Source: Alphaproteobacteria bacterium
GTDB lineage: Bacteria; Planctomycetota; Phycisphaerae; UBA1845
NCBI GenBank assembly: GCA_028285105.1
Contig: JANQQE010000030.1
Location: forward strand, 248,001 to 312,000
DNA length: 64,000 nt
Direction of reading: 5' to 3'
Under the pieces are notes generated by a model, which did not search any database, was not told the DNA's origin, and was given only the letters and a program-made list of their open reading frames with translations. A program made the position numbers and the translations under genes. Positions 1 through 64,000 of the stretch are shown here, piece by piece; within the stretch, counting starts at the first letter, position 1, and each line of letters starts with the position of its first letter.

Positions 1-656
1 TCAATCAGTTTTGCAGCACCTTCGACATCGAGGTCGCGCGGATTCATGCCCTTGTGCCAACCGTAGACACCTTCCGATCGCGTTGCGCCGCGCCCTTTTA
101 ATGAAATCACGGGAATGCCAAGTTGATCGGCTGTCGGAACCCATTCGTATGCGAATGAGCGCGGGCTTCCGCCGTAACCGCACAATGCCACCAACACGGT
201 GTCGGTTTTTGCATTGCCGGCTGAATCAGGCTTGTAAACGAAGCGCGTTTCTGTGTCGCACTCCTTCGAGCTTTCGATCATGGCTTTGTATCGATCATCA
301 TCGCGAAGCGAGTCCAAATCCGAATCCTTGCTGATGTGGGCGCTGTCGCACCAACCGTATTGGATCGAGTTTGCAAGTGCTTCAAAGGCCTTGTCACGTT
401 GTCCATCCAGAGCGTAACAACAGGCCAGGTTGTAGTAATTGAACTGATCGAATGGCACAAGATCGGCCAAGTATTCACGGTAACGAATCGCCGTCTCCCA
501 ATCCTTTCGCTGGTAGGCCTCATCACTTTTCATCGTGTAGTGAAGATACCGCATGCCGCGAATGTTGACTTTCTCCGCGACAACCGGCGATGCGACGAAT
601 AGTAGCGCCAAGAAGAACGCCATCGAGGTTCCAATGAAACGGGCTTTCGATGCCAT
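1..656 (-). CDS. Secreted TPR-like / alpha-beta hydrolase protein (3' end cut by window)
   Basis: The reading frame is open from ATG at 656 down to base 1, so only the first 218 or so residues are visible. An AAGGAG ribosome site lies about 6 bases before the ATG. Residues 1-27 form a signal peptide (hydrophobic core, then VAEK). Residues 35-110 read like tetratricopeptide repeats (NYYNLACCYALDGQRDKAFEA is typical). From about residue 130 an alpha/beta-hydrolase start appears: a VLVALCGYGGSP strand-turn and then PVISLKGRG. The catalytic serine would lie beyond the window. Likely an exported esterase or peptidase-like hydrolase; the substrate cannot be told. Confidence 0.75.
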   Translation of the reverse strand, partial: MASKARFIGTSMAFFLALLFVASPVVAEKVNIRGMRYLHYTMKSDEAYQRKDWETAIRYREYLADLVPFDQFNYYNLACCYALDGQRDKAFEALANSIQYGWCDSAHISKDSDLDSLRDDDRYKAMIESSKECDTETRFVYKPDSAGNAKTDTVLVALCGYGGSPRSFAYEWVPTADQLGIPVISLKGRGATRSEGVYGWHKGMNPRDLDVEGAAKLI

Positions 657-950
657 GTTCGTACTCCTTCGCCAGGACGGATGTGTTGTGTCGTGAACGG
701 GCCCATTCGCAGTACAGCCCCTTCGCTGCGAACACTCGCAATCATATCGAATGTGGGTATTTTGCGAAAGCAGCAACGACGGCAACCCAGTCCAATTTCG
801 ACGCAGCCCGCCCATCGTTGAACACCTTGTTAGACACCCTGTGCGTTAACGCATATCGTGTCCCAAATCGACACAATGACTGGAACGGTTTTCGAGGTCG
901 GCTAACGCGCTTGATCAACAATGCAAGCCTGCACACCGATCTGAACGGAT

Positions 951-1946
951 ATGTCATCCATGGCGCAGCGAATTTTCTTTGGTGCAATCGCCATATCGAT
1001 CATTTTCGGGCTTTTCAGTGCCGATGCATTTCTTTCGTCGCTACCGACGTTTGCCGGTACGTTGTTGGACCGGGGGAGTTTTCTGCCGATTGCGATGGCC
1101 ATCGTCTCGATGATGGCTGTTTCGGAATTGGCGAAGATGTGCCGGGCCATCGGTGCCCACCCCAGCCAAATGTGGGCGTCGATCAGTTGCACCGTGCTGG
1201 TCATCTCGCCGTGGTTCAGTGCGGCTGGCCTGCTGGGTGATGGGCCAACCAATCTTGAAGCGATCCACCTTCAATATTTTCTGGTTGGAATCGCACTCTT
1301 GGTCGGCGGCTTCGTTTCACTTCTGCGAAAGGACGTGACGACAGGTCTTTCGGATGTGGCATCGACTTGGCTGTTGATTATCTACGGCGGTTTGTTGCCA
1401 AGTTTTCTTGTAATCATGCGATGCGACTCGGCGTTACCGGGGCCCATTGGGGCGTGGTCGGTTCTTTGCATTGTCATCGTCTGCAAAGTATCCGACATCG
1501 GCGCGTACTTCACGGGCTCATGTGTCGGCCGAACGCCCCTGATTCCCCACGTCAGTCCCAAAAAATCGATTGAAGGCACTCTGGGCGGAATTGCCGTCAG
1601 CGCGTTGGTTTCGCTGGCACTCTTCAAATTTCACGCTGACACTTTGCTGGCTGCCAACCACGCAGTTGAGGGATCGATGCGTGCCCGTCAGTTACTACAA
1701 ATTCATCAAATCACAAGCCTGTACGCTCGGATGACATGGTCGCAAGCCCTTATATTCGGAGTAGTTATGTCAGTTGTCGGGCAACTTGGAGACTTGTTGG
1801 AATCGGTATTCAAACGTTCAGCAAGAGTCAAAGATTCCGCACATCTGGTACCGGGTTTTGGCGGTGTACTGGATATGGTGGACAGTCCGTTTGCGGTCGC
1901 ACCGGTGGCGTGGTTTCTGCTAACACGATGGTGGCAGGTGTTGTAG
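951..1946 (+). CDS. cdsA: Phosphatidate cytidylyltransferase
   Basis: Makes CDP-diacylglycerol from phosphatidate and CTP, the entry to phospholipid head-group synthesis, in the inner membrane. The 331 residues are largely hydrophobic with about eight membrane segments. Residues about 281-312 match the CDP-DAG synthase signature (VFKRSARVKDSAHLVPGFGG then D..D), with two departures: the usual His of PGHGG is Phe and the usual DRxD is DMVD. VCKVSDIGAYFTGSCVG and SPKKSIEGTLGG are further family landmarks. The ATG at 960 is an alternative start with a slightly better upstream GGAT. The phoH gene follows 12 bases downstream, suggesting one transcript. The 294 bases upstream hold no gene I can support. 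Confidence 0.9.
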   Translation: MSSMAQRIFFGAIAISIIFGLFSADAFLSSLPTFAGTLLDRGSFLPIAMAIVSMMAVSELAKMCRAIGAHPSQMWASISCTVLVISPWFSAAGLLGDGPTNLEAIHLQYFLVGIALLVGGFVSLLRKDVTTGLSDVASTWLLIIYGGLLPSFLVIMRCDSALPGPIGAWSVLCIVIVCKVSDIGAYFTGSCVGRTPLIPHVSPKKSIEGTLGGIAVSALVSLALFKFHADTLLAANHAVEGSMRARQLLQIHQITSLYARMTWSQALIFGVVMSVVGQLGDLLESVFKRSARVKDSAHLVPGFGGVLDMVDSPFAVAPVAWFLLTRWWQVL

Positions 1947-1958
1947 AATCTTAGGACG

Positions 1959-3008
1959 ATGGCTCAGCGCGCGGGCGGTATTGGCGTGGCAACAAGTTCG
2001 ATTGGGTTGCCGCTGCGACAGTTCGCAGCACCGATCGCGATGGACGTCGCCAGGAATGATCTGTACCCCTTGGAACTGACCCTTGCCATAGACAACACAG
2101 CCAAGCGCACCCTTCTCTTTGGACCGGCGGACAGCCACCTTCGACTGATCCGCAGCGCACTGGATGTGAAGATCACCGCCCGTGAGTCCACGATCAAGCT
2201 TAGCGGTCCGAATGATGCCATTCGGAAAGCGGCAAGCGTGCTGGATTCATTGCAGGCCCGTTTGCGCAAAGGCGACACCGTCGGTGAGGAAGATGTCAAC
2301 GCGGCGCTTGTCGCCCTCGATCACGAAGACAAGCCCATTACCGGTAAGCGTATCGCGGTCTATCACTCCAACACTTCGATCATCGCGAAGACGGAAGGGC
2401 AAGCCCGATACATTGAAGCCATCGACAATTACGACCTGACGTTTTGTCTGGGGCCTGCCGGTAGCGGAAAAACGTATCTGGCTGTCGCGATGTGCGTGGC
2501 GCTATTGAAGGAACGACGCATCCGTCGATTGGTACTGGTCCGACCCGCCGTCGAGGCCGGTGAGAAACTGGGCTATCTCCCCGGCGACATGCAGGCCAAG
2601 GTAAACCCGTACTTGCGTCCCCTGTTCGACGCGATGCACGACATGATGAGCTTCGATCAGATCAAGCGATTCATGGAGAACGACGTGATCGAAGTGGTGC
2701 CTTTGGCATTCATGCGTGGGCGGACGCTAAACCATTCAGCCGTGATTCTCGACGAGGCGCAGAACGCCACACCTTCTCAGATGTTGATGTTTCTGACACG
2801 GTTGGGCCAAAGCAGCAAGATGATCGTCACCGGTGACGCATCGCAGACCGATTTACCCAGCGGTCAGACGAACGGCGTGGTCGATGCGGTGCGGCGACTT
2901 AAAGGCATCAAGAACGTTGGCATCGTCGAACTTCAAAAAACCGACATTGTGCGCCACCGCTTGGTGCAAAATATTGTGAAGGCCTATGAAAGCAAGAATA
3001 CGTCTTAG
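1959..3008 (+). CDS. phoH: PhoH-like ATPase (YbeZ family)
   Basis: 349 residues. An N-terminal KH-like RNA-binding region (about 40-110) precedes the PhoH P-loop ATPase core: Walker A GPAGSGKT at about 165-172, the family strand LVRPAVEAGEKLGYLPGD, Walker B VILDEAQNATP near 260-270 and the sensor VTGDASQTDLP. YbeZ works with the endonuclease YbeY in 16S rRNA maturation and ribosome quality control, and ybeY lies in the same run of genes here, separated by the HD-domain gene. ATG at 1959 is 12 bases after the cdsA stop; the ribosome site is poor, so translation may depend on coupling. Confidence 0.93.
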   Translation: MAQRAGGIGVATSSIGLPLRQFAAPIAMDVARNDLYPLELTLAIDNTAKRTLLFGPADSHLRLIRSALDVKITARESTIKLSGPNDAIRKAASVLDSLQARLRKGDTVGEEDVNAALVALDHEDKPITGKRIAVYHSNTSIIAKTEGQARYIEAIDNYDLTFCLGPAGSGKTYLAVAMCVALLKERRIRRLVLVRPAVEAGEKLGYLPGDMQAKVNPYLRPLFDAMHDMMSFDQIKRFMENDVIEVVPLAFMRGRTLNHSAVILDEAQNATPSQMLMFLTRLGQSSKMIVTGDASQTDLPSGQTNGVVDAVRRLKGIKNVGIVELQKTDIVRHRLVQNIVKAYESKNTS

Positions 3009-3274
3009 CGAGATTGTAATATGCGACCTTCGAAAGGGCCTTACGAAACTGAGTCTTATGAAACTGAACGCCGTTTGATTCGTACAACCCTTGGATGCGG
3101 CATTGTTTTTCTGGTGATACGCAAGCGCGTACGAATGAACAGACAGTACTGAAAACGCAGGTTTCGCTGCAAATGCTCCAGCAGCAACCGGCAATAGACA
3201 AGGATGCCAGTTGATTCCGTCGATCAATACCCGACTCGGCTCGAACGTGATTCGACGGAACTGAGAATTTGCTG

Positions 3275-5653
3275 ATGTTTGGAATCAACAAGAAAAAGAA
3301 AGTCAGGCGCGAACGGGCGAGACAGTTCAAAGCTGAATCGACCGAGTCTCCGGTGCGCGCCTTGATTAAGAAGATCGGCTTATGGCCAGCAATTGTGACG
3401 GTCGCGTTCTTCGCACTGGCGATGGTCATCAGCCTGTCAGGTGATCCGGGGATACCCTACGCACTCAACCAACGCATTGATCAACCGATCGTTGCACGAG
3501 TCTCATTTGGCGTGGACGATTCGGCGCTTGATCGGAGCAACAAGCATTCGGCTCGTGAATCTGTTCCAAATTACTACCGGGTCAATTCCGAATTTATCGA
3601 CAGAATCGTTGGCGAACGAGAACTCTCGGCGATGTTTGAAGCTGCCCAAGCTCCGACGCTAGAGGGGTTCAAGGAAAAGGCAAGGGAGTACTCTTGGAAT
3701 GCGCATGACTACGTTTACAACCTACTAAACAATGCCAACGAAGCCACGCGCGGCAGTTTTTCCGAATCGCTAGAACAGTTGAAAGAGGATCTACTTCTTG
3801 AACAGACAGCACTACCGTCCGATCAACTCAAGCGCGAACCTCCATCGACTTCGGTTGACGCGATCATACAAATGCCCGGCACCGATGGCGGGAATGTAGC
3901 CGATCGGCGACTGCGGACGGTAGAACTCATCCGCATTTCGAGCACGCCCGCACTGGAAGGACGTGTCTGGAAACTCGCCCAACGCTTCTCGCAACAACTG
4001 CGCCCGGCGATTCGAGAATTCCTGCTTGAAGTGCTGAGCAAAGAACCGATTCTTGTTTACGATCAGGAACGAACGCAGAACGCCATGATCGTCGCCGAGC
4101 GGAACGCCCCTCGGGGCCGACGCCTGTTTGAAGGCGGCAAACCGTTCGTATTTCCACATAACCGTCCGAATGAAGAAGGTGACGGAAATCTAGACACGGG
4201 GATCACCCATGCCGAGTTGGCTCATTTGCATGCTGAACACAATGCTTTTCAAGAGTTCTTGGCGAGTGACGACCCATCGGCAATCCATGCCCGCGAACAA
4301 CGCCTTTTTGAATCGCTGGGTGTTGGAGCCATTTTGCTGATTCTTTCGATTTCAATGTTCGCGTATGTCGGGTTGTATCAACCGCGCGTCTTTGAAGTTC
4401 GCACCCGTTCGGTGGCATTTGCCGGATTGCTGCTCGTCTCCATGATAGCAATTCGACTCATTGTCGCACGACTACCCCACGCAGAATTCGCTTTGACCCC
4501 TGTGCTGCTGGTGGCTGCGATCCTGACGATTGCATATCCCCCGCGATTTGCCGCGGGCGTCACGGTCATCTACATCGCCGTCGTCGCATTGATGATTCGT
4601 GCAGACCTCGGCGCGTTCATTACGATGCTGACCGGCGGATACGTCGTTGCGATCATGCTCAATGACATTCGCACGCGTACCAAGGTCTTGTCCGTCGGTA
4701 TGTTGGCTGGCCTTTTGGTCATGGTGACTTCGTTTGCGTTCGGGCTGATCGATCATCAGGAAGTTGGGTTTGCGTTCAGACGAGCGGTGATCGGTGCTGG
4801 AAGCGCGATTCTTTCGGCGCTGATTATCCAGGGAACGCTCCCATTTATCGAGCGCTTCTTCAGAGTGGCGACGTCATTGACGTTGCTCGAATACCGCGAT
4901 GCCAATCGCCCGCTGCTGCGCCGCCTAGCCCATGAAGCCCCGGGCACGTTCAACCATTCGCTGGTGATCGGTAACATCGCCGAAACCGCGTGCAACGCCA
5001 TCGGTGCCGACGGTCTGCTCGCCCACGTCGGCGCGCTCTATCACGACATCGGAAAAATTCCAAAAGCCGAGTACTTCGCCGAAAACCAGGAAGCCTCGAT
5101 CAACCGCCACGACAAACTTGCCCCGTCGATGAGCCTTCTCATTATTCTGGGCCACGTTAAAGACGGTCTCGAACTGGCCAAGGAATACGGTATTCCGCGC
5201 GTGTTGTACCCATTCATCGCCGAACACCATGGAACCACCGTCGTCAAATTCTTCCATCACCGAGCCAGCGAAAAACAACCGCAGATCGCCAGCGGCAAAC
5301 ACGATCGGCAGGTCGATGAAGCCGAATTCCGCTATCCCGGCCCCAAGCCCGCATCGAAGGAAACGGCTGTCCTGATGCTTTGCGACGGCGTCGAGGGCGC
5401 GGTCCGAGCACTTGCCGAGCCCACGCCAGGCCGCATCGAAGGGATCGTCAGCCAGGTTCTCCAAGCCCGCCTGAAGGACGGTCAATTCAACGAGTGCGAT
5501 ATCACCCTTCGCGAATTGCATCTGGTTGAAGAATCGCTGGTCAAGAGTCTCTGCCGCTTTTATCATGGGAGGGTTGCTTATCCAAAGGGCGACGGATCGA
5601 AAGACGAGGCCAAGAAATCCAAGTCAACCGACCGGTCTAAGCTGGCGGGATGA
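3275..5653 (+). CDS. pgpH: 7TM receptor HD-domain phosphohydrolase (PgpH family)
   Basis: About 792 residues. Architecture: one N-terminal membrane segment (about 30-50), a large extracytoplasmic region (about 60-340) like the 7TMR-HDED sensor domain, seven membrane helices (about 350-520), then a cytoplasmic HD domain with NHS near 565 and the metal-binding HDIGK near 590, followed by EHHGTT. Characterised PgpH proteins hydrolyse cyclic di-AMP. In Firmicutes pgpH also sits between phoH and ybeY, so the order here is conserved across phyla. A frame-compatible TTG lies at 3269, but the ATG at 3275 is the more credible start. The 266 bases between phoH and this gene hold no supported gene. Confidence 0.9.
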   Translation: MFGINKKKKVRRERARQFKAESTESPVRALIKKIGLWPAIVTVAFFALAMVISLSGDPGIPYALNQRIDQPIVARVSFGVDDSALDRSNKHSARESVPNYYRVNSEFIDRIVGERELSAMFEAAQAPTLEGFKEKAREYSWNAHDYVYNLLNNANEATRGSFSESLEQLKEDLLLEQTALPSDQLKREPPSTSVDAIIQMPGTDGGNVADRRLRTVELIRISSTPALEGRVWKLAQRFSQQLRPAIREFLLEVLSKEPILVYDQERTQNAMIVAERNAPRGRRLFEGGKPFVFPHNRPNEEGDGNLDTGITHAELAHLHAEHNAFQEFLASDDPSAIHAREQRLFESLGVGAILLILSISMFAYVGLYQPRVFEVRTRSVAFAGLLLVSMIAIRLIVARLPHAEFALTPVLLVAAILTIAYPPRFAAGVTVIYIAVVALMIRADLGAFITMLTGGYVVAIMLNDIRTRTKVLSVGMLAGLLVMVTSFAFGLIDHQEVGFAFRRAVIGAGSAILSALIIQGTLPFIERFFRVATSLTLLEYRDANRPLLRRLAHEAPGTFNHSLVIGNIAETACNAIGADGLLAHVGALYHDIGKIPKAEYFAENQEASINRHDKLAPSMSLLIILGHVKDGLELAKEYGIPRVLYPFIAEHHGTTVVKFFHHRASEKQPQIASGKHDRQVDEAEFRYPGPKPASKETAVLMLCDGVEGAVRALAEPTPGRIEGIVSQVLQARLKDGQFNECDITLRELHLVEESLVKSLCRFYHGRVAYPKGDGSKDEAKKSKSTDRSKLAG

Positions 5654-5684
5654 CCAATCGGCAGGGAACCCCAGGGTTTCAACG

Positions 5685-6236
5685 ATGGACGTTTGCGACA
5701 ATTCTGAAGACGATTCGCCTCACGAGATATCCGTGTTTGTCGATGTTCCTGAAGACCATCTATTGGGGTCATCAGACAAGCACCGTGAAGTCGAATTGAA
5801 CAAAGCAGCGATAGACCAAGTCTTGGTGGCGGTGCGGTACACGTTGGATCATCATAGTCAGTCGCCGGGCACCATCTCCATCCGCCTCGTCAGTGACGAC
5901 GCCATCGCAAGACTTCACGAACGGACCATGAACATTTCCGGACCGACAGATGTCCTGACGTTCGATCTATCCGACGAGCAATCCGATCACGAAGACGGCG
6001 AGGCCCATCGTGTCGAGGGCGACATCGTCATTTCGCTCGACACCGCCGCCCGCGAAGCCACCAATCGCCAACACGCGTTGACCCACGAATTGATGCTTTA
6101 TGCGATACATGCCACGTTGCACCTGCTGGGTTTTGACGATCGCAACGAATCCGATGCCGCTGGAATGCACGCCGAAGAAGATAAGATTTTGACTGCGCTG
6201 GGTGTCGGAGCAGTTTACGGGAGGCCGGTCAATTGA
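5685..6236 (+). CDS. ybeY: Endoribonuclease YbeY
   Basis: 183 residues from ATG 5685, 32 bases after the pgpH stop. YbeY is a single-metal RNase needed for rRNA 3'-end maturation. The core is recognisable: GPTDVLTFDL, then VEGDIVISLDTA, then HATLHLLGFDD at about 142-152. The usual zinc triad is HxxxHxxxxxH; here His142 and His146 are kept but the third ligand is Asp152. Asp can still bind metal, so loss of activity should not be assumed. The stop overlaps the TTG start of the next gene by four bases, pointing to translational coupling. Confidence 0.92.
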   Translation: MDVCDNSEDDSPHEISVFVDVPEDHLLGSSDKHREVELNKAAIDQVLVAVRYTLDHHSQSPGTISIRLVSDDAIARLHERTMNISGPTDVLTFDLSDEQSDHEDGEAHRVEGDIVISLDTAAREATNRQHALTHELMLYAIHATLHLLGFDDRNESDAAGMHAEEDKILTALGVGAVYGRPVN

Positions 6237-6955
6237 ACATCAGCTTGATCCAACCCAAGCTCAGTATCGCCGAACGGGCCAACAACCTGATGATGCTCGG
6301 TAGCATGATTCGGCGGGAGGCTCGTCACACGCCTGCACCCGACCTTGTGATTCTGCCCGATTGCTGCGTCGCGACTCAGGAAACGGATCGACAGTCGCAG
6401 GTGACGGCGGCGATGTGTCAGGGATTTGCCGAAGCGTTCGCGAGTTGGGCCCGGGAATGGGGCATCTGGATCGCGGTTGGACATTCGATCGTAACCGAGG
6501 CCGGGTTGGAGGAATTCGCCACATTGTTTGACCCGGATGGCGATCCATTTATACGGGCGAAGGATCCGACAGAGACCACGAACCCGAGTAGCGCGTGGCA
6601 AGTCCGCAATTCACCGATTGGCCGCATCGCCCTGTGTTCGTGGAACAAACCGACGATGGACGGCTGCCCTCCGATTGAGACAACGATACCACCGGATCTG
6701 GTCGTCATTCCGGCGATAAGCCCGAATCGTGCGGCGATTGAAACGATGGCCAAGCGCCATTCGGCTTACGCAGCGTTTGTCGGATGCGTACTCGACCAAT
6801 CGGATCAAGAGGTCGTGAGTTATTGCGCCGATCGCAGCGGAAAGATCATTGCAGAGACAACGCCCGGCATTGCGACTTCGACATTTGTGACGGTTGACAT
6901 CGAGCCATGCAACACAACCGACGACCCATGGGAGGCCAGCGAACTTCTTGAGTAA
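6233..6955 (+). CDS. Soluble nitrilase-fold (C-N hydrolase superfamily) protein
   Basis: 240 residues, start TTG at 6233 overlapping the ybeY stop, with GGGAGG about 8 bases upstream. The beginning (MNISLIQPKLS), the LVILPD strand (about 38-43), Lys110 in a RAKDP context and Cys135 in IALCSW follow the Glu-Lys-Cys order of the C-N hydrolase superfamily, but the catalytic Glu position is Asp43. No membrane segment is visible. It may be a degenerate or altered amidase. Its position between ybeY and the corC-like gene is where many bacteria have, close by, lnt, whose catalytic domain is also a nitrilase fold. Substrate unknown. Confidence 0.7.
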   Translation: MNISLIQPKLSIAERANNLMMLGSMIRREARHTPAPDLVILPDCCVATQETDRQSQVTAAMCQGFAEAFASWAREWGIWIAVGHSIVTEAGLEEFATLFDPDGDPFIRAKDPTETTNPSSAWQVRNSPIGRIALCSWNKPTMDGCPPIETTIPPDLVVIPAISPNRAAIETMAKRHSAYAAFVGCVLDQSDQEVVSYCADRSGKIIAETTPGIATSTFVTVDIEPCNTTDDPWEASELLE

Positions 6956-8231
6956 TCATACTGCGTCCATCTTGATCGCCCTGTTGTTGACGTTGATGTT
7001 GATGTTCACCGCGACGCTGAGTCTTGCGCTGCGGTTGTCATCGCGCGTGCGCATGCGCGAATCGCTCGAACGAAAGGGCAAAGGGCACCTGATGGATCGG
7101 CTGGTCGAGCTTCGTTTGGAGTTGGCACACTCGGTGGCCGCCCTTCGCACGGCTTTCACGTTGGCGCTGGCACTCGTGTCGCTTCGGTTCTTTGAAACGT
7201 CGTCCATCCAGCAAGCGTATTGGCAGTACATTCTGGCGTTCGTCGGATCGTTTGCGTTGGTCATCATTTTTGGAGTGGCGATTCCTTCGGCATGGTCGAA
7301 GTATGCCGGCGAATCGATGTTGGCATTTTTGTTACCGCTGGTGTTGGCGTTACGGCACATCTTCTTTCCTATCGTTGCGGCGCTGCGGGTCGTGGATGGG
7401 CTCGTACGCCGGTTGGCTGGCGTCCCTGAAGACAGCATCGAAGAAGAGACCGCCCGTCACGAGCGCGAGTTGTTGGCGGCTGTCAGCGAGGGCGAAAAGC
7501 TCGGTGCGGTAGACGAAGAAGAAAAGGAGATGATCGAATCGGTCATCGATCTCGATGAAACCAGCGTCGCTGCGATCATGACCCCACGGACGGAAATATC
7601 AGCTGTCGAGAAAAACGCGACGTTCGCCGACATCAAAGACCTGATCAAATCGATCGGCCACTCGCGCATTCCGGTTTATGAAGAAACGATCGACAACGTA
7701 CTTGGAATTGTCTACGCCAAGGATCTGCTGCAAATCCACCCCGATGCCGAATGGGTGCTCAAGGACGTGATGCGACCAGCCCCCTTCATCCCCGAAACCA
7801 AAAACGTCCGCGAATTGCTCCACGAATTCCAGACACAGAAGGTTCACATGGCCATCGTGTTGGACGAGTACGGCGGGACGGCTGGTCTGGTGACGATTGA
7901 GGATATCTTGGAGGAATTGGTCGGCGAAATCGTGGATGAATACGATGCCGACGAACCGGAACCGCTCACCCGCATCGACGACGACACGATGGAAATCGAC
8001 GCCAGGGTCCGCATCGACGAGATCAACGAAGAACTCGACATCGAACTGCCCGAGTCGGAAAGTTACGACACCATCGGCGGATTCGTCTTCAGCGCCTTAG
8101 GCCGCATCCCCGAAACCGGCGACTCCTGCCAACACGAAAACGTAAACATCCGAATCGTCCACGCAGAGCCGCGTCGCATTAAACGTTTGCGCGTACATGT
8201 CAACCGCAACGGCGAAAGTGAACAGCCTTAG
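6948..8231 (+). CDS. CorC/HlyC-family membrane protein with CBS pair (YbeX-like)
   Basis: About 427 residues from TTG 6948, which overlaps the end of the preceding gene; GGGAGG lies 12 bases upstream. An N-terminal DUF21-like membrane region (helices near 5-25, 65-85, 90-115 and 120-140) is followed by the linker EEEKEMIESVIDL, two CBS motifs starting at MTPRTEI (about 211) and VMRPAPFIPETK, and a C-terminal CorC_HlyC domain with DEYGGTAGLVTIEDILEELVGEI. Proteins of this family are implicated in magnesium/cobalt efflux and, as YbeX, in rRNA metabolism together with YbeZ and YbeY, which fits the neighbours. It closes the plus-strand block. Confidence 0.88.
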   Translation: MSNHTASILIALLLTLMLMFTATLSLALRLSSRVRMRESLERKGKGHLMDRLVELRLELAHSVAALRTAFTLALALVSLRFFETSSIQQAYWQYILAFVGSFALVIIFGVAIPSAWSKYAGESMLAFLLPLVLALRHIFFPIVAALRVVDGLVRRLAGVPEDSIEEETARHERELLAAVSEGEKLGAVDEEEKEMIESVIDLDETSVAAIMTPRTEISAVEKNATFADIKDLIKSIGHSRIPVYEETIDNVLGIVYAKDLLQIHPDAEWVLKDVMRPAPFIPETKNVRELLHEFQTQKVHMAIVLDEYGGTAGLVTIEDILEELVGEIVDEYDADEPEPLTRIDDDTMEIDARVRIDEINEELDIELPESESYDTIGGFVFSALGRIPETGDSCQHENVNIRIVHAEPRRIKRLRVHVNRNGESEQP

Positions 8232-8243
8232 TACATCGGCGAA

Positions 8244-9707
8244 TTACGGCGATGATGCCAATTCGAAATCGAGTTGGGCGGCTTCGTTTTCGATGAGCGT
8301 TACCGATTGGGTCAGCGGTTCGTAGCCTTCGTGCGAAACTTCTACGATCGCGAGACCGGCGGGTACATGGTCGAGAACGTACTCGCCGTTTGCGTCAGTT
8401 ACATCTGACGTGCTACCGCCTGAAACGACCGTTGCGCCTTCGATCGGTTCGTCGCTGGCTGCATCGGTGACCTGCCCGATCATCTGGCCGGTTTGTGCCA
8501 CGATGTATGGATTAATCAGTAGTTTGACAAAATCGACGGCGTAGCCGTCCCCCGCTCCCGTCGTGAGATCGTCGATCAGGATCTCCAAACGCCCTGACGA
8601 AACCTCGGCGATGAATTCATCGGGCACGTCGATGCTGATGAGTTGACCGACCGGGCCATCTTGATCGAGTACGTTGAGTCGCGATTCCAAGAACCGTGCC
8701 CGCAAACCATTCAACGTGATTTTGTAATCCGCGCCCCATCGCGGTGCCTGCATGTCGTCGATGAAAATCTGGATAATCGCACCGGCGAGCGCGCGACCCT
8801 CGAGGCTGTACTCCAGCGTGATTGGTCGCACGGTGTTTTCAGGTCGCGACGTGTCTCGGGAATACCCGTCGGCATCCTCTGCTGCCCGACCGGTATAACT
8901 GGTCACCACCATGATGCGGTCGGTCCCTTCCGGGTCTTCCGGATCGAGCGTCCAGGGAAAATCGTGCGGTGGGGTCACGTTGCCCGAAAACGGGTCGAAG
9001 AAATCGTCGAAGCCGTTGTTAAGATTGTCGATGTCACCAACGCGAACAACCAATTCGGCTTCGGACGTATTGTGCAGCACAACATACTTGGCTGAATAGT
9101 CTCCGTTTTCAGGTGTCACAACCGGTTCGTCATCAGGCTCATCCGCGGGATCGCCGCCACCCGGTCCCCCGCCCAAACCACCACCGAATCCGCCTCCAAA
9201 CCCACCGCCTGAACCTCCTTCGCCATTGCCTTCGTCTGGCTCCGTTGCTTCCCCGTCATCATCGCTGACGGTATCTCCGTCAGAGTTATCAACCGGGGTG
9301 TTGTCTGCTGGTTCGTCCAGATCATCGGGCGAATCGTCTGACTCACCCGAGTCAAACGCGCTCGCATCGTCGTCGGCATTGCCTTCGCTGAAGTCATTTT
9401 CTAAGTCGTCATCGCTGTGTTCGACGCGAATCCCGCAATCACCACAGTCCGTCCCGAGATCGCACGAACGTGAAAACGAATTCGGACCACCGTCGTCGCA
9501 GATGCCATCGTTGGCAAATTCGCAGGTGTTGGTGCAACTCGCAAGCGATTCAAACGCTTCACCGTTCTCTGCAAGATGTGCTGAACCGTTCTGACAACCG
9601 GCAAGCATCACAGCCGCAATACACCAGCCTGCACACACAACGACATCGCCCAACGAGAAGCCCCGTCGATAGCGGTTCGCTCTTGAGAATGGAAATGGAA
9701 TGCTCAT
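8244..9707 (-). CDS. Acidic multi-domain lipoprotein with carboxypeptidase-regulatory-like domain
   Basis: 487 residues from ATG 9707 (upstream in-frame codons to 9797 look non-coding). Lipobox VMLAGC ends at Cys38. Residues about 50-80 hold a Cys-rich motif (CTNTCEFANDGICDDGGP...GTDCGDCG) resembling the small disulfide repeats common in planctomycete and myxobacterial surface proteins. A long Asp/Glu/Ser linker and a Gly-rich run (GGGFGGGFGGGLGGG) follow, then a beta-rich domain (about 215-400) not recognised, and a C-terminal CarboxypepD_reg-like domain (IGQVTDAASDEPIEGATV...GYEPLTQSV). Probably exposed on the cell surface; function unknown. Confidence 0.8.
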   Translation of the reverse strand: MSIPFPFSRANRYRRGFSLGDVVVCAGWCIAAVMLAGCQNGSAHLAENGEAFESLASCTNTCEFANDGICDDGGPNSFSRSCDLGTDCGDCGIRVEHSDDDLENDFSEGNADDDASAFDSGESDDSPDDLDEPADNTPVDNSDGDTVSDDDGEATEPDEGNGEGGSGGGFGGGFGGGLGGGPGGGDPADEPDDEPVVTPENGDYSAKYVVLHNTSEAELVVRVGDIDNLNNGFDDFFDPFSGNVTPPHDFPWTLDPEDPEGTDRIMVVTSYTGRAAEDADGYSRDTSRPENTVRPITLEYSLEGRALAGAIIQIFIDDMQAPRWGADYKITLNGLRARFLESRLNVLDQDGPVGQLISIDVPDEFIAEVSSGRLEILIDDLTTGAGDGYAVDFVKLLINPYIVAQTGQMIGQVTDAASDEPIEGATVVSGGSTSDVTDANGEYVLDHVPAGLAIVEVSHEGYEPLTQSVTLIENEAAQLDFELASSP

Positions 9708-9880
9708 CGATTCTCTCTCACTTTGCACGACAGATCCTTCTGCCGCGCGCCCCCTCATGGCCCAGTGATGCGTCGCACACTTGCGCGTACGTTCCATGCT
9801 AGGCAGCCGAAAAGGCGCAGAACAAGCTCTCGTTGATTGTCGAGTGGAAAAATCGGTCGATCGAAAATGTTTTCGGACGC

Positions 9881-10474
9881 TTACGCAGTGCTGTGGGCGC
9901 GCTCGAAGGCTGCGATCTTGTCTTCGTGCGTCAGCGTAAGTCCGATAGGATCGAGACCGGCAAGCAGGCAGTGTCGCTTGTTGGCATCGACGTCGAATGA
10001 AATCGCAGTGCCGTCCGGCTGGACGATCGCTTGCGATTCAAGGTCGACGGTGAGTCGGAACCCCTCGTTTTCTCGCAACCGTTTGAACAGATCGTCCACC
10101 TGGTTATCGGGCAAGACGATAGGAAGCATGCCATTGTTAAAACAGTTGTTAAAAAAAATGTCGGCGAAGCTTGGGGCGATGATGCATTTGAATCCGTAGT
10201 CCAAAAGCGCCCACGGCGCATGCTCGCGCGATGAACCGCAGCCGAAGTTTTCCTTCGACAAGAGAATGCTCGCACCGGTATAACGCGGCTGATTCATTTC
10301 GAATGATGGGTTTTCACCACCATCGTCATTGAAGCGCCAGTCGTAGAACAAAAATTGGCCATACCCCGTGCGTTCAATCCGCTTGAGAAACTGCTTGGGT
10401 ATGATTTGATCGGTATCGACGTTGAGCGCTTCGAGCGGCGCTACAATACCGGTTAGTTTTGTAAACGGTTCCAT
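9881..10474 (-). CDS. leuD: 3-isopropylmalate dehydratase small subunit
   Basis: 197 residues, full length. Forms the swivelling small subunit of isopropylmalate isomerase in leucine synthesis. Landmarks: [15 protein letters not shown] near the start and the [14 protein letters not shown] loop near 85-100. It lies downstream of leuC on the same strand, 91 bases away, with a palindromic repeat in the gap. No strong ribosome site is visible before the ATG. Confidence 0.96.
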
Positions 10475-10491
10475 GTCGAACGTCTCTGCGC

Positions 10492-10555
10492 GTAGGTCGG
10501 GTCATCGACCCGACGCTGTTGATCGAAAATCTGTCGGGTCGATGACCCGACCTAC
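10492..10555. repeat. BIME-like inverted pair of GTAG-headed palindromes between leuC and leuD
   Basis: Two copies of a 23-base unit beginning GTAGGTCGGGTCATCGACCC face each other around an 18-base spacer. Each unit is itself close to a palindrome (GTCGGGTC-ATC-GACCCGAC), and the pair ends in CTAC. This is the architecture of REP/BIME elements mobilised by RAYT transposases. It fills nearly all of the intercistronic gap and could form a strong RNA hairpin in the leuCD message. Confidence 0.8.
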
Positions 10556-10565
10556 CGGTGACCGA

Positions 10566-11981
10566 TTACTCTCCTTGATAATCCCAATTGCGAACGTCGG
10601 TGAAATGCCCTTTGATCGCTGCCGCCATCGCCATCGCCGGACTGACCAAGTGCGTTCGACTGCCTTTACCCTGACGCCCCTCGAAGTTTCGGTTCGACGT
10701 CGAAGCGCAACGATCGCCCGGTTTCAACACATCGTCATTCATTGCAAGGCACATCGAACAGCCCGCCTCCCGCCACTCAAAACCTGCCTCGATGAAGACC
10801 TTGTCCAGGCCCTCCGATTCGGCTTGCGCTTTGACCTGCACGGACCCCGGAACGATCAGCGCCTGATCGATACCGCTGTGCAACTTATGCCCCTTCACCA
10901 CGCGAGCCGCTCCCCGCAAATCTTCGATCCGGCCATTCGTACACGAACCGAAGAAAATCTTGTTCGGGCGAATTTCTGAAATCGGCAGGCCTTCATCAAG
11001 GTCCATGTATTCCAGCGCCTTACTCGTCGCTAGTCGCGCATTTGCGTCGGCGATTTCGTTGAGTCGAGGCGTGTGACTGGAAATACCCGTCACCATGCCC
11101 GGCGACGTACCCCAAGTTACTTGCGGTTCGATCGTCGCAGCATCGAGCGTGACGGTTTCGTCATATGTGCAACCATCATCCGAAGCCAACCCGCGCCACT
11201 TCTTCGCAAGTTCTTCAAAAGCTTCGCCCTCTGGCAAGAATTCGCGCCCGCGCAGATACGCGATCGTCGTTTCATCCGGCGAAATCAAGCCAGCCCGCGC
11301 CCCACCTTCAATGCTCATGTTGCAAACCGTCATTCGCCCTTCCATGCTCATCGCGCGAATGACCGACCCCGTGTACTCGATCACATAACCCGTACCGCCA
11401 GCCGTTCCAATCTTGCCGATGATCGCAAGAATCACGTCCTTCGGTGTAATGCCATCAGGTGGCGTACCGTCCACTTTGATCTGCATGGTTCTTGCGGTTT
11501 TTTGTCGCAGCGTCTGAGTGGCCAGGACGTGTTCGACCTCGCTCGTACCGATTCCGAACGCCAATGCCCCGAACGCCCCATGCGTCGACGTATGCGAATC
11601 GCCGCAGACGATGGTCATGCCCGGCTGCGTCAAACCGAGTTCGGGTCCGATGACATGCACGATGCCATTGCGTCGATTCTGCATGTCGAACAGGGTCACC
11701 CCAAACGAATCGCAATTTTCGGAAAGCACATCGACCTGCTTTTTGGACATCGGATCGGCGATCGCGACGAGGCGGCTGGTCGTTGGAATGTTGTGGTCCA
11801 TCGTCGCAAAAGTAAGGTCAGGCCGGCGCACTCGACGACCGGCCAACCGCAACCCCTCGAACGCTTGTGGTGACGTGACCTCATGCACAAAGTGACGATC
11901 GATATAAAGAATCGTCTCGTCGCCACCTTCCGCATGAACAACATGCGATTCCCAGATTTTCTCGTAAATATTCTTAGGCAT
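10566..11981 (-). CDS. leuC: 3-isopropylmalate dehydratase large subunit
   Basis: 471 residues from the ATG at 11981 ([15 protein letters not shown], the standard LeuC beginning); codons upstream to 12083 are not family-like. This is the aconitase-fold subunit carrying a [4Fe-4S] cluster: cluster ligands in [11 protein letters not shown] and in CSMCLAMN are present, as are the [26 protein letters not shown] block and the C-terminal [16 protein letters not shown]. Isomerises 2- to 3-isopropylmalate in leucine synthesis with LeuD. Divergent from the formyltransferase gene. Confidence 0.96.
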
Positions 11982-12162
11982 ATCTTCTGCAACCATCGGT
12001 GCGTCGATCATTCGCCCGGTGCGCGAACCAACCGAACGTCCATCGTCTATCAGCCAACCGACACTGTAGTCTAGCCGATCCACGTTTCAAGGTCCGGGCT
12101 TATTCCTTCGCAAGAAGTAGATGGGATTCGATTCGCGTTTCAGAATATGTAGAATGATATGC

Positions 12163-13152
12163 ATGAAAGTCGCATTGATTGGCAGCGTCAGTTCGAGTTG
12201 GCGAACGCTTCGCGGTTTGGTTCGGGGCGGGGTAGAGGTTGCGTGCGTACTGGGGCTGGACGAATCCCACGCTGATAGGGTGAGCGATTTTCAATCGATG
12301 CGGGAAATGGCGACCAAGCATGGGATTCCGTTTCGCTCATTCAACAAGATCGCTGAACCGGGGGCAGTCGCGTTCCTCGAATCGCACGCACCGGATCTAC
12401 TGTTCGTCGTCGGATTGTCGCAACTCGCACCACCGGAAGTCATCGACATCGCATCAGCCGGTGCGGTTGGGTTTCACCCTACGCCACTGCCGCGCGGTCG
12501 CGGACGCGCACCGGTGGCGTGGACAATATTGCTTCAAGAGCAAGCCGCTTCCAACCTGTTCTATCTGACCGAGCAAGCCGACGCCGGCGACATCATCATG
12601 CAGCGCCCCGTCGAAGTGAAACCGACCGATTACGCGCAGGATCTAATCGATCGCACAAACGACGTACTCGAAGAAATGATTGTCGAGTTGGCACCGGCGA
12701 TCAAAGACGGCAATTTACCGCGAATGCCGCAGGATCACTCGCGAGCAACGTGGTATGGCAAGCGCACCCCCAGGGATGGTCGCATCGATTGGGCGCAACC
12801 GGCTGACCAAGTTCACCGACTCATTCGCGCGGTGTCGCGCCCCTATCCCGGTGCGTTTACCCATGACGGACTCGAACGTTGTATCGCGTGGCAGGCCGAA
12901 CTTCACATCAGCGACGATCATGCGGGTACAGTGGGACAGGTACAGTGCATCGATGAGACGCGCGGCGTTTTGGTGCAGTGTGGGCGCGGGCTGTTGTGGC
13001 TGACCGAAGTTGAAAACGATTCGGGCGAACGGGTACCGCCGGCAGCGTTTCGTGTAGGATCGAAACTGGGTTTACAAACGCACGACGTGATCGAGTCGCT
13101 CGAAACGCGGGTGGCTGCTCTTAAAAAACAACTTGGCAAGTCGATTGAATAA
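12163..13152 (+). CDS. Formyltransferase of the Fmt/ArnA superfamily, probably acting on an amino sugar
   Basis: 329 residues from ATG 12163 (MKVALIGS). The N-terminal formyl-transferase fold has GFHPTPLPRGRGRAPVAWT at about 105-125 and DAGDIIMQ near 142-150. The His and Asp of the catalytic Asn-His-Asp set are present, but the Asn position before the His is Gly-Phe rather than the Asn-Val/Leu of tRNA formylases. The RGRAP(V/L)xW string resembles ArnA and other sugar N-formyltransferases. A C-terminal OB-like domain (about 215-310) follows. A PIG-L deacetylase begins 21 bases downstream. A true methionyl-tRNA formyltransferase role is possible but less likely. Confidence 0.75.
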   Translation: MKVALIGSVSSSWRTLRGLVRGGVEVACVLGLDESHADRVSDFQSMREMATKHGIPFRSFNKIAEPGAVAFLESHAPDLLFVVGLSQLAPPEVIDIASAGAVGFHPTPLPRGRGRAPVAWTILLQEQAASNLFYLTEQADAGDIIMQRPVEVKPTDYAQDLIDRTNDVLEEMIVELAPAIKDGNLPRMPQDHSRATWYGKRTPRDGRIDWAQPADQVHRLIRAVSRPYPGAFTHDGLERCIAWQAELHISDDHAGTVGQVQCIDETRGVLVQCGRGLLWLTEVENDSGERVPPAAFRVGSKLGLQTHDVIESLETRVAALKKQLGKSIE

Positions 13153-13173
13153 TACCGCCGATCGGAGGACACC

Positions 13174-13851
13174 ATGACGATTCTGGTCATTGCCCCACAT
13201 CCCGACGATGAAGTTCTCGGATGCGGCGGCACCATTCGCAGATTCGCGAATGAAGGTCACGCGGTGCATGTGGCGATCGTTACCCGCGGGTGGGCACCGC
13301 TGTTTCCCGATGAACAGGTGGCTCAGGTCCGCGCTGAAGCGGAAGCCGCCTCGAAAGTACTCGGCGTCAGCGGACTGCATTTCATGGACCTGCCCGTGAC
13401 GAAACTGGCCCACATGCCCGAACACGAACTAAACGGAACTGTCAGCCACATCATTGACCAAACCCAACCGAACTGGGTGTTTCTGCCCTATCGAAGCGAT
13501 CTGCACGAAGACCACAAGCAGATTTTTGACGCCGCCCAGGTGGCTCTTCGACCGCTGCCCAATCGAATGAACGTCGAGCGAATTCTGTGCTACGAAACGC
13601 TGAGCGAAACACATTGGCACGCTCCGCAAGCCGAACCGTCATTCACCCCGCAAACCTACATCGACATCACCAGCACACTCAAAACCAAACTCGAAGCGAT
13701 GCAGGCGTACAAATCGCAGCTCCGAGAAGCCCCCAACGCCCGCTCGATAGAATCGATCAAAGCACTCGCAAAATTCAGAGGCATGACCGTCCACCGAATG
13801 GCCGCAGAAGCGTTTGTGCCCCTTCGCGAGGTGCTGGGGGAATTGAAGTGA
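13174..13851 (+). CDS. PIG-L/LmbE-family zinc-dependent N-deacetylase
   Basis: 225 residues, with GGAGGA 6 bases before the ATG. The zinc site is complete: APHPDDEVLGCGGT at 7-20 (His-Pro-Asp-Asp) and LHEDHK near 111-116. This family removes acetyl groups from N-acetylglucosamine-type substrates (GlcNAc-PI, mycothiol and bacillithiol precursors, chitooligosaccharides). Here it is co-directional with, and 21 bases after, a sugar-type formyltransferase, so deacetylation followed by N-formylation of one sugar is a reasonable inference but is unproven. Confidence 0.85.
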   Translation: MTILVIAPHPDDEVLGCGGTIRRFANEGHAVHVAIVTRGWAPLFPDEQVAQVRAEAEAASKVLGVSGLHFMDLPVTKLAHMPEHELNGTVSHIIDQTQPNWVFLPYRSDLHEDHKQIFDAAQVALRPLPNRMNVERILCYETLSETHWHAPQAEPSFTPQTYIDITSTLKTKLEAMQAYKSQLREAPNARSIESIKALAKFRGMTVHRMAAEAFVPLREVLGELK

Positions 13852-13984
13852 CCCTGATTGGACTTCGGTGAAAACAGTGATGAATTTCGAAATCGCCAAG
13901 CGTAGCTAAAAATGGTGCTGTCAGATACGATGGTGTTCGTCGATTTACCTCATCCAATTTTATCGCATCGAGTGGCTGGTAACC

Positions 13985-14995
13985 ATGAAGTCTATCTTCC
14001 TACTTGCCTGCATCATTTTCTTCATACCCATTCTTTTGATGGCAGGTGCCCGCTTAGACGATGAAGCCATCGATAATGCGGAAGTCGCGAACGCGCGCAT
14101 GCAGCAACTTCATTCAGCCGTATTGATTTACTTGAATGACAACGAGTTCATCCTTGACGATCCGCTGCGCTTGGCAGAGGGAAACGCAATTCCACCAGTC
14201 ACGTTTTGGCACCCGGGTGATGATGATCCGGAACCTACCTTGATCGATAACTCCAACCCAAATCATAAGAACAGTGCACAAATTAGCTTTTTGTTTCGAA
14301 CAGGAGATTACTCCGCACTGCGACCCGACGAATTGGTCATTTGGGATAGCAGTCCCGCAAATGGCAATGGACAGTATTTTGGCATGATGACAAAAGACGG
14401 AGTGTTCGAAACCATTCCGCCGGCTGCTACGCCCGTACCGACCAAAGTCGCCTTGGCGCAATCGCATCTTCGCCGACTTGCGTGGGCCACAAGGTCGTAC
14501 GCAAGTGAAAATGAAGATTTGTTTCCCGACGACTTGATAAGGCTCTATGGCAACGATTTGAATTCGCCCCGGTCCTTTTGGAATCCCGGCGATAGCAACC
14601 CGCTTCCATCAGATATTACAAATTCAGTTCCGGACGCGGATTCGAGTACTCAGATAAGTTTTGACTATCTGCTGGCCGGAGAAGCAGAGGACACGGTGCC
14701 AGCCGATGCGATTGCATTCCAAGACAATAGCACCAGCAACAACGACGGGATTGGTATCAACATCGCAAGACTAAATGGCGTTGTCGAGTTGATCGTTTCG
14801 GGAACCGTTGGCGATGGTAATCAGGATGGCTGCATCGACCTTGCCGACTGGGCGAGACTCCAACAGTGTTTTAGCGGACCAGGAACACCCGTCAATGATG
14901 ACACTTGCCGACTATTGGACTTCGATCGAAACGGGGAAATTAGCGCAATTGACTATGAAAGATTCGCAACTGCGATGATTGGCCCATGCCCTTAG
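13985..14995 (+). CDS. Exported protein with two pilin-like repeats and a dockerin-like C-terminus
   Basis: 336 residues with an N-terminal hydrophobic segment (about 3-22). Two similar halves follow: residues about 35-140 and 155-265 each contain a helix with NARMQQLHSAVLIYLNDNE / AQSHLRRLAWATRSYASEN, an SFWNPGD / TFWHPGD motif and a DELVIWDS / DAIAFQDN strand, reminiscent of the C-terminal region of planctomycete DUF1559 pseudopilins. The last 60 residues carry two calcium-loop-like stretches (DGNQDGCIDLADW and DFDRNGEISAIDY), the dockerin type I pattern seen at the ends of many planctomycete exported proteins. Function unknown. Confidence 0.75.
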   Translation: MKSIFLLACIIFFIPILLMAGARLDDEAIDNAEVANARMQQLHSAVLIYLNDNEFILDDPLRLAEGNAIPPVTFWHPGDDDPEPTLIDNSNPNHKNSAQISFLFRTGDYSALRPDELVIWDSSPANGNGQYFGMMTKDGVFETIPPAATPVPTKVALAQSHLRRLAWATRSYASENEDLFPDDLIRLYGNDLNSPRSFWNPGDSNPLPSDITNSVPDADSSTQISFDYLLAGEAEDTVPADAIAFQDNSTSNNDGIGINIARLNGVVELIVSGTVGDGNQDGCIDLADWARLQQCFSGPGTPVNDDTCRLLDFDRNGEISAIDYERFATAMIGPCP

Positions 14996-15287
14996 CCGAG
15001 CGCAGTACGGATTCGGATCTTTGCAGAGCAGATCATGATCTGACGCGTCATGAATCTTCTGCAAACAATCATTCTAATGCCGTTTCCAAAACGGTCTCGT
15101 GACTATTCCCGTTTTGAATGCCGATTGCAGTAGCCCGCGTTCTTTGTCAATTCCTCGGACAGTTATTAATCGCCACAACAAAAATTTCGACGAAACTGCC
15201 TTAACGTAAGGGTCATCCGAACAAGACCGCAAGAACGCGGGGCAAATAACGAAAGCCAAATTGAAGTTATTCCAAACACAATGATGA

Positions 15288-15363
<76 letters not shown>

Positions 15364-15517
15364 GGAATCTGCCGGGCTGTACACTAGGGCTTTCTTGGAT
15401 TGGATTCAAGTTCGATGATTTTGTGTTTTGCGGATGCGGAAAGGGTGGCTTTTTGTTCCTGAATTGATGGCTTCGGCTTTTTTGCAATATCTTCTACTTT
15501 TTGCACTTTCCCGTGCT

Positions 15518-16603
15518 TTACTGTTGGCGATGGGTGCGGAGCAGGTCCACTATTCTCGTGAGGCGGTCGGGGATGGGGGCGATTAATTCCATTGTTTTTT
15601 CGCTGATGGGGTGGCGAAATTCGATTTTGAAGGCGTGCAGAGCTTGAAACGCCAGCAGCGTTTCTTCCAACCCTTCTCCAGAAATTTGCATTTCGCTCAG
15701 GTGATGACCGCCGTAAAACGTGTCGCCCACCAGCGGATAACCGATCGCCGACATGTGTACGCGGAGTTGGTGCGTCCTGCCCGTCTTCGGGAACATGTGG
15801 ACTGTTGTGAATCCCCTAAACCGCTCCTGCACCTCGTACTTGGTGACGGCATCTTTGAAGAGCATCTGTCTCGTTGGAAAGCCCGGTACCATGTAGCGCT
15901 CTTTGATCATCGGGTGGTCGGCCAACGGTTGATTGATGATGTCGCGATCGAGCGACACCTCTCCTTCGCAGATGCCGAAATAGGTTTTCTGAATTTCGCG
16001 CTTCTCGAATTGCAAGCTCAACCGCCAATGGGCTTCGTCCGTCTTGGCGACCAACATGATACCGCTCGTGTTCTTGTCTAGGCGATGCACGATCCCCGGA
16101 CGAAACGCTTCCGATCCGCTTGAAAGGTTTTGCCCAGCATAAAATGCCAAACCGTTCGCAAGCGTTCCCAAACCCGTCGATTTTGAGGGATGGCAAATGA
16201 TATCGATCTGTTTATTGAGCGCTAACATATGATCGTCTTCGTAGATGATCGTGAGCGGAATATCTTCGGGCGTGATGTCCGTCGGTTCGGGCGGTGGAAC
16301 ACGGACGGCCACCTCGTCTCCCAGTGCAGGTTCGTAACTGTTCTTGGCTTTCTTGCCGTTGACGGTAATCTCGCCCTGCTTGATAAGTTTTTGGATCAGC
16401 GTGCGCGACAGTCGTGGGAAACGCCCCTGCAAATATTTGTCGAGTCGCCGCCCCGTACGCTTCTTGCGAATGACCAACGTTTGAACTTCAAGCCCGCCGT
16501 CCTCACTGCCAGCCGCCTCGTCGCCGTCGGTTTGATCGTTTGCTGCGCCTGGATCTTCGGCGTTGACATTGCATTGGGATAGTGATGGGCTTTGATCGGG
16601 CAT
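15518..16603 (-). CDS. rluD: RluA/RluD-family pseudouridine synthase
   Basis: 361 residues from ATG 16603; an upstream GTG at 16618 is possible but GTGAG before 16603 fits a ribosome site. An acidic N-terminal extension (1-40) precedes an S4 RNA-binding domain (about 50-105; RLDKYLQGRFPRLSRTLIQKLIKQG). The catalytic domain has the GIVHRLDKNTSGIMLVAKT motif with the nucleophilic Asp, and GRTHQLRVHMSAIGYPLVGD. Modifies uridines in rRNA. The exact target (RluD-type 23S helix 69 or RluA/RluC-type) cannot be fixed by eye, so the symbol is tentative. Confidence 0.88.
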   Translation of the reverse strand: MPDQSPSLSQCNVNAEDPGAANDQTDGDEAAGSEDGGLEVQTLVIRKKRTGRRLDKYLQGRFPRLSRTLIQKLIKQGEITVNGKKAKNSYEPALGDEVAVRVPPPEPTDITPEDIPLTIIYEDDHMLALNKQIDIICHPSKSTGLGTLANGLAFYAGQNLSSGSEAFRPGIVHRLDKNTSGIMLVAKTDEAHWRLSLQFEKREIQKTYFGICEGEVSLDRDIINQPLADHPMIKERYMVPGFPTRQMLFKDAVTKYEVQERFRGFTTVHMFPKTGRTHQLRVHMSAIGYPLVGDTFYGGHHLSEMQISGEGLEETLLAFQALHAFKIEFRHPISEKTMELIAPIPDRLTRIVDLLRTHRQQ

Positions 16604-16763
16604 GAACTCACACGACACTCAGTTGCGGAAACTCGTTTGCAGAATGGTTTGAAATTCTTTCGTGGTGAAGGGCGATTCAGATTAAGGTATTTAACTCAAA
16701 CCCGAGTGTATCGCACATGCATTAGACTGTCGAATTGCCAAGGCTTGCGGAGCGCAGAGATCG

Positions 16764-17663
16764 ATGCCCAATGAAGTGCCCACCATCCGAGCGATTTACA
16801 ATCCGATTGCGGGCAGGCGTGACCTTACGGCGTTTCTCGCAAAGCTGGCCCGTGAGTTGGAAAATCGGGAATTCAACCTAGAAATCACGCCGACAACAGG
16901 TCCGGGCGATGCAACGCAACTGGCCAAGGAAGCCCCTGATGACATCCATGCAGTGATTGCTGTCGGCGGTGACGGGACATGTCGCGATGTGGCTGCCGGA
17001 TTGATCGGACGTTCCATCCCCATGATCGTCGCACCTGCCGGCAACGAAAACATCCTCGCCAAGTACATCAAAGCCAAAGCTAATGTCGATTCGTTGATAT
17101 CGACAACGATCCTCGGAAAGGTAACTCCGTACGACTTGGGGACCGCCAATTCAGCCCCATTCCTGTTGATGGCCGGTGTTGGCTTCGACGCAGAAGCCGT
17201 CAAGCGGGTCACCGAAATACGCACCGGTCACATTTCGTATCTGACATACGCAATGCCGCTTTGGCAAACATTCTGGCAGCATGAGTTTCCAAATCTGCGC
17301 GTGACTGTTGATGACAAGATCGAATTTGAAGGATGTGGTTTGGCATTCGTCGGTGTGATGCCGCGTTACGCAATCGGACTTCATTTGCTGACCAACGCAA
17401 AACACGACGACGGGTTGCTCGACATTTGCGTCATGGCTTGTTCGTCGAAACGACAACTTATTGGACTGTCCGTTGCATCCGTTTTCGGTCGTCATGTTCG
17501 ACGCAAGGGTGTTGTCTACTGCAAGGGCGAGCGCGTTCGCATTGAGTCCCTCGACGAACGAGATGTCCCGTGCCAGATTGACGGCGACGTTGCGGGGAGT
17601 CTTCCACTCGAATGCGGGGTCATGCCCGGTGCGCTTCGTTTGATTGTTCCACCACCCGATTAG
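16764..17663 (+). CDS. Diacylglycerol/lipid kinase family protein (YegS-like)
   Basis: 299 residues. The nucleotide-binding GGDGTCRDVAAGL motif (near 72-84) and APAGNENILAKY match the DAGK catalytic domain; NPIAGRRDLTAF at the start is the usual NP.aG motif. The C-terminal beta domain includes GVGFDAEAV and DDGLLDICVM, both typical, and ends with QIDGDVAGSLPLE. Phosphorylates a lipid such as diacylglycerol or a sphingoid or isoprenoid alcohol; the substrate is not determined by sequence. Stands alone between the divergent rluD-like gene and xerD. Confidence 0.85.
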   Translation: MPNEVPTIRAIYNPIAGRRDLTAFLAKLARELENREFNLEITPTTGPGDATQLAKEAPDDIHAVIAVGGDGTCRDVAAGLIGRSIPMIVAPAGNENILAKYIKAKANVDSLISTTILGKVTPYDLGTANSAPFLLMAGVGFDAEAVKRVTEIRTGHISYLTYAMPLWQTFWQHEFPNLRVTVDDKIEFEGCGLAFVGVMPRYAIGLHLLTNAKHDDGLLDICVMACSSKRQLIGLSVASVFGRHVRRKGVVYCKGERVRIESLDERDVPCQIDGDVAGSLPLECGVMPGALRLIVPPPD

Positions 17664-17920
17664 TACGCCCTGACTGAATTGACCCATATTCAATCTCACA
17701 CTAAACAATTTGTCTTGCGTTTTATCGGCCGTCCGATAAGCGTTTCGACATGACGTTTTGGCTGCGAGCGCTTTTCAGGATAACTCGGCTTTGGCAATAC
17801 ACAGAACTTGGGCAACATAAGGTTAACGACTCACTTAATTTCGTTGCGGCGCTTCAACTCAAAGTACATTTTGTGCTATGATTTAAGCTTAGTGAGTGTG
17901 CCATGCGCAGGCGATTTCAG

Positions 17921-17948
17921 TTGACGGGGACGGTGTTTTTCCTAGAAT
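17921..17948 (+). promoter_or_regulatory. Sigma-70-like promoter upstream of xerD
   Basis: TTGACG (-35) at 17921, 16-base spacer, TAGAAT (-10) at 17943. It points toward xerD, whose start is about 210 bases downstream, leaving a long leader. Confidence 0.55.
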
Positions 17949-18089
17949 GCGCCCGTCTTGGTTCAAGGGGAGGACCTTCGCAAGAAATCGTTTCCAAAGA
18001 ACAGCCGCAAACCGAATCGACTTGCCTTGCGATAAAAAGTGACACAAGTTGTCATTAAAAAACTTAACTAAATAATTCGATCGGCCGTG

Positions 18090-18143
18090 CCAAGAGTACT
18101 AACCGGCCAAAGAATACTGGCTGTCCAAGGAACACTGGCCGAA
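18090..18143 (+). repeat. Three imperfect tandem repeats ahead of xerD
   Basis: Units begin at 18090, 18107 and 18125 with the pattern CCAA-GA--ACT-GCC: CCAAGAGTACTAACCGG, CCAAAGAATACTGGCTGT and CCAAGGAACACTGGCCGAA. They end about 20 bases before the xerD ATG. They could be an operator or decayed repeats. Confidence 0.55.
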
Positions 18144-18163
18144 CCAATTTGAAGAATCTATCC

Positions 18164-19093
18164 ATGATTACGACTGAACGGCAAATAACGAAAAATCGAC
18201 CCGTAGCGACCCCGCCAATCGTCAAGCGGTACCTCGACTACCTATTCGTCGAGTGCGGGCTGGCTGGATCGACCGTCTCGTCGTATCAACGCGATCTTTG
18301 TCGGTTCTGGCAAACGGTCACCGATCTGGGCTTGACGCATTCGGAACTGGGCATCGATGTCGTTCGCCAGCATCTTTCGCGACTGCGCGATGAAGGATTG
18401 TCGGTCAGTTCGATCGCCCGGCACCTCACGTCGATCCGCATGTTTCTTCGCTTTCTGTTCAGTGAAAAAATCATTCTGAAGGACATCGTCAGCCTGCTGG
18501 ATTCGCCGAAGAAATGGCGGCTTGTACCGGAGACGGTGAACTATCGCGACGTACACCACATTCTTGAAGCACCGGACGAGAACGGGGAATTCTACTATCG
18601 CGACAAAGCCATCCTCGAACTGTTGTACGCCACGGGCATGCGGGTGAGCGAACTTGTCGACCTGACACTTTCGCGCATCAATTTTAACGTGGGCTACGTC
18701 CGCGTCATTGGCAAGGGGCGGAAGGAACGCATCGTCCCAGTCGGTTCGACCGCCCTCAAAGTCACGCAAGCGTATCTCAATACGCAGCGCAAGGAGCAGC
18801 TTCGCGACGAATCGACGGACGCCGTATTCCTTTCGCGTACTGGTCGCCCCATCGATCGGTCGGCTGTCTGGCGCATTGTCCGCAAATACGCGCAGTATGC
18901 CGGCGTTCGCAAGAAGGTCAGCCCCCACACGTTGCGACATTCGTTCGCGACTCACTTACTGCAAGGCGGTGCCGATCTGCGCGTCGTTCAGGAACTGCTG
19001 GGCCACACCGACGTTTCCACAACGCAGATTTACACACACGTAGACGATTCGCGACTAAAAGCCGTCCACCGCAAGTTCCATCCCCGTCAGTAA
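18164..19093 (+). CDS. xerD: Tyrosine recombinase XerD
   Basis: 309 residues from ATG 18164 (a TTG at 18149 is an in-frame alternative). An N-terminal SAM-like core-binding domain (about 20-100) is followed by the catalytic domain with all tyrosine-recombinase residues: Arg in ATGMRVSEL, Lys in GKGRKERIVP, the HTLRHSFATHLLQGG box, His in LLGHTDVSTTQ and the nucleophile Tyr in QIYTHV. With XerC (36789-37826) it would resolve chromosome dimers at dif. Its length and close match to the housekeeping Xer pattern argue against a phage integrase. Confidence 0.9.
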   Translation: MITTERQITKNRPVATPPIVKRYLDYLFVECGLAGSTVSSYQRDLCRFWQTVTDLGLTHSELGIDVVRQHLSRLRDEGLSVSSIARHLTSIRMFLRFLFSEKIILKDIVSLLDSPKKWRLVPETVNYRDVHHILEAPDENGEFYYRDKAILELLYATGMRVSELVDLTLSRINFNVGYVRVIGKGRKERIVPVGSTALKVTQAYLNTQRKEQLRDESTDAVFLSRTGRPIDRSAVWRIVRKYAQYAGVRKKVSPHTLRHSFATHLLQGGADLRVVQELLGHTDVSTTQIYTHVDDSRLKAVHRKFHPRQ

Positions 19094-19148
19094 ACTTTCA
19101 TTCAGTAGCTTTCTATTTTGTTGAATGAGTTCGAAAAAGACGTGTGCT

Positions 19149-19169
19149 ACTGGCAGCTTGCCTGCCAGT
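19149..19169. repeat. Short palindrome ACTGGCAG-CTTGC-CTGCCAGT
   Basis: Perfect 8-base arms with a 5-base loop, 56 bases after the xerD stop. No T-run follows, so it is more like a dispersed palindrome than a terminator. Confidence 0.6.
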
Positions 19170-19204
19170 GCGTATGCCATCGACCGCCCACTAGCGATTT
19201 CGCT

Positions 19205-19240
19205 TTCCCCTGGATTCCCGCGTGCGCGGGAATGACGGCG
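19205..19240. repeat. Dispersed ATTCCCGC palindrome, copy 1
   Basis: The core ATTCCCGC-GTGC-GCGGGAAT is flanked by CCCCTGG on one side and GACGGCGATGTCG on the other. Related copies with the same flanks lie at 26898, 55966 and 56087, in either orientation. Confidence 0.75.
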
Positions 19241-19273
19241 ATGTCGCATCGCAATTATTGAACCTGAGGCGCG

Positions 19274-19786
19274 CTAGCCAGCCCGCAGCGCCTGAAATAC
19301 AACCGAGTTGCGATGCGCCCCACTTCTTCCGACACCCAACTCCAGAACATGCCCGCTGTCATCCGATATGTTCCCGAAGTGCCGCTGCAACGCCAAGCCT
19401 TCGACCTCTTCGTTTTCGGTCGGCAGCGTGTGTTCGGCGAAACTTCCAAACAACGTCAGCGACATGAGCGAACTGCTCTGAAATTGATCCAATTCGCTGA
19501 TGTAGTTCCGCCAGTCGCCCAACTCCAACGATCCATTTTCGACTGACTGCTTCAGGTCCAGGTACTCTTCAGCCAGGGTCGGGCATTTGATACTCGTCGA
19601 ACCAAAGAGCGTCAGGAAGATCATCTTGGATGCGGCCCCCTTGCCATCTTTTTGCGCCTGTGCGGATATCAACTGCCGGGCCAATGTTGGACGATTCAGG
19701 TCACTTCCGCCGAATACGGTCAAGAAGCACTTCTTCTCGCGTCTGAGCGGTCCCTCGTAACCACCAAATGCACAAAGTTGAATCAT
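19274..19786 (-). CDS. Small repeat protein with LTLFG-PTLA repeats (LiaF-like motif)
   Basis: 170 residues from ATG 19786. Four internal copies of a strand-turn pattern are visible: LCAFGGYEGP (3-12), LTVFGGSDLNRPTLARQL (22-39), LTLFGSTSIKCPTLAEEY (58-75) and LTLFGSFAEHTLP (108-120), each followed by a charged helix-like stretch. The FGG-type repeats resemble the beta-helical C-terminal domain of LiaF/DUF2154 cell-wall-stress proteins, but no membrane segment is present. Not assigned to a family with certainty. On the same strand as the next upstream genes; no partner is obvious. Confidence 0.65.
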   Translation of the reverse strand: MIQLCAFGGYEGPLRREKKCFLTVFGGSDLNRPTLARQLISAQAQKDGKGAASKMIFLTLFGSTSIKCPTLAEEYLDLKQSVENGSLELGDWRNYISELDQFQSSSLMSLTLFGSFAEHTLPTENEEVEGLALQRHFGNISDDSGHVLELGVGRSGAHRNSVVFQALRAG

Positions 19787-19935
19787 GCCTTTCCAGTCCT
19801 TTCCGCGACAACGCTCGAATGGTCACGTCAATCCATGCGCCTCACAAACTTGGACCATTCTACACCCGAGGCGTCGCCAGGGTATTCGAGAGGCAAATGA
19901 GAATATTCGCAGACCCAATACCCCCCCCAAAAAAC

Positions 19936-20361
19936 CTAATCCAAGCGCCGATCCGGACGGTTTTTCGGTTTCACAGCGGCGTTGGCGGCTTGGTTGAACA
20001 GAGGCGGTGCGGTCTCCATGAATACCACGACGAGCAAGGCGACGATCATGATCCGATCTGGGGCGATATCACCCCTACAAGCGGCTAGACTTCCTGCTTG
20101 AATGCTTCTGACGATACCTTCCGAATCAGCCAGAAAGGGGATGGGGATATCAATCGCGTTCGTTTCGCCCATTATCACCACTTTGGCGAACCGTTCCATG
20201 ATCACATCGTCGAGGTCCAAACCATGGTCCATCGTTACCGTGTTGGCACAATCGTCCATCAGCTCCGCAAAATCGGCGCGGACCTGTGACAGGTCGAGAT
20301 GATCGAGGGGGATCGAAACCGATTTTTCAGCTTCGCAGAGACGTTGAGTGGGCCCAATCAC
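19936..20361 (-). CDS. Hypothetical small protein with one C-terminal membrane segment
   Basis: About 141 residues if the GTG at 20361 is used; a GTG at 20400, overlapping the upstream stop, is an alternative. The soluble part is acidic and orderly (SIPLDHLDLSQVRADFAELMDD, LDLDDVIMERFAKVV), and a hydrophobic segment RIMIVALLVVVFMETAPPLF lies near the end with a basic tail. Codon use resembles the neighbours. No family recognised. It lies 23 bases after the adenylate-kinase-like gene on the same strand and may be cotranscribed. A run of eight C follows its stop at 19921-19928. Confidence 0.55.
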   Translation of the reverse strand: MIGPTQRLCEAEKSVSIPLDHLDLSQVRADFAELMDDCANTVTMDHGLDLDDVIMERFAKVVIMGETNAIDIPIPFLADSEGIVRSIQAGSLAACRGDIAPDRIMIVALLVVVFMETAPPLFNQAANAAVKPKNRPDRRLD

Positions 20362-20383
20362 GCGACTTCGCTCGGATGCGGTT

Positions 20384-21586
20384 TTAACCGAACCGCCCAC
20401 GTTCCCGGGCTGGCTTGTTGGCCTGCAACAGGTCCAGTTGAATGTCGCCGATGTAGCCCTTTTCCTGGAAATACTTCAGTGCTTCGTGGGTACTTGAGAA
20501 GACCTCCGTCGCCGTTTCAGTAATGAATGGCGACGGTTCGCATGCCGGTTTCCACACGACGTACACTTCCTTGGTGACTTCCCAGGCGTGCTGCAATTCG
20601 CGTTCGACACCGCTGGAAAGGCCCGGTTTACCGTCGGAGAGTTCTGGTACGTAGCTGACGATCATGTCGGCTTGGTCGATCAGCTTGAAGTCGCGGGCAT
20701 AAATCTGCCCGTCGATATCAGCCGCCACGGTGGTCACGTCGTTGACGTTGAGTTGAATCGTTCGCCCGTTGACTTCGACATCGATCGTGGCTTCGCCCTT
20801 CTTGGTGGCTTCACCGGCGTCAAAGAGCAAGCGTTTCTCGTCGAGGTCGCCCGGATCGAATGCAATAAAATGCTCGGCGAGGACATCGCGAAAGGCATCG
20901 ATCTCTGCCAGTACATCGGGCATGTCCATCACATGCGTCATCGGGAATGACGGATAGACGCGCTTGCGATCCTTATCGAACATCAACCGATACATCGACA
21001 GAGCAGCCGCATCGAGGTCGCTGCCCCGCGCGAGGATGTATGCATGCCCGAAACCGCGAACGCCTTCCGCCATCGCTTCGGTGACGACCATCTCTTCTTC
21101 ACGCCAGACGAGAATATCTTTAAGCGTATGGCGAACGCGATGATCGCGGGTCAGTCGTTCATGAACCGCATCGACGTTGTCGACCAACGTCACGTAGACG
21201 TTGGCATCGAACTCGCGCAACTGATCGTGGTCGTATGCATGGAACAAGCCATGATTCCAACGGAAGGTCGCGTGGGTGTTAACGATGATGTTCTTGGTAT
21301 CGTCGGCCATCACCAGCAGGTCTTTGAAAACGCTGCGGCGAAGCGTATCCAGGCGCGTACGCGGCAAGTCGAGAATCCGCCCAGGCGCGATGTCCGGCGC
21401 TTCGGCGTACATCCGCTCACCGACGTGAAAGGGCACAATCTCGTTGCCCTTGTCGCGAGCAATTTTGACGACGCGCTCGACGAACTCTTTCTTATCCAGA
21501 CCGACCTGGCCCGTCAGAACTGCACGGACGCCACTGCGGGCCGATTCTCCGAACAAATTGTCGCGATTGGGGGCTGTTGAACTCAT
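20384..21586 (-). CDS. Adenylate-kinase-like AAA protein with a C-terminal nucleoside-deoxyribosyltransferase-like part
   Basis: 400 residues from ATG 21586. Residues about 18-190 resemble archaeal-type adenylate kinases or small P-loop kinases: a beta strand VRAVLTGQVGLDKKEF (the P-loop is loose), IIVNTHATFRWN, and a lid-like RLTRDHRVRHTLKDIL followed by WREEEM. Residues about 290-385 contain QADMIVSYVPELSDGKPGLSSGVERELQHAWEVTKEVYVVWKP, like the NDT / YtoQ Rossmann-type fold. The middle has a short beta domain (VEVNGRTIQLNVNDV). The true reaction is unknown. Conserved-hypothetical type. Confidence 0.7.
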   Translation of the reverse strand: MSSTAPNRDNLFGESARSGVRAVLTGQVGLDKKEFVERVVKIARDKGNEIVPFHVGERMYAEAPDIAPGRILDLPRTRLDTLRRSVFKDLLVMADDTKNIIVNTHATFRWNHGLFHAYDHDQLREFDANVYVTLVDNVDAVHERLTRDHRVRHTLKDILVWREEEMVVTEAMAEGVRGFGHAYILARGSDLDAAALSMYRLMFDKDRKRVYPSFPMTHVMDMPDVLAEIDAFRDVLAEHFIAFDPGDLDEKRLLFDAGEATKKGEATIDVEVNGRTIQLNVNDVTTVAADIDGQIYARDFKLIDQADMIVSYVPELSDGKPGLSSGVERELQHAWEVTKEVYVVWKPACEPSPFITETATEVFSSTHEALKYFQEKGYIGDIQLDLLQANKPARERGRFG

Positions 21587-21731
21587 CGCGCCATTGTAGC
21601 AAATTGCAACATGTGAGCAAAGTTTTCGAGCATGCAACGGTTGGGCACAAAATGGGCGAATTTAGAAAGAGCGGTTTTTCCAGAGGTGGCAGGATTGGGG
21701 AGGAAATGTAAAAAAATTGATCGAAGAGGGG

Positions 21732-22247
21732 CTAGAACTTCACCGGATCGGCGAATTCCTGGACCCAATAGAATTCTCCATCGGGCGTCGAGCGGACGGC
21801 GATACCGATCTCGCGCCAATGAGGTGACAGAATGTTGCCACGATGCTCTGGACTGGTCATCCAATCGTCGAAGACGTCTTGAGCGGTGTCCTGACCGACA
21901 GCAAGATTCTCACCCATTGTAAAGTAGATGTATCCGGCCTGGGTCAGGCGTTCACCAGGATCGAGATCGGTCTTGGGGCTGTGGTGGGCAAAGAATTCCG
22001 ACTCGATCATTTCGCATGCATAATCGCCAGCCACTTCGGTGAGTGCCTCGTCTACATCGAGCGGCATCATTCCTTCGCCGATTCGCGCATCGTTGACCAA
22101 ATCAACCAATTCATCGGAGAGACGAAATTGATTCGAGGGGACTTCGCAATAGTTCTTAGCCGCTTCTTCGGAAGCGCCGGTCGTCGTGCAACCGGTGACG
22201 AGCAGACCGCACACTGCAATCAGACTGAATAGGTTTCGTTTATTCAT
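21732..22247 (-). CDS. CAP (SCP/PR-1)-domain lipoprotein
   Basis: 171 residues from ATG 22247 (MNKRNLFSLIAVCGLLVTGC, lipobox Cys20). The CAP fold is clear: LVDLVNDARIGEGMMPLDVDEAL, then HHSP (about 110), TMGENLAVG, and SPEHRGNILSPHWREIGIAV, YWVQEF. The CAP cavity His/Glu set (H..E..E..H) is present. Bacterial CAP lipoproteins such as the SafA/YkwD type are extracytoplasmic and of mostly unknown activity. Stands alone; 240 bases without a gene separate it from the upstream SpoIIE-like gene. Confidence 0.85.
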   Translation of the reverse strand: MNKRNLFSLIAVCGLLVTGCTTTGASEEAAKNYCEVPSNQFRLSDELVDLVNDARIGEGMMPLDVDEALTEVAGDYACEMIESEFFAHHSPKTDLDPGERLTQAGYIYFTMGENLAVGQDTAQDVFDDWMTSPEHRGNILSPHWREIGIAVRSTPDGEFYWVQEFADPVKF

Positions 22248-22487
22248 GTCTGGCGAATCCGGCAGCAAAGCTGGAGCATGATTGATCGAACACAATGACG
22301 GGCATCATTACTGATAGACATGGCCAAGATTGGATCGCGTCTTTCAGGAATCGGCAAAATATCCCGAATATTTATGCTTCTTCGGCATTTAAGTGTAGAA
22401 AAATCAAATGTCTCGAGCAACGAGGGCTTTGTAATTAATCGTAACAGCCTATTAACAATCGAGATACGCCTCATTCCCGATGCTGGT

Positions 22488-24116
22488 TCATGCCCGGTGG
22501 AGAATCATAAACGTGACGTCATCCGTTTGTCGCCCTGCCGCATAGAACGCCCGAAAATCAGACAGCAATTCATCCAATGCAGACGATGCCGGCTGTCCGA
22601 ATAAATCGGAAATCGCATTGACCAGTTGCCCGCGCCCCATTGCCTCGCCCTCTTCGTTTGTCACCCTGTAGCAACCGGGCGTATACAGCACAAGCGTCTC
22701 GCCGTCTTCGATGCGGCCTGCCCCCCCCATATAGGCGTACTCGGCCCGACTTCCGACAGCCGGTATGGAATCTTGCACCATGGTCCGCAGTTGTCCACCC
22801 GATCCCACCACCGCCGCCCCAATATCGCCAGCCGTCGCATATTGCATCGCCCCGGTTTTCGGGTTCATCACCAACCCCACCACCGAAAACTCGCAAGGAC
22901 GCTTCGGATCGTGAAGAATCCAGTTCAATGCACGAAACAAAATATGCGGTGGATCGGCATGTAAACCAGCCAATCGAAATGCTGCCCGAACCTGGGCCAT
23001 CGCCAGCGCTGCATGGGTCGGCGCACCGCGCACATGCCCGCAAATAAACGATGCCAATCCGTTGGGCAAGCGCATCACGTCGAAGATGTCGCCGCTGGAA
23101 TCCAACCCCGGTTTGCAATACATCGCCATCTGCAACCCTTCCCACTGCGGAACATTGGTCGGGTCCATCAGCGACTGTAACTCGCGCACGAACGAAATCT
23201 CGCCGGCTTTGATCGATTCCATCAATTCCACTTGATCGGCGACGATGCGATCAAGATGCTTGGCAATGACCACGCTCATCGCTGCGAGGCAATCCAATTC
23301 GAGCGGTCCAAACGGTACGCCCTCGTGCTTCTGATCAACATAGATGATTCCAAGAACACCGCGATCGGCCACCAACGGGACGCACATCAACGAACCGACC
23401 GGGTAAGCGTCGAGTTTGCTGCAAAGGATCAGTTGCTCGCGCTCGGTGCAGCGGTACACATACGTATCGATCAAATGTGGATCGCCACCCAACGAACCAT
23501 CTTCCAATCGCGTTTCGACGAACTCCAGGCGGCCAAAACTTCGACGGCGTGTCCCAACCCAGACTTGATGTGCGCTGAACTGCTTATGAACGTGGCGAAT
23601 ACACGCCCCCATCAAACTCGACAGATCGATGCATTGATTGATCTCGAATGCCAAGTCCGCAAGCATGGCAACGACGCCCTCGGAAAGGGTGACGCCGTCG
23701 CTCAGAGCGTTTCGCACTTCCGCCCCCGATGGAAGCGGATGCTCGCGAATCTTGGAGGCGGCTTCGACGATGGCAGCCCGCGGCGCTGCAGCGCTCGAAT
23801 CGTCCAGGAAAATCTTCAAGCGAAAACGGGCGATCATGATCTCGTCGTTGTGCCGAAGCTGGGTCGGTTCGGTCGATTCGATCGCGTTGACGTATATGCG
23901 GGTGAACTCGGCTGGCGTGTCCGACGGAATTTCGCAGAATTCCAGAAACCAATCTGTCGCATTGGTGCGGCGAATCAAGACGTGTTCGTCAGCCACCCGA
24001 ACGTCCGGCAGGAATAGATCACAATCTGATGTGGAACCGATCCGAATCAGATCCTTCTGCTCGGGGAAATCGAAACCACGGGTCGGTCGTTCCTCGTCTG
24101 TGACTACGATGTGCAT
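22488..24116 (-). CDS. FHA-GAF-SpoIIE (PP2C-like) regulator with altered metal site
   Basis: 542 residues. Residues 1-110: FHA domain (IRIGSTSDCDLFLPDVRVADEHVLI). About 150-300: GAF domain (SLMCVPLVADRGVLGIIYVDQK). About 310-540: SpoIIE-type PP2C domain (ELQSLMDPTNVPQWEGLQMAMYCKPGLDSSGDIFDV...QTDDVTFMILHR). Two of the usual metal-binding Asp are changed: the DVSGKG position reads GHVRGA, and the late YTDG position reads YTPG, while SGD and the final DDVT remain. It may be a pseudophosphatase or a phosphopeptide-reading scaffold. Divergent from mqnD. Confidence 0.82.
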   Translation of the reverse strand: MHIVVTDEERPTRGFDFPEQKDLIRIGSTSDCDLFLPDVRVADEHVLIRRTNATDWFLEFCEIPSDTPAEFTRIYVNAIESTEPTQLRHNDEIMIARFRLKIFLDDSSAAAPRAAIVEAASKIREHPLPSGAEVRNALSDGVTLSEGVVAMLADLAFEINQCIDLSSLMGACIRHVHKQFSAHQVWVGTRRRSFGRLEFVETRLEDGSLGGDPHLIDTYVYRCTEREQLILCSKLDAYPVGSLMCVPLVADRGVLGIIYVDQKHEGVPFGPLELDCLAAMSVVIAKHLDRIVADQVELMESIKAGEISFVRELQSLMDPTNVPQWEGLQMAMYCKPGLDSSGDIFDVMRLPNGLASFICGHVRGAPTHAALAMAQVRAAFRLAGLHADPPHILFRALNWILHDPKRPCEFSVVGLVMNPKTGAMQYATAGDIGAAVVGSGGQLRTMVQDSIPAVGSRAEYAYMGGAGRIEDGETLVLYTPGCYRVTNEEGEAMGRGQLVNAISDLFGQPASSALDELLSDFRAFYAAGRQTDDVTFMILHRA

Positions 24117-24344
24117 GGATGGCCCGTTTCGAATCGTCCCACAGCAGGTCGGCTGACCGTTCGGGCGTGCCTGCTGAAAGGATCAAACATACAATCCCGC
24201 CTCCGATCGTCGGAGGGCACCGAGTCGAATGCCCAGCCGATCAAGGTTGTGAAAATTTGGGTGACCGGTGTTCGACCCCCGGTAGAATTTCGAGTATACC
24301 AACCGCCCACTGACATCAAAAGAAAAAGCATCAGCGAGAGATTC

Positions 24345-25187
24345 ATGTCCAAAAAAACATTGCTTCTGGGACACAGCCCAGACCCCGACGACGCCTTCAT
24401 GTTCTATGGCCTCGCCACCGAAAAAGTTGACACCAAAGGGTGGGGATTCGAACACATCCTTCAAGATATCCAGACGCTCAACGATCGCTCCATGCGCGGC
24501 GAGTTGGACATTACTGCCGTCAGTGTTCACGCTTATCCGCTCATCGCCTCGCGATACGCCCTAACCGCTTGCGGTTCGAGCATGGGTGACGGATACGGAC
24601 CCATCGTCGTCGCCCGCGAAGCGATGGACATTGAAAGCTTGAAATGCAAACGCATCGCCGTTCCGGGCATGACCACGACGGCGGTCTTGGCACTGAAGCT
24701 TTTGTTGGGCGCAGATGGGTTTGATCCCGTCGTCGTTGATTTCGACAAGATCCTCAACCACGTCGCCCTCGGTCACGCGGATGCCGGATTGGTCATCCAC
24801 GAAGGCCAACTTACCTTCGGCAATCACAGCCTCCACCTGATTGTGGACCTTGGCAAGTGGTGGAAGGAACAGCACGACCTGCCCCTGCCGCTGGGCGCGA
24901 ACGCGATTCGTCGCGACCTCGGTCAGGAGAACATGGAAGAGATCGCCGGCGTTCTGAAAGACAGCATCCGCTACGGCTTGGAGCATCGCGCTGAAGCCGT
25001 CGAGCATTCGTTGCAGTACGCCCGCGACATGGGCGCAGACCTTGCCGACAAGTTTGTGGGCATGTACGTCAACGAATGGACCATCGACTACGGTGAGGTT
25101 GGCCGCAAGGCGATCAACCTGCTGCTCTCAAAAGGTGTCGATGCCGGTATCGTTTCTCCGATCGGCGAAATTGACTACATCGGTTGA
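24345..25187 (+). CDS. mqnD: 1,4-dihydroxy-6-naphthoate synthase
   Basis: 280 residues from ATG 24345 with GCGAGAG just upstream; the longer frame back to 24111 overlaps the divergent gene and is not family-like. MqnD converts cyclic dehypoxanthinylfutalosine to 1,4-dihydroxy-6-naphthoate in the futalosine route to menaquinone. Landmarks: LLLGHSPDPDDAFMFYGL at the start, ELDITAVSVHAYPLIA, SSMGDGYGPIVVA, VPGMTTTAVLALKLLL and DAGLVIHEGQLTF. nadE follows 18 bases later. No other mqn gene is in this window. Confidence 0.92.
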   Translation: MSKKTLLLGHSPDPDDAFMFYGLATEKVDTKGWGFEHILQDIQTLNDRSMRGELDITAVSVHAYPLIASRYALTACGSSMGDGYGPIVVAREAMDIESLKCKRIAVPGMTTTAVLALKLLLGADGFDPVVVDFDKILNHVALGHADAGLVIHEGQLTFGNHSLHLIVDLGKWWKEQHDLPLPLGANAIRRDLGQENMEEIAGVLKDSIRYGLEHRAEAVEHSLQYARDMGADLADKFVGMYVNEWTIDYGEVGRKAINLLLSKGVDAGIVSPIGEIDYIG

Positions 25188-25205
25188 AGAAGTTTCTAAA
25201 GACCC

Positions 25206-26861
25206 ATGCTGATCGCGCTGGCACAAATCAATCCCACTGTCGGAGACATCGACGGAAACGTTGAGAAGATTCTCAGTGCTATCGACGTCGCCCGAAGCAA
25301 GAGTGCAAACATGGTTCTTTTTCCGGAACTGTCCGTGCCCGGTTATCCGCCGCGCGATCTGCTCCTCCGCAAGAACTTCGTTCAGCGAAACGTTGCAGCC
25401 ATCGAACGAATCGCTTCGGCTTCCAAAGACATCATCTCGGTGGTCGGTTTCGCGTCGCCCAACACCGATTCTGCCGGTAAAGAACTATACAACGCGGCTG
25501 CGGTCTGCCAGGATGGGAAGGTGCTGTCCACTTATCGCAAGCGGTTGCTACCGACGTACGACGTTTTCGACGAATCGCGCTATTTCGCGCCGGGCGACAC
25601 GACCGATTCGCTGGATATTACCGTCGCGGGCCAACCAATGAGATTGGGCGTCACCATTTGTGAAGACCTCTGGAACGACGAACCCTACATCAACCGCAAA
25701 CTCTACGGTGCAGATCCCATCGCCGATCTGGCCAAACTCGGCGTGGACCTGATCGTCAACATCTCGGCGTCTCCGTTTTCGATGGGCAAACAACGCTCCC
25801 GCGAGGAATTGTTCTCCCGACAGGTGGCGGAACACAGCATTCCGTTGGCACTGGTCAATCAAGTCGGCGGTAATGACGATCTAATCTTCGACGGTGCGAG
25901 CGCCTTTTTCGACGCATCCGGAAAATGCACGGTGCGGTGCAAGTCGTTCGCCGAAGACATGCAATTCGTTGACACCGATAGCCCACCATCATCGCTACCC
26001 ATCGAACTACCCAAAGACATCGCAGCCGTTCATGACGCCTTGGTCCTGGGCACGCGCGACTACGTCACCAAATGCGGTTTTTCTGACGTCGTCATTGGAC
26101 TGAGTGGCGGCATCGACTCAGCCGTGACAGCCGCCCTTGCGGTTGAAGCATTGGGAAAGGAATCTGTTTACGGTGTGGCGATGCCTTCGCGCATCAGCAG
26201 CGACCACAGCGTGGACGATGCCGAGCAACTATCGACGAATCTCGGAATCGATCATCGCGTCATTCCGATCAACAAGATTCACAAGGTCGCAGAAGAAACG
26301 TTGGCCCCCAGTTTTAAAGGCACGACACCGGGCGTCGCCGAAGAAAACATTCAGGCGAGGGCGCGCGGCGGAATTCTGATGGCGTTGTCGAACAAGTTTG
26401 GTTGGCTGCTGTTGACGACAGGAAACAAGAGCGAACTCGCGGTTGGTTACTGCACGCTTTATGGCGACATGTGCGGCGGGTTGGCTGTCATCAGTGACGT
26501 CCCCAAGATGATGGTCTACGGGTTGGCCCGGTACATCAACGAGCGGGCAGGCCAACCGATGATACCCCAGAACACGATCGACAAGGTCCCGTCAGCCGAA
26601 CTTCGTGAGAACCAAACCGATCAGGACAGCCTCCCCCCCTATGACGTTCTCGACGCCATCTTGCAGCAATACGTCGAAAAAGAATTGGATATCGCCGATA
26701 TCGTAGCCAGCGGCTTCGATCGGGATCTGGTCGTCGAAATCGCGCGTAAAGTCGATCGCAACGAATACAAGCGTAAGCAAGCCGCCACCGGCTTGAAAGT
26801 CACATCAAGAGCATTCGGCTCCGGTCGCAGGATGCCCATCGCAGCCAAATACGCCTACTAA
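25206..26861 (+). CDS. nadE: Glutamine-dependent NAD+ synthetase
   Basis: 551 residues. Amidates deamido-NAD with ammonia from glutamine. The N-terminal nitrilase-type glutaminase (1-260) has its triad in FPELSVPGYPP (Glu), YRKRLLPTYDVFDE (Lys) and VTICEDLW (Cys). The C-terminal synthetase (about 280-551) has the PP-loop SGGIDSAVTAALAVEA, then TTGNKSELAVGYCTLYGDMCGG, and ends with RRMPIAAKY. Cotranscription with mqnD is likely from the 18-base spacing. Confidence 0.96.
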   Translation: MLIALAQINPTVGDIDGNVEKILSAIDVARSKSANMVLFPELSVPGYPPRDLLLRKNFVQRNVAAIERIASASKDIISVVGFASPNTDSAGKELYNAAAVCQDGKVLSTYRKRLLPTYDVFDESRYFAPGDTTDSLDITVAGQPMRLGVTICEDLWNDEPYINRKLYGADPIADLAKLGVDLIVNISASPFSMGKQRSREELFSRQVAEHSIPLALVNQVGGNDDLIFDGASAFFDASGKCTVRCKSFAEDMQFVDTDSPPSSLPIELPKDIAAVHDALVLGTRDYVTKCGFSDVVIGLSGGIDSAVTAALAVEALGKESVYGVAMPSRISSDHSVDDAEQLSTNLGIDHRVIPINKIHKVAEETLAPSFKGTTPGVAEENIQARARGGILMALSNKFGWLLLTTGNKSELAVGYCTLYGDMCGGLAVISDVPKMMVYGLARYINERAGQPMIPQNTIDKVPSAELRENQTDQDSLPPYDVLDAILQQYVEKELDIADIVASGFDRDLVVEIARKVDRNEYKRKQAATGLKVTSRAFGSGRRMPIAAKYAY

Positions 26862-26897
26862 AGCGCCTTAAATTCAAATGCAACGACGCGCCGATGC

Positions 26898-26940
26898 CGT
26901 CATTCCCGTACACACGGGAATCCAGGGGATAGCGATGTCG
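26898..26940. repeat. Dispersed ATTCCCG palindrome, copy 2
   Basis: CGTCATTCCCGTACACACGG followed by GAATCCAGGGG and a TAGCGATGTCG flank. It is the reverse orientation of the copy at 19205 and lies between nadE and the convergent amidotransferase gene. Confidence 0.75.
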
Positions 26941-27035
26941 ATCCAGGTGAATAGACCGGTGCCCTCCAACTCCAATTCATCTGCCGGAATCGTCTGCCCC
27001 AACGCCCGTTGTAAGCAAGTCGTTAGAACGCAGGG

Positions 27036-27764
27036 TCAATCGATCATATCCATGAATCGACGCAAGAGCTGATCCGATTCGGGGGTTGGGACTGGGTTGC
27101 TGGTCAGCGTTTCGAATACTGAATCGTCGGGGACGTAGCTCTCTCGATAGAAACCGAGTCTCTCGATCAACCGTTCGGCATCCATCTCGGCATGGAATTG
27201 GGTTCCGTAAACAAGTTTGTCGCGCAGGCGGAAGACTTGGTTGCGACATCGCTGGCTGTATGCCAACTCGACGGCTTGCTCGGGCAGGCGGACGACATAG
27301 TCGTGATGTCCCATGTGTCCGAAAAACGACTTGGGCAGCCCCTCGAATAACGCATCCTTTTCCCCATCGTCGCTTAGCCACAGGTTAAACGTGCCCACCT
27401 CTTCATGGGCGATATCTGTGATGACCGAACCGCCAAGGACCTTTGCGATGAATTGATGACCCCAGCAGGAACCGAACATTGGACGGTCCGTCTCGACAAG
27501 TTTGATCACCAGTTCGGTCATCGGTCCGGTGAAGTCGTAATTCTCAGTGACCGTGTGTGCCCCTGCCCCGCCCAGGATGACAGCCGCATACGGATCGACG
27601 TCGCTGATTTTGATGTTCGGCTCTTGAGTGACGTTGATCGTGTGCAGTTCGACTTTGTCGCGCCCAAGGCGTTCTGCGAAGCAGTCTCGCTCATGCTCGA
27701 CGATGTGCGGCTGATCCCTGACCTGAATCAAGACAACTTTAGTAGCAGCATCTGTTTGCTTCAT
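27036..27764 (-). CDS. Class I glutamine amidotransferase-like protein
   Basis: 242 residues. A stand-alone GATase1 domain with the nucleophile elbow GSCWGHQFIAKVLGG (Cys near 98) and the GTQFHAEMD His/Glu pair near 190, so the Cys-His-Glu triad is complete. The GSxWGHQ elbow and the sequence around VFRLRDKLVYGTQFH resemble GMP-synthase-like amidotransferases, which are often of unknown acceptor (gamma-glutamyl hydrolase or peptidase types occur). No synthetase partner is adjacent. Confidence 0.85.
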   Translation of the reverse strand: MKQTDAATKVVLIQVRDQPHIVEHERDCFAERLGRDKVELHTINVTQEPNIKISDVDPYAAVILGGAGAHTVTENYDFTGPMTELVIKLVETDRPMFGSCWGHQFIAKVLGGSVITDIAHEEVGTFNLWLSDDGEKDALFEGLPKSFFGHMGHHDYVVRLPEQAVELAYSQRCRNQVFRLRDKLVYGTQFHAEMDAERLIERLGFYRESYVPDDSVFETLTSNPVPTPESDQLLRRFMDMID

Positions 27765-28188
27765 TGTTTTCTAAGAACCACCGGTAATGATCAGTTTTTC
27801 AAGCGGGTCACCACACCCGCCACCATTTTTCCAATGGGCCAACTCACGGCAACAAAGCGGTTTACGTCGCAGCTGACTCACGTTTCACAAGCCATCGAAA
27901 GCGTCATGGAAAGGCGAGATGATAGACCAAAACGGACCATCGTTCCAAACCGCCTGACACAATCTCAAACGCACGCACTTCAACGTTCACACACAGGGAT
28001 ACACAACTTCTTACGGGATATGTTGTTTCGTCGGATACCGCTCGCCGTCATGTATGGATATGCTACAAAATCTCGCGAAAAATCGTTAATCCCGCCCGGC
28101 GGGTGGCGTACCGTTCACCGTCGAAGATCGCGGAAAGTTTATTCCGCAATCACACGCGGACAATACAACTCATTGGAGACTCCCGAAC
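27765..28188. other. Intergenic region upstream of the M16 peptidase
   Basis: 424 bases between divergent genes. An open frame crosses it from 27405, but it is the antisense shadow of the amidotransferase. A short GC-rich inverted repeat CCCGCC-C-GGCGGG sits at 28091-28103. No confident promoter. Confidence 0.5.
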
Positions 28189-31044
28189 ATGAACAGGCAA
28201 TTGTTGTCAGCATTGGCAGTCGTCGTTGCTGCCGCCAGCGCGATACCCGTCCGCGCAGAAAACCTTCCAAGTGACGAACGCATCCAGACCGGAAAGTTCG
28301 ATAACGGACTGACTTGGATGTACCGCCAACACGATAATCCTCCCGGACGGATGGCCATGATGATCCATGTGTCCAGCGGTTCACTCAATGAAAAGGAAAG
28401 TCAGCGAGGGCTGGCCCACTTCCTCGAACACATGGCCTTCAACGGAACCGAGAATTTCGCACCAGGCGAGCTCATTAAATTCTTCGAGAGCATCGGCATG
28501 GAATTTGGTGCCGACCTCAACGCATTCACGAGTTTCAATCAGACGTCGTACATGTTGTTCACACCGGAAAACACCGTTGCTCAGGTCGACGAAGGCATGA
28601 TGGCATTGAGCGACTACGTCTTTCGTGCCCTGCTTCTTCAGGAAGAAATCGATAAGGAACGCGGCGTTGTGGTTTCGGAATGGCGTTCGGGACGAGGTGC
28701 ACAGCAGCGTATTTTCGACCAAATACTCAAAAACATGCTGGGCGGTTCGCGCTTTGCCGAGCGACTTCCCATCGGCCTCCCCGAGGTCCTTAAATCGGCC
28801 AACCGCGACGAATTTGAAGATTACTATCGCACGTGGTACCGCCCGGAACTGATGACTTTGATGGTTGTCGGTGACGCACCGCTCGAAAAGATCAAACCAG
28901 TCATGGAAAAATGGTTCGGTCAATACAAAGCCACCGTTCCCGCCCGCAAGCAAGAATCCGCTGAATTCCAAAACTTCACCGAGCAGCGGGCATTTGTGTT
29001 CAGCGATCCAGAACTCTCGGACTGTAATGTCGATCTGTACAACATCAGTGCGGGCCGTCCCCCAGTGACCACTGTCGAACAAGCCCGTGTTGAAATGATC
29101 GAGAGCGTTGCCACCTGGATCGTTAACCGCCGCCTTCAAGAACGCGTACAGAAAGGCTCAGCCACTTATCAAAATGCAAGCACCAGCGTGAGCAGTTTCT
29201 TCAATGAGGCGATGATGGTAAATGCGTCGGCTACCGGTGAACCGGGCACTTGGAACAAGATGCTCGACGAGTTGATCGTCGAAATCTCGCGGGCGAAGCA
29301 ACACGGAATCACTCAGCGCGAGCTTGACCTGGCCAAGAAAGAAATTCTCGCCGACGCCAAGCGCGATGTCGAACGCGAGCCAACACGCAATGCCAAGGGT
29401 CATCTGTTCGAAATGAATAGTTCGGTCACCAATGGCGAACCGGTCCTCTCCGCCAAGCAGCAACTCGAACTGACCGAACGCCTCCTGCCGACAATCACAA
29501 CCGATGAATTGACCAAAGCGTTCTCGACGCACTTCGGCGTCAACACTTTTGCATACATTGTGACCGCCCCCAAGAAGGATGGCATCAAGCTACCGACATC
29601 CGAAGAAGTGTTGGCCGCTGCAAAGTCAGCATGGAATTTGAAGACGGAACCGATCAAGGAAGACACCACCCCGACCGAACTGCTCGCCGCCGCTCCAAAA
29701 GCCGGTAAGGTTGCTGAAAAGCAAACCGACGAAGATCTCAAGATCACCAGCGCCTGGCTCGACAACGGCGTCCGTGTCCATCACCGCTTTATGGATTACA
29801 AAAAAGATCAGGTGATGATGAGCATCAACCTGGCGGGCGGTCGTATTGAAGAAAACGAATCGAATCGCGGTGAGATCGAATTGGCGGCATACGCCCTTTC
29901 CGCTCAGCCAGCCACCGGGCGACTGACTTCGACCAACGTTCGCGATATTATGACCGGTCACACGATCGGTGTGGGTGTGTCGCCGACAACGGACACGGTG
30001 ATGCTCAGCGTGATGGGCTCGCCCAAGGAACTCGAAACCGGACTCCAGTTGGCCCACGCACTGTTGACCGATGGCAAGATCGAAGAGAGCGCCGTCAACG
30101 TTTGGCGTCAACGACAAAAGCAGCAACGCATTTTTGCACAGGCCCTGCCGCAATTTAAGGCCATCGAATCGTTGATGGATGCCGTCTCAGGTGGTGATGT
30201 TCGCATGACACCACTGCTTCCGGAAGATCGCGTCGAAGCGTTGAACGCGAAAGATGCTCAGAAGCGATGGAACGAGCTGGCCGCCAAGGCACCGATCGAA
30301 GTTGCGATCGTCGGCGAGATTCCGCTCGATCAAGCAATGGCACTCGCCAGTCAATACGTTGGTTCGCTTCCAAAACGTGAACGCAAAGCAACGCACATCG
30401 ATGCGCTGCGTTCCCTTGCTCGCAAAGAGGGACCGCACAATCGCAATGTCGAGGTCAACACCATGACCGAAAAGGGAATGGCCATCGCCGGCTTCGTTGG
30501 ATGCGAAGCTCAGAATGTGCATGACAGCCGCGCTTTGGAATTGTCGTCTGAAATTCTGACGAGCCGTCTAATCAAACGCATTCGCGAAGAGTTGGCGATC
30601 GTTTACTCATTGAGCGCCATGAATCAACCGTCCAGCGCATTTCGCGATTCGGGCATGTTCATGTCGCAAGCACCCTGCGAACCAACGAAGGCACAACAAG
30701 TCGTCGAAGAAGCCCATAAGATTTTCGATGCGTTCGCCAAGAACGGACCTTCCGAAGAAGAATTGAGCAACGCAAAGAAGCAAGTCAAGAACAACCTCGA
30801 CGAAGAAATGAAGGAACCGGGATACTGGTTCAGCGTGTTGCAGAAGCTCGATTACCACGGCATGAAACTCGCCGACGAGAAGGTTCTGCCAGATGTCTAT
30901 GACACGTTCACAACCAAGGAATTGGTCAATGTCTTCGGAAAGTATTACAAGCCAAGTCGCCAGTTCCGCGTGACAGCCGTCCCGTCAGGAACCGACGCCG
31001 AAGCCAAGGAGGCAGCCAAGACGGCCGCGGCAACACCGTCGTAA
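28189..31044 (+). CDS. Secreted M16 (insulinase/pitrilysin) metallopeptidase
   Basis: 951 residues with a signal peptide (1-23, cut near VRAEN) and GGAGA before the ATG. Two tandem M16 units are fused. The first has the inverted zinc motif HFLEH at about 77-81 and the downstream EEIDKERGVVVSEW Glu region, plus MNVGDAP-type M16_C structure. The second half (about 525-951) has the degenerate unit with ELAIVYSLSA and AIAGFVGC. Likely a periplasmic or secreted oligopeptidase. A strong terminator follows the stop. Confidence 0.93.
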   Translation: MNRQLLSALAVVVAAASAIPVRAENLPSDERIQTGKFDNGLTWMYRQHDNPPGRMAMMIHVSSGSLNEKESQRGLAHFLEHMAFNGTENFAPGELIKFFESIGMEFGADLNAFTSFNQTSYMLFTPENTVAQVDEGMMALSDYVFRALLLQEEIDKERGVVVSEWRSGRGAQQRIFDQILKNMLGGSRFAERLPIGLPEVLKSANRDEFEDYYRTWYRPELMTLMVVGDAPLEKIKPVMEKWFGQYKATVPARKQESAEFQNFTEQRAFVFSDPELSDCNVDLYNISAGRPPVTTVEQARVEMIESVATWIVNRRLQERVQKGSATYQNASTSVSSFFNEAMMVNASATGEPGTWNKMLDELIVEISRAKQHGITQRELDLAKKEILADAKRDVEREPTRNAKGHLFEMNSSVTNGEPVLSAKQQLELTERLLPTITTDELTKAFSTHFGVNTFAYIVTAPKKDGIKLPTSEEVLAAAKSAWNLKTEPIKEDTTPTELLAAAPKAGKVAEKQTDEDLKITSAWLDNGVRVHHRFMDYKKDQVMMSINLAGGRIEENESNRGEIELAAYALSAQPATGRLTSTNVRDIMTGHTIGVGVSPTTDTVMLSVMGSPKELETGLQLAHALLTDGKIEESAVNVWRQRQKQQRIFAQALPQFKAIESLMDAVSGGDVRMTPLLPEDRVEALNAKDAQKRWNELAAKAPIEVAIVGEIPLDQAMALASQYVGSLPKRERKATHIDALRSLARKEGPHNRNVEVNTMTEKGMAIAGFVGCEAQNVHDSRALELSSEILTSRLIKRIREELAIVYSLSAMNQPSSAFRDSGMFMSQAPCEPTKAQQVVEEAHKIFDAFAKNGPSEEELSNAKKQVKNNLDEEMKEPGYWFSVLQKLDYHGMKLADEKVLPDVYDTFTTKELVNVFGKYYKPSRQFRVTAVPSGTDAEAKEAAKTAAATPS

Positions 31045-31075
31045 ACGGCGGCAATCTCAACCGAAAGTGTTCATC

Positions 31076-31110
31076 AAGAGTCCGTCGGGAAATCCCGGCG
31101 GGCTCTTTCT
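31076..31110 (+). terminator. Rho-independent terminator after the M16 gene
   Basis: A 15-base stem (AAGAGTCCGTCGGGA with TCCCGGCGGGCTCTT, two G-U pairs) and a 2-base gap, followed by TCTT. Confidence 0.8.
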
Positions 31111-31294
31111 TGGTTGAAGGGCACACGCTTGTCGATGAAACCATGCGCAGGAACTTGTACGCCATTGTCATTCAAAATCACAAGGCTTGCCACAACGTCA
31201 ATTGTGAACATAGAATCAATGAGCGTGGCAGAAATGTCGCAACCGAACGCGTCGATTGGACCATCAACCCCGAACGTCAAGACAGGTAGCCCCA

Positions 31295-31444
31295 GTGGAC
31301 GGAACCGTATTCTGGATCATAGCCGCCGTAGTCTTCGCCCTGATCTTCGCACGCGCCCCCCGAAACTGCTGCCGCTCATGCGGATTCAAAAACCGAACCA
31401 TCGCAAGATTTTGCAGCAAATGCGGCAACAGGATAAAGCGATAG
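31295..31444 (+). CDS. Small single-pass membrane zinc-ribbon protein
   Basis: 49 residues from GTG 31295. One membrane segment (VFWIIAAVVFALIFA) is followed by CCRSCGFKN and RFCSKCGNRIKR, a four-Cys zinc ribbon of the double-CxxC kind. A weak AGG lies 8 bases upstream. It ends 13 bases before another zinc-ribbon membrane protein in the same direction. Function unknown. Confidence 0.55.
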   Translation: MDGTVFWIIAAVVFALIFARAPRNCCRSCGFKNRTIARFCSKCGNRIKR

Positions 31445-31457
31445 TAAGCGATCTGGT

Positions 31458-31790
31458 ATGGGCCGAGTAATACTGGTCATCACTGTTGGACTCATCGTCT
31501 ATGTGACAACAATCATATTCGCCCACGTCTTAATAAAACAATTCGACGATCAAATCACTGGATTCGTGTTTCCATCAAAAGGGCGTAGTCCACACCCACG
31601 TGTAAAGGAAATGGTAGTCGGACTCGGTCGATTGCTCGTTGCATCGATATGCGCAAGCGTTGCAATGACCCACACTACTGGTCGCTTCCGCATCGAAACG
31701 TACGGAGTGTGTATTAGGTGCGGCTACAATTTAACCGGAAACATGTCCGGCCGATGCCCCGAATGCGGAACGGACGTCGATACGGCATGA
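31458..31790 (+). CDS. Membrane zinc-ribbon protein, planctomycete type
   Basis: 110 residues. Two membrane segments (about 4-27 and 54-70) and a C-terminal zinc ribbon CIRCGYNLTGNMSGRCPECGT, a signature common in Planctomycetota membrane proteins. Probably cotranscribed with the preceding small zinc-ribbon gene. Role unknown. Confidence 0.75.
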   Translation: MGRVILVITVGLIVYVTTIIFAHVLIKQFDDQITGFVFPSKGRSPHPRVKEMVVGLGRLLVASICASVAMTHTTGRFRIETYGVCIRCGYNLTGNMSGRCPECGTDVDTA

Positions 31791-31832
31791 ATTCATTTTA
31801 GCGCGTGAAACCATTCAAAGAGCGTCCGTGAT

Positions 31833-33764
31833 CTACCCGCTATTTGTCGCCGATTCGGTTGCTTCAAGATTCAGCTTGCTCTCGAAGAAGTCGGCTAGCC
31901 TTTGGTAGAACTCTACGCGGTTTTCTTCTTTGCGGAAGCCGTGGCCTTCGTCCTCGAAGATCAACAGCTCCGAGTCCTGGTTTCGTTTTTTGAGGGCTTC
32001 GTGAAGTTGCTCGGCTTCGTGGACCGGGACGCGCGGGTCGTTGCGGCCGTGCGCAATGAGGATCGGCGTTTCGATGCGATCTACCAATCGGATCGGGCTG
32101 ATGGATTCCAGGAACTCCGGATCGGTGAGGGGTCCATACTCGACCTCTCGCAGTTTGCGTCGGTAGGCTTTGGTGCGTTCGAGGAACGTTTTGAAGTTAA
32201 CGATGCCGACGACATCGCATGCCGCACCGAAAAGTTCCGGGGCTTGCGTGATCGTTGCGACAACCATAAACCCGCCGTAACTGCCGCCATATGCCGCGAC
32301 CATTTTCGGCTTGCTGTAACCGTTATCGACGAGCCACTGAGCGGCTTGCACGCCGTCGCGGACGCTGTCCATACGCTTTTTGTAATTGTCCATCTCCAGA
32401 TAGCGTTTGCCGTATCCGCTGCTACCGCGCACATTTGGAGCCATCACGCCGAAACCGCGCGACAGAAAATACTGAAAGCTGCGAACGAGTCCCGGGCGAA
32501 ACTGCGACTCGGGTCCGCCGTGGAAGCTGACGATGAACGGAATTGCCTTGCCCTTCTCATAACCCTTGGGCGTGTAAAGAAATGCGGGTACTTTCAAACC
32601 GTCGAACGATTTGTAGCGGATCAACTCGGGTAGGCTGAAGCGCGCGAGGTCGATGCCTTGAAGCTCGGCTTCGGTCATCGCAACCGGGGCACTTTTCGGA
32701 TCGGTTCGCGACCATTTGAAGATCACGCCGGGATCGTTCGAGCTTTCCACGCGGTATAAAACGTCATCGCCGCGAAGGCGAACGTTCCCGATGATGCCCT
32801 TCTTACATGGTGGACCGTCAACCGGTTTGAAATCGGGCAGCGCTCGCAAGTGCATCGTACGATAACCGTCTTCGTTGAGCATGATCGCAGCCAACGTTCG
32901 ATCGCGACTCATCGCCACGCCATCGACTTCGTGCTGGTCAAACTCGGGCGCGACGGGCGTAAGCATTCCGGTAGCCAACTCGAGTTTGCGAAGCGTCCGC
33001 AAGTCGCCTCGATGGTTCGTCCCGACCAGAAACGTTTTTCCGTCGGCTAAATATCCTTCGGGACTAAACGAACATTGTTCATCTGTTGGGGTGACTTCAC
33101 GGGCTAATCCCGATTTGAGATCGACTTCGAACAATTGAGAGTACGTCGATGAGTTGTACTTACCGACCATCAACCGCGACTGATCCGGGCTGAAATCGGC
33201 AGGGAAAAAGTAACCGCTCTTATCATGCACACACTTCGACGCGCGGGATTCGAGATCGTACACATACACGTAGAAATCATTTTTGGAGTCTTTGTTGGCT
33301 CGGTATGCAAACGCCTTCGAATCGGGCCGCCATATTACCGATCCGAATACCGTTTCGCGATCGACCAGCAACGGTTCGATCTTGTCGGTCTTGGTGTCGA
33401 GCAGGTAGAGATCGTTCTGCTCATCGCCACCGATCGACGCACCGATCACAATCCACGCCCCATCATCGGATAATGAATAGCCACCGATGCCATCTTGAAA
33501 ACGGGTTAGCAATTTGCTCGCATCCGTGGGTGTGGATTTGCGAAACAGTTGGTACACGCCGTCCGGATCGTCGATGTAATAGAACGAACCGTTGGGCGCG
33601 AGGTCGCCGGAACTTGGGGCGCTGATCTTGATGAACTGCGCCATGCTCGGGGACTTGTCTGCACCGATGCATTGTTTTGAATTCATGACCAATGTTCCAA
33701 AAGCCAATACCAGCGGCATCACCGCGACGCGCAAGTTGCGTACGCTTGCGAATTGAAGCGTCAT
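31833..33764 (-). CDS. S9-family prolyl oligopeptidase-like peptidase
   Basis: 643 residues with an N-terminal signal-like segment (about 12-34). A TolB-like beta-propeller (about 50-370) is followed by the alpha/beta-hydrolase domain (380-635) with SFHGGPESQ, the nucleophile elbow GGSYGGFM, GRNDPRVP (Asp) and DEGHGF (His), a complete Ser-Asp-His triad. Likely a periplasmic acylaminoacyl- or dipeptidyl-peptidase. The ATG overlaps the stop of a short upstream ORF (ATGA), with GGAAAGGGG before it. Confidence 0.92.
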   Translation of the reverse strand: MTLQFASVRNLRVAVMPLVLAFGTLVMNSKQCIGADKSPSMAQFIKISAPSSGDLAPNGSFYYIDDPDGVYQLFRKSTPTDASKLLTRFQDGIGGYSLSDDGAWIVIGASIGGDEQNDLYLLDTKTDKIEPLLVDRETVFGSVIWRPDSKAFAYRANKDSKNDFYVYVYDLESRASKCVHDKSGYFFPADFSPDQSRLMVGKYNSSTYSQLFEVDLKSGLAREVTPTDEQCSFSPEGYLADGKTFLVGTNHRGDLRTLRKLELATGMLTPVAPEFDQHEVDGVAMSRDRTLAAIMLNEDGYRTMHLRALPDFKPVDGPPCKKGIIGNVRLRGDDVLYRVESSNDPGVIFKWSRTDPKSAPVAMTEAELQGIDLARFSLPELIRYKSFDGLKVPAFLYTPKGYEKGKAIPFIVSFHGGPESQFRPGLVRSFQYFLSRGFGVMAPNVRGSSGYGKRYLEMDNYKKRMDSVRDGVQAAQWLVDNGYSKPKMVAAYGGSYGGFMVVATITQAPELFGAACDVVGIVNFKTFLERTKAYRRKLREVEYGPLTDPEFLESISPIRLVDRIETPILIAHGRNDPRVPVHEAEQLHEALKKRNQDSELLIFEDEGHGFRKEENRVEFYQRLADFFESKLNLEATESATNSG

Positions 33765-33979
33765 TTGCGACCCCTTTCCTCAATCGGCCCATCGAGTTGG
33801 ACCTGCTGTTTCTTCAGTTTGAAAACGCGGATTTCGATGCCCCAGAGGTTAGTCGCGATCGGTATCGACGCCAATCGCCAGCCGCCCCCGAAGATGTAAT
33901 CTCTTGTAAGCAAAAGCGTTACGACCTTGGGCAACCGACCGTTGCACAGATTCAGACCGATCAAAATCCGAAACGCCAT
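33761..33979 (-). CDS. Short hypothetical ORF coupled to the S9 peptidase gene
   Basis: 72 residues. An AAGGG ribosome site lies 6 bases before its ATG and its stop overlaps the peptidase start as ATGA. The sequence (RDYIFGGGWRLASIPIATNLWGIEIRVFKLKKQQVQ) has no recognised family and no membrane segment. The overlap and ribosome site favour a real gene or a leader ORF; the composition alone does not prove it. Confidence 0.45.
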   Translation of the reverse strand: MAFRILIGLNLCNGRLPKVVTLLLTRDYIFGGGWRLASIPIATNLWGIEIRVFKLKKQQVQLDGPIEERGRK

Positions 33980-34338
33980 TTTTTGCCCTTATTAAGGGGG
34001 GTGCGGTGAGGTGACGATAACAAAGGTGGTTATCGGACAGTCTCGCCCCACTGCGACCCGCGAGAATTCGCACAGATTGGAGCCAGACTCTGGTCGGGAG
34101 GCCTTTTCCCAAGCGGTTTTCATAACTACTCGAACTCGAACCGCGCTCCGATGAATCAGGTTACGGCGCTATTGGTTGACCTTCGGTGAAGATCGCCTGC
34201 ATTGCGACAGGCATCGACCGGCTGCGATCCGAAGCGCCGCGGCGCTGATCCGGACGACCACCCGCCGATTTCCCATCGCGCGATGCGTGGGTAAACGAAT
34301 CTCGCAACGAGGCGAATGTCCCAACGAGGCGAAGAGAG
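33980..34338. other. Intergenic region, nothing recognised
   Basis: 359 bases between divergent units. No convincing promoter, hairpin or small gene was seen. Confidence 0.5.
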
Positions 34339-35565
34339 ATGATGAAATCTACACGGTATACAACCAGACAGCAGTCACGTATCGCAGATTGTTGTGGACT
34401 TACGTTGATGACGCTTGCCATTGCGATTGGCGGCATCGCCGGGTGTTCGCAATTGCATGACGACTCGCATCCCGTTCAAAACGATGACTCGCAAGAGACG
34501 CCGTTTGTGCCAGCTGACCCCGATCGCGAACCGATGCTTGCATCTTCAACACCGCACGGACTGAGCGAATTCAGCGCGACACCGTTGCAGGATGACGTCC
34601 CGTTTGAACCGCGCACCATCCGATCGTTGCGGCAACACTCGTTTACATCCGAAGGCTCTGACTCCGATGCAAGCATCAGCCCCGGTGGCGATACGATGGT
34701 CTTCGCATCCACCCGTCACAACACCGCACCCGACATTTATACGAAGTCTGTCGATGGTGTGGCAGTCACCCAGTTGACAGCCGACCCGTCATGGGACGTC
34801 CAACCGGTGTATAGTCCCGATGGCACGCAGATCGCATTCAGCAGCAATCGCAGCGGAAACTGGGACATCTGGATCATCGACCTCAAGGGCCGTACGCCCA
34901 TCCAGATCACCGACGAACCGGGCGATGAAGTGCATCCGTCATGGTCGCCCGATGGCAAGCAACTCGTATACTCACGCCTGCCCCCGCGCGGACAATGGGA
35001 GTTGTGGGTCACCGAAACATCGACGTCGGCGACCCGCCGCTTCATTGGGTATGGCCTGTTTCCAACTTGGGCACCGATGGGCGACACGATCGCTTTTCAG
35101 CGCGCTCGTAGCCGCGGAAGCCAATGGTTCAGCATCTGGACGGTTCAGCTCGAAGGCGGCGAACCCGGGTATCCGACCGAAGTCGCAGCCAGCGCCGAAG
35201 CAGCGTTGATCACGCCGGCATGGAGTCCGGACGGTACGAAGCTCGCCTTCGCATCTGTCGGACCAAGCCTTACAGGTTCCGATCCGGCATCGCTCGCTGC
35301 GCCGCAATCGGACATCTTCGTGGTCAATTTAAATGGCAGTAACAAGCAGAAATTGACGGACGGGCATTCGGCCAATTTTGCGCCTGTCTGGTCGAATGAC
35401 GGGCGCGTGTACTTCTCCACGACGCGCGGCGGACCCGAAACCATCTGGTCGGTCAACCCAAACGATGCGGCGATGGATGCCCCACCGGCCGGATCAACCG
35501 TGGACGCCCCGATCAGGCAAAATCCGCCGCAGATATCGGACGTGGGATTGGCCAAGGACGTTTAG
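34339..35565 (+). CDS. TolB-like PD40 beta-propeller lipoprotein
   Basis: 408 residues; GAAGAGAG precedes the ATG pair. The N-terminus has a lipobox GGIAGC (Cys about 36). About six WD40-like/PD40 blades follow from residue 110, marked by repeated SPDG.. motifs (VYSPDGTQIAFSSNRSG, SWSPDGKQLVYSR, AWSPDGTKLAFAS). This resembles the propeller domain of TolB but lacks its N-terminal domain. It may bind a partner or peptidoglycan-associated protein in the periplasm. A second lipoprotein gene follows in the same direction. Confidence 0.83.
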   Translation: MMKSTRYTTRQQSRIADCCGLTLMTLAIAIGGIAGCSQLHDDSHPVQNDDSQETPFVPADPDREPMLASSTPHGLSEFSATPLQDDVPFEPRTIRSLRQHSFTSEGSDSDASISPGGDTMVFASTRHNTAPDIYTKSVDGVAVTQLTADPSWDVQPVYSPDGTQIAFSSNRSGNWDIWIIDLKGRTPIQITDEPGDEVHPSWSPDGKQLVYSRLPPRGQWELWVTETSTSATRRFIGYGLFPTWAPMGDTIAFQRARSRGSQWFSIWTVQLEGGEPGYPTEVAASAEAALITPAWSPDGTKLAFASVGPSLTGSDPASLAAPQSDIFVVNLNGSNKQKLTDGHSANFAPVWSNDGRVYFSTTRGGPETIWSVNPNDAAMDAPPAGSTVDAPIRQNPPQISDVGLAKDV

Positions 35566-35690
35566 CGAAATCCACCGACAGAAACAACGGTCGATGCCCG
35601 TTCAACCAGGGTTGAGCGGAATCGAACATAAGGGCTTGTAGATTCAGCGATACCGAAACTTAGACGATGTTTGCAAGAGATGCATGAGGC

Positions 35691-36458
35691 ATGAATTCAG
35701 TTCGATCATGGAAGATCAAAACCAAGCGACGTCTCGACCGCCGCTACCTCGTTGCCTTGGTGACATGCGTTGTCACTATCGGCACGGGCGGATGCAGTCG
35801 AAAATCGGCAGATACGACGCAACTTCGCAACCCATGGATGGGTTCAATGCGGATCGCGGTGGCACCGGCGCTGAACTTCAGCGGGTCGCGCGACTTCGAC
35901 GCCGAAATCGTCGCCGACATCATGGCCAGCGAACTCAGCCACGTGGACGGTTTCGTGGTCATTCCGGTCAGTCGTGCCTTAAGCGTTCTCGCCCAGCAGG
36001 GTCGAGATCGAGTTCAATCGCCCGATCAGGCGGTCGAAGTGATGCAGGCCCTTGGGGCAGAGGCTATTTTGGTTTTTGCAGTCACGGAGTATGACCCCTA
36101 TGAACCGCCAATCGTTGGTATCACAGCGCAGATCTATGGAAACGCCTACGACAACCGGTTCGCCCGCGTCGATCCGGTACAAGCGTCGCGCTCTGCTACG
36201 CCCGTGGGAGTGTACGACGTGGCAGCCCCCGACGAACCAGTCGCACAATCGTCACAAGTGTTCAATGCCGCACACGAACCCGTCGTTAGAGCCGTAAAAA
36301 CGTTTGCGCGGCTTCGCGGTGCAGACGACAGTGCATTCGGTTGGAAAAAATACCTGATAAGTCAGGAACATTATCTAAGGTTCTGCTGTCAGGCCACGAT
36401 AAAAGAACTAGTGCAGACCGGATACGGCCCCGAAGCATTGACCGCATCCAGCAATTAA
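35691..36458 (+). CDS. Lipoprotein with TolB/CsgG-type N-terminal-like domain
   Basis: 255 residues; signal segment and lipobox-like GTGGC (Cys about 35). The body MRIAVAPALNFSGSRDFDAEIVADIMASEL...VIPVSRALSVLAQQG...AVEVMQALGAEAILVFAVTEY follows the pattern of lipoproteins that assemble or gate secretion (CsgG, PelC, TolB-N): a strand IAVAPALNFSG, a helix with a conserved FD, and ALGAEAIL near 120. A C-terminal region of about 60 residues has no family. Co-directional with the propeller lipoprotein 125 bases upstream, which together could reproduce the two halves of TolB on separate polypeptides. Confidence 0.7.
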   Translation: MNSVRSWKIKTKRRLDRRYLVALVTCVVTIGTGGCSRKSADTTQLRNPWMGSMRIAVAPALNFSGSRDFDAEIVADIMASELSHVDGFVVIPVSRALSVLAQQGRDRVQSPDQAVEVMQALGAEAILVFAVTEYDPYEPPIVGITAQIYGNAYDNRFARVDPVQASRSATPVGVYDVAAPDEPVAQSSQVFNAAHEPVVRAVKTFARLRGADDSAFGWKKYLISQEHYLRFCCQATIKELVQTGYGPEALTASSN

Positions 36459-36473
36459 AAGAGCGTAGACGCC

Positions 36474-36689
36474 ATGAAAACGATCAGACAATTATCTCTG
36501 GTGAAAGGGTCGCAGCGATACATCTTTCGTTATCCCGCTGGCCAGGAAGCCGATGTCATTGATCGCTTTGCGGATCTGGCATCGAACCGCAAGAACGAAT
36601 TCGACTGGTTCGATGCGGCTGTCCTGAGCTATCAAATGGGGCGGCGTTTGGAGACGGAACTCGACCTTAAGCATGCCGGATCGCTGTAG
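36474..36689 (+). CDS. Conserved-looking small hypothetical protein
   Basis: 71 residues, 15 bases after the preceding lipoprotein gene. MKTIRQLSLVKGSQRYIFRY at the start, then a helix and NRKNEFDWFDAAVLSYQMGRR; no membrane segment, no Cys. The pattern looks like a small planctomycete-restricted family, but I cannot name it. Probably cotranscribed with the gene upstream. Confidence 0.7.
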   Translation: MKTIRQLSLVKGSQRYIFRYPAGQEADVIDRFADLASNRKNEFDWFDAAVLSYQMGRRLETELDLKHAGSL

Positions 36690-36788
36690 ATCGGGCGTGG
36701 TGTTGTAGAGAAGGACTGGTATGAACCGGCTCAGGCACTGACCCTGCCTGCCAATTGTAGTTTGGATTTCGCCGATGTGTATATTCTC

Positions 36789-37826
36789 ATGAATGATCAT
36801 TCATTGATTGACGAGTTTCTCAACTATCTGAACTACGAGCGGCACTTCTCTCCGCATACGGCGAAGTGTTACTCGGCAGACCTCGCTCAGTTCTGCCAGT
36901 TCTTGACGAGCGAAACTGCCGATGCCGGTACGCGGTTCGCCGGTGCCCAGTTGGCCGACACCCAGTTGGATGGTGGAGGAAGTTCCTTCCAGGCTCAGCA
37001 AGCTGCGAACGGTTCTGGCGGTCAAACTGCGACGACCATTGCGGAAACTACCGACCTGCGTCGCAAGCTGCTTGAGATCGACGTGGACGATGTGCGTCGC
37101 TTCCTAGCGTACCTGGCCAAGCAGGACTACTCAAAGTCAACGACGGCGCGCAAACTCGCCACGCTGCGAAGCTTCTACAAGTTCTGCCTCCGTCGCAGTT
37201 ACATTGAATCCAACCCGCTGGTTTCGATCCGTACACCGAAGCAGGAAAAGCGATTGCCAAAGTTTCTGGAAATTGATCAGATCAACCGTCTGCTCAATAC
37301 GCCAGATGAAACCACCGTGCTGGGTTCGCGCGACAAAGCGATGTTTGAAGTGCTGTACTCGACCGGTATCCGCGTCAGTGAGTTGGTCGATTTGAACCTC
37401 GTCGATGTGGACGAAACCGCCCAGTGCATTCGTGTTCGCGGTAAAGGCAAAAAGCAGCGCACCGCCCCCGTCGGCCCAACGGCACTCGGTGCCATCGATC
37501 GCTATATGCAACTGCGAAACGCCGACCCAAGGTCAGCCGACTTCGACAAGGACGCCCTGTTCGTCAACAAGCACGGCAAAAGGCTCAGCACCAGAAGCGT
37601 ACGCCGAAAGCTGGACAAGTACCTCGCCCAAGCCGGCTTGGATACCAGCGTCAGCCCACACACGCTACGCCACAGCTTCGCCACGCACATGCTCAACAAC
37701 GGTGCCGACTTGCGAGGTGTTCAGGAGCTGCTCGGGCATCAGTCGATCTCAACCACGCAGGTCTACACGCACCTGACATCAGCAAGACTAAAATCGGCCT
37801 ACGACGCCGCTCACCCGCGCTCGTAA
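36789..37826 (+). CDS. xerC: Tyrosine recombinase XerC with an insertion in the N-terminal domain
   Basis: 345 residues from ATG 36789. The SAM-like N-domain (about 5-40 and 90-125) is interrupted by a low-complexity stretch of about 45 residues rich in Gly, Ala, Gln and Thr (QLADTQLDGGGSSFQAQQAA). The catalytic domain carries Arg (STGIRVSEL), Lys (GKGKKQRTAP), [26 protein letters not shown] and Tyr in QVYTHL. The likely partner of XerD (18164-19093). A decayed copy of its last 65 codons lies 2.5 kb downstream. Confidence 0.9.
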   Translation: MNDHSLIDEFLNYLNYERHFSPHTAKCYSADLAQFCQFLTSETADAGTRFAGAQLADTQLDGGGSSFQAQQAANGSGGQTATTIAETTDLRRKLLEIDVDDVRRFLAYLAKQDYSKSTTARKLATLRSFYKFCLRRSYIESNPLVSIRTPKQEKRLPKFLEIDQINRLLNTPDETTVLGSRDKAMFEVLYSTGIRVSELVDLNLVDVDETAQCIRVRGKGKKQRTAPVGPTALGAIDRYMQLRNADPRSADFDKDALFVNKHGKRLSTRSVRRKLDKYLAQAGLDTSVSPHTLRHSFATHMLNNGADLRGVQELLGHQSISTTQVYTHLTSARLKSAYDAAHPRS

Positions 37827-37854
37827 GCAACTTCAGAAAAGAATCAAAAGAACC

Positions 37855-37887
37855 AACCGGTCGTCGATTTCGACGATCGGTTTTTTT
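37855..37887 (+). terminator. Rho-independent terminator after xerC
   Basis: AACCGGTCGTCGA pairs with TCGACGATCGGTT (one G-U), followed by a T-run. Confidence 0.8.
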
Positions 37888-38025
37888 ATGCACTGAATTT
37901 GGAATCAGGACCGATAACTCACGGTTCTTCCAAAGGGTCATCAGTCCATCCGCGAACGCAAGTCTTTCATTTTAAGCGAGTTAAGAGCTGCCGTTCGATG
38001 GGTGGCAGCAGCTTGGGTTTCGTTA

Positions 38026-38031
38026 TATAAT
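38026..38031 (+). promoter_or_regulatory. Possible -10 box of the PEP-CTERM gene
   Basis: TATAAT at 38026-38031; no good -35 lies 16-18 bases upstream (TGGCAG at 38003). A start near 38038 would coincide with the first base of the structured leader. Confidence 0.4.
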
Positions 38032-38037
38032 AATTTC

Positions 38038-38098
38038 CCTTGCAGTGGGTGTCATCCGACACCCAGCGGGCCTGCAAGGTAGCCCCTTCTTGAGGGGC
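38038..38098 (+). promoter_or_regulatory. Structured leader before the PEP-CTERM gene
   Basis: Outer stem CCTTGCAG (38038-38045) with CTGCAAGG (38072-38079), enclosing inner stem TGGGTGTC-ATCC-GACACCCA, then directly a third hairpin GCCCCT-TCTTG-AGGGGC (38082-38098). About 128 further bases lead to the start codon. It may be an RNA regulatory leader or GTAG/GTGG palindromes inserted here. Apart from this and the xerC terminator, 37827-38226 holds nothing recognised. Confidence 0.55.
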
Positions 38099-38226
38099 AA
38101 AACCCACAAATCAAAAAGGGAACGAGAGAGAACGGAACCGTCAGGTTCTGATTGTGCGCCTCAGTTTGGTCGCAGTCAGGGCATATCGGTCTTGTGCGCA
38201 TTTGGGTTCTTAACAAGGAGGACATC

Positions 38227-39153
38227 ATGTTCCGAACGCTCTCTCTCACGTTGGCCATCTCTGCCATGTCATGGGCTGGGACGGCGCAGGCTGGCTCGCT
38301 CTTGGTTGTCGATTCAGGCAATGACAAAGTTGGGTTGTACAGCGGCGCGGACGGCACACCCATCGACACGGACTTCATCGACATCGCGGCTGCGGCGACT
38401 GCGGTTGGTTACACAGGTGGATTGACCCCCATCGAGGCGCTGGAAGTCAATGGTGAAATCTGGGTCACCGATCAGGTCGCGGATCGAATCTGGCGGTTCG
38501 ATACCTCGGGCAACTTTGTCGCCGACCTGCTTCCCGGACAGATCGACAATGTCCGAGGGTTTGAAGTTGTGGGCGATACCGTTTATATCGCTCAGGGTGG
38601 CAATGCGGATCAAGTCGAAGGAATCGTGACGCTCGATGTTCCGTCGTTGTCGCTTACCGGATCGTTCGCATCGGGAGCTGCCGGCGACATCAGTTACTAC
38701 GATGTTGAGTTTTACAACGGCGAATTGTTTGTCTCGAACATCGATTCTGGAAATGATGCCATCGAACGATTCAGCATTGCTGGTGCATTCCTCGGCAATT
38801 TTGCAACGTCGGACGGCACCACCAGCTTTGACTTCCTGCAACAACTCGCACCGCGCACCTCAAATGGAAACTTGCTCGGTGGCGGGTTCAGCGTTCCTGC
38901 TGGTGTGTACGAGTTCCAACCCGACGGAACGCCGCTGGGCATCGTTGCCGGTCTCGATGGCGGCCCGCGCGGAATCCATGAACTCGATAACGGAGAGATT
39001 CTTTGGACCAACGGAAGTGCCGTGCAGACAGATGGCGGTATCACTCAGGGAAGCGGACAGTACCGATACATCACGCCAACGCTGATCCCGGAACCGGCTG
39101 CGATATCGTTGCTGGCAATCGGTGGACTGTTCTTGCGACGACGCAATCGGTAA
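38227..39153 (+). CDS. PEP-CTERM-anchored exported beta-propeller-like protein
   Basis: 308 residues, with AAGGAGGA just before the ATG. Signal peptide 1-22 (cut after AQA). The body contains repeated strand pairs typical of NHL/SMP-30-like propellers (LLVVDSGNDKVGLYSG, IWVTDQVADRIWRFDTSGN, VYIAQGG, LFVSNIDSG). The C-terminus IPEPAAISLLAIGGLFLRRRNR is a complete PEP-CTERM sorting tail: motif, hydrophobic helix and Arg-rich end, recognised by exosortase. Likely cell-surface or matrix. Convergent with a second PEP-CTERM gene. Confidence 0.85.
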   Translation: MFRTLSLTLAISAMSWAGTAQAGSLLVVDSGNDKVGLYSGADGTPIDTDFIDIAAAATAVGYTGGLTPIEALEVNGEIWVTDQVADRIWRFDTSGNFVADLLPGQIDNVRGFEVVGDTVYIAQGGNADQVEGIVTLDVPSLSLTGSFASGAAGDISYYDVEFYNGELFVSNIDSGNDAIERFSIAGAFLGNFATSDGTTSFDFLQQLAPRTSNGNLLGGGFSVPAGVYEFQPDGTPLGIVAGLDGGPRGIHELDNGEILWTNGSAVQTDGGITQGSGQYRYITPTLIPEPAAISLLAIGGLFLRRRNR

Positions 39154-39182
39154 ACCGAAGAGTCTCGCAACTTAGCCGAACA

Positions 39183-39221
39183 AAAACCGCCCCAGCAATT
39201 CGCAATGGCTGGGGCGGTTTT
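39183..39221. terminator. Bidirectional terminator between two PEP-CTERM genes
   Basis: AAAACCGCCCCAGC pairs perfectly with GCTGGGGCGGTTTT around an 11-base loop. A/T runs on both sides suit termination of both convergent genes. Confidence 0.85.
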
Positions 39222-39286
39222 GATTGGTATAACCAAATGTCTCTTGCTGATCACCCGCTATTTGACCGGGGCTCGCAGCTCGGCCA

Positions 39287-39784
39287 TCAGCGACGACGGC
39301 GAATCAAAGCGACGCCCGCGATTCCGAACAATGCGAGGGTGGTCGGTTCCGGCACCAAAGTCGGATCAACCAGCTGGCCGCGAATTTCTCCGCCACCGAA
39401 AACCGTCGAGTGAATGTTGATGTAAGTCAATCCGTTCAACACGTCGGCGATTCGCGACCCGGGAATAACACCGTTACCGCTGTAACTGCCAGCGGAGACG
39501 CCCGCATCGAAACTCAATCCAAACACCACACCGGCAGGGCTGCCAGCCGGGGCATAACCGTGAAGGTGAGCATTGTTTGAAAGACCGACGAAATCTTGAA
39601 ACGTCCCGGTGATCGACATGTCGCCGGTGACATCGTCAAGGATGGCCGTCGCTAAACCGGTCGCCGGCGTGGCGGCAGGCGGTACTTCCTGAGCGCCATC
39701 GAGTGAAATGTCGAACTGCCACAAATCCGCGCGGGCTGTCGAGGCGATCGCCAACACGGCCAATAGTCCAATTGTTTTTCGCAT
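39287..39784 (-). CDS. CHRD-domain protein with PEP-CTERM tail
   Basis: 165 residues; signal peptide 1-19 (ASTARA). A CHRD domain covers about 22-140: FDISLDGAQEVPPAATPATG, ITGTFQDFVGLSNNAHLHGYAPAG, TYINIHSTVFGGGEIRGQL, the usual CHRD landmarks. The tail VPEPTTLALFGIAGVALIRRRR is a PEP-CTERM signal. AGGAGGTA precedes the ATG. CHRD domains occur in secreted proteins of unknown activity. Convergent with the other PEP-CTERM gene. Confidence 0.88.
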   Translation of the reverse strand: MRKTIGLLAVLAIASTARADLWQFDISLDGAQEVPPAATPATGLATAILDDVTGDMSITGTFQDFVGLSNNAHLHGYAPAGSPAGVVFGLSFDAGVSAGSYSGNGVIPGSRIADVLNGLTYINIHSTVFGGGEIRGQLVDPTLVPEPTTLALFGIAGVALIRRRR

Positions 39785-40179
39785 TCTTCCTACCTCCTTA
39801 AATTCGGGTGTCCAATTTTGCTACAAACGCGCCTTCTGCCCGAAATTCGCCATTCGCCTGAGAGAATCAAACGCGATGGATATGGTGTTCACTATCCCAC
39901 CCAAACCGGGTCCGGGACAATAGGGCATTTTAACTGCTTGGACCCGAATCCACGTTGGCGATGATGCAACAGCGCACCGCATCAATCGGAAAATGTGTTT
40001 AACTGGACCCGGCATTGCAGCAATTCATTTTTATCGAATGCAGCAGAGTTAATCTGGGCAACCTTCACAAACCAAGCCGCTGCAATGGCTAAGGCAGAAA
40101 CCAGGGTGTTGGCCCCAGATTCTCACGACAAGGAGAACGTGTTTTTTTCGATTTGACAAACCGCCTGACGCCATTACGG

Positions 40180-40204
40180 GTGGCCCAAGTTTTCAAACTT
40201 GGGG
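40180..40204. repeat. GTGG-headed palindrome
   Basis: GTGG followed by CCCAAGTTT-TC-AAACTTGGG, a perfect 9-base inverted repeat. Confidence 0.6.
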
Positions 40205-40306
40205 TCTCGATTCCTCTCTTAAGCACTCGATCAACCAAACCAATGCCCCGGCACCTGCAATCCAATCAAGAATCCCAATCAAAAGGACTGCGCCCCTCCG
40301 CGCGTT

Positions 40307-40501
40307 CAAGCCGGCTTGGATAAGAGCGTCAGCCCGCACAAGCTACGCCACAGCTTCGCAATGCAAATGCAAATCATCGGTGCCGATCCACGAAACGTGC
40401 AATAACTGCTCGGCCACCAGTCAATCTCAACCACGCAGGTATACACGCACGTGACATCAGCAAGACTAAAATCCGTCTACGACGCCGCCCACCCAAGATC
40501 G
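40307..40501 (+). pseudogene. Decayed duplicate of the xerC 3' end
   Basis: The frame reads QAGLDKSVSPHKLRHSFAMQMQ, a TAA stop, then [31 protein letters not shown], matching XerC from the same QAGLD to its last residues with about three quarters identity and no frameshift. The xerC stop codon is replaced by CAA. Similarity continues past it into the terminator and the TTATGCACT...GAATTT...GAATC stretch found after xerC. The catalytic Arg, His and Tyr are retained but the stop and missing domains make it non-functional. Confidence 0.85.
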
Positions 40502-40653
40502 CAATTATTGGCCGATTCATTCGGCCTTCAGGACAAATGCAATGTTAACGCAAGCCGGTTGTTTAAAACGACGGCCGTTTCGTTATGCACTAAGTGAATC
40601 ATCAAATTTAGAATCGAGATTCCCAACCAAATGACTTGGGCCGTTCGCCCCTA

Positions 40654-41457
40654 TCATTTTTTGCGGGCGGCTTTGAGCTTCTCTTCCAAACGAGCCCTTT
40701 TCTCTTTCAACGTCGCTACTTGGTCACGTAATTTATTAGTCTCATCGGCACATCCTTCGTACAATGACTGGAATTTTCTCTCTGTTGATGAGCCCGCTGT
40801 TTGCCTTGCCAATTCGGCGCGCTGCTGACCAAGCGCTTGTATTGCTTCGAGAAGCGTCTTTTGTAGTTCTTGCGCATTTCCAGTAGCGTCCTTGAGCGCA
40901 GTCTCACTTGCATCAGCGCGAGCCCGCTCTTTTGCTAACTGCCCCTCAAGCTCTTCATTGAGTTTCATATTGGAAGCAAGCTCTCCATTGAGTTTCACAA
41001 TCTGCTCCTCTGCGCCTCGCCAATTCTGCTCATAGTTCGCCGTAACCTTCGTGTAGTAGAATGACATTGCTACTAGAATAATGGCTGCACCGCCGATGAG
41101 GTTTCCCCATGTGAATAGCCCTCCCAAATAGGATTTGGCGGGTAGCGGTTCGCTAAGTCCCTTTGGTATGCTCTGGGCTGTCGTAGTGGCAATGACTCGG
41201 GTCTGATAAAGTTTCCAGAATCCCGCGACAAGGCCCAACTCTCGGGCATGAGCCTTTTCCTTTTCTTCAAGCAGTCGATCCTGCATTTTGGCCACCACGG
41301 CAGAAGCCAAACCGCATTGCGCAGAATTCAGACTTTGGTTCTTGCCACCAAAAGCTTCATTAATAGTCGGGTCTTTCAGAACCCCTCTCAGTGTATCTCG
41401 AATCGGCAGCACAAGTTGATCGACCTGGGACACCTTTTTTTGGATTAGATTACTCAT
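40654..41457 (-). CDS. Membrane-anchored coiled-coil protein
   Basis: 267 residues from ATG 41457, with GGGAG 7 bases upstream; codons further upstream to 41616 look non-coding. An N-terminal soluble part (1-110), one membrane helix (about 117-137, GNLIGGAAIILVAMSFYY), then an almost uninterrupted coiled coil (about 145-267) ending in KEKRARLEEKLKAARKK. Codon use and GC are lower than the neighbours, compatible with transfer. No family recognised. Confidence 0.7.
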   Translation of the reverse strand: MSNLIQKKVSQVDQLVLPIRDTLRGVLKDPTINEAFGGKNQSLNSAQCGLASAVVAKMQDRLLEEKEKAHARELGLVAGFWKLYQTRVIATTTAQSIPKGLSEPLPAKSYLGGLFTWGNLIGGAAIILVAMSFYYTKVTANYEQNWRGAEEQIVKLNGELASNMKLNEELEGQLAKERARADASETALKDATGNAQELQKTLLEAIQALGQQRAELARQTAGSSTERKFQSLYEGCADETNKLRDQVATLKEKRARLEEKLKAARKK

Positions 41458-41879
41458 ACGAATCTCCCAATTGGCGTAGCTGTACACCGATCGCGCACGA
41501 TCACTAGACTCAGGCACACCATGATATGGACAAGGTAGCCGTCGAAAACGCGATTCGCGACGCTCAGTCGGCGTGTCCGGATAGTATAGGAAAAACGCCA
41601 AATTAGTCACGGTCAAAGAACATGCTATCCACGAGTTGAGCCTTGATGCGATCGAGCCACAACCACAACCGCGTGCATTCCTCTAGAGAAGCTGGGGGCT
41701 CGAAAAGTTTGGATAGATTCGTGGGACAAGCGATTTGTCCCTTCGGTTTGAGTATTCGCTTGTCTTGAATGAAGCCCCACACTGGTGTTAGTGCGGTACG
41801 TCAGTTGCAGTTTGAATTTGCTAAAGAAGATGCGACGCAATTCGAATCAAGTTTTCGTAACAGAAAGCCCATTGTACGA
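41458..41879. other. Intergenic region with one palindrome
   Basis: 422 bases with no supported gene; a 71-residue minus-strand frame (41625-41840) has no ribosome site and unlikely composition. Contains the palindrome at 41721-41741. Confidence 0.55.
41721..41741. repeat. GTGG-headed palindrome
   Basis: GTGGGACAAGCGATTTGTCCC: GGGACAA / TTTGTCCC arms around GCGA. Confidence 0.6.
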
Positions 41880-42215
41880 TCATGCCATCAGGACGTAAAG
41901 CACCCAAATGCCGATACCGACGGCGTACATGCTTCCCACTATGGCTGCGCATAGGACGACCGAGGCGGCGGGGACTTCTTTCAGGTCTTCGCACTTGATG
42001 GTCTTGTAGACGATGCTGATTCCGAGGCACAGAGGTATGAGCATTAGCATTCGCTGCCAGCCGGTCAGCACGCTTGGGGTTAGCAGACCGGCGATGACCG
42101 CACTTTTTGAGCCAGTGCTTGCTATGGTTGAAGCTGTGCTTGCGATGATGGTATTGGCAATGGCGGTACAGTTCGTTATTGCGATTGAGGTCGTTATTGT
42201 TGCGAGTTCTATCAT
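41880..42215 (-). CDS. Small hydrophobic membrane protein
   Basis: 111 residues from ATG 42215, which overlaps the upstream stop as ATGA. A Thr/Ser/Ala/Ile-rich N-terminus (MIELATITTSIAITNCTAIA) is followed by membrane helices at about 55-75 and 85-110, separated by the charged stretch KTIKCEDLKEVP. No family recognised. Translational coupling to the DUF6677-like gene suggests they act together in the membrane. Confidence 0.75.
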   Translation of the reverse strand: MIELATITTSIAITNCTAIANTIIASTASTIASTGSKSAVIAGLLTPSVLTGWQRMLMLIPLCLGISIVYKTIKCEDLKEVPAASVVLCAAIVGSMYAVGIGIWVLYVLMA

Positions 42216-42682
42216 GGCGAGCCTTGCGTTGGTGGCGGATTGGCTTGGGTCGGCGGGCCGATGCTGCGGCGCACATAGTTTGGATCGGTCATCGCCAGCA
42301 CGTCGAGAATGATCAAAATGTTCAACATGCCTGCCACACCGGTGAAGATGATGGCCACGTCCTCTTCGGCAAAACCGGCGCGTTCTTTGGGATGGCTGTT
42401 GGCCCGAAATTTGCCGACGCCCAATGCAACGAGCGCGTGACTCCCGGTGCAAATCTGCCCGACGAACCAGGCCTTTCGACGGGTCGGTTGAACCGATGAC
42501 TGCACGCCCGCAACCGCCACCCCACCCCAAAAGGTGGCTGCGACGACGATCATTAAAATGATGCCGCGCTTCTTCTCGCCGAGATACACGTGGCCAGCCC
42601 CGGGCAAAATCCAGGCGAGCAGGCCAGCGATCGCGATGCGAATGAACGGCGGTTCGGTTGAGTTGGCGGATTTTCTATTCAT
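42212..42682 (-). CDS. TM2-like membrane protein (DUF6677-like)
   Basis: 156 residues. LAWILPGAGHVYLGEKKRGIILMIVV near 20-45 is the TM2-like helix-turn-helix, followed by FWGGVAVAGVQSSV and a long helix near 110-130 with a Pro-rich tail. The length and motif match small planctomycete membrane proteins placed in DUF6677. Function unknown; it may sense or bind a membrane partner. Coupled by overlap with the next gene. Confidence 0.78.
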   Translation of the reverse strand: MNRKSANSTEPPFIRIAIAGLLAWILPGAGHVYLGEKKRGIILMIVVAATFWGGVAVAGVQSSVQPTRRKAWFVGQICTGSHALVALGVGKFRANSHPKERAGFAEEDVAIIFTGVAGMLNILIILDVLAMTDPNYVRRSIGPPTQANPPPTQGSP

Positions 42683-42758
42683 GAAGCTCTATTAAATCGG
42701 ATTTCTATTCGAACGCGCCAAGTACCTGCCGCCGCCCTATTACCCACCGCCACGCTTA

Positions 42759-43001
42759 TTACCCGCCACCACATGGACCAAAGTCACCGCAGCGCCCGCA
42801 CATCGGCATGTCGCCGGAAGCGCCGGTGGCGTCGCCTTTGGCCAGTCCACCTTTAGATTGGCCGGCTGCAAAAGTGCTGATTGCCCTCTGCGTCTCGCGC
42901 GAACCGCAATGCGGGCAGGTCGGCTTGGCTGTTCGATTCGAGCGAACGAGTTCCTCGAAATCGCGCTGGCAGGATTCACATTGGTATTCGTAAATGGGCA
43001 T
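42759..43001 (-). CDS. FmdB-family zinc-ribbon regulatory protein
   Basis: 80 residues from ATG 43001 (MPIYEYQCESCQRDFEELV, the standard FmdB beginning). Zinc ribbon CESC..CPHC is complete; the tail MPMCGRCGDFGPCGGG adds further Cys residues, also usual for the family. Named after a regulator of formamidase in Methylophilus, but the general role is unknown. Stands alone on the minus strand. Confidence 0.85.
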   Translation of the reverse strand: MPIYEYQCESCQRDFEELVRSNRTAKPTCPHCGSRETQRAISTFAAGQSKGGLAKGDATGASGDMPMCGRCGDFGPCGGG

Positions 43002-43269
43002 CGTATTCGTCGTCACACCAAACGGCATACCTTTACCGGGCCGGACAACCGGCAGTCGCATCAGTATATGAAGCACACACAACCGCCGCAACAATCTGCC
43101 CGGTCGCCGCGATCGGCCCACGAGATGGTCGCGTCCGTGACGGATTCTTGCGGGTTCGCGTTGACAACCGGGTGCATCGTCGGATCATATGTGGCGCATC
43201 CTGCATGCAAAGTGGGTCATGCACGATACGACAATCATGCTCGACACGACCCAGGCAAGGGAGACGATC

Positions 43270-43668
43270 ATGCACAATCATTTTGGCGAACAACGATGGC
43301 ATCAGAACCGACACCGGTGGATATCATTTGGGATGGCGATGAGCTGCCTGGTGATCTTCAGCGGTTGCAGTATCACCGGTCATTGGAAAACCGTCCGGAT
43401 CAAACCGATCGAAATGACCGACGAATTTGCGTTGTCTTCGGTCAGCTTTGATAGCGACGGGAAATACGCAGCCGTCGTCAAATACGATGGAAAGTCACGT
43501 ACGACATCCGGCAAGTACGAATGGGACGGATTCACACTGAAGCTCAATCCGCGCGATGGTGAAGACCGCCAATACGGCGGTGAGATATGGTGGGGAAAAA
43601 CGCTCAAGTTGCATCACAAAGGCGACGAGCAATCGATGACCGGCGTTCTCGAACGGATGGCCGAATAG
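43270..43668 (+). CDS. Small lipoprotein with lipocalin-like strand pattern
   Basis: 132 residues from ATG 43270 with GGGAG 7 bases upstream. Lipobox VIFSGC (Cys about 37). The remainder alternates short strands (GHWKTVRIKP, YAAVVKYDGKSRTTSGKYEWDGFTLKLNP) ending in MTGVLERM, a beta-sandwich or lipocalin-like pattern found in small planctomycete lipoproteins. Starts a probable transcript with truB 12 bases downstream. Function unknown. Confidence 0.7.
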   Translation: MHNHFGEQRWHQNRHRWISFGMAMSCLVIFSGCSITGHWKTVRIKPIEMTDEFALSSVSFDSDGKYAAVVKYDGKSRTTSGKYEWDGFTLKLNPRDGEDRQYGGEIWWGKTLKLHHKGDEQSMTGVLERMAE

Positions 43669-43680
43669 ACGGGGCGCATC

Positions 43681-44424
43681 ATGGCCACACCGGTCATCGA
43701 CGGTTTCATCAACCTCAACAAACCTGTGGGCATCACCTCGGCGAAAGCGCTTTACAAGGTGCGGTCAGCCAGCGGTATGCGCAAGAGCGGCCACTCCGGT
43801 ACGCTCGACCCGGCGGCCAGCGGCGTGCTGGTGCTGTGCGTCGGCAAAGCGACAAAAACCGTCGAATGCCTGATGAACCACCCGAAGGTCTACGAGGCCA
43901 CCGCGCGACTCGACGTCACCAGCGAAAGTCTCGACAGCGATTCCGGACTTATTCCGGTCGAAACACCCAACATTCCAACGCATTCCGATGTGACCGAAGC
44001 GGTCAGCAGTTTTGAAGGCACACAGGAACAAATCCCACCGATCGTCAGCGCCTTGAAAATCGGCGGTGTTCCCGCGTACAAACTCGCCCGTCGCGGAGAG
44101 CAGCCAACCATGAAACCGCGAAAAATCACAGTCTATTGGATGCGATTGATCGCGTACGATTGGCCAACGATTTCCTTCGAAATGGCGTGTGGACGCGGAA
44201 CATATGTGCGTTCGGTCATCCGCGACCTCGGCGAAAAGCTGAATTGCGGTGGATGCCTGACGGGGTTGATTCGCAGGCAGGTCGGACCATTTCACATCGA
44301 CGACGCCTGGACCCTCGATCGATTGCAGACAGCCAACCCGGTGGACTATATACTGCCCCTGTCGCGTTGGGATGAAACGGTGCGGAAGGATCCGCCACCG
44401 GTTCCACCGCGCCCCGAAGTTTAG
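43681..44424 (+). CDS. truB: tRNA pseudouridine(55) synthase
   Basis: 247 residues. Makes the universal pseudouridine 55 in the T loop of tRNA. DGFINLNKPVGITSAKAL at the start and GHSGTLDPAASGVLVLCVGKATK with the catalytic Asp near 43 are diagnostic; CGRGTYVRSVIRDLGEKL is the third landmark. The C-terminal PUA domain is absent or very short, and a Pro-rich tail (PPPVPPRPEV) ends the protein. The GH3 gene begins 22 bases later. Confidence 0.95.
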   Translation: MATPVIDGFINLNKPVGITSAKALYKVRSASGMRKSGHSGTLDPAASGVLVLCVGKATKTVECLMNHPKVYEATARLDVTSESLDSDSGLIPVETPNIPTHSDVTEAVSSFEGTQEQIPPIVSALKIGGVPAYKLARRGEQPTMKPRKITVYWMRLIAYDWPTISFEMACGRGTYVRSVIRDLGEKLNCGGCLTGLIRRQVGPFHIDDAWTLDRLQTANPVDYILPLSRWDETVRKDPPPVPPRPEV

Positions 44425-44446
44425 GCAAGGTGGGCACGATATCTCA

Positions 44447-46207
44447 ATGAGTGGCGAGTTGGTCGCACAACCTGTTTACCGTTCGCACGGGGCGCGACTC
44501 GCGCTGGCCGATCGGTTGCGCCTGGCCGTCGCCAAATCGCACGCCCGCCGAATGCTCAACCGGATGTTGCGTGCCACCGAAAACCTTCGCGACAAACAAA
44601 CCGCAACGCTTCTCGAAAAAGTCCGGCGCAACGCATCAAGCGAATACGGACGCGAGCATGGATTCGACAAGATCAAAAGCGTCGCCGACTTTCGCCGGCA
44701 GATTCCCATCACGACATATGAAGACCTCAAACCCTATGTTGAAAAAGTAAAATCGGGCGACCTCGGGGCAATGTTCGGTCCCGGGCAAACGGTCCACATG
44801 TTCGCCAAGACCAGCGGAACCTGTGACAGCCCGAAATACATTCCGGTCACCGATCACTTTCTGGCCGAATACCGGCGCGGGTGGAATGCGTTTGGCGTCA
44901 AAGTGTTGATGGACCATCCCGGTTCCTTCCTGCGACCGATCGTGCAGGTCGCGAGTCGGATGGACGAAGAGTATACGTCCGGGGGATTCCCGTGCGGCGC
45001 AATCTCTGGGTTGATGGCCGCCACGCAAAAACGGTTGGTCCGCCGGTATTATGTCGTACCGCCGGAAGTCGCCTACGTCGCCGAAGCAAGAGCGCGCTAT
45101 TACAGCGTGCTGCGTTTTTCGATTGCGACGAATGCTGCTTTCGTCGTCACCGCAAGTCCAGCCACACAGTTGCGATTGGCGCGTTTGGGTGACGAATACG
45201 CCGAACAACTCATTCGCGACGTACGCGACGGAACCATCGACAATAAATTCGAAATTCCCGACAGAATCCGGAGCAGACTCGAAGCGCATCTCAAACCCAA
45301 CCCGATCGAAGCCGACCGACTTGAAAGCATCTTGGATTCAACCGGACACTTGCTACCCAAGCACTATTGGAATCTTGGTTTTCTCGCCAATTGGACGGGC
45401 GGAACGATGGGTTTGTACCTGCGCGATTTCAACAAATATTTTGGCGACGTTCCTGTCCGAGACATTGGACTACTTGCCAGCGAAGGGCGCATGTCGATTC
45501 CGATCGAAGACGGTTCGCCATCGGGCATCCTCGACGTTGCTGACAACTACTTCGAATTTATCCCAAAGGACGAATACGAGTCGTCGCAACCGACAGTACT
45601 CGGTGCGAACGAGTTGGAAGAGGGGCAGGAGTATTTCATTTTGCTCACCACATCGGCTGGCTTCTACCGCTACAACATTGGCGATCTGGTGCGCGTCACT
45701 GGGTTCTATCGCGAAGCACCGCTGATCGAATTCCTGCACAAGGGTCAGCACACGTCGTCGCTGACCGGCGAAAAGCTGAGCGAAAAGCAAGTCGTGATGG
45801 CCTTTGAAAACATCGCCGAAAACTACCGGTATGAAGGCCGAAATTTTGTGCTGGCACCGAAGTGGGACGTAGTACCTTATTATTTGCTGCACCTCGAATC
45901 GGATCATGGCCTCGATACCGCTCGCGCTCAAGTGCTGGCTGACGCTCTCGATCAACGACTTTGCGCGATCAACATCGAGTACGATTCCAAGCGATCGTCC
46001 GGACGATTGGGACCGGTTCGGGCAAATCTGTTGCCGAATCGCTGGCTGGCTGAATTCGATCGGGTGCTTTCACGTCGCAACCGCCCCGCCAACGAGCAGT
46101 TCAAGCATCGCTTTTTGTTCAGTGAGTTGGATGCCGATCGCGATTTTCCACGATCCCACGCGAATGATTCAACCGTTCAAAACACGAATCGTCGGCTCGC
46201 CACTTGA
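44447..46207 (+). CDS. GH3-family acyl-acid amido synthetase-like protein
   Basis: 586 residues from ATG 44447. The adenylate-forming GH3 motifs are present: ATP motif TSGTCDSPKYIPVT near 125-138, LLASEGRMSIPIED near 340, and YNIGDLVRVTGFY near 410, with the RPIVQVASRMD and NWTGGTMGLYLRDF regions. Plant GH3 enzymes join amino acids to jasmonate or auxin; bacterial members are mostly uncharacterised. No co-encoded substrate pathway is visible: neighbours are truB and mdh. Assignment to the family is good, the substrate is unknown. Confidence 0.85.
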   Translation: MSGELVAQPVYRSHGARLALADRLRLAVAKSHARRMLNRMLRATENLRDKQTATLLEKVRRNASSEYGREHGFDKIKSVADFRRQIPITTYEDLKPYVEKVKSGDLGAMFGPGQTVHMFAKTSGTCDSPKYIPVTDHFLAEYRRGWNAFGVKVLMDHPGSFLRPIVQVASRMDEEYTSGGFPCGAISGLMAATQKRLVRRYYVVPPEVAYVAEARARYYSVLRFSIATNAAFVVTASPATQLRLARLGDEYAEQLIRDVRDGTIDNKFEIPDRIRSRLEAHLKPNPIEADRLESILDSTGHLLPKHYWNLGFLANWTGGTMGLYLRDFNKYFGDVPVRDIGLLASEGRMSIPIEDGSPSGILDVADNYFEFIPKDEYESSQPTVLGANELEEGQEYFILLTTSAGFYRYNIGDLVRVTGFYREAPLIEFLHKGQHTSSLTGEKLSEKQVVMAFENIAENYRYEGRNFVLAPKWDVVPYYLLHLESDHGLDTARAQVLADALDQRLCAINIEYDSKRSSGRLGPVRANLLPNRWLAEFDRVLSRRNRPANEQFKHRFLFSELDADRDFPRSHANDSTVQNTNRRLAT

Positions 46208-46289
46208 AATATCCCGCAACGTTCCTAGAACGGACCGGTAAATCAACCCGTTTTCAAAGACCTCTTCTTAGCAGCAGGAGAATTGAGCC

Positions 46290-47231
46290 ATGAGGCGTCC
46301 CAAGATATCAGTCATCGGTGCCGGAAACGTTGGAGCCAGTTGCGCATTTTGGATCGCGGTGAAGGAACTGGGCGATGTCGTGCTGATCGATATCCCCGAG
46401 GCAGCTGATAAGACGGCTGGCAAGGCGCTCGACCTCGCTCAGTGCGGCCCGGTGCAACGTTTCGATTGCAAGATCACCGGTGGTAGCGACTACGATGCAG
46501 CCGCTGGCAGCGATGTGGTCATCATTACGGCTGGCATACCGCGCAAACCGGGTATGAGTCGCGACGATCTGGTGGCGACCAACGTCAAGATCGTCGGTAG
46601 CGTCAGCAAGAAGATCGCCGAAGTCGCTCCCGATTCGGTTCTCATTATCGTGTCCAACCCACTCGACGCGATGGTCTACACCGCTTGGAAGCAAAGCGGA
46701 TTCCCCACGCAGCGCGTCGTCGGGCAAGCTGGCTGCCTTGATATTGCTCGGTATCGCACGTTCATCGCGATGGAACTAGACTGTAGCGTTGAGGATATCA
46801 GCGCGCTTTTGATGGGCGGGCACGGTGACGACATGGTTCCGCTTCCTCGGTATACGTCGGTTGCGGGTATTCCGGTCAGTCAGTTGATTCCTGAATCACG
46901 TTTGAACGAAATCATCGACCGCGCCAAGGTCGGTGGCGGCGAACTTGTAAAACTGATGGGCACGAGCGCCTACTACGCGCCGGCGGCTGGGTCGGTGGAT
47001 ATGGCCGAAGCAATCGTCCGCGACAAGCGACGGATTTTCCCGTGCGCTGCGTACTGCGACAAGGAGTACGGAGTGGGCGGATATTTCGTCGGCGTGCCGT
47101 GCATGCTCGGTAAGAATGGCGTCGAAGAAGTCATCGAAGTGGAACTCGACTCAAACGAGCGCAAACTGTTCGATTCAAGTGTGTCGCACGTGAAGGAACT
47201 CGTTGAGTTGGCGGAAAAGAATCTTGCATAA
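46290..47231 (+). CDS. mdh: Malate dehydrogenase (LDH-like type)
   Basis: 313 residues with GGAG 9 bases before the ATG. NAD-binding IGAGNVGASCAFW at 7-19; substrate Arg residues in ITAGIPRKPGMSRDDL (about 78-93, the RKPGMSR loop specific for malate) and in DIARYRTFI; catalytic His in MGGHGDDMVPLPRYTSVAG. Converts malate and oxaloacetate in the TCA cycle. The RKPGMSR loop favours malate over lactate. Confidence 0.95.
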   Translation: MRRPKISVIGAGNVGASCAFWIAVKELGDVVLIDIPEAADKTAGKALDLAQCGPVQRFDCKITGGSDYDAAAGSDVVIITAGIPRKPGMSRDDLVATNVKIVGSVSKKIAEVAPDSVLIIVSNPLDAMVYTAWKQSGFPTQRVVGQAGCLDIARYRTFIAMELDCSVEDISALLMGGHGDDMVPLPRYTSVAGIPVSQLIPESRLNEIIDRAKVGGGELVKLMGTSAYYAPAAGSVDMAEAIVRDKRRIFPCAAYCDKEYGVGGYFVGVPCMLGKNGVEEVIEVELDSNERKLFDSSVSHVKELVELAEKNLA

Positions 47232-47437
47232 GTGACTCTTGTCACAGGCAACTTGTGAACGGTACAAATGCCCGGGCTTAGCCATTGTCACACTTTTTGC
47301 ATAAGAATTGAGCTTGGCTTGAATGACTGCTTGGTGAACGGGTGTCCAAGCGGTACACTGTGACCCACGTTTCGAGTCGTTAAGAACTCAAATCCAGATC
47401 GAATGGCACACTCGGTGAAAACCCGCGGAGGCATGGC

Positions 47438-47929
47438 GTGACTAAAATCGACAAACAACTCGACCATATCTACCACCGTTCACGAATTGACGCCCAGATC
47501 ACGGGCATGATCGTGCTGGTCGCCACGGTGGCGATTCTGGCAATCACGGTTGGCCCAAAATTTGCCCCCTTTAAGGTCGGAGCCAAACTGCTCCAGCCGG
47601 TGCGCTACGTCTGGGTTGAGATGGAACATGATTGGGTGACTGAATTCACACTTGTTCAATCGGGCACTTTTCCGCCTTATGATAACAAAGGGAACGTCGA
47701 CATACGCGAAGTCTATCCCCAAGTCGTCAGCATTGTACTCTTCATCGGAGTGATGGCCGTTTCCGGTTTCATCTACAAGTGTGCGCGGCGGCAAACACGC
47801 TTGATGAATCAGATTTATGCGGATGAATCTGACCAGCCGTACTATCGCCCATGGTCAGACATTCGGATTACATTCTGGGCCCTGAATTTTGCTCTGCTCT
47901 TTGTGCTGATGCTGCTATTCTTCTTGTAG
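47438..47929 (+). CDS. Hypothetical membrane protein
   Basis: 163 residues from GTG 47438, GGAGG about 6 bases upstream. Membrane helices at about 20-40, 95-115 and 145-163; the loop between the first two (about 45-90) is extracytoplasmic with VRYVWVEMEHDWVTEF. No family recognised. The stop region carries a duplicated CTTCTTGTA(A/G)GGTCT(G) stretch at 47918-47952. A terminator follows. Confidence 0.65.
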   Translation: MTKIDKQLDHIYHRSRIDAQITGMIVLVATVAILAITVGPKFAPFKVGAKLLQPVRYVWVEMEHDWVTEFTLVQSGTFPPYDNKGNVDIREVYPQVVSIVLFIGVMAVSGFIYKCARRQTRLMNQIYADESDQPYYRPWSDIRITFWALNFALLFVLMLLFFL

Positions 47930-48014
47930 GGTCTGCTCTTCTTGTAAGGTCTGAGGGCGCCGCCGAGACAAACAATCTCGAGGCTTTGGGCAAACCATCT
48001 CTAAGCAACTATCA

Positions 48015-48049
48015 GCCTCGTGCGAATCTCCCGCGCGAGGCTTTTTTTT
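48015..48049 (+). terminator. Rho-independent terminator
   Basis: GCCTCG pairs with CGAGGC around a 15-base loop with further GCG/CGC pairing, followed by eight T. It ends 19 bases before the next start codon. Confidence 0.75.
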
Positions 48050-48067
48050 GATCGAGGAATCGTTGGC

Positions 48068-50287
48068 ATGAAGCGAACGTGGAGCTGCGAAACGATGAAA
48101 AAACCAAAGACGGTTGTGTTCTCGGTTGTTGCAATCATCGGTATCTACGCCGCGAACGGAAATGCAAGCGATGCGGCATCGAGCGATTCCGAAACGCGAT
48201 TCTTGAGTAATGTGCGCCAAGTGACGTTTGAAGGGCGCCGAGCCGGTGAAGGATACTTTAACGCCGATGGATCGAAGATGATCTTTCAGTCCGAGCGCGA
48301 CCCGGCCAACCCCTTCTATCAGATATTCCTGCTTGATCTAAACACCGGCGATACGCAGCTTGTGTCGCCCGGTTACGGCAAAACGACCTGCGCCTGGATT
48401 CACCCGGACGGCCAACGCGCACTGTTCGCCTCGACGCATGAAGATCTAAAATCCCTCGAACATCAGAAGGCGGAACTTGAAAAACGCGCAACAGGCAAGA
48501 CCAAACGCTATGAGTGGGACTACGACGAGTTCTATGAAATCTACACGACCGAATTCGGTTCCAACAAATACACCAACCTGACAAACGCCCGCGGATACGA
48601 TGCTGAAGGATCGTACTCGCCCGATGGCAAATGGATCGCCTTCTCATCCAACCGCCACGCCTTTACGGACAAGCTATCCGCAGAAGATCAACGCTTGCTG
48701 GAGACCGACGCGAAGTACTTCCTCGACATTTACATCATGCGTGCGGACGGAAGCGACGTGAAGCGCCTGACCGACGTGCCGGGTTACGACGGCGGTCCGT
48801 TCTTCAGCCCTGACGGCAAACGCATCTGCTGGCGGCGCTTCACGCCGGATGGCAACGTCGCCGAAATCTGGACGATGAACATCAATGGCAGCGATCAGAA
48901 ACAAATCACCAAACTCGGCGGTATGTCGTGGGCACCATTCTACCACCCGTCGGGCGATTACCTGATCTTCACCACCGACATCAATGGCCGCAGCAACTTC
49001 GAACTCTACGTCGTAGACACCGAGGGAAAACACGAACCCGTAAGGGTCAGCAACCTACCCGGCTTCGATGGATTGCCGGTGTTCTTTCCCGACGGCAAAC
49101 GCCTGGCCTGGACCGCCAATCGGACGGAGAACAAGAAGGGGCAGATTTTCTTCGCGGATTTTGATGACGCAGCCGCCCGCAAAACAATAACACATGCTCA
49201 GGAGCGAACTGGAAACAAGCCCGCCTCGCCGAAAGACGGCAACTCCTTGTCACCAACCACAGCAGAGCAACCGGGAACGCTGCGGGATCGTATTCTGGCT
49301 CTGATCAAGAGCAGTGACCGAATCAATTGGAATACTGTGAATCCAGGTCATGAAAAGTACGTTGAGTTTGAAACCAGCGTTGATGGCAGTGAAGGAACAT
49401 TCATTCAGTTTGTGTTGCGCTCGACCGCTCATCCAAATCGTAAACCCTTGTTTCTCATGTACTCAATTGAATACTTATTCACAAACTTCACCTCTGCTGG
49501 GTTCGATGCGGACATGACGGCGTTGGTCGAGATCGCGGAGAGCCTTTCACCAAAGTCGAAAGATGGTCCGCTGCGAACAATTTATGTTCACTTGATGATC
49601 GATGTTGTTGAATCAAGACGCTCGGAATTGTTCGGCGCAATCGCAAGTACGTTCGGCGATGACTTGGCGGCGTCGGTTGAATTTCGAGATCTGCGAGCCA
49701 GCGTAAATGAATACGTCGTCGATGGAGTACGAACCAGTCCGCGATGGTCGAAGCACATTGAGCGGCATAATGTATTGGTTGGATTGCCGCTGAAAGTCAG
49801 CGATACGCCGCAGGCTGATTCGTTGGGATTTGCCTTGTATGAAAAGAGCGTGCCTTCAATCGCCATCCGTCCGTCTGAAATGCAACGTCAGTCCAATGAA
49901 AGTGCTGTTCCGAACAAACGTGTCATAGAATTCATTTCGCGACTCGTAGGGGCTTTGATTATCGATCCTAGTTCACCGGAGTTTACGCCAATCACCAAGC
50001 GTAAAGATGCGGTCGTGGGCCGGCCTTACTTGGGCACCGAGCCGGATTATCGCGCACAGGTTGAAGGCGTTTTGCTTAAAGGCGTCAAAGAAAATGGCCC
50101 CGCTCACCTAGGCGGGATGCGGGCGGGCGATGTAATTGTGCAAATTGGCGATGCTTCGATCAAAGACGTTCAGGGATACGCGGACGCGCTGGATAAGTTG
50201 AGCGCAGGCGAAACTGTTTTGATCCACGTGATGCGCGATGGGGAGCGCGTTTTGCTTCGGGTCACCGTTGGCGCGCGAGAGCAGTAG
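48068..50287 (+). CDS. Secreted TolB-propeller / M28-like / PDZ protein
   Basis: About 739 residues from ATG 48068 (GAGGA 9 bases upstream; ATG 48095 possible). Signal peptide 1-36. Propeller (about 45-370) with many SPDGKWIAFSSNR-type motifs. Region about 395-640 occupies the place of the M28 aminopeptidase domain in related TolB-M28-PDZ proteins but shows no zinc ligand pattern, only scaffold-like stretches such as LMYSIEYLFTNF, HLMIDVVESRRSELFG and YEKSVPSIAI. A PDZ domain (about 650-735, YLGTEPDYRAQVEGVLLKGVKENGPAHLGGMRAGDVIVQIGD) ends it. The central part is AT-richer than the propeller. Confidence 0.8.
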   Translation: MKRTWSCETMKKPKTVVFSVVAIIGIYAANGNASDAASSDSETRFLSNVRQVTFEGRRAGEGYFNADGSKMIFQSERDPANPFYQIFLLDLNTGDTQLVSPGYGKTTCAWIHPDGQRALFASTHEDLKSLEHQKAELEKRATGKTKRYEWDYDEFYEIYTTEFGSNKYTNLTNARGYDAEGSYSPDGKWIAFSSNRHAFTDKLSAEDQRLLETDAKYFLDIYIMRADGSDVKRLTDVPGYDGGPFFSPDGKRICWRRFTPDGNVAEIWTMNINGSDQKQITKLGGMSWAPFYHPSGDYLIFTTDINGRSNFELYVVDTEGKHEPVRVSNLPGFDGLPVFFPDGKRLAWTANRTENKKGQIFFADFDDAAARKTITHAQERTGNKPASPKDGNSLSPTTAEQPGTLRDRILALIKSSDRINWNTVNPGHEKYVEFETSVDGSEGTFIQFVLRSTAHPNRKPLFLMYSIEYLFTNFTSAGFDADMTALVEIAESLSPKSKDGPLRTIYVHLMIDVVESRRSELFGAIASTFGDDLAASVEFRDLRASVNEYVVDGVRTSPRWSKHIERHNVLVGLPLKVSDTPQADSLGFALYEKSVPSIAIRPSEMQRQSNESAVPNKRVIEFISRLVGALIIDPSSPEFTPITKRKDAVVGRPYLGTEPDYRAQVEGVLLKGVKENGPAHLGGMRAGDVIVQIGDASIKDVQGYADALDKLSAGETVLIHVMRDGERVLLRVTVGAREQ

Positions 50288-50356
50288 CGAATTGGGGGAT
50301 GGCTTCATTCGGATCGACGTTCGAACCGCACCGGGTCCGATGTCTGACCGCTGTTT

Positions 50357-50530
50357 CTACCAGCCCTGCTCGGCGAGGACGAAGTTGTTCGACACCTTGG
50401 TGCCCAGTGTCTTGACGGCTGCAATGCACACGAGAAGGATCATGGCAAACATCACTGCGTATTCAGTCGCAGTGGGGCCATCTTCTTCATGAACAAACCG
50501 GCGCACCTGCTTGGTGATTGCCCTTAACAT
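50357..50530 (-). CDS. flp: Flp/Fap-type IVb pilin
   Basis: 57 residues; AAGGAGGAGGG just upstream of the ATG at 50530. MLRAITKQVRRFVHEEDG ends at the prepilin peptidase site, then PTATEYAVMFAMILLVCIAAVKTLG gives the Flp motif (G/xxTATEYA, with the +5 Glu) and hydrophobic helix. No tad assembly genes are within the window. Too short to be seen in usual long-ORF lists. Confidence 0.9.
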   Translation of the reverse strand: MLRAITKQVRRFVHEEDGPTATEYAVMFAMILLVCIAAVKTLGTKVSNNFVLAEQGW

Positions 50531-50742
50531 GGACATCCCTCCTCCTTGATCGGTGTTCTCTTTCGACGAGAATGCATTCGCCGCACTGTCTGATCTTTAC
50601 GGGCAAATCGTGCCGGGCAGATCGCTGTGGACTGATGCAGAAAAAGCCTACGAAACGCATCCGCCCAGAGCAAACTGAATTGCACCCATAAAATCAACAT
50701 TGCTTATCGGGCGAAAATTCTGGTGTGAGCGACACGCGAAGA

Positions 50743-51366
50743 CTAAACGCCGCGGGTGCTTTCAGCCGGGATAACGGTCAGGTCGATGCGAAACCGTTCG
50801 GGACCGTCATCATCGAATTCCAACCTGTAAATCAGAAGTGAACCACACTCGAAATCGGGTCCGATATTGGCGTCGAGCGGGAGGGCGATCCCTTCGGTGG
50901 GTTCGTCGGCGTTTTCGTCACCCACTTCTGCCGACGAGAAGTACACGCCCTCAATCAACGGAACATCTTCTAGCGCGTCTTCCTCGAGGTTGGCTTGGGC
51001 GCGGGTCAGCAAACCTTCGCCGCCAATCGAGAACACACGGGCGCACTGCACTTGCTGTACCGTCGACTCGGTGTTGCCCTCAAGGTTGAGCGTGTCAAGG
51101 CTTGAACTAAATGACAGCAATGCTGGCTGGGTGTCGCGATCGAGGTTGTCGTAGGAGCCAAACACAAAAATCGCACGAAACGGTGTGTTGTTGATAAACA
51201 GAACCTCAGCGTTACCGCGCTGGCCAGCGGTGTTACCACCGAGCGATGCCGTCAGATTCAACAAGCCGTCCAGACCGCACCCGGAAACCGCCGCCATTAA
51301 CGAGACTCCAAGGAGCATCCGATAAGCGGAGACTGACTGACGACGATATCTGTGGCTCAGGTGCAT
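50743..51366 (-). CDS. Hypothetical lipoprotein
   Basis: 207 residues from ATG 51366 with AAGGAAA upstream. Lipobox AVSGCG (Cys about 31). The body (VLFINNTPFRAIFVFGSYDNLD, VQQVQCARVFSIGGEGL, FECGSLLIYRLEFDD) is a beta-rich domain with three or four Cys residues, and an acidic middle (DENADEPTEG). Similar to small planctomycete lipoproteins; no named family. Stands alone. Confidence 0.7.
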   Translation of the reverse strand: MHLSHRYRRQSVSAYRMLLGVSLMAAVSGCGLDGLLNLTASLGGNTAGQRGNAEVLFINNTPFRAIFVFGSYDNLDRDTQPALLSFSSSLDTLNLEGNTESTVQQVQCARVFSIGGEGLLTRAQANLEEDALEDVPLIEGVYFSSAEVGDENADEPTEGIALPLDANIGPDFECGSLLIYRLEFDDDGPERFRIDLTVIPAESTRGV

Positions 51367-51544
51367 CAAGATTTCCTTCAATCGTGCCTTGGTAAGACAA
51401 CTTTGCGTGAAATTCTACGCCGGGCGTAAATGACTTCCAACAGATGCCTTTCCAGTTCCATTCAACGGGACAGACTTGGCATTCTATCTAAGAGATCGGC
51501 TCCGCAGCGCGCCCCGCTTGAACCGCCTTCGATGAGAATCGCAT

Positions 51545-51587
51545 AAAAAACCCGGCTGACAGCCTCATGAGAGCCGGTCAGCCGGGT
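51545..51587 (-). terminator. Terminator of the Cys-repeat protein gene
   Basis: Reading on the minus strand, ACCCGGCTGAC pairs with GTCAGCCGGGT and the stem is followed by T6. Confidence 0.85.
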
Positions 51588-51655
51588 GATTGACGTTACT
51601 GCCAACGCGATTGTTTAGGCAATCGCTTGCCCCGCCTATCGCGTGATTTTCAGTA

Positions 51656-52729
51656 CTACGAATTCTTGGCCGTCGCCACGAATTCGACAATCTCGCGAAC
51701 CATCTGCTTGGCGCGGGCGAGTTCGGGCGTGTCTTCCGACGTTGCTTCAGCATCTTTGCTCGCGACCTGCGCGGCTGCCTCGGGCGCCTTGCCCTTCTTG
51801 CAGCAACCGAGCTTCAGCGTTGAGGTTTCGGTTGATTTGGCAGCTGCAACAACGGCATCGCCGTTAGTCTTACCTTTGCTACAACCCGAGGATTTCGCCG
51901 ACGCGGTCTGGGCGGCAGCCGCTTTGCTTTTGCTGCATCCCGATCCCTTGGCTGATGCTGTCTGGGCATCCTTCGATTTGCTGCATCCGCCTTTGGCACT
52001 GGCGACGGCTGCTTCTGCTGACTTTGCACATGGGGCTCCACCGGCTGCCGCTTTCGCACAACCTGTCTTGCAGCAACCCTTACCATCTGCTCTTGCACTG
52101 GCGACCTTTGCGGCTGACTTACTGCAAGGTGAGCTACCCGCGGCTTTGCTGCATGGCTTTGACGAAGCGATTGCCGCCGACTTGCTGCATGGCTTCGATG
52201 ACGCCGTGGCAGCGCCGCATTCTTTCATCTTGGCGGCCAAACGATCTGCGACTGACTGGGCCTTTTTCTCACACTCGAACTCAACGCCAGCCACCATGTA
52301 TCGAACTTCGGTGTTTTTCTGCTTGGCCATGGCAGCAGCAGCCATCGGGCAGTGATAGCACGAGCCAGCCACCGAAGGCGAAACGCTTGCAGTCTTGGCG
52401 AGCTCTGCTTTCATTGCCTCAGCCAATTTGTTCATCGCAGTAACTTTGCAGTTGTATGAACTTCCTGCCACCAAGTACGACACCGGTTTGCCCGACGACT
52501 TGGCTTGCGACGCGGCAGAATATCCGCACTTGGTCTCAACTTCGCCGACCATGTAGGTCATCTGCGGAAGTTGGTTCATCACCCGCTCGACACCGGTTTC
52601 GACGATATCAGCCGACACCGTTTGAGCTGCAACAGCTTCCACCGTTTCGATTCTGTCATTGGCTACCGCGCCCGAAACCAAACCGAACGCACAAACAAAA
52701 GTTGTCACTGCACCAAACAAACGTACCAT
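51656..52729 (-). CDS. Secreted Cys/Lys/Ser-repeat protein with two YMV-G modules, possible metal binder
   Basis: 357 residues, signal peptide 1-23 (AVANDR). Two modules of about 50 residues share a pattern: MTYMVGEVETKCGYSAASQAK...VSYLVAGSSYNCKVTA (55-98) and GSCYHCPMAAAAMAKQKNTEVRYMVAGVEFECEKKA (122-157). Then comes a long low-complexity region (about 170-310) with repeated ASSKPCSKSAA, GKGCCKTGC, ASAKGSGCSKSK units carrying about 18 Cys. The C-terminal 40 residues are acidic helical. Divergent from feoAB, about 500 bases away. A metal- or redox-binding role is inferred from the Cys content and context only. Confidence 0.75.
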   Translation of the reverse strand: MVRLFGAVTTFVCAFGLVSGAVANDRIETVEAVAAQTVSADIVETGVERVMNQLPQMTYMVGEVETKCGYSAASQAKSSGKPVSYLVAGSSYNCKVTAMNKLAEAMKAELAKTASVSPSVAGSCYHCPMAAAAMAKQKNTEVRYMVAGVEFECEKKAQSVADRLAAKMKECGAATASSKPCSKSAAIASSKPCSKAAGSSPCSKSAAKVASARADGKGCCKTGCAKAAAGGAPCAKSAEAAVASAKGGCSKSKDAQTASAKGSGCSKSKAAAAQTASAKSSGCSKGKTNGDAVVAAAKSTETSTLKLGCCKKGKAPEAAAQVASKDAEATSEDTPELARAKQMVREIVEFVATAKNS

Positions 52730-53087
52730 GATGAACTCCTAAGAAAATCGAGAAAGAGGTTAGATCCCGGCCTCCCAAAAAGACGCCCCGCCCGATTGCC
52801 AGAAAAATCGAAACAGACGAGTCGTCGAACGAACCTAGTATATCGAGGTCTGCCCGGTTCGCCCAAACGATAAGCCGTAACCCACCTGTAACGTGCCCCA
52901 AGCCACACTTCGGCCCATTCCTGCGAACATCTCACCAATCCGACACTAATTCTGACCGGACGCCGATGATCGGGAATGACGGCAAATCGACTATTCCATC
53001 CGTTCCCTAAACCTTCTTGAAACATCCACTGCCCTGAAGCCGCCGACCGCTGGCCCCGAAAATAACGATTTTCAGGGTTGTGAGGGC

Positions 53088-53115
53088 TTGCTTTTCTGCC
53101 GAAATGGGATAATAG
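53088..53115 (+). promoter_or_regulatory. Possible feoA promoter
   Basis: TTGCTT, 16-base spacer, TAATAG. Weak match; position, 112 bases before feoA, is suitable. Confidence 0.35.
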
Positions 53116-53193
53116 TTTTATGCGTCAAACACTTTTGGGGCGACCCAACTTTGTGCCCGGAATCGGGCTTATTGGGCAATTGAACACCGATTG

Positions 53194-53209
53194 GCCGATT
53201 TCGATCGGC
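53194..53209 (+). promoter_or_regulatory. UUCG hairpin just before feoA
   Basis: GCCGAT-TTCG-ATCGGC, a perfect 6-base stem with a stable tetraloop, ending 17 bases before the feoA ATG. It could affect ribosome access. Confidence 0.5.
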
Positions 53210-53226
53210 AAACGCGAGTTGAAACC

Positions 53227-53475
53227 ATGATCGCTCAGAACCCAAGAACGCTGGCCGACCTTCGGGCATCGAACACTGCCAAGGTGCAATCGCTCACCGG
53301 TGACCCCACCATCCAACAACGTTTGGCTGAGATGGGCCTGACGTCCGGACGCGATGTTCGCATGGTACGCGTCGCGCCGTTGGGCGATCCTTATCAAATC
53401 GAAGTGCTGGACTATCACCTTTCGCTCCGTCGCCGCGAATGCGAATGCGTTCTGCTTGCGACCGACTCGGCGTAA
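53227..53475 (+). CDS. feoA: FeoA-domain ferrous iron transport protein A
   Basis: 82 residues from ATG 53227. SH3-like FeoA domain: LAEMGLTSGRDVRMVRVAPLGDPYQIEVLDYHLSLRRRECECVLL follows the FeoA pattern (L..lGl..G..v.v....Gdp..v...g..lalr..eA). FeoA is a small cytosolic partner that stimulates FeoB. feoB begins 52 bases downstream. Confidence 0.88.
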   Translation: MIAQNPRTLADLRASNTAKVQSLTGDPTIQQRLAEMGLTSGRDVRMVRVAPLGDPYQIEVLDYHLSLRRRECECVLLATDSA

Positions 53476-53527
53476 GTACTCCCTCAAGTACTACGGCGCA
53501 CACCGTCTTCCAAATTTCGGAATCCTG

Positions 53528-55708
53528 ATGTCATCAACCCAAGCGACGACCGAAGCAATCCCTGTCATCGCGCTGTTGGGTAATCCAAATGCTGGCAAGA
53601 CATCCGTCTTCAATATGTTGACCGGTGCGCGCCGGCAAGTGGCGAACTACCCCGGCGTCACTGTTGAAAAAACGTCCGGCATCATTCGACGTCAGTCGCG
53701 CGATTTTGAACTTCTTGACCTTCCCGGTACCTATAGCCTCACCGCGCGATCGCCCGACGAATTCGTTGTCACCGAAATACTGCTCGGTCAACGCGACGAT
53801 ACCAATCCCTTGGCGGCTGCCGTTGTCGTGATCGACGCAACCAATTTAGAACGCAACCTGTTTCTAGCCACGCAAGTATTGGAATCGAATCTCCCGACGG
53901 TCATTGCTCTCAACATGACCGACATTGCCGAGCGCCGCGGAATCACCATCGACAGCGACAAACTCGCCCAACGACTGGGCGTACCGGTGATTCCGATCGT
54001 GGCATCGGCCGGCAAGGGGCGCGACGCACTTGTCGATGCGATCGAAAAAGCAGTGGGCGGAACCAAACCGAAACCGATCTGCCAATGGCCCGATGCCGTC
54101 AATGATTCTGTCGACGCTCTGACGGCAGAGATCGCCAGGCTAAACGGCAGCATCGGTCCGATGACGCCCTACGAAGTTCGCCGCTGCATTCTCGACGCAA
54201 ATGGCGAAGTGGAACGGCGACTGCTTGCCCACACATCAAACGATGGCTCGCTTGCCGATTTTATCTACGAACAGCGCAAGAGCATCGAAGCGGCTGGGCA
54301 AGCACCTGCCAATCTCGAAGCCGAAGTTCGCTACGCCTGCATCTCACGAATCGTAGACGGCTGTATCGAGCGCAATCCTGGCGTCCGGGCACCACGCAGC
54401 GAGCGGCTGGACAATCTACTCACGCACCGAATTCTCGGAACGATCGTCTTTGTGATCGTTATGACCGCCGTTTTCAGCAGCGTATTCAGTTGGGCGGCAC
54501 CGTTGATGGACGCGATCGAAGGCGTTTTTGCAACGCTCGGCGGGTGGGTCTCGTCGTCGTTGAGCGAAGGACTTCTTGCGACATTCTTGACCGACGGCGT
54601 GATTGCAGGCGTCGGTGGCGTACTCGTATTTTTACCGCAGATCATGATTTTGATCGCGCTGATTACGTTGCTCGAAGATTGCGGATACCTTGCCCGAGCT
54701 GCGTTCTTGATGGACCGTGTCTTGCGCGTGTTCGGTTTAGGCGGGCGCGGATTCGTTCCCCTGCTTTCATCGTTCGCATGCGCCATCCCCGGCGTGATGG
54801 CCACCCGCACCATCGAATGCCCGAAGGAGCGCCTGATCACCATTCTGATCGCACCGCTGATGGCATGCAGCGCCCGCATCCCGGTGTATACGATTTTCGT
54901 TGCTGCATTCATTCCACAGAAAACCGTCTGGGGATTTTTGCCGCTGCAAGGTTTGGTCTTCGCAGGGATGTACTTCTTCGGCATCATCGCAGCCGCCATC
55001 GCAGCGCTCGTATTCAAGAATCTGCTTGCCGGCAGAACACCGACACCATTCATCCTCGAACTACCCAGTTACAAAGCCCCTTCCGTCAAACTCATCCTAT
55101 GGCGAACGCTCGATCGCGCGAAAGCATTCCTACAGTCTGCCGGCACCATCATCCTTGCGATGAGCATCATCATCTGGGCATTGCTATACTTTCCGCGACC
55201 GGCATCGCTCGAAACGCAAGTGCGCACCGACATGCAGCAAGCCGGTATCACCGACGAGGGCGAAATCGAAAACGCGGTGGCTGGCGAATACCTGCGAAAC
55301 AGCGTCATGGGCCGCATCGGTAAAGCCATCGAACCGGCCGTCAAACCGCTCGGGTGGGATTGGAAAATCGGGATGGCCGCGATGGCATCGTTCCCCGCAC
55401 GTGAGGTTGTCGTCTCGACGCTCGGCATCATCTACAACCTTGGCGACGCAACGGACGAAGAATCCCCGGCCCTTCGCGAAAAACTGCAAGCCGCGAAGTG
55501 GCCCGACGGGGGAAAGGTCTATACAATCCCTGTGGTGCTGTCGATCATGGTATTCTTCGCGCTGTGCTGTCAATGCGGTGCAACGGTAGCGGTGATCAAA
55601 CGCGAAACGAATTCGTGGAAGTGGGCAACGATCGCGTTTACATACATGACGGTGCTGGCTTATATCGGCGCGCTGGTGGTGTACCAGGTGGGAACGCGAA
55701 TTTCATAA
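53528..55708 (+). CDS. feoB: Ferrous iron transport protein B
   Basis: 726 residues from ATG 53528. Moves Fe2+ into the cytoplasm. The N-terminal G domain has G1 GNPNAGKTS (17-25), G2 PGVTVEKT, G3 DLPGTYSL and G4 NMTD; then the GDI linker (about 190-280) and a membrane part with the Gate motifs (FACAIPGVMATRTIECPKERLITILIAPLMACSARIPVY and, later, FFALCCQCGATVAVIKRET). All expected segments are present. In operon with feoA before and a FeoB-associated Cys-rich protein 19 bases after. Confidence 0.96.
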   Translation: MSSTQATTEAIPVIALLGNPNAGKTSVFNMLTGARRQVANYPGVTVEKTSGIIRRQSRDFELLDLPGTYSLTARSPDEFVVTEILLGQRDDTNPLAAAVVVIDATNLERNLFLATQVLESNLPTVIALNMTDIAERRGITIDSDKLAQRLGVPVIPIVASAGKGRDALVDAIEKAVGGTKPKPICQWPDAVNDSVDALTAEIARLNGSIGPMTPYEVRRCILDANGEVERRLLAHTSNDGSLADFIYEQRKSIEAAGQAPANLEAEVRYACISRIVDGCIERNPGVRAPRSERLDNLLTHRILGTIVFVIVMTAVFSSVFSWAAPLMDAIEGVFATLGGWVSSSLSEGLLATFLTDGVIAGVGGVLVFLPQIMILIALITLLEDCGYLARAAFLMDRVLRVFGLGGRGFVPLLSSFACAIPGVMATRTIECPKERLITILIAPLMACSARIPVYTIFVAAFIPQKTVWGFLPLQGLVFAGMYFFGIIAAAIAALVFKNLLAGRTPTPFILELPSYKAPSVKLILWRTLDRAKAFLQSAGTIILAMSIIIWALLYFPRPASLETQVRTDMQQAGITDEGEIENAVAGEYLRNSVMGRIGKAIEPAVKPLGWDWKIGMAAMASFPAREVVVSTLGIIYNLGDATDEESPALREKLQAAKWPDGGKVYTIPVVLSIMVFFALCCQCGATVAVIKRETNSWKWATIAFTYMTVLAYIGALVVYQVGTRIS

Positions 55709-55727
55709 CGGAACGGCAGGTGACGCG

Positions 55728-55934
55728 ATGTGGTGGGAATACGTGATTGTGGTTGGCGGGTTGGCACTGGCAGTAGGATATGCCATCGCCTTCGCCCGAA
55801 ATATCTTCAGCGACAGCGAAGGTTGCGGCTGCGGACACGGCGCATGCTCGAACGACGAACATGAGACAACCCAAAGCCAGAAGATGAAGGTCACTCCGCT
55901 CGTCGAATTGAAGGGCCCAAACGATCCCCGGTAA
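55728..55934 (+). CDS. FeoB-associated Cys-rich membrane protein
   Basis: 68 residues with an AGGTGA about 6 bases upstream. One membrane segment (YVIVVGGLALAVGYAIAFA) is followed by a short Cys cluster GCGCGHGACSN, the layout of FeoB-associated Cys-rich proteins (Pfam family of that name; sometimes called FeoC-like in other phyla). Ends the feo operon. Its tail (KMKVTPLVELKGPNDPR) is basic and unassigned. Confidence 0.85.
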   Translation: MWWEYVIVVGGLALAVGYAIAFARNIFSDSEGCGCGHGACSNDEHETTQSQKMKVTPLVELKGPNDPR

Positions 55935-55965
55935 TTCTGCAATAACGGCCGATCAGCCTTTCATT

Positions 55966-55998
55966 CGTCATACCCGCACAAGCGGGTATCCAGAATCC
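55966..55998. repeat. Dispersed palindrome, diverged copy 3
   Basis: CGTCATACCCGCACAAGCGG then GTATCCAGAATCC; the same layout as the copies at 19205, 26898 and 56087, but ATACCCGC in place of ATTCCCGC. Confidence 0.65.
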
Positions 55999-56086
55999 CA
56001 AGTAACGCTTCCACTTCTTACAAAATCGCGCGGTGGCAACAGACCTTGTACGACGGGTAATAGTATGTCGACAGGTGCAACGCATT

Positions 56087-56115
56087 CCCCTGGATTGCCG
56101 CGTGCGCGGGAATGA
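56087..56115. repeat. Dispersed palindrome, copy 4
   Basis: CCCCTGGATTGCCGCGTGCG followed by CGGGAATGAC, one base off the copy at 19205 (ATTG for ATTC), in the same orientation as it and opposite to copy 3, 90 bases away. Confidence 0.7.
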
Positions 56116-56166
56116 CAGCTGAGACATTTTCATGAGACGCCGCGCGAACCCAGGATAATGAAATCT

Positions 56167-56271
56167 CTAAGGAACACCGCTGCCCAGAAACGCACCGAAC
56201 AGCGCACTAAGCAATCCACCAAACAACGTCAGCAAAAACGCAATTCCCGAACCCAATCCTGCAAAAAACAT
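56167..56271 (-). CDS. 34-residue hydrophobic small protein
   Basis: From ATG 56271, with AAAGGA about 8 bases upstream, reads MFFAGLGSGIAFLLTLFG then GLLSALFGAFLGSGVP and stop. It is almost entirely hydrophobic, Gly/Ala/Leu/Phe-rich with small-residue spacing (GxxxG-like), enough for one membrane helix. No charged residues. Antisense frames there are Lys/Gln/Arg-rich shadows. Similar very short hydrophobic proteins serve as membrane peptides or toxins, but nothing ties it to a function. Confidence 0.5.
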   Translation of the reverse strand: MFFAGLGSGIAFLLTLFGGLLSALFGAFLGSGVP

Positions 56272-56436
56272 TCGATCGATCCTTTCAACAAGCGTTACGC
56301 GCACGCAAATTCAAAAACATCTTCGCGCTTCATTCAACTCGGCCGCATGGTACACTGATCGGGATTTTGCGAACAGACGCAATTTCGCCATTGGAACAAA
56401 TCGACCCGCACAACTTCATTCCCACGGAGGTAAACC

Positions 56437-57957
56437 GTGACATACTCACTCCCCAAACGTTTGCACGGTACATGCACCGCGATCCTAACCTTCTCCCTGC
56501 TGATCGGATTTGCCGGATGCTCCGCAACGCGGATTGCACACGATCCGGTTCTTTGCTCGCAGCTTGACGACATCCTCAACCGCCACAACGACACGGGGGC
56601 GATGCTGACCGGGCGGGTTGTCGATCTAGCCAGCGGTACGGAGCTTTTCGCCTCCAACGAAAACGTCGCCGTTATGCCGGCCAGCAATATGAAACTGGTC
56701 ATCAGTTCAGCCGGTCTGGATCTTCTGGGAGCCGACTACAAGTTCAAAACGTACCTCGCCCGCGACGGCGACGACATCTGGATCGTCGGTACCGGCGACC
56801 CCGCCGTGGGCGACAACCCGCTGGCCAAACGACGCGGCGGCACGACGATGACGGTGTTCGACGATTGGGTCAATGCCCTCAAGCAGAATGGAATCACCCG
56901 CATCAATGGCGATCTGGTTTACTACGAAGGGGCGTTCGACGCCTACAGATTCCACGAAACATGGGACCATGACGACCTCGTCCATTGGTACGCAGCCCCC
57001 GTGTCGGGTTTGAATTTCAACGACAACTGCGTCGACATCACCATCGCACCGACGACGCCGGGTCAGAAAGTGTCATTTACTGGCACTCCGCCGTATGACG
57101 ATCTCGTCGTGGTCAACGAATGCATCACCGGTAAGGACGAAGCCCCGACGATCAACCGCATGCCGCACGCGAATGTTGTGGTAATCGGTGGCGGCTGCGA
57201 TAAGAAGAAGACGCTCAAAAGCAAACCCGTGACCGATCCGGGGGCGTTCTTCACGGGTGCGTTTCGCAGGCATCTGGCCAACAACGGCATCAGCGTGGAC
57301 GGCGAAGTTCGATCGTCGCCAACGCCAATGGGCGAATCGCTCGTGCCGCCAACCGATGCGATCGTCGCCACCCACACCACGACCATGCCGGAAGTCCTCT
57401 GGCGAATCAACAAGAGCAGCCAAAACCTCTTCGCCGAGTGCATGTGCAAATTGAGCGGGCAGGTCTACGACAAGAAACAGGGCAACGATCATCCCGGTTC
57501 ATGGGCCGGTGGGGAGCGGGCGATCCGCGCGTTTCTGAAGAAAAACGGCATTGACGATTCAAAGCTAAAGGTAGCCGATGGGTCCGGCTTGAGTCGCGGC
57601 AACAACGTCACCGCCCGCCTGATCAGCGACATCCTGATCGCCATGCACAAGCACAAGGACTTCGAGGTCTTCCGTGAAAGCTTAGCCGAACCAGGCGAAT
57701 CCGGAACGCTCCGTAGCCGCATGAAGGATCTAAACGGAAACGTCTTTGCCAAGACCGGCTACATCAGAGGCGTCCGCGCCCTAAGCGGCTACGTCCATAC
57801 AAAGAGCGACCGCTGGCTCGTATTCTCGTTCATCTACAATAAAATCCCCGGCAGCGTTCAGCCGTTCAACAAACTACAAAACGACGCCTGCGAACTGTTG
57901 TACAATTGGGACCCGGAAAATAAAGAAGTCGATACAACCACCGAGAACGACGTATAA
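56437..57957 (+). CDS. dacB: D-alanyl-D-alanine carboxypeptidase/endopeptidase, S13 family (PBP4-like)
   Basis: 506 residues from GTG 56437 (GGAGG 7 bases upstream). Lipobox-like FAGCSA near 26. The S13 motifs are present: SxxK as SNMK in VMPASNMKLVISSAGLDLLG (about 84-87), SGLSRGN (SxN-type) near 380, and KTG in FAKTGYIRGVRALSGY near 440. A large insertion domain (about 110-290) typical of PBP4 separates the first two. Cuts peptidoglycan peptide cross-links or terminal D-Ala. Its stop is followed by a GTAG-headed palindrome. Confidence 0.9.
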   Translation: MTYSLPKRLHGTCTAILTFSLLIGFAGCSATRIAHDPVLCSQLDDILNRHNDTGAMLTGRVVDLASGTELFASNENVAVMPASNMKLVISSAGLDLLGADYKFKTYLARDGDDIWIVGTGDPAVGDNPLAKRRGGTTMTVFDDWVNALKQNGITRINGDLVYYEGAFDAYRFHETWDHDDLVHWYAAPVSGLNFNDNCVDITIAPTTPGQKVSFTGTPPYDDLVVVNECITGKDEAPTINRMPHANVVVIGGGCDKKKTLKSKPVTDPGAFFTGAFRRHLANNGISVDGEVRSSPTPMGESLVPPTDAIVATHTTTMPEVLWRINKSSQNLFAECMCKLSGQVYDKKQGNDHPGSWAGGERAIRAFLKKNGIDDSKLKVADGSGLSRGNNVTARLISDILIAMHKHKDFEVFRESLAEPGESGTLRSRMKDLNGNVFAKTGYIRGVRALSGYVHTKSDRWLVFSFIYNKIPGSVQPFNKLQNDACELLYNWDPENKEVDTTTENDV

Positions 57958-57958
57958 T

Positions 57959-57979
57959 GTAGGGTCCGCTGTGCGGACC
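57959..57979. repeat. GTAG-headed palindrome after dacB
   Basis: GTAG-G then GGTCCGC-TGT-GCGGACC: perfect 7-base arms, directly downstream of the dacB stop. No T-run. Confidence 0.65.
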
Positions 57980-58059
57980 GATACCTCGAAATATGTAGAG
58001 GTCGTGCATCTATTATCAATCAGCGACACCATGACCCAAAAGTGAGGCGTCTTATACCG

Positions 58060-58665
58060 ATGACCGGGGCACTGCATCGCATCTCACTCGTCGCAGGCAT
58101 TGTGATCCTGCTTGCCGGTTTTTCGGGATTCATTCTCGTCAACGGGTTGCTCTGGGCGGCGATCCTTACGTGCTCGGTCTTCTGCGGTGTTCATTTGGCG
58201 GCGCAAAAATGCAAGCAGCATTCGAATTGGCCACGCTGGAACATGGCGAGTTACGTTGTCGCGGCTTTCGCTTGGGCGTGGGTCGTATCCGCGCTCGCAC
58301 ACGATCTTCTTGCTCCCCGCGACTGGACTTTCTTGATTGGCTTGCTCATTGCTTGCGTTCTGATCGGCGTTCCTTCAATAAGGCTTTATGGTAAGAACTC
58401 GCTCGCTGACGTTCTGGATGCCACGCTTGTCCTGATTGTGGCCTTACTGCTTCAGCAGGCAGCCCCGAAAGGACATTGGCGGCCATCGATGGAATGGATT
58501 GGGATCTACGGGTATGTCATCTTGCCACTAGGCGTAACCATTATTGTCTTCGCGATGCGCGAGATGATGAAGCATGACATGAGTCGAAGAGTCGCTGCTT
58601 TCCTGTGTATGATTGGCGTATTCTTGGTGGCGGACTTTCTTGTTCCCGGTGTGATACGTAACTGA
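58060..58665 (+). CDS. Hypothetical multi-pass membrane protein
   Basis: 201 residues from ATG 58060; an in-frame GTG at 58042 is possible but lacks a ribosome site. Six or so hydrophobic helices: about 8-40, 60-80, 88-105, 125-140, 150-165 and 175-195. Soluble parts are short and basic. Not recognised. Confidence 0.65.
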   Translation: MTGALHRISLVAGIVILLAGFSGFILVNGLLWAAILTCSVFCGVHLAAQKCKQHSNWPRWNMASYVVAAFAWAWVVSALAHDLLAPRDWTFLIGLLIACVLIGVPSIRLYGKNSLADVLDATLVLIVALLLQQAAPKGHWRPSMEWIGIYGYVILPLGVTIIVFAMREMMKHDMSRRVAAFLCMIGVFLVADFLVPGVIRN

Positions 58666-58685
58666 ATCGATCCGCACAGCCGACC

Positions 58686-59591
58686 CTACATGTCTAACAT
58701 TTGGGCTACTGTTTTCTCCAGCAATTTTTCGCCGCCGAATTTCATTCCCAAGTCTCTTAGCTTTTTGGTTTCGATCTGGTGCTTTGGGGTTCTTTGCATG
58801 GGCTCGATTTTGCTTTGGCTTCCGGTCAGGCGCTTGGCGATCTCGGCTACTTTCTGTTCGGATATGTACATGTCGTAGCAGTTGTACGATTGGCCGGTGG
58901 TGCCTTCGGCGCTTAGCAGGATGCCTACTGCCCGGGCGACATCATGGGCGTGGACTTCCTTGCCGCCGCGGTTCGATGCGATGACCTGACCATTGGCGAC
59001 CTTTTGCACGAGGTTGTACCACTTGCTTTGTTCGGGCGGGGTGGCGAGTCCGTAGATGCCCGTCGGGCGCAGCGAGCAGATGTTGTAACGGTGGCCGAGC
59101 CCGTAGCTGTGGATGAACTTTTCGAGGGCGGCTTTGTGGGCGCCGTAATGGCTGAGCGGCCAAAGCGGATGGGCTTCGTCGAGCGGGCGGTCGTCGAGAA
59201 TCACTTCATGCACCGCACACGTCGAGATAAAGACGAATCGTTCGACGCCTGCCAACCTTGCGGCTTCGATCAGTTGAATCGTCCCGATGAGATTCTTCTG
59301 GCAGAACTCGACAAGATCGCCCTCGCCCCCGCGAAACCCACCACCAGGATGATGCAGCGCCGAATGCACCACCGCATCGACTTGTTCGACGCCATCGAAT
59401 CCACCAACCAGCGCCTTGCAATCGGAGGCGTTACCCAACTCGCCCTCAATCCATTCGCACCGTTCGGAGTTTACGCCATCGCGCAAACTCGTCGGCCGAC
59501 ACCAGCACCTGCAACGATGCCCCACATCGATCAAATGATTAACGATGTACCGCCCCAGAAATCCGCTCGCCCCTGTCACTGCAATGTTCAT
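58686..59591 (-). CDS. NAD-dependent epimerase/dehydratase (extended SDR)
   Basis: 301 residues from ATG 59591 with GAGGGA 5 bases upstream. Rossmann GASGFLGRYIV at 6-16, active site Tyr/Lys in SHYGAHKAALEKF near 145-152, LRPTGIYG near 168-177. The C-terminal domain (about 200-301) is short. Such proteins modify sugar nucleotides or reduce other substrates; the substrate cannot be told. Divergent from the site-2 protease gene. Confidence 0.87.
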   Translation of the reverse strand: MNIAVTGASGFLGRYIVNHLIDVGHRCRCWCRPTSLRDGVNSERCEWIEGELGNASDCKALVGGFDGVEQVDAVVHSALHHPGGGFRGGEGDLVEFCQKNLIGTIQLIEAARLAGVERFVFISTCAVHEVILDDRPLDEAHPLWPLSHYGAHKAALEKFIHSYGLGHRYNICSLRPTGIYGLATPPEQSKWYNLVQKVANGQVIASNRGGKEVHAHDVARAVGILLSAEGTTGQSYNCYDMYISEQKVAEIAKRLTGSQSKIEPMQRTPKHQIETKKLRDLGMKFGGEKLLEKTVAQMLDM

Positions 59592-59831
59592 AAAGTCCCT
59601 CGATCGTTCATGTCGATGCTTTGCGCAAATTCGATTCAGTCTGACTCGATAAATTCCCAACAGCGAATACGCAAATGATAGCCGCCAACCGCGAATCCGT
59701 CCGCACCGCACGCGTTTCGACGGTTCAGCGTTGGCTTGAAAGGTGGGCTGGCCTATACTCTTTCGCGTCGTGAGCAGCCTCCACGCACGATTCCCAAAAC
59801 CGCCCGGATTCAAACACCGCACGGAAGCTTC

Positions 59832-61205
59832 ATGGACGATTCAACCCAAGCAACCCATTCGCCAACCTGGACAGACGGAAGGGGCCGATCGTGGCAGATT
59901 GATGCCGATCCGGCTGTCGTGGTCCTGACGCCCGTCGATGACACCGGCGACAGCGAACGCATCGAAATCCCACAGCGCGAATGGCGACAGTCGATCCGCT
60001 TCGACCCGTCCGGAGCGCGGGTGGTCATTCACTTCGATACCGGCATGGAAGAAATCGGATTCATGGTGCCGATGGAGGAGGCCAAGTCGCTCTTCGAAGC
60101 GATGAAGCAGCCGGACCGATTAACGCCACCGCCACCAATCACGGACGCGCCGGCAACACCCGTCGCCCAACCGACCACCGCGCGGCGAAACCCGCTGTGG
60201 CCCAAGATGACCGCGATGCCCATCGTCGCGATCGGCCTCGCCGTCATATCGTTTCTACCGATCGCCGGATTCTTCCTTGGTGCGGCAGCGATTGCGCTTG
60301 CGGTTCTGATACGAACAAAATCTCGCGACAACGCAGCCCACCTGCACATGCGGACAACTGCGTCGATCAGCATTTACGTTGCAATTGCGGGCATGCTCAT
60401 TTCGACGATCGCGACTTATGCGATGTACAACCGGCCACCCGATCCGGACTTCGTCGATGCCGAAGTCTTCCGTGTACTCGACTGGAGTTGGGGCGCACGC
60501 ATCGCGGCGATCGTGATGATCATCATGGCCCTCTGCCTGCACGAAGCCGCCCACGCGATTTCGGCATGGTGGTGCGGTGACGGTTACGCCAAGTCGCAGG
60601 GCCGCGTGACGCTGAACCCGCTTTCGCACATCGACCCGTTCGGTACGATCCTGCTGCCGATTTTCCTGACGCTGCAAGGTCTTCCCGTTTTTGGATACGC
60701 CCGGGCGGTTCCGGTGCAATTGGGAAATGTTCCGAACCATCGACGGGCGCAAATCCTTGTTGCCGGTGCGGGTCCGTTTTCAAACCTTCTGCAGGCTGCA
60801 TGCTGCCTCGGATTGATCACGCTGATTGCGGCGGTGCTTTCGCTCATACCGAATGTCGAGGTCTTCCACCTGTGCGACATTGAACCGTACGTCGATGTTC
60901 GCGGGATTGCTGGGGCGAAGGTGATCGGCGCGCTGGCGTTGATGCTCAAACTCGGCTTTGCGATCAACCTGCTGCTTGCGTTCTTCAACCTCATTCCGAT
61001 ACCCCCACTCGACGGCTCGTGGATTGCTGAACACATGTTACCCGACCCAGTTGGCCGGTTTTATGCAACGATCCGACCGTTCGGAATGATTCTGTTTATC
61101 GTGATGATCTTTGGTTTTCCAGAAGTGATTTGGTATTTCCTCAGACCGGCGATTCATATCATTGCGTGGAGTCGCATGATGGTTTACGAGGTGTCGGGAT
61201 TTTAG
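59832..61205 (+). CDS. Site-2 protease (M50 family) membrane metallopeptidase
   Basis: 457 residues from ATG 59832. Residues 1-110 form a soluble beta-rich domain, then a Pro/Thr-rich linker and membrane helices from about 125. Zinc motif HEAAH at 237-241 in LCLHEAAHAISAWWCGDGYAKSQGR, and the distal Asp in NLIPIPPLDGSWIAEH near 395-400. YARAVPVQLGN and HRRAQILVAGAGPFSN are further family landmarks. Site-2 proteases cut within membrane helices, for example of anti-sigma factors or signal peptides; the substrate is unknown. Confidence 0.9.
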   Translation: MDDSTQATHSPTWTDGRGRSWQIDADPAVVVLTPVDDTGDSERIEIPQREWRQSIRFDPSGARVVIHFDTGMEEIGFMVPMEEAKSLFEAMKQPDRLTPPPPITDAPATPVAQPTTARRNPLWPKMTAMPIVAIGLAVISFLPIAGFFLGAAAIALAVLIRTKSRDNAAHLHMRTTASISIYVAIAGMLISTIATYAMYNRPPDPDFVDAEVFRVLDWSWGARIAAIVMIIMALCLHEAAHAISAWWCGDGYAKSQGRVTLNPLSHIDPFGTILLPIFLTLQGLPVFGYARAVPVQLGNVPNHRRAQILVAGAGPFSNLLQAACCLGLITLIAAVLSLIPNVEVFHLCDIEPYVDVRGIAGAKVIGALALMLKLGFAINLLLAFFNLIPIPPLDGSWIAEHMLPDPVGRFYATIRPFGMILFIVMIFGFPEVIWYFLRPAIHIIAWSRMMVYEVSGF

Positions 61206-61249
61206 AAGGCTTGCGGCAAAAGGCCCGGCCAATTTGGGGGATGGGAGAG

Positions 61250-62500
61250 ATGAAGCGATTCTGTGCAAGGGGTACTGCAGTGCTGGTGCTATCGCTAATG
61301 GTGGCGCTGAGCGGCTGTCAGGATCCGCCGCCGGCTACGGTTTGCAGAACCGATTGCGACGACGCCGAAGTTGAACCGAACAACACGTTTGCGGTAGCGA
61401 CTGACATCTCGCTTATCGACGGTGCCCGGATCGTCAGCCGGGTTATCAGCGGGGCGATCGATCGTCGCGGGGACATCGATGTCTTCAACCTCGGGCCGAT
61501 GAGCGTGGGCGATGTGGTACATGTTCGCGTATCCGACATTTCCGGTTCGCTTCAGCCGGCATTTGCGCTTTACAACGAGGTCAACGAATTAATCGACGAG
61601 GACACGCTTTCGGGTTTGCCGTCGCGCTCGGGCATCGTCGAGATCGACCATGTCGTGCGGGCTGACTCCGATCCATTTTATCTGGCGACGTCGCACAGTG
61701 TTGCCGGTTTCACGTCTGGTCAATACGAACTCGACATCAGCGTGGAGCGGGAAGCGGCTACGCCCGAACCGACGCCGCAAATCCTGTATCTGAACTTCAG
61801 CGGTGGGCAGGTGGACGATCCGATCTTCGGGCAGTTCGAAGTCGGGCCCTTCGACGCGGGGGACATCGACCCGATCTACGAAGGGCAGACTGAATTCATG
61901 ATCGAGGCGATTCGCGAAACGACGATACAAAACTATGCGCGGTTCAACGTGGTCGTTCTTGACAGCATCAACGACGGGCCGTTGCCGGTAGACGCTTCGG
62001 AAATTGTCTTCGGCGGATTCAACGATCTTGCGTTCGGTGCGGCGCAGGATGTCGATCTGTACAACAGCAACCAAACCGATACCGCGATCATCTTCACCGA
62101 ATCGTTCGAGACCGATCTATTCATTCAGCCGCCCTCGCCGGCAGGGATGTCAGTCGCAATAGGCAACGTAACCGCCCACGAAGCCGGCCACCTGCTGGGA
62201 CTGCACCACGTCCGCGACGCCGACGCAATCATGGACGAAGCCTCGCCGACGTTTACGCTATTGGCCGACCAGGAATTCATCTCCGCTCCGCTATCAACAT
62301 CAATCTTCCCACTGGGCAACCACAACTCGGCTGCCCTGCTGGAAGTGATCGTGGGGCTGAACCCGAATCCGGTAGCGACAACAAGGCATTTCATCGAACC
62401 GCAACCGGAAATGAGCCCCACAAAGTCGCGAGCGAAATGTTTGAACTGTGTTCGACGGGAAGCGATGATCATTGGCACAAACGATTTGGGAACCAAATGA
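61250..62500 (+). CDS. Metzincin-like metallopeptidase lipoprotein with PPC-type domain
   Basis: 416 residues from ATG 61250 (GGAGAG upstream). Lipobox ALSGC (Cys about 24) followed by CRTDCDD. Residues about 40-165: a pre-peptidase C-terminal (PPC)-like domain (VEPNNTFAVATDIS..DIDVFNLGPMSVGDVVHVRVSD). About 180-370: peptidase with HEAGHLLGLHH at 310-320 (HExxHxxGxxH) and Met-turn DAIMDEAS, the matrixin pattern. Likely a surface-attached protease. No inhibitor or partner gene is adjacent. Confidence 0.85.
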   Translation: MKRFCARGTAVLVLSLMVALSGCQDPPPATVCRTDCDDAEVEPNNTFAVATDISLIDGARIVSRVISGAIDRRGDIDVFNLGPMSVGDVVHVRVSDISGSLQPAFALYNEVNELIDEDTLSGLPSRSGIVEIDHVVRADSDPFYLATSHSVAGFTSGQYELDISVEREAATPEPTPQILYLNFSGGQVDDPIFGQFEVGPFDAGDIDPIYEGQTEFMIEAIRETTIQNYARFNVVVLDSINDGPLPVDASEIVFGGFNDLAFGAAQDVDLYNSNQTDTAIIFTESFETDLFIQPPSPAGMSVAIGNVTAHEAGHLLGLHHVRDADAIMDEASPTFTLLADQEFISAPLSTSIFPLGNHNSAALLEVIVGLNPNPVATTRHFIEPQPEMSPTKSRAKCLNCVRREAMIIGTNDLGTK

Positions 62501-62566
62501 TCAATCGGTTTCGTGACGATCAAGGAATAGCAACTATCCTGAATCCTCTTCTAGGAGTTTCAAGCG

Positions 62567-63112
62567 ATGGCCTCGAATATACAACACTATATCGAGACTG
62601 CTAAACTCGTAACGATTGAACGAAGAAGAATAGACCTGAACGATCTGTCTGGATTCATTCTAGACTACACAGATGACTTTTTGCTAATCGCCAGGGAGTA
62701 TGAATTCTTCATGGACGGTTGGATGGTGCTGAAACGTCAAGCTATCAGCGAATTGCGATCAAGCGAAGTCAATGCCTATTGCAAAACGATATTGAAACAG
62801 GAGGGGCTCTTAGAAGATATAGCCCCTGGATTTGCAATTGACCTATCTGATTTTCAGCAACTCTTCCAATCGCTCAAACGCCAACGTGACTTCGTCATCG
62901 TTGAGTGCGAAAGCCTCGATGAGAGTATATTCTTGATCGGGCCGATTGATCGCATTACCCAAAGTCAGGTCGCAATTCGACACTTTGACGGGTGCGGGAA
63001 TTGGAGAGACGATGCATGTACGATTGACTACTCCGACATAACGGCTATCCAGTTCGGTGGGAATTACATCCGACTTCACCAAAAATACATCGTGGCAGAT
63101 CAGGCGACATAA
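62567..63112 (+). CDS. Hypothetical protein, AT-richer than its neighbours
   Basis: 181 residues with AGGAG 9 bases before the ATG. No signal peptide or membrane segment. Mixed alpha/beta: IETAKLVTIERRRIDLNDLSGFILDYTDDFLLIAREYEFFMDGW, then ISELRSSEVNAYCKTILKQEGL, then FVIVECESLDESIFLIGPIDRIT and ITAIQFGGNYIRLHQKYI, the last reading like an Sm-like or small beta-barrel strand set. The IYD-YTDDFLLI and DYSDITAIQFGG ends recall WYL/DUF-type small barrels, but no family is assigned. AT content suggests it may be a later arrival. Confidence 0.65.
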   Translation: MASNIQHYIETAKLVTIERRRIDLNDLSGFILDYTDDFLLIAREYEFFMDGWMVLKRQAISELRSSEVNAYCKTILKQEGLLEDIAPGFAIDLSDFQQLFQSLKRQRDFVIVECESLDESIFLIGPIDRITQSQVAIRHFDGCGNWRDDACTIDYSDITAIQFGGNYIRLHQKYIVADQAT

Positions 63113-63211
63113 ATCCGAACGATCAAATATTACGAAAGAACATGGTCAAAATGCGTAAATCGCGGACGAAAAACTGTTTCGACTCGAGGCGGCGAATGAA
63201 AACGTGAATTA

Positions 63212-63907
63212 CTACAAAGTCAGCCAGAAACACCCGACCGCTATGGCGGCTAGTCCGCTTCCCCAGAAGAGATACTTTGAACCTTTTTCGTTGGTTGCGC
63301 CGATTCGTCCGGCTAGTCTTCCTACTGTCCAGCTGAAGATGGTCATGCCGGCAATGGAACCGATGCCGAATGCTACTACGTAGATGACGGCGGCCCATCG
63401 GGTCGGGAGTGCTAGCGCTGGCAGCACGCCGATCAGGTGCGATGTGCCGGCGAATCCGTGCAGTAAGCCGATGCCCAACGCGCGGTGTTCGTGCTTGTGT
63501 GCGATGTGTTCATGATCGCCGTGTTCGTGTTTGTGGACGCCTTCTTCGTGGACATGAATGTGGGCATGAACCACGCCGTCGTGTTCGTGGACGTGGCTGT
63601 GGATTTTCACCGACATGGCTTTGCGAATTGCCCAAAGACCGACGGCGATCAGCACAATGCCGACGATCCGCTCGCTCCAAGACGACAACCAATCCAGCGG
63701 TAACGCATCGCGCAGAATGATGGCAGCCAGTGCCAAGATCCACACGCCACCGGAATGCCCGATGCCCCAAAAAAACCCCGTGCGGACAGGCGTTTTCCTT
63801 TGATCGACCGCGAGCGGTGCGACGGCTGCAAGGTGGTCGGGACCGGCGAAAACGTGGGCAGCCCCAGCCGCCAGTCCGGTTAGGATTGTTATCAGTGTCG
63901 TCATCAT
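63212..63907 (-). CDS. NicO/HupE/UreH-type metal permease with His-rich loop
   Basis: 231 residues. Six or so membrane helices. HVFAGPDHLAAVAPL at 18-32 (HxxxGPDHL, the metal-binding motif of nickel/cobalt permeases) and GHSGGVW near 50. A central cytoplasmic or periplasmic loop (about 100-142) has about 16 His in HSHVHEHDGVVHAHIHVHEEG and HKHEHGDHEHIAHKHEH, expected for metal storage or delivery. HGFAGTSHLIGV repeats the metal motif in the second half. Probably nickel or cobalt transport; no urease or hydrogenase genes are nearby. Confidence 0.85.
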   Translation of the reverse strand: MMTTLITILTGLAAGAAHVFAGPDHLAAVAPLAVDQRKTPVRTGFFWGIGHSGGVWILALAAIILRDALPLDWLSSWSERIVGIVLIAVGLWAIRKAMSVKIHSHVHEHDGVVHAHIHVHEEGVHKHEHGDHEHIAHKHEHRALGIGLLHGFAGTSHLIGVLPALALPTRWAAVIYVVAFGIGSIAGMTIFSWTVGRLAGRIGATNEKGSKYLFWGSGLAAIAVGCFWLTL

Positions 63908-64000
63908 CAGTTTGCCGTAACCATCAATTCTGAATCTTGCAATCTTCGTGCCAAACGCCGGACGAATAATGAATTGTATCAGGGTGGCCGCAATCGTACA
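63908..64000. other. Right edge, no gene seen
   Basis: 93 bases upstream of the permease gene with no recognisable coding or structural signal. Confidence 0.5.

Follow-up and report, generated by a model that had tools for sequence, protein, structure and literature searches.

A nitrilase-fold protein without the catalytic triad, conserved between ybeY and corC in one order of Phycisphaerae

Introduction

In the 64,000-nucleotide stretch of DNA analyzed here (the window), a gene for a soluble protein of the nitrilase fold lies between ybeY and corC. This position raises the question of what such a protein does there. The original prediction, made from the sequence alone, offered two answers: the protein may act in the same process as the membrane enzyme Lnt without its membrane part, or it may be a non-catalytic partner. 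We compared the gene, its product, and its neighbors across the order to which the window genome belongs and beyond it.

Results

Locus and fold

The nitrilase-fold gene is an open reading frame at positions 6233 to 6955 of the forward strand, with a TTG start and a product of 240 amino acids, as originally predicted. It belongs to a conserved block headed by phoH (ybeZ; 1959 to 3008), followed by a gene for a 7TM-HD protein of the PgpH/YqfF type (3269 to 5653). The block continues with ybeY, which encodes an rRNA maturation RNase (5685 to 6236; frame open from 5526, ATG at 5685 chosen), the nitrilase-fold gene, and a gene of the corC/CNNM family with CBS and CorC_HlyC domains (6948 to 8231; open from 6894, TTG at 6948 chosen). 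All are on the forward strand, and the locus in full is phoH-pgpH-ybeY-X-corC, where X is the nitrilase-fold gene. The phoH-ybeY-corC order had been given correctly, but without the 7TM-HD gene that follows phoH. The overlaps through TTG codons on both sides were also found: TTGA at 6233 to 6236 (forward strand) holds both the start of the nitrilase-fold gene and the stop of ybeY, a 4-base overlap, and the chosen corC start overlaps the stop of the nitrilase-fold gene by 8 bases.

The nitrilase fold is clear with relatives but not from the window protein alone, because singly it meets no curated threshold. The window protein scored 15.1 bits against Pfam CN_hydrolase (PF00795; cut-off 23.2), and an NCBIfam search with E up to 1 matched no family, so annotation pipelines see little of it. 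CN_hydrolase was matched by 21 of 28 family members (best E 8e-21). A profile of these 28 members, searched against PDB sequences, found mouse Nit2 (2w1v; E 1.5e-11, positions 2-242 of 250), yeast Nit3 (1.3e-9), and NitFhit (9.2e-8); a calmodulin row overlapping the DxDGD stretch described below was not significant (E 2). Structure prediction and alignment to NIT families, the check suggested originally, gave a weak AlphaFold2 model built with the window protein and one relative (pLDDT 55.8, pTM 0.56), and its nearest folds were of the nitrilase type. All 50 Foldseek matches listed for this model were nitrilase-superfamily proteins (best E 3.6e-10), and VIA-align gave Z 15.6 to 1ems (208 aligned residues, rmsd 3.8), with another match within 1 Z below. 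By homology and by its alpha-beta-beta-alpha fold the protein belongs to the nitrilase superfamily (PF00795), and this part of the original prediction stands.

Loss of the catalytic triad and newly conserved residues

Enzymes of the nitrilase superfamily have a Glu-Lys-Cys triad. When 42 members were aligned with CN_hydrolases of the window genome and of the class (L145, cut to 43 residues, was left out), Glu was found in three of them (L006, L016, and L022), and catalytic Lys and Cys were found in none. A larger alignment started from 60 relatives, four of which were dropped for an unaligned Glu or Lys; in the remaining 56, Glu and Lys are present in all by choice, and Cys, which was not a selection criterion, is also present in 56/56. 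The window protein has Asp43 (6359 to 6361, forward strand) in the Glu column, Asp111 (6563 to 6565, forward strand) in the Lys column, and Trp137 (6641 to 6643, forward strand) in the Cys column. Asp43 had been recognized in place of the catalytic Glu. The accompanying claim that Lys110 and Cys135 are kept failed: two alignments place the Lys and Cys columns at Asp111 and Trp137, residue 110 varies among the genus mates (N, S, W, and T in the four), one of which has R at 135. Judged from these alignments, the nitrilase active site is dead.

Other residues have become conserved in the family. Asp100, Asp102, and Asp104 are kept in 42/42, 40/42, and 42/42 members (codons of Asp100-Pro-Asp102-Gly-Asp104 in the window protein, the DxDGD hairpin of the family, at 6530 to 6544, forward strand), and the DxDxD pattern at 100/102/104 occurs in 40/42 members versus 0/56 catalytic relatives. 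Arg15 (6275 to 6277, forward strand) is kept in 38/42 members versus 3/56 catalytic relatives, and Pro36 in 40/42 versus 0/56. Trp76 (6458 to 6460, forward strand) is kept in 37/42 members and does not rank among the five most frequent residues at that column in the 56 catalytic relatives. The catalytic relatives often share Asp100 (40/56), Asp102 (38/56), and Gly103 (56/56); new in the family are Asp104, Arg15, Pro36, and Trp76. Most of these residues precede strands 2, 3, and 5, which would put them at the far end of the fold from the old pocket, a placement taken from the secondary-structure order of the weak model and not from its coordinates.

In a rival reading the protein is an enzyme whose active site was re-invented, for example with Cys45/Asp46 or the aspartates of DxDGD. 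Cys occupies column 45 in 29/42 members and Asp occupies column 46 in 32/42, and Asp100 and Asp104 are invariant. However, the window genus has Val at 46, Cys is absent from most members of family f8, no nucleophile is invariant, and topology puts Asp100-Asp104, ahead of strand 5, away from the former pocket. We give a new enzyme of this kind a small chance.

Distribution and evolution

The nitrilase-fold gene is present in one copy in 43 of 114 genomes of the order (Phycisphaerae, UBA1845 group). It lies directly after ybeY in 41 of the 43 carriers; the following gene could be assessed in 40 of these and is corC in 38. A protein search of 60 genomes, including the window genome, had a match in 29, and in these the gene is between ybeY and corC at every locus showing both neighbors. 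YbeY, present in 107/114 genomes of the order, was used as an unbiased anchor, and 80 more ybeY loci were read within the order, along with 20 from 19 families outside it. In total, 127 ybeY loci and two loci without a visible ybeY were classed. The nitrilase-fold gene is directly after ybeY in 41 of the 127, ybeY and corC are adjacent in 48, and no corC was seen in 33; three are at a contig end and two have corC further on. For the other two members (L015 and L022), which bring the carriers to 43, the retrieved piece shows no ybeY.

A profile search of the 114 genomes gave 41 places of at least 122 bits, all of them known family loci; the next place scored 77.5 bits, with none in between. Two members fall outside this set: that of G036, which is divergent (63.5 bits), and that of G211, which is truncated at the end of its contig. 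Outside the order, the gene is absent from all 20 ybeY loci read. In 120 genomes of the class, comparison by eye showed that the matches beside ybeY were the order's members only. A search of the phylum (294 genomes, E up to 1e-12) gave no score above 100.7 bits except for the window protein, and the nine best other matches had neither ybeY nor corC beside them.

This survey of gene order had been proposed with the original prediction, which named an order specific to one genome, together with full-length lnt, as its refutation; the order recurs in 43 genomes. One genus mate of the window genome is Phycisphaerales bacterium UBA1845. A neighbor order kept in 43 genomes is far beyond chance, and the place in the ybeY-corC operon is conserved, as would be expected of a functional partner of YbeY or CorC. 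A corC gene is found at the locus in 38/40 carriers versus 36/63 non-carriers (Fisher p 1.4e-5). This association is given no weight as a sign that the gene depends on a local corC, because the loci share ancestry and most of the corC losses come from the single family f4.

Separately, no locus of family f4 (L099-L122) shows corC after ybeY, and the upstream phoH-HD part is mostly kept there. Several f8 genomes (L141, L143, L146, L147, and L148) have a putative RecO-like gene, named from its sequence, as the next gene where corC is gone; in L148 it comes after the nitrilase-fold gene.

In a nitrilase tree, 42 members form one side of a branch (SH-aLRT 98, quick method). Members of families f6 and f7 that keep Glu (L016 and L022) are nearest to catalytic hydrolases such as L171, which has a full triad. 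On a tree of neighbor proteins from 121 loci, presence of the gene needs 16 changes, at least 13 of them forced, versus a shuffled mean of 34.5. One gain followed by many losses is the simplest history, because members share the same slot and form one clade, and it is probably the correct one. The gene is dispensable, since it is often lost and no copy was found in 71 of the 114 genomes. These gains and losses within one order provide natural pairs with and without the gene, some in one genus; in genus g23, G026 and G192 have it and G193 does not.

Mean pairwise identity is 25% in the nitrilase-fold family, 40% in YbeY, and 47% in CorC. Of 11 pairs of the nitrilase-fold gene, 10 gave a finite dS, several near saturation, and in these Nei-Gojobori dN/dS ranged from 0.068 to 0.47; for the same pairs it was 0.185-0.495 in YbeY (11 pairs) and 0.020-0.121 in the HD protein (10/11). 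The family is under purifying selection, and the dN/dS range therefore describes a fast-evolving but constrained protein. The many losses, the low identity, and the adjacency of ybeY and corC after loss would also fit a decaying gene that hitch-hikes in a strong operon. This is improbable: 41/43 members have intact frames of 227-280 codons (a contig end or a stretch of N truncates the other two), dN/dS is below one-half in every pair with finite dS, and Asp104 is invariant despite long divergence.

Start codons and translational coupling

The start of the nitrilase-fold gene overlaps the ybeY stop by 4 bases in 28 of the 41 members with a visible ybeY, a figure biased toward overlap because start selection, manual for 28 and scripted for the rest, favored codons close to the end of ybeY. 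Across 43 members there are 31 ATG, 8 GTG, and 4 TTG starts, one GTG being an artefact of a cut member, and a Shine-Dalgarno-like word precedes 28/43. In the window this word is GGGAGG (6219 to 6224, forward strand), read within ybeY 8 bases 5' of the TTG start. The arrangement suggests that the nitrilase-fold gene is translationally coupled to ybeY. Downstream, the gap to corC is variable across members, and an 8-base overlap is possible in 5/5 members of the window genus.

It could be argued that what tunes the expression of corC after ybeY is the reading of the frame and not its protein product. Starts overlap on both sides in the window genus, and modulation of corC translation has been reported in enterobacteria (PMC12421838, in excerpt); but conservation is at the protein level and the distance to corC varies in other members, which makes a translation-coupling spacer very unlikely.

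Relation to Lnt

The window genome has its own Lnt (234.4 bits, cut-off 132.9) with Glu, Lys, and Cys readable. Lnt is above the cut-off in 107/114 genomes of the order and in 40/43 carriers. The three exceptions among the carriers are G190 (71% complete), G010 (matched only in part), and G205, where Lnt is in two pieces on separate contigs. The presence of full-length lnt alongside the gene had been named as one part of the evidence that would refute the original prediction, and this is what was found; the nitrilase-fold gene is therefore no stand-in for Lnt. The window protein did not match the Lnt model (TIGR00546) in the NCBIfam search with E up to 1, and searching PDB sequences with the profile up to E 10 brought up no Lnt chain. 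Lnt was also not among the VIA-align matches listed, which is neutral for either reading, and in the nitrilase tree it is a long branch whose exact place is unsure. The highest 19-residue hydropathy mean of the window protein is 1.03 and it has no membrane segment; the transmembrane domain of at least six helices and the triad of Lnt are both absent.

A soluble substitute or helper of Lnt in lipoprotein N-acylation, without the membrane part, is suggested by the shared Salmonella operon of corC and lnt (PMC12421838, in excerpt) and by the nitrilase fold of the Lnt enzyme (PMC5500890, in excerpt), but is extremely unlikely given Lnt elsewhere in nearly all carriers, the lost triad, the missing NCBIfam match and membrane segment, and closest folds of the Nit and amidase types. 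Lnt origin or replacement was ruled out by the Lnt searches in the window genome and across the order together with the PDB search, and the Lnt survey refutes the substitute version.

Two other nitrilase-type loci were seen in the window genome. A second nitrilase-fold domain in the window (25209 to 25979, in a 553-codon frame) has Glu, Lys, and Cys intact; by sequence, with a family search covering CN_hydrolase, it appears to be the glutaminase domain of a glutamine-dependent NAD synthetase. A 492-codon frame at G000:C1:173759-175072 (L032) has two tandem CN_hydrolase stretches.

Discussion

The nitrilase-fold clade is real and, as far as searches of the open-licence PMC literature show, undescribed; no description of the family was found there, and print elsewhere may differ. 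Across the whole clade, catalysis has been lost and a new set of invariant residues gained. Binding is probably its role instead of catalysis, because the triad is lost and a different charged set is conserved. We consider it moderately probable that the protein is a lineage-specific pseudoenzyme, coupled to YbeY, that binds a product of its own operon. The suggestion of a non-catalytic partner was thus right as to the missing catalysis; the partnership is a candidate role that gene order and the 4-base coupling to ybeY point to.

The pseudoenzyme could have arisen in a few steps. In an ancestor of the order, the gene of a soluble catalytic CN_hydrolase would have entered the ybeY-corC junction a single time and then gained translational coupling to ybeY. 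Glu, Lys, and Cys would have been lost while the alpha-beta-beta-alpha fold was retained, and the set conserved today is Arg15, Pro36, Arg74-x-Trp76-Gly, and Asp100-x-Asp102-Gly-Asp104. The protein would bind a product of its operon, YbeY first and CorC second, as an adaptor or regulator in rRNA maturation or Mg2+ handling. YbeY is ranked first because it is the constant neighbor with the coupled start, and it is slightly preferred over CorC because two members keep ybeY without corC next downstream.

The metal ligands of YbeY follow the pattern HxxxHxxxxxH. In a count by simple pattern, in which 23 loci were not read and one matched at the wrong place, Asp replaces the third zinc-ligand His in 37/41 carriers, 49/66 non-carriers of the order, and 17/20 loci outside the order. 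A special YbeY was considered as the reason for the gene and rejected, because the His-to-Asp change occurs with and without the gene and also outside the order.

The aspartates of DxDGD are spaced like the three leading acidic ligands in an EF-hand loop. The hairpin might be a putative divalent-cation site gained as the triad was lost, making the protein an adaptor responsive to Mg2+ (or Ca2+); we regard this as a speculative extension with little probability. If true, a nitrilase fold would have become a cation sensor that connects YbeY, in ribosome maturation, with CorC, in the handling of Mg2+. The corC gene of Salmonella shares a transcript with ybeZ, ybeY, and lnt, and the CorC proteins there give protection against an excess of Mg2+ (PMC12421838, in excerpt). 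By this analogy the process served by the pseudoenzyme is likely to be ribosome maturation and Mg2+ handling, which the operon joins.

Among known systems, Nit, Nit2, Nit3, and NitFhit (superfamily branch 10) share the fold over nearly the whole length and gave the best profile and structure matches. A precedent for a Nit protein with a binding partner is human Nit1, which interacts directly with Fhit (PMC9913352, in excerpt). Nit and NitFhit proteins have Glu-Lys-Cys, a feature of the superfamily (PMC5500890, in excerpt), whereas the ybeY-linked family has neither the triad nor an Fhit domain. The closest sequences found outside the family are soluble CN_hydrolases of Planctomycetota of the L171 type (100.7 bits; L171 is 38% identical to member L016). 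Unlike the family, L171 has a full triad and has neither ybeY nor corC beside it. Lnt resembles the family in its nitrilase-fold domain and in its gene, which in Salmonella belongs to the ybeZ-ybeY-corC operon (PMC12421838, in excerpt), but it is a membrane enzyme with the triad and at least six helices (PMC5500890, in excerpt) and is encoded separately in the same genomes. The phoH-pgpH-ybeY-corC block itself is found without an extra gene across the class Phycisphaerae; the order studied here differs in carrying, in 43 of its 114 genomes, a nitrilase-fold gene between ybeY and corC.
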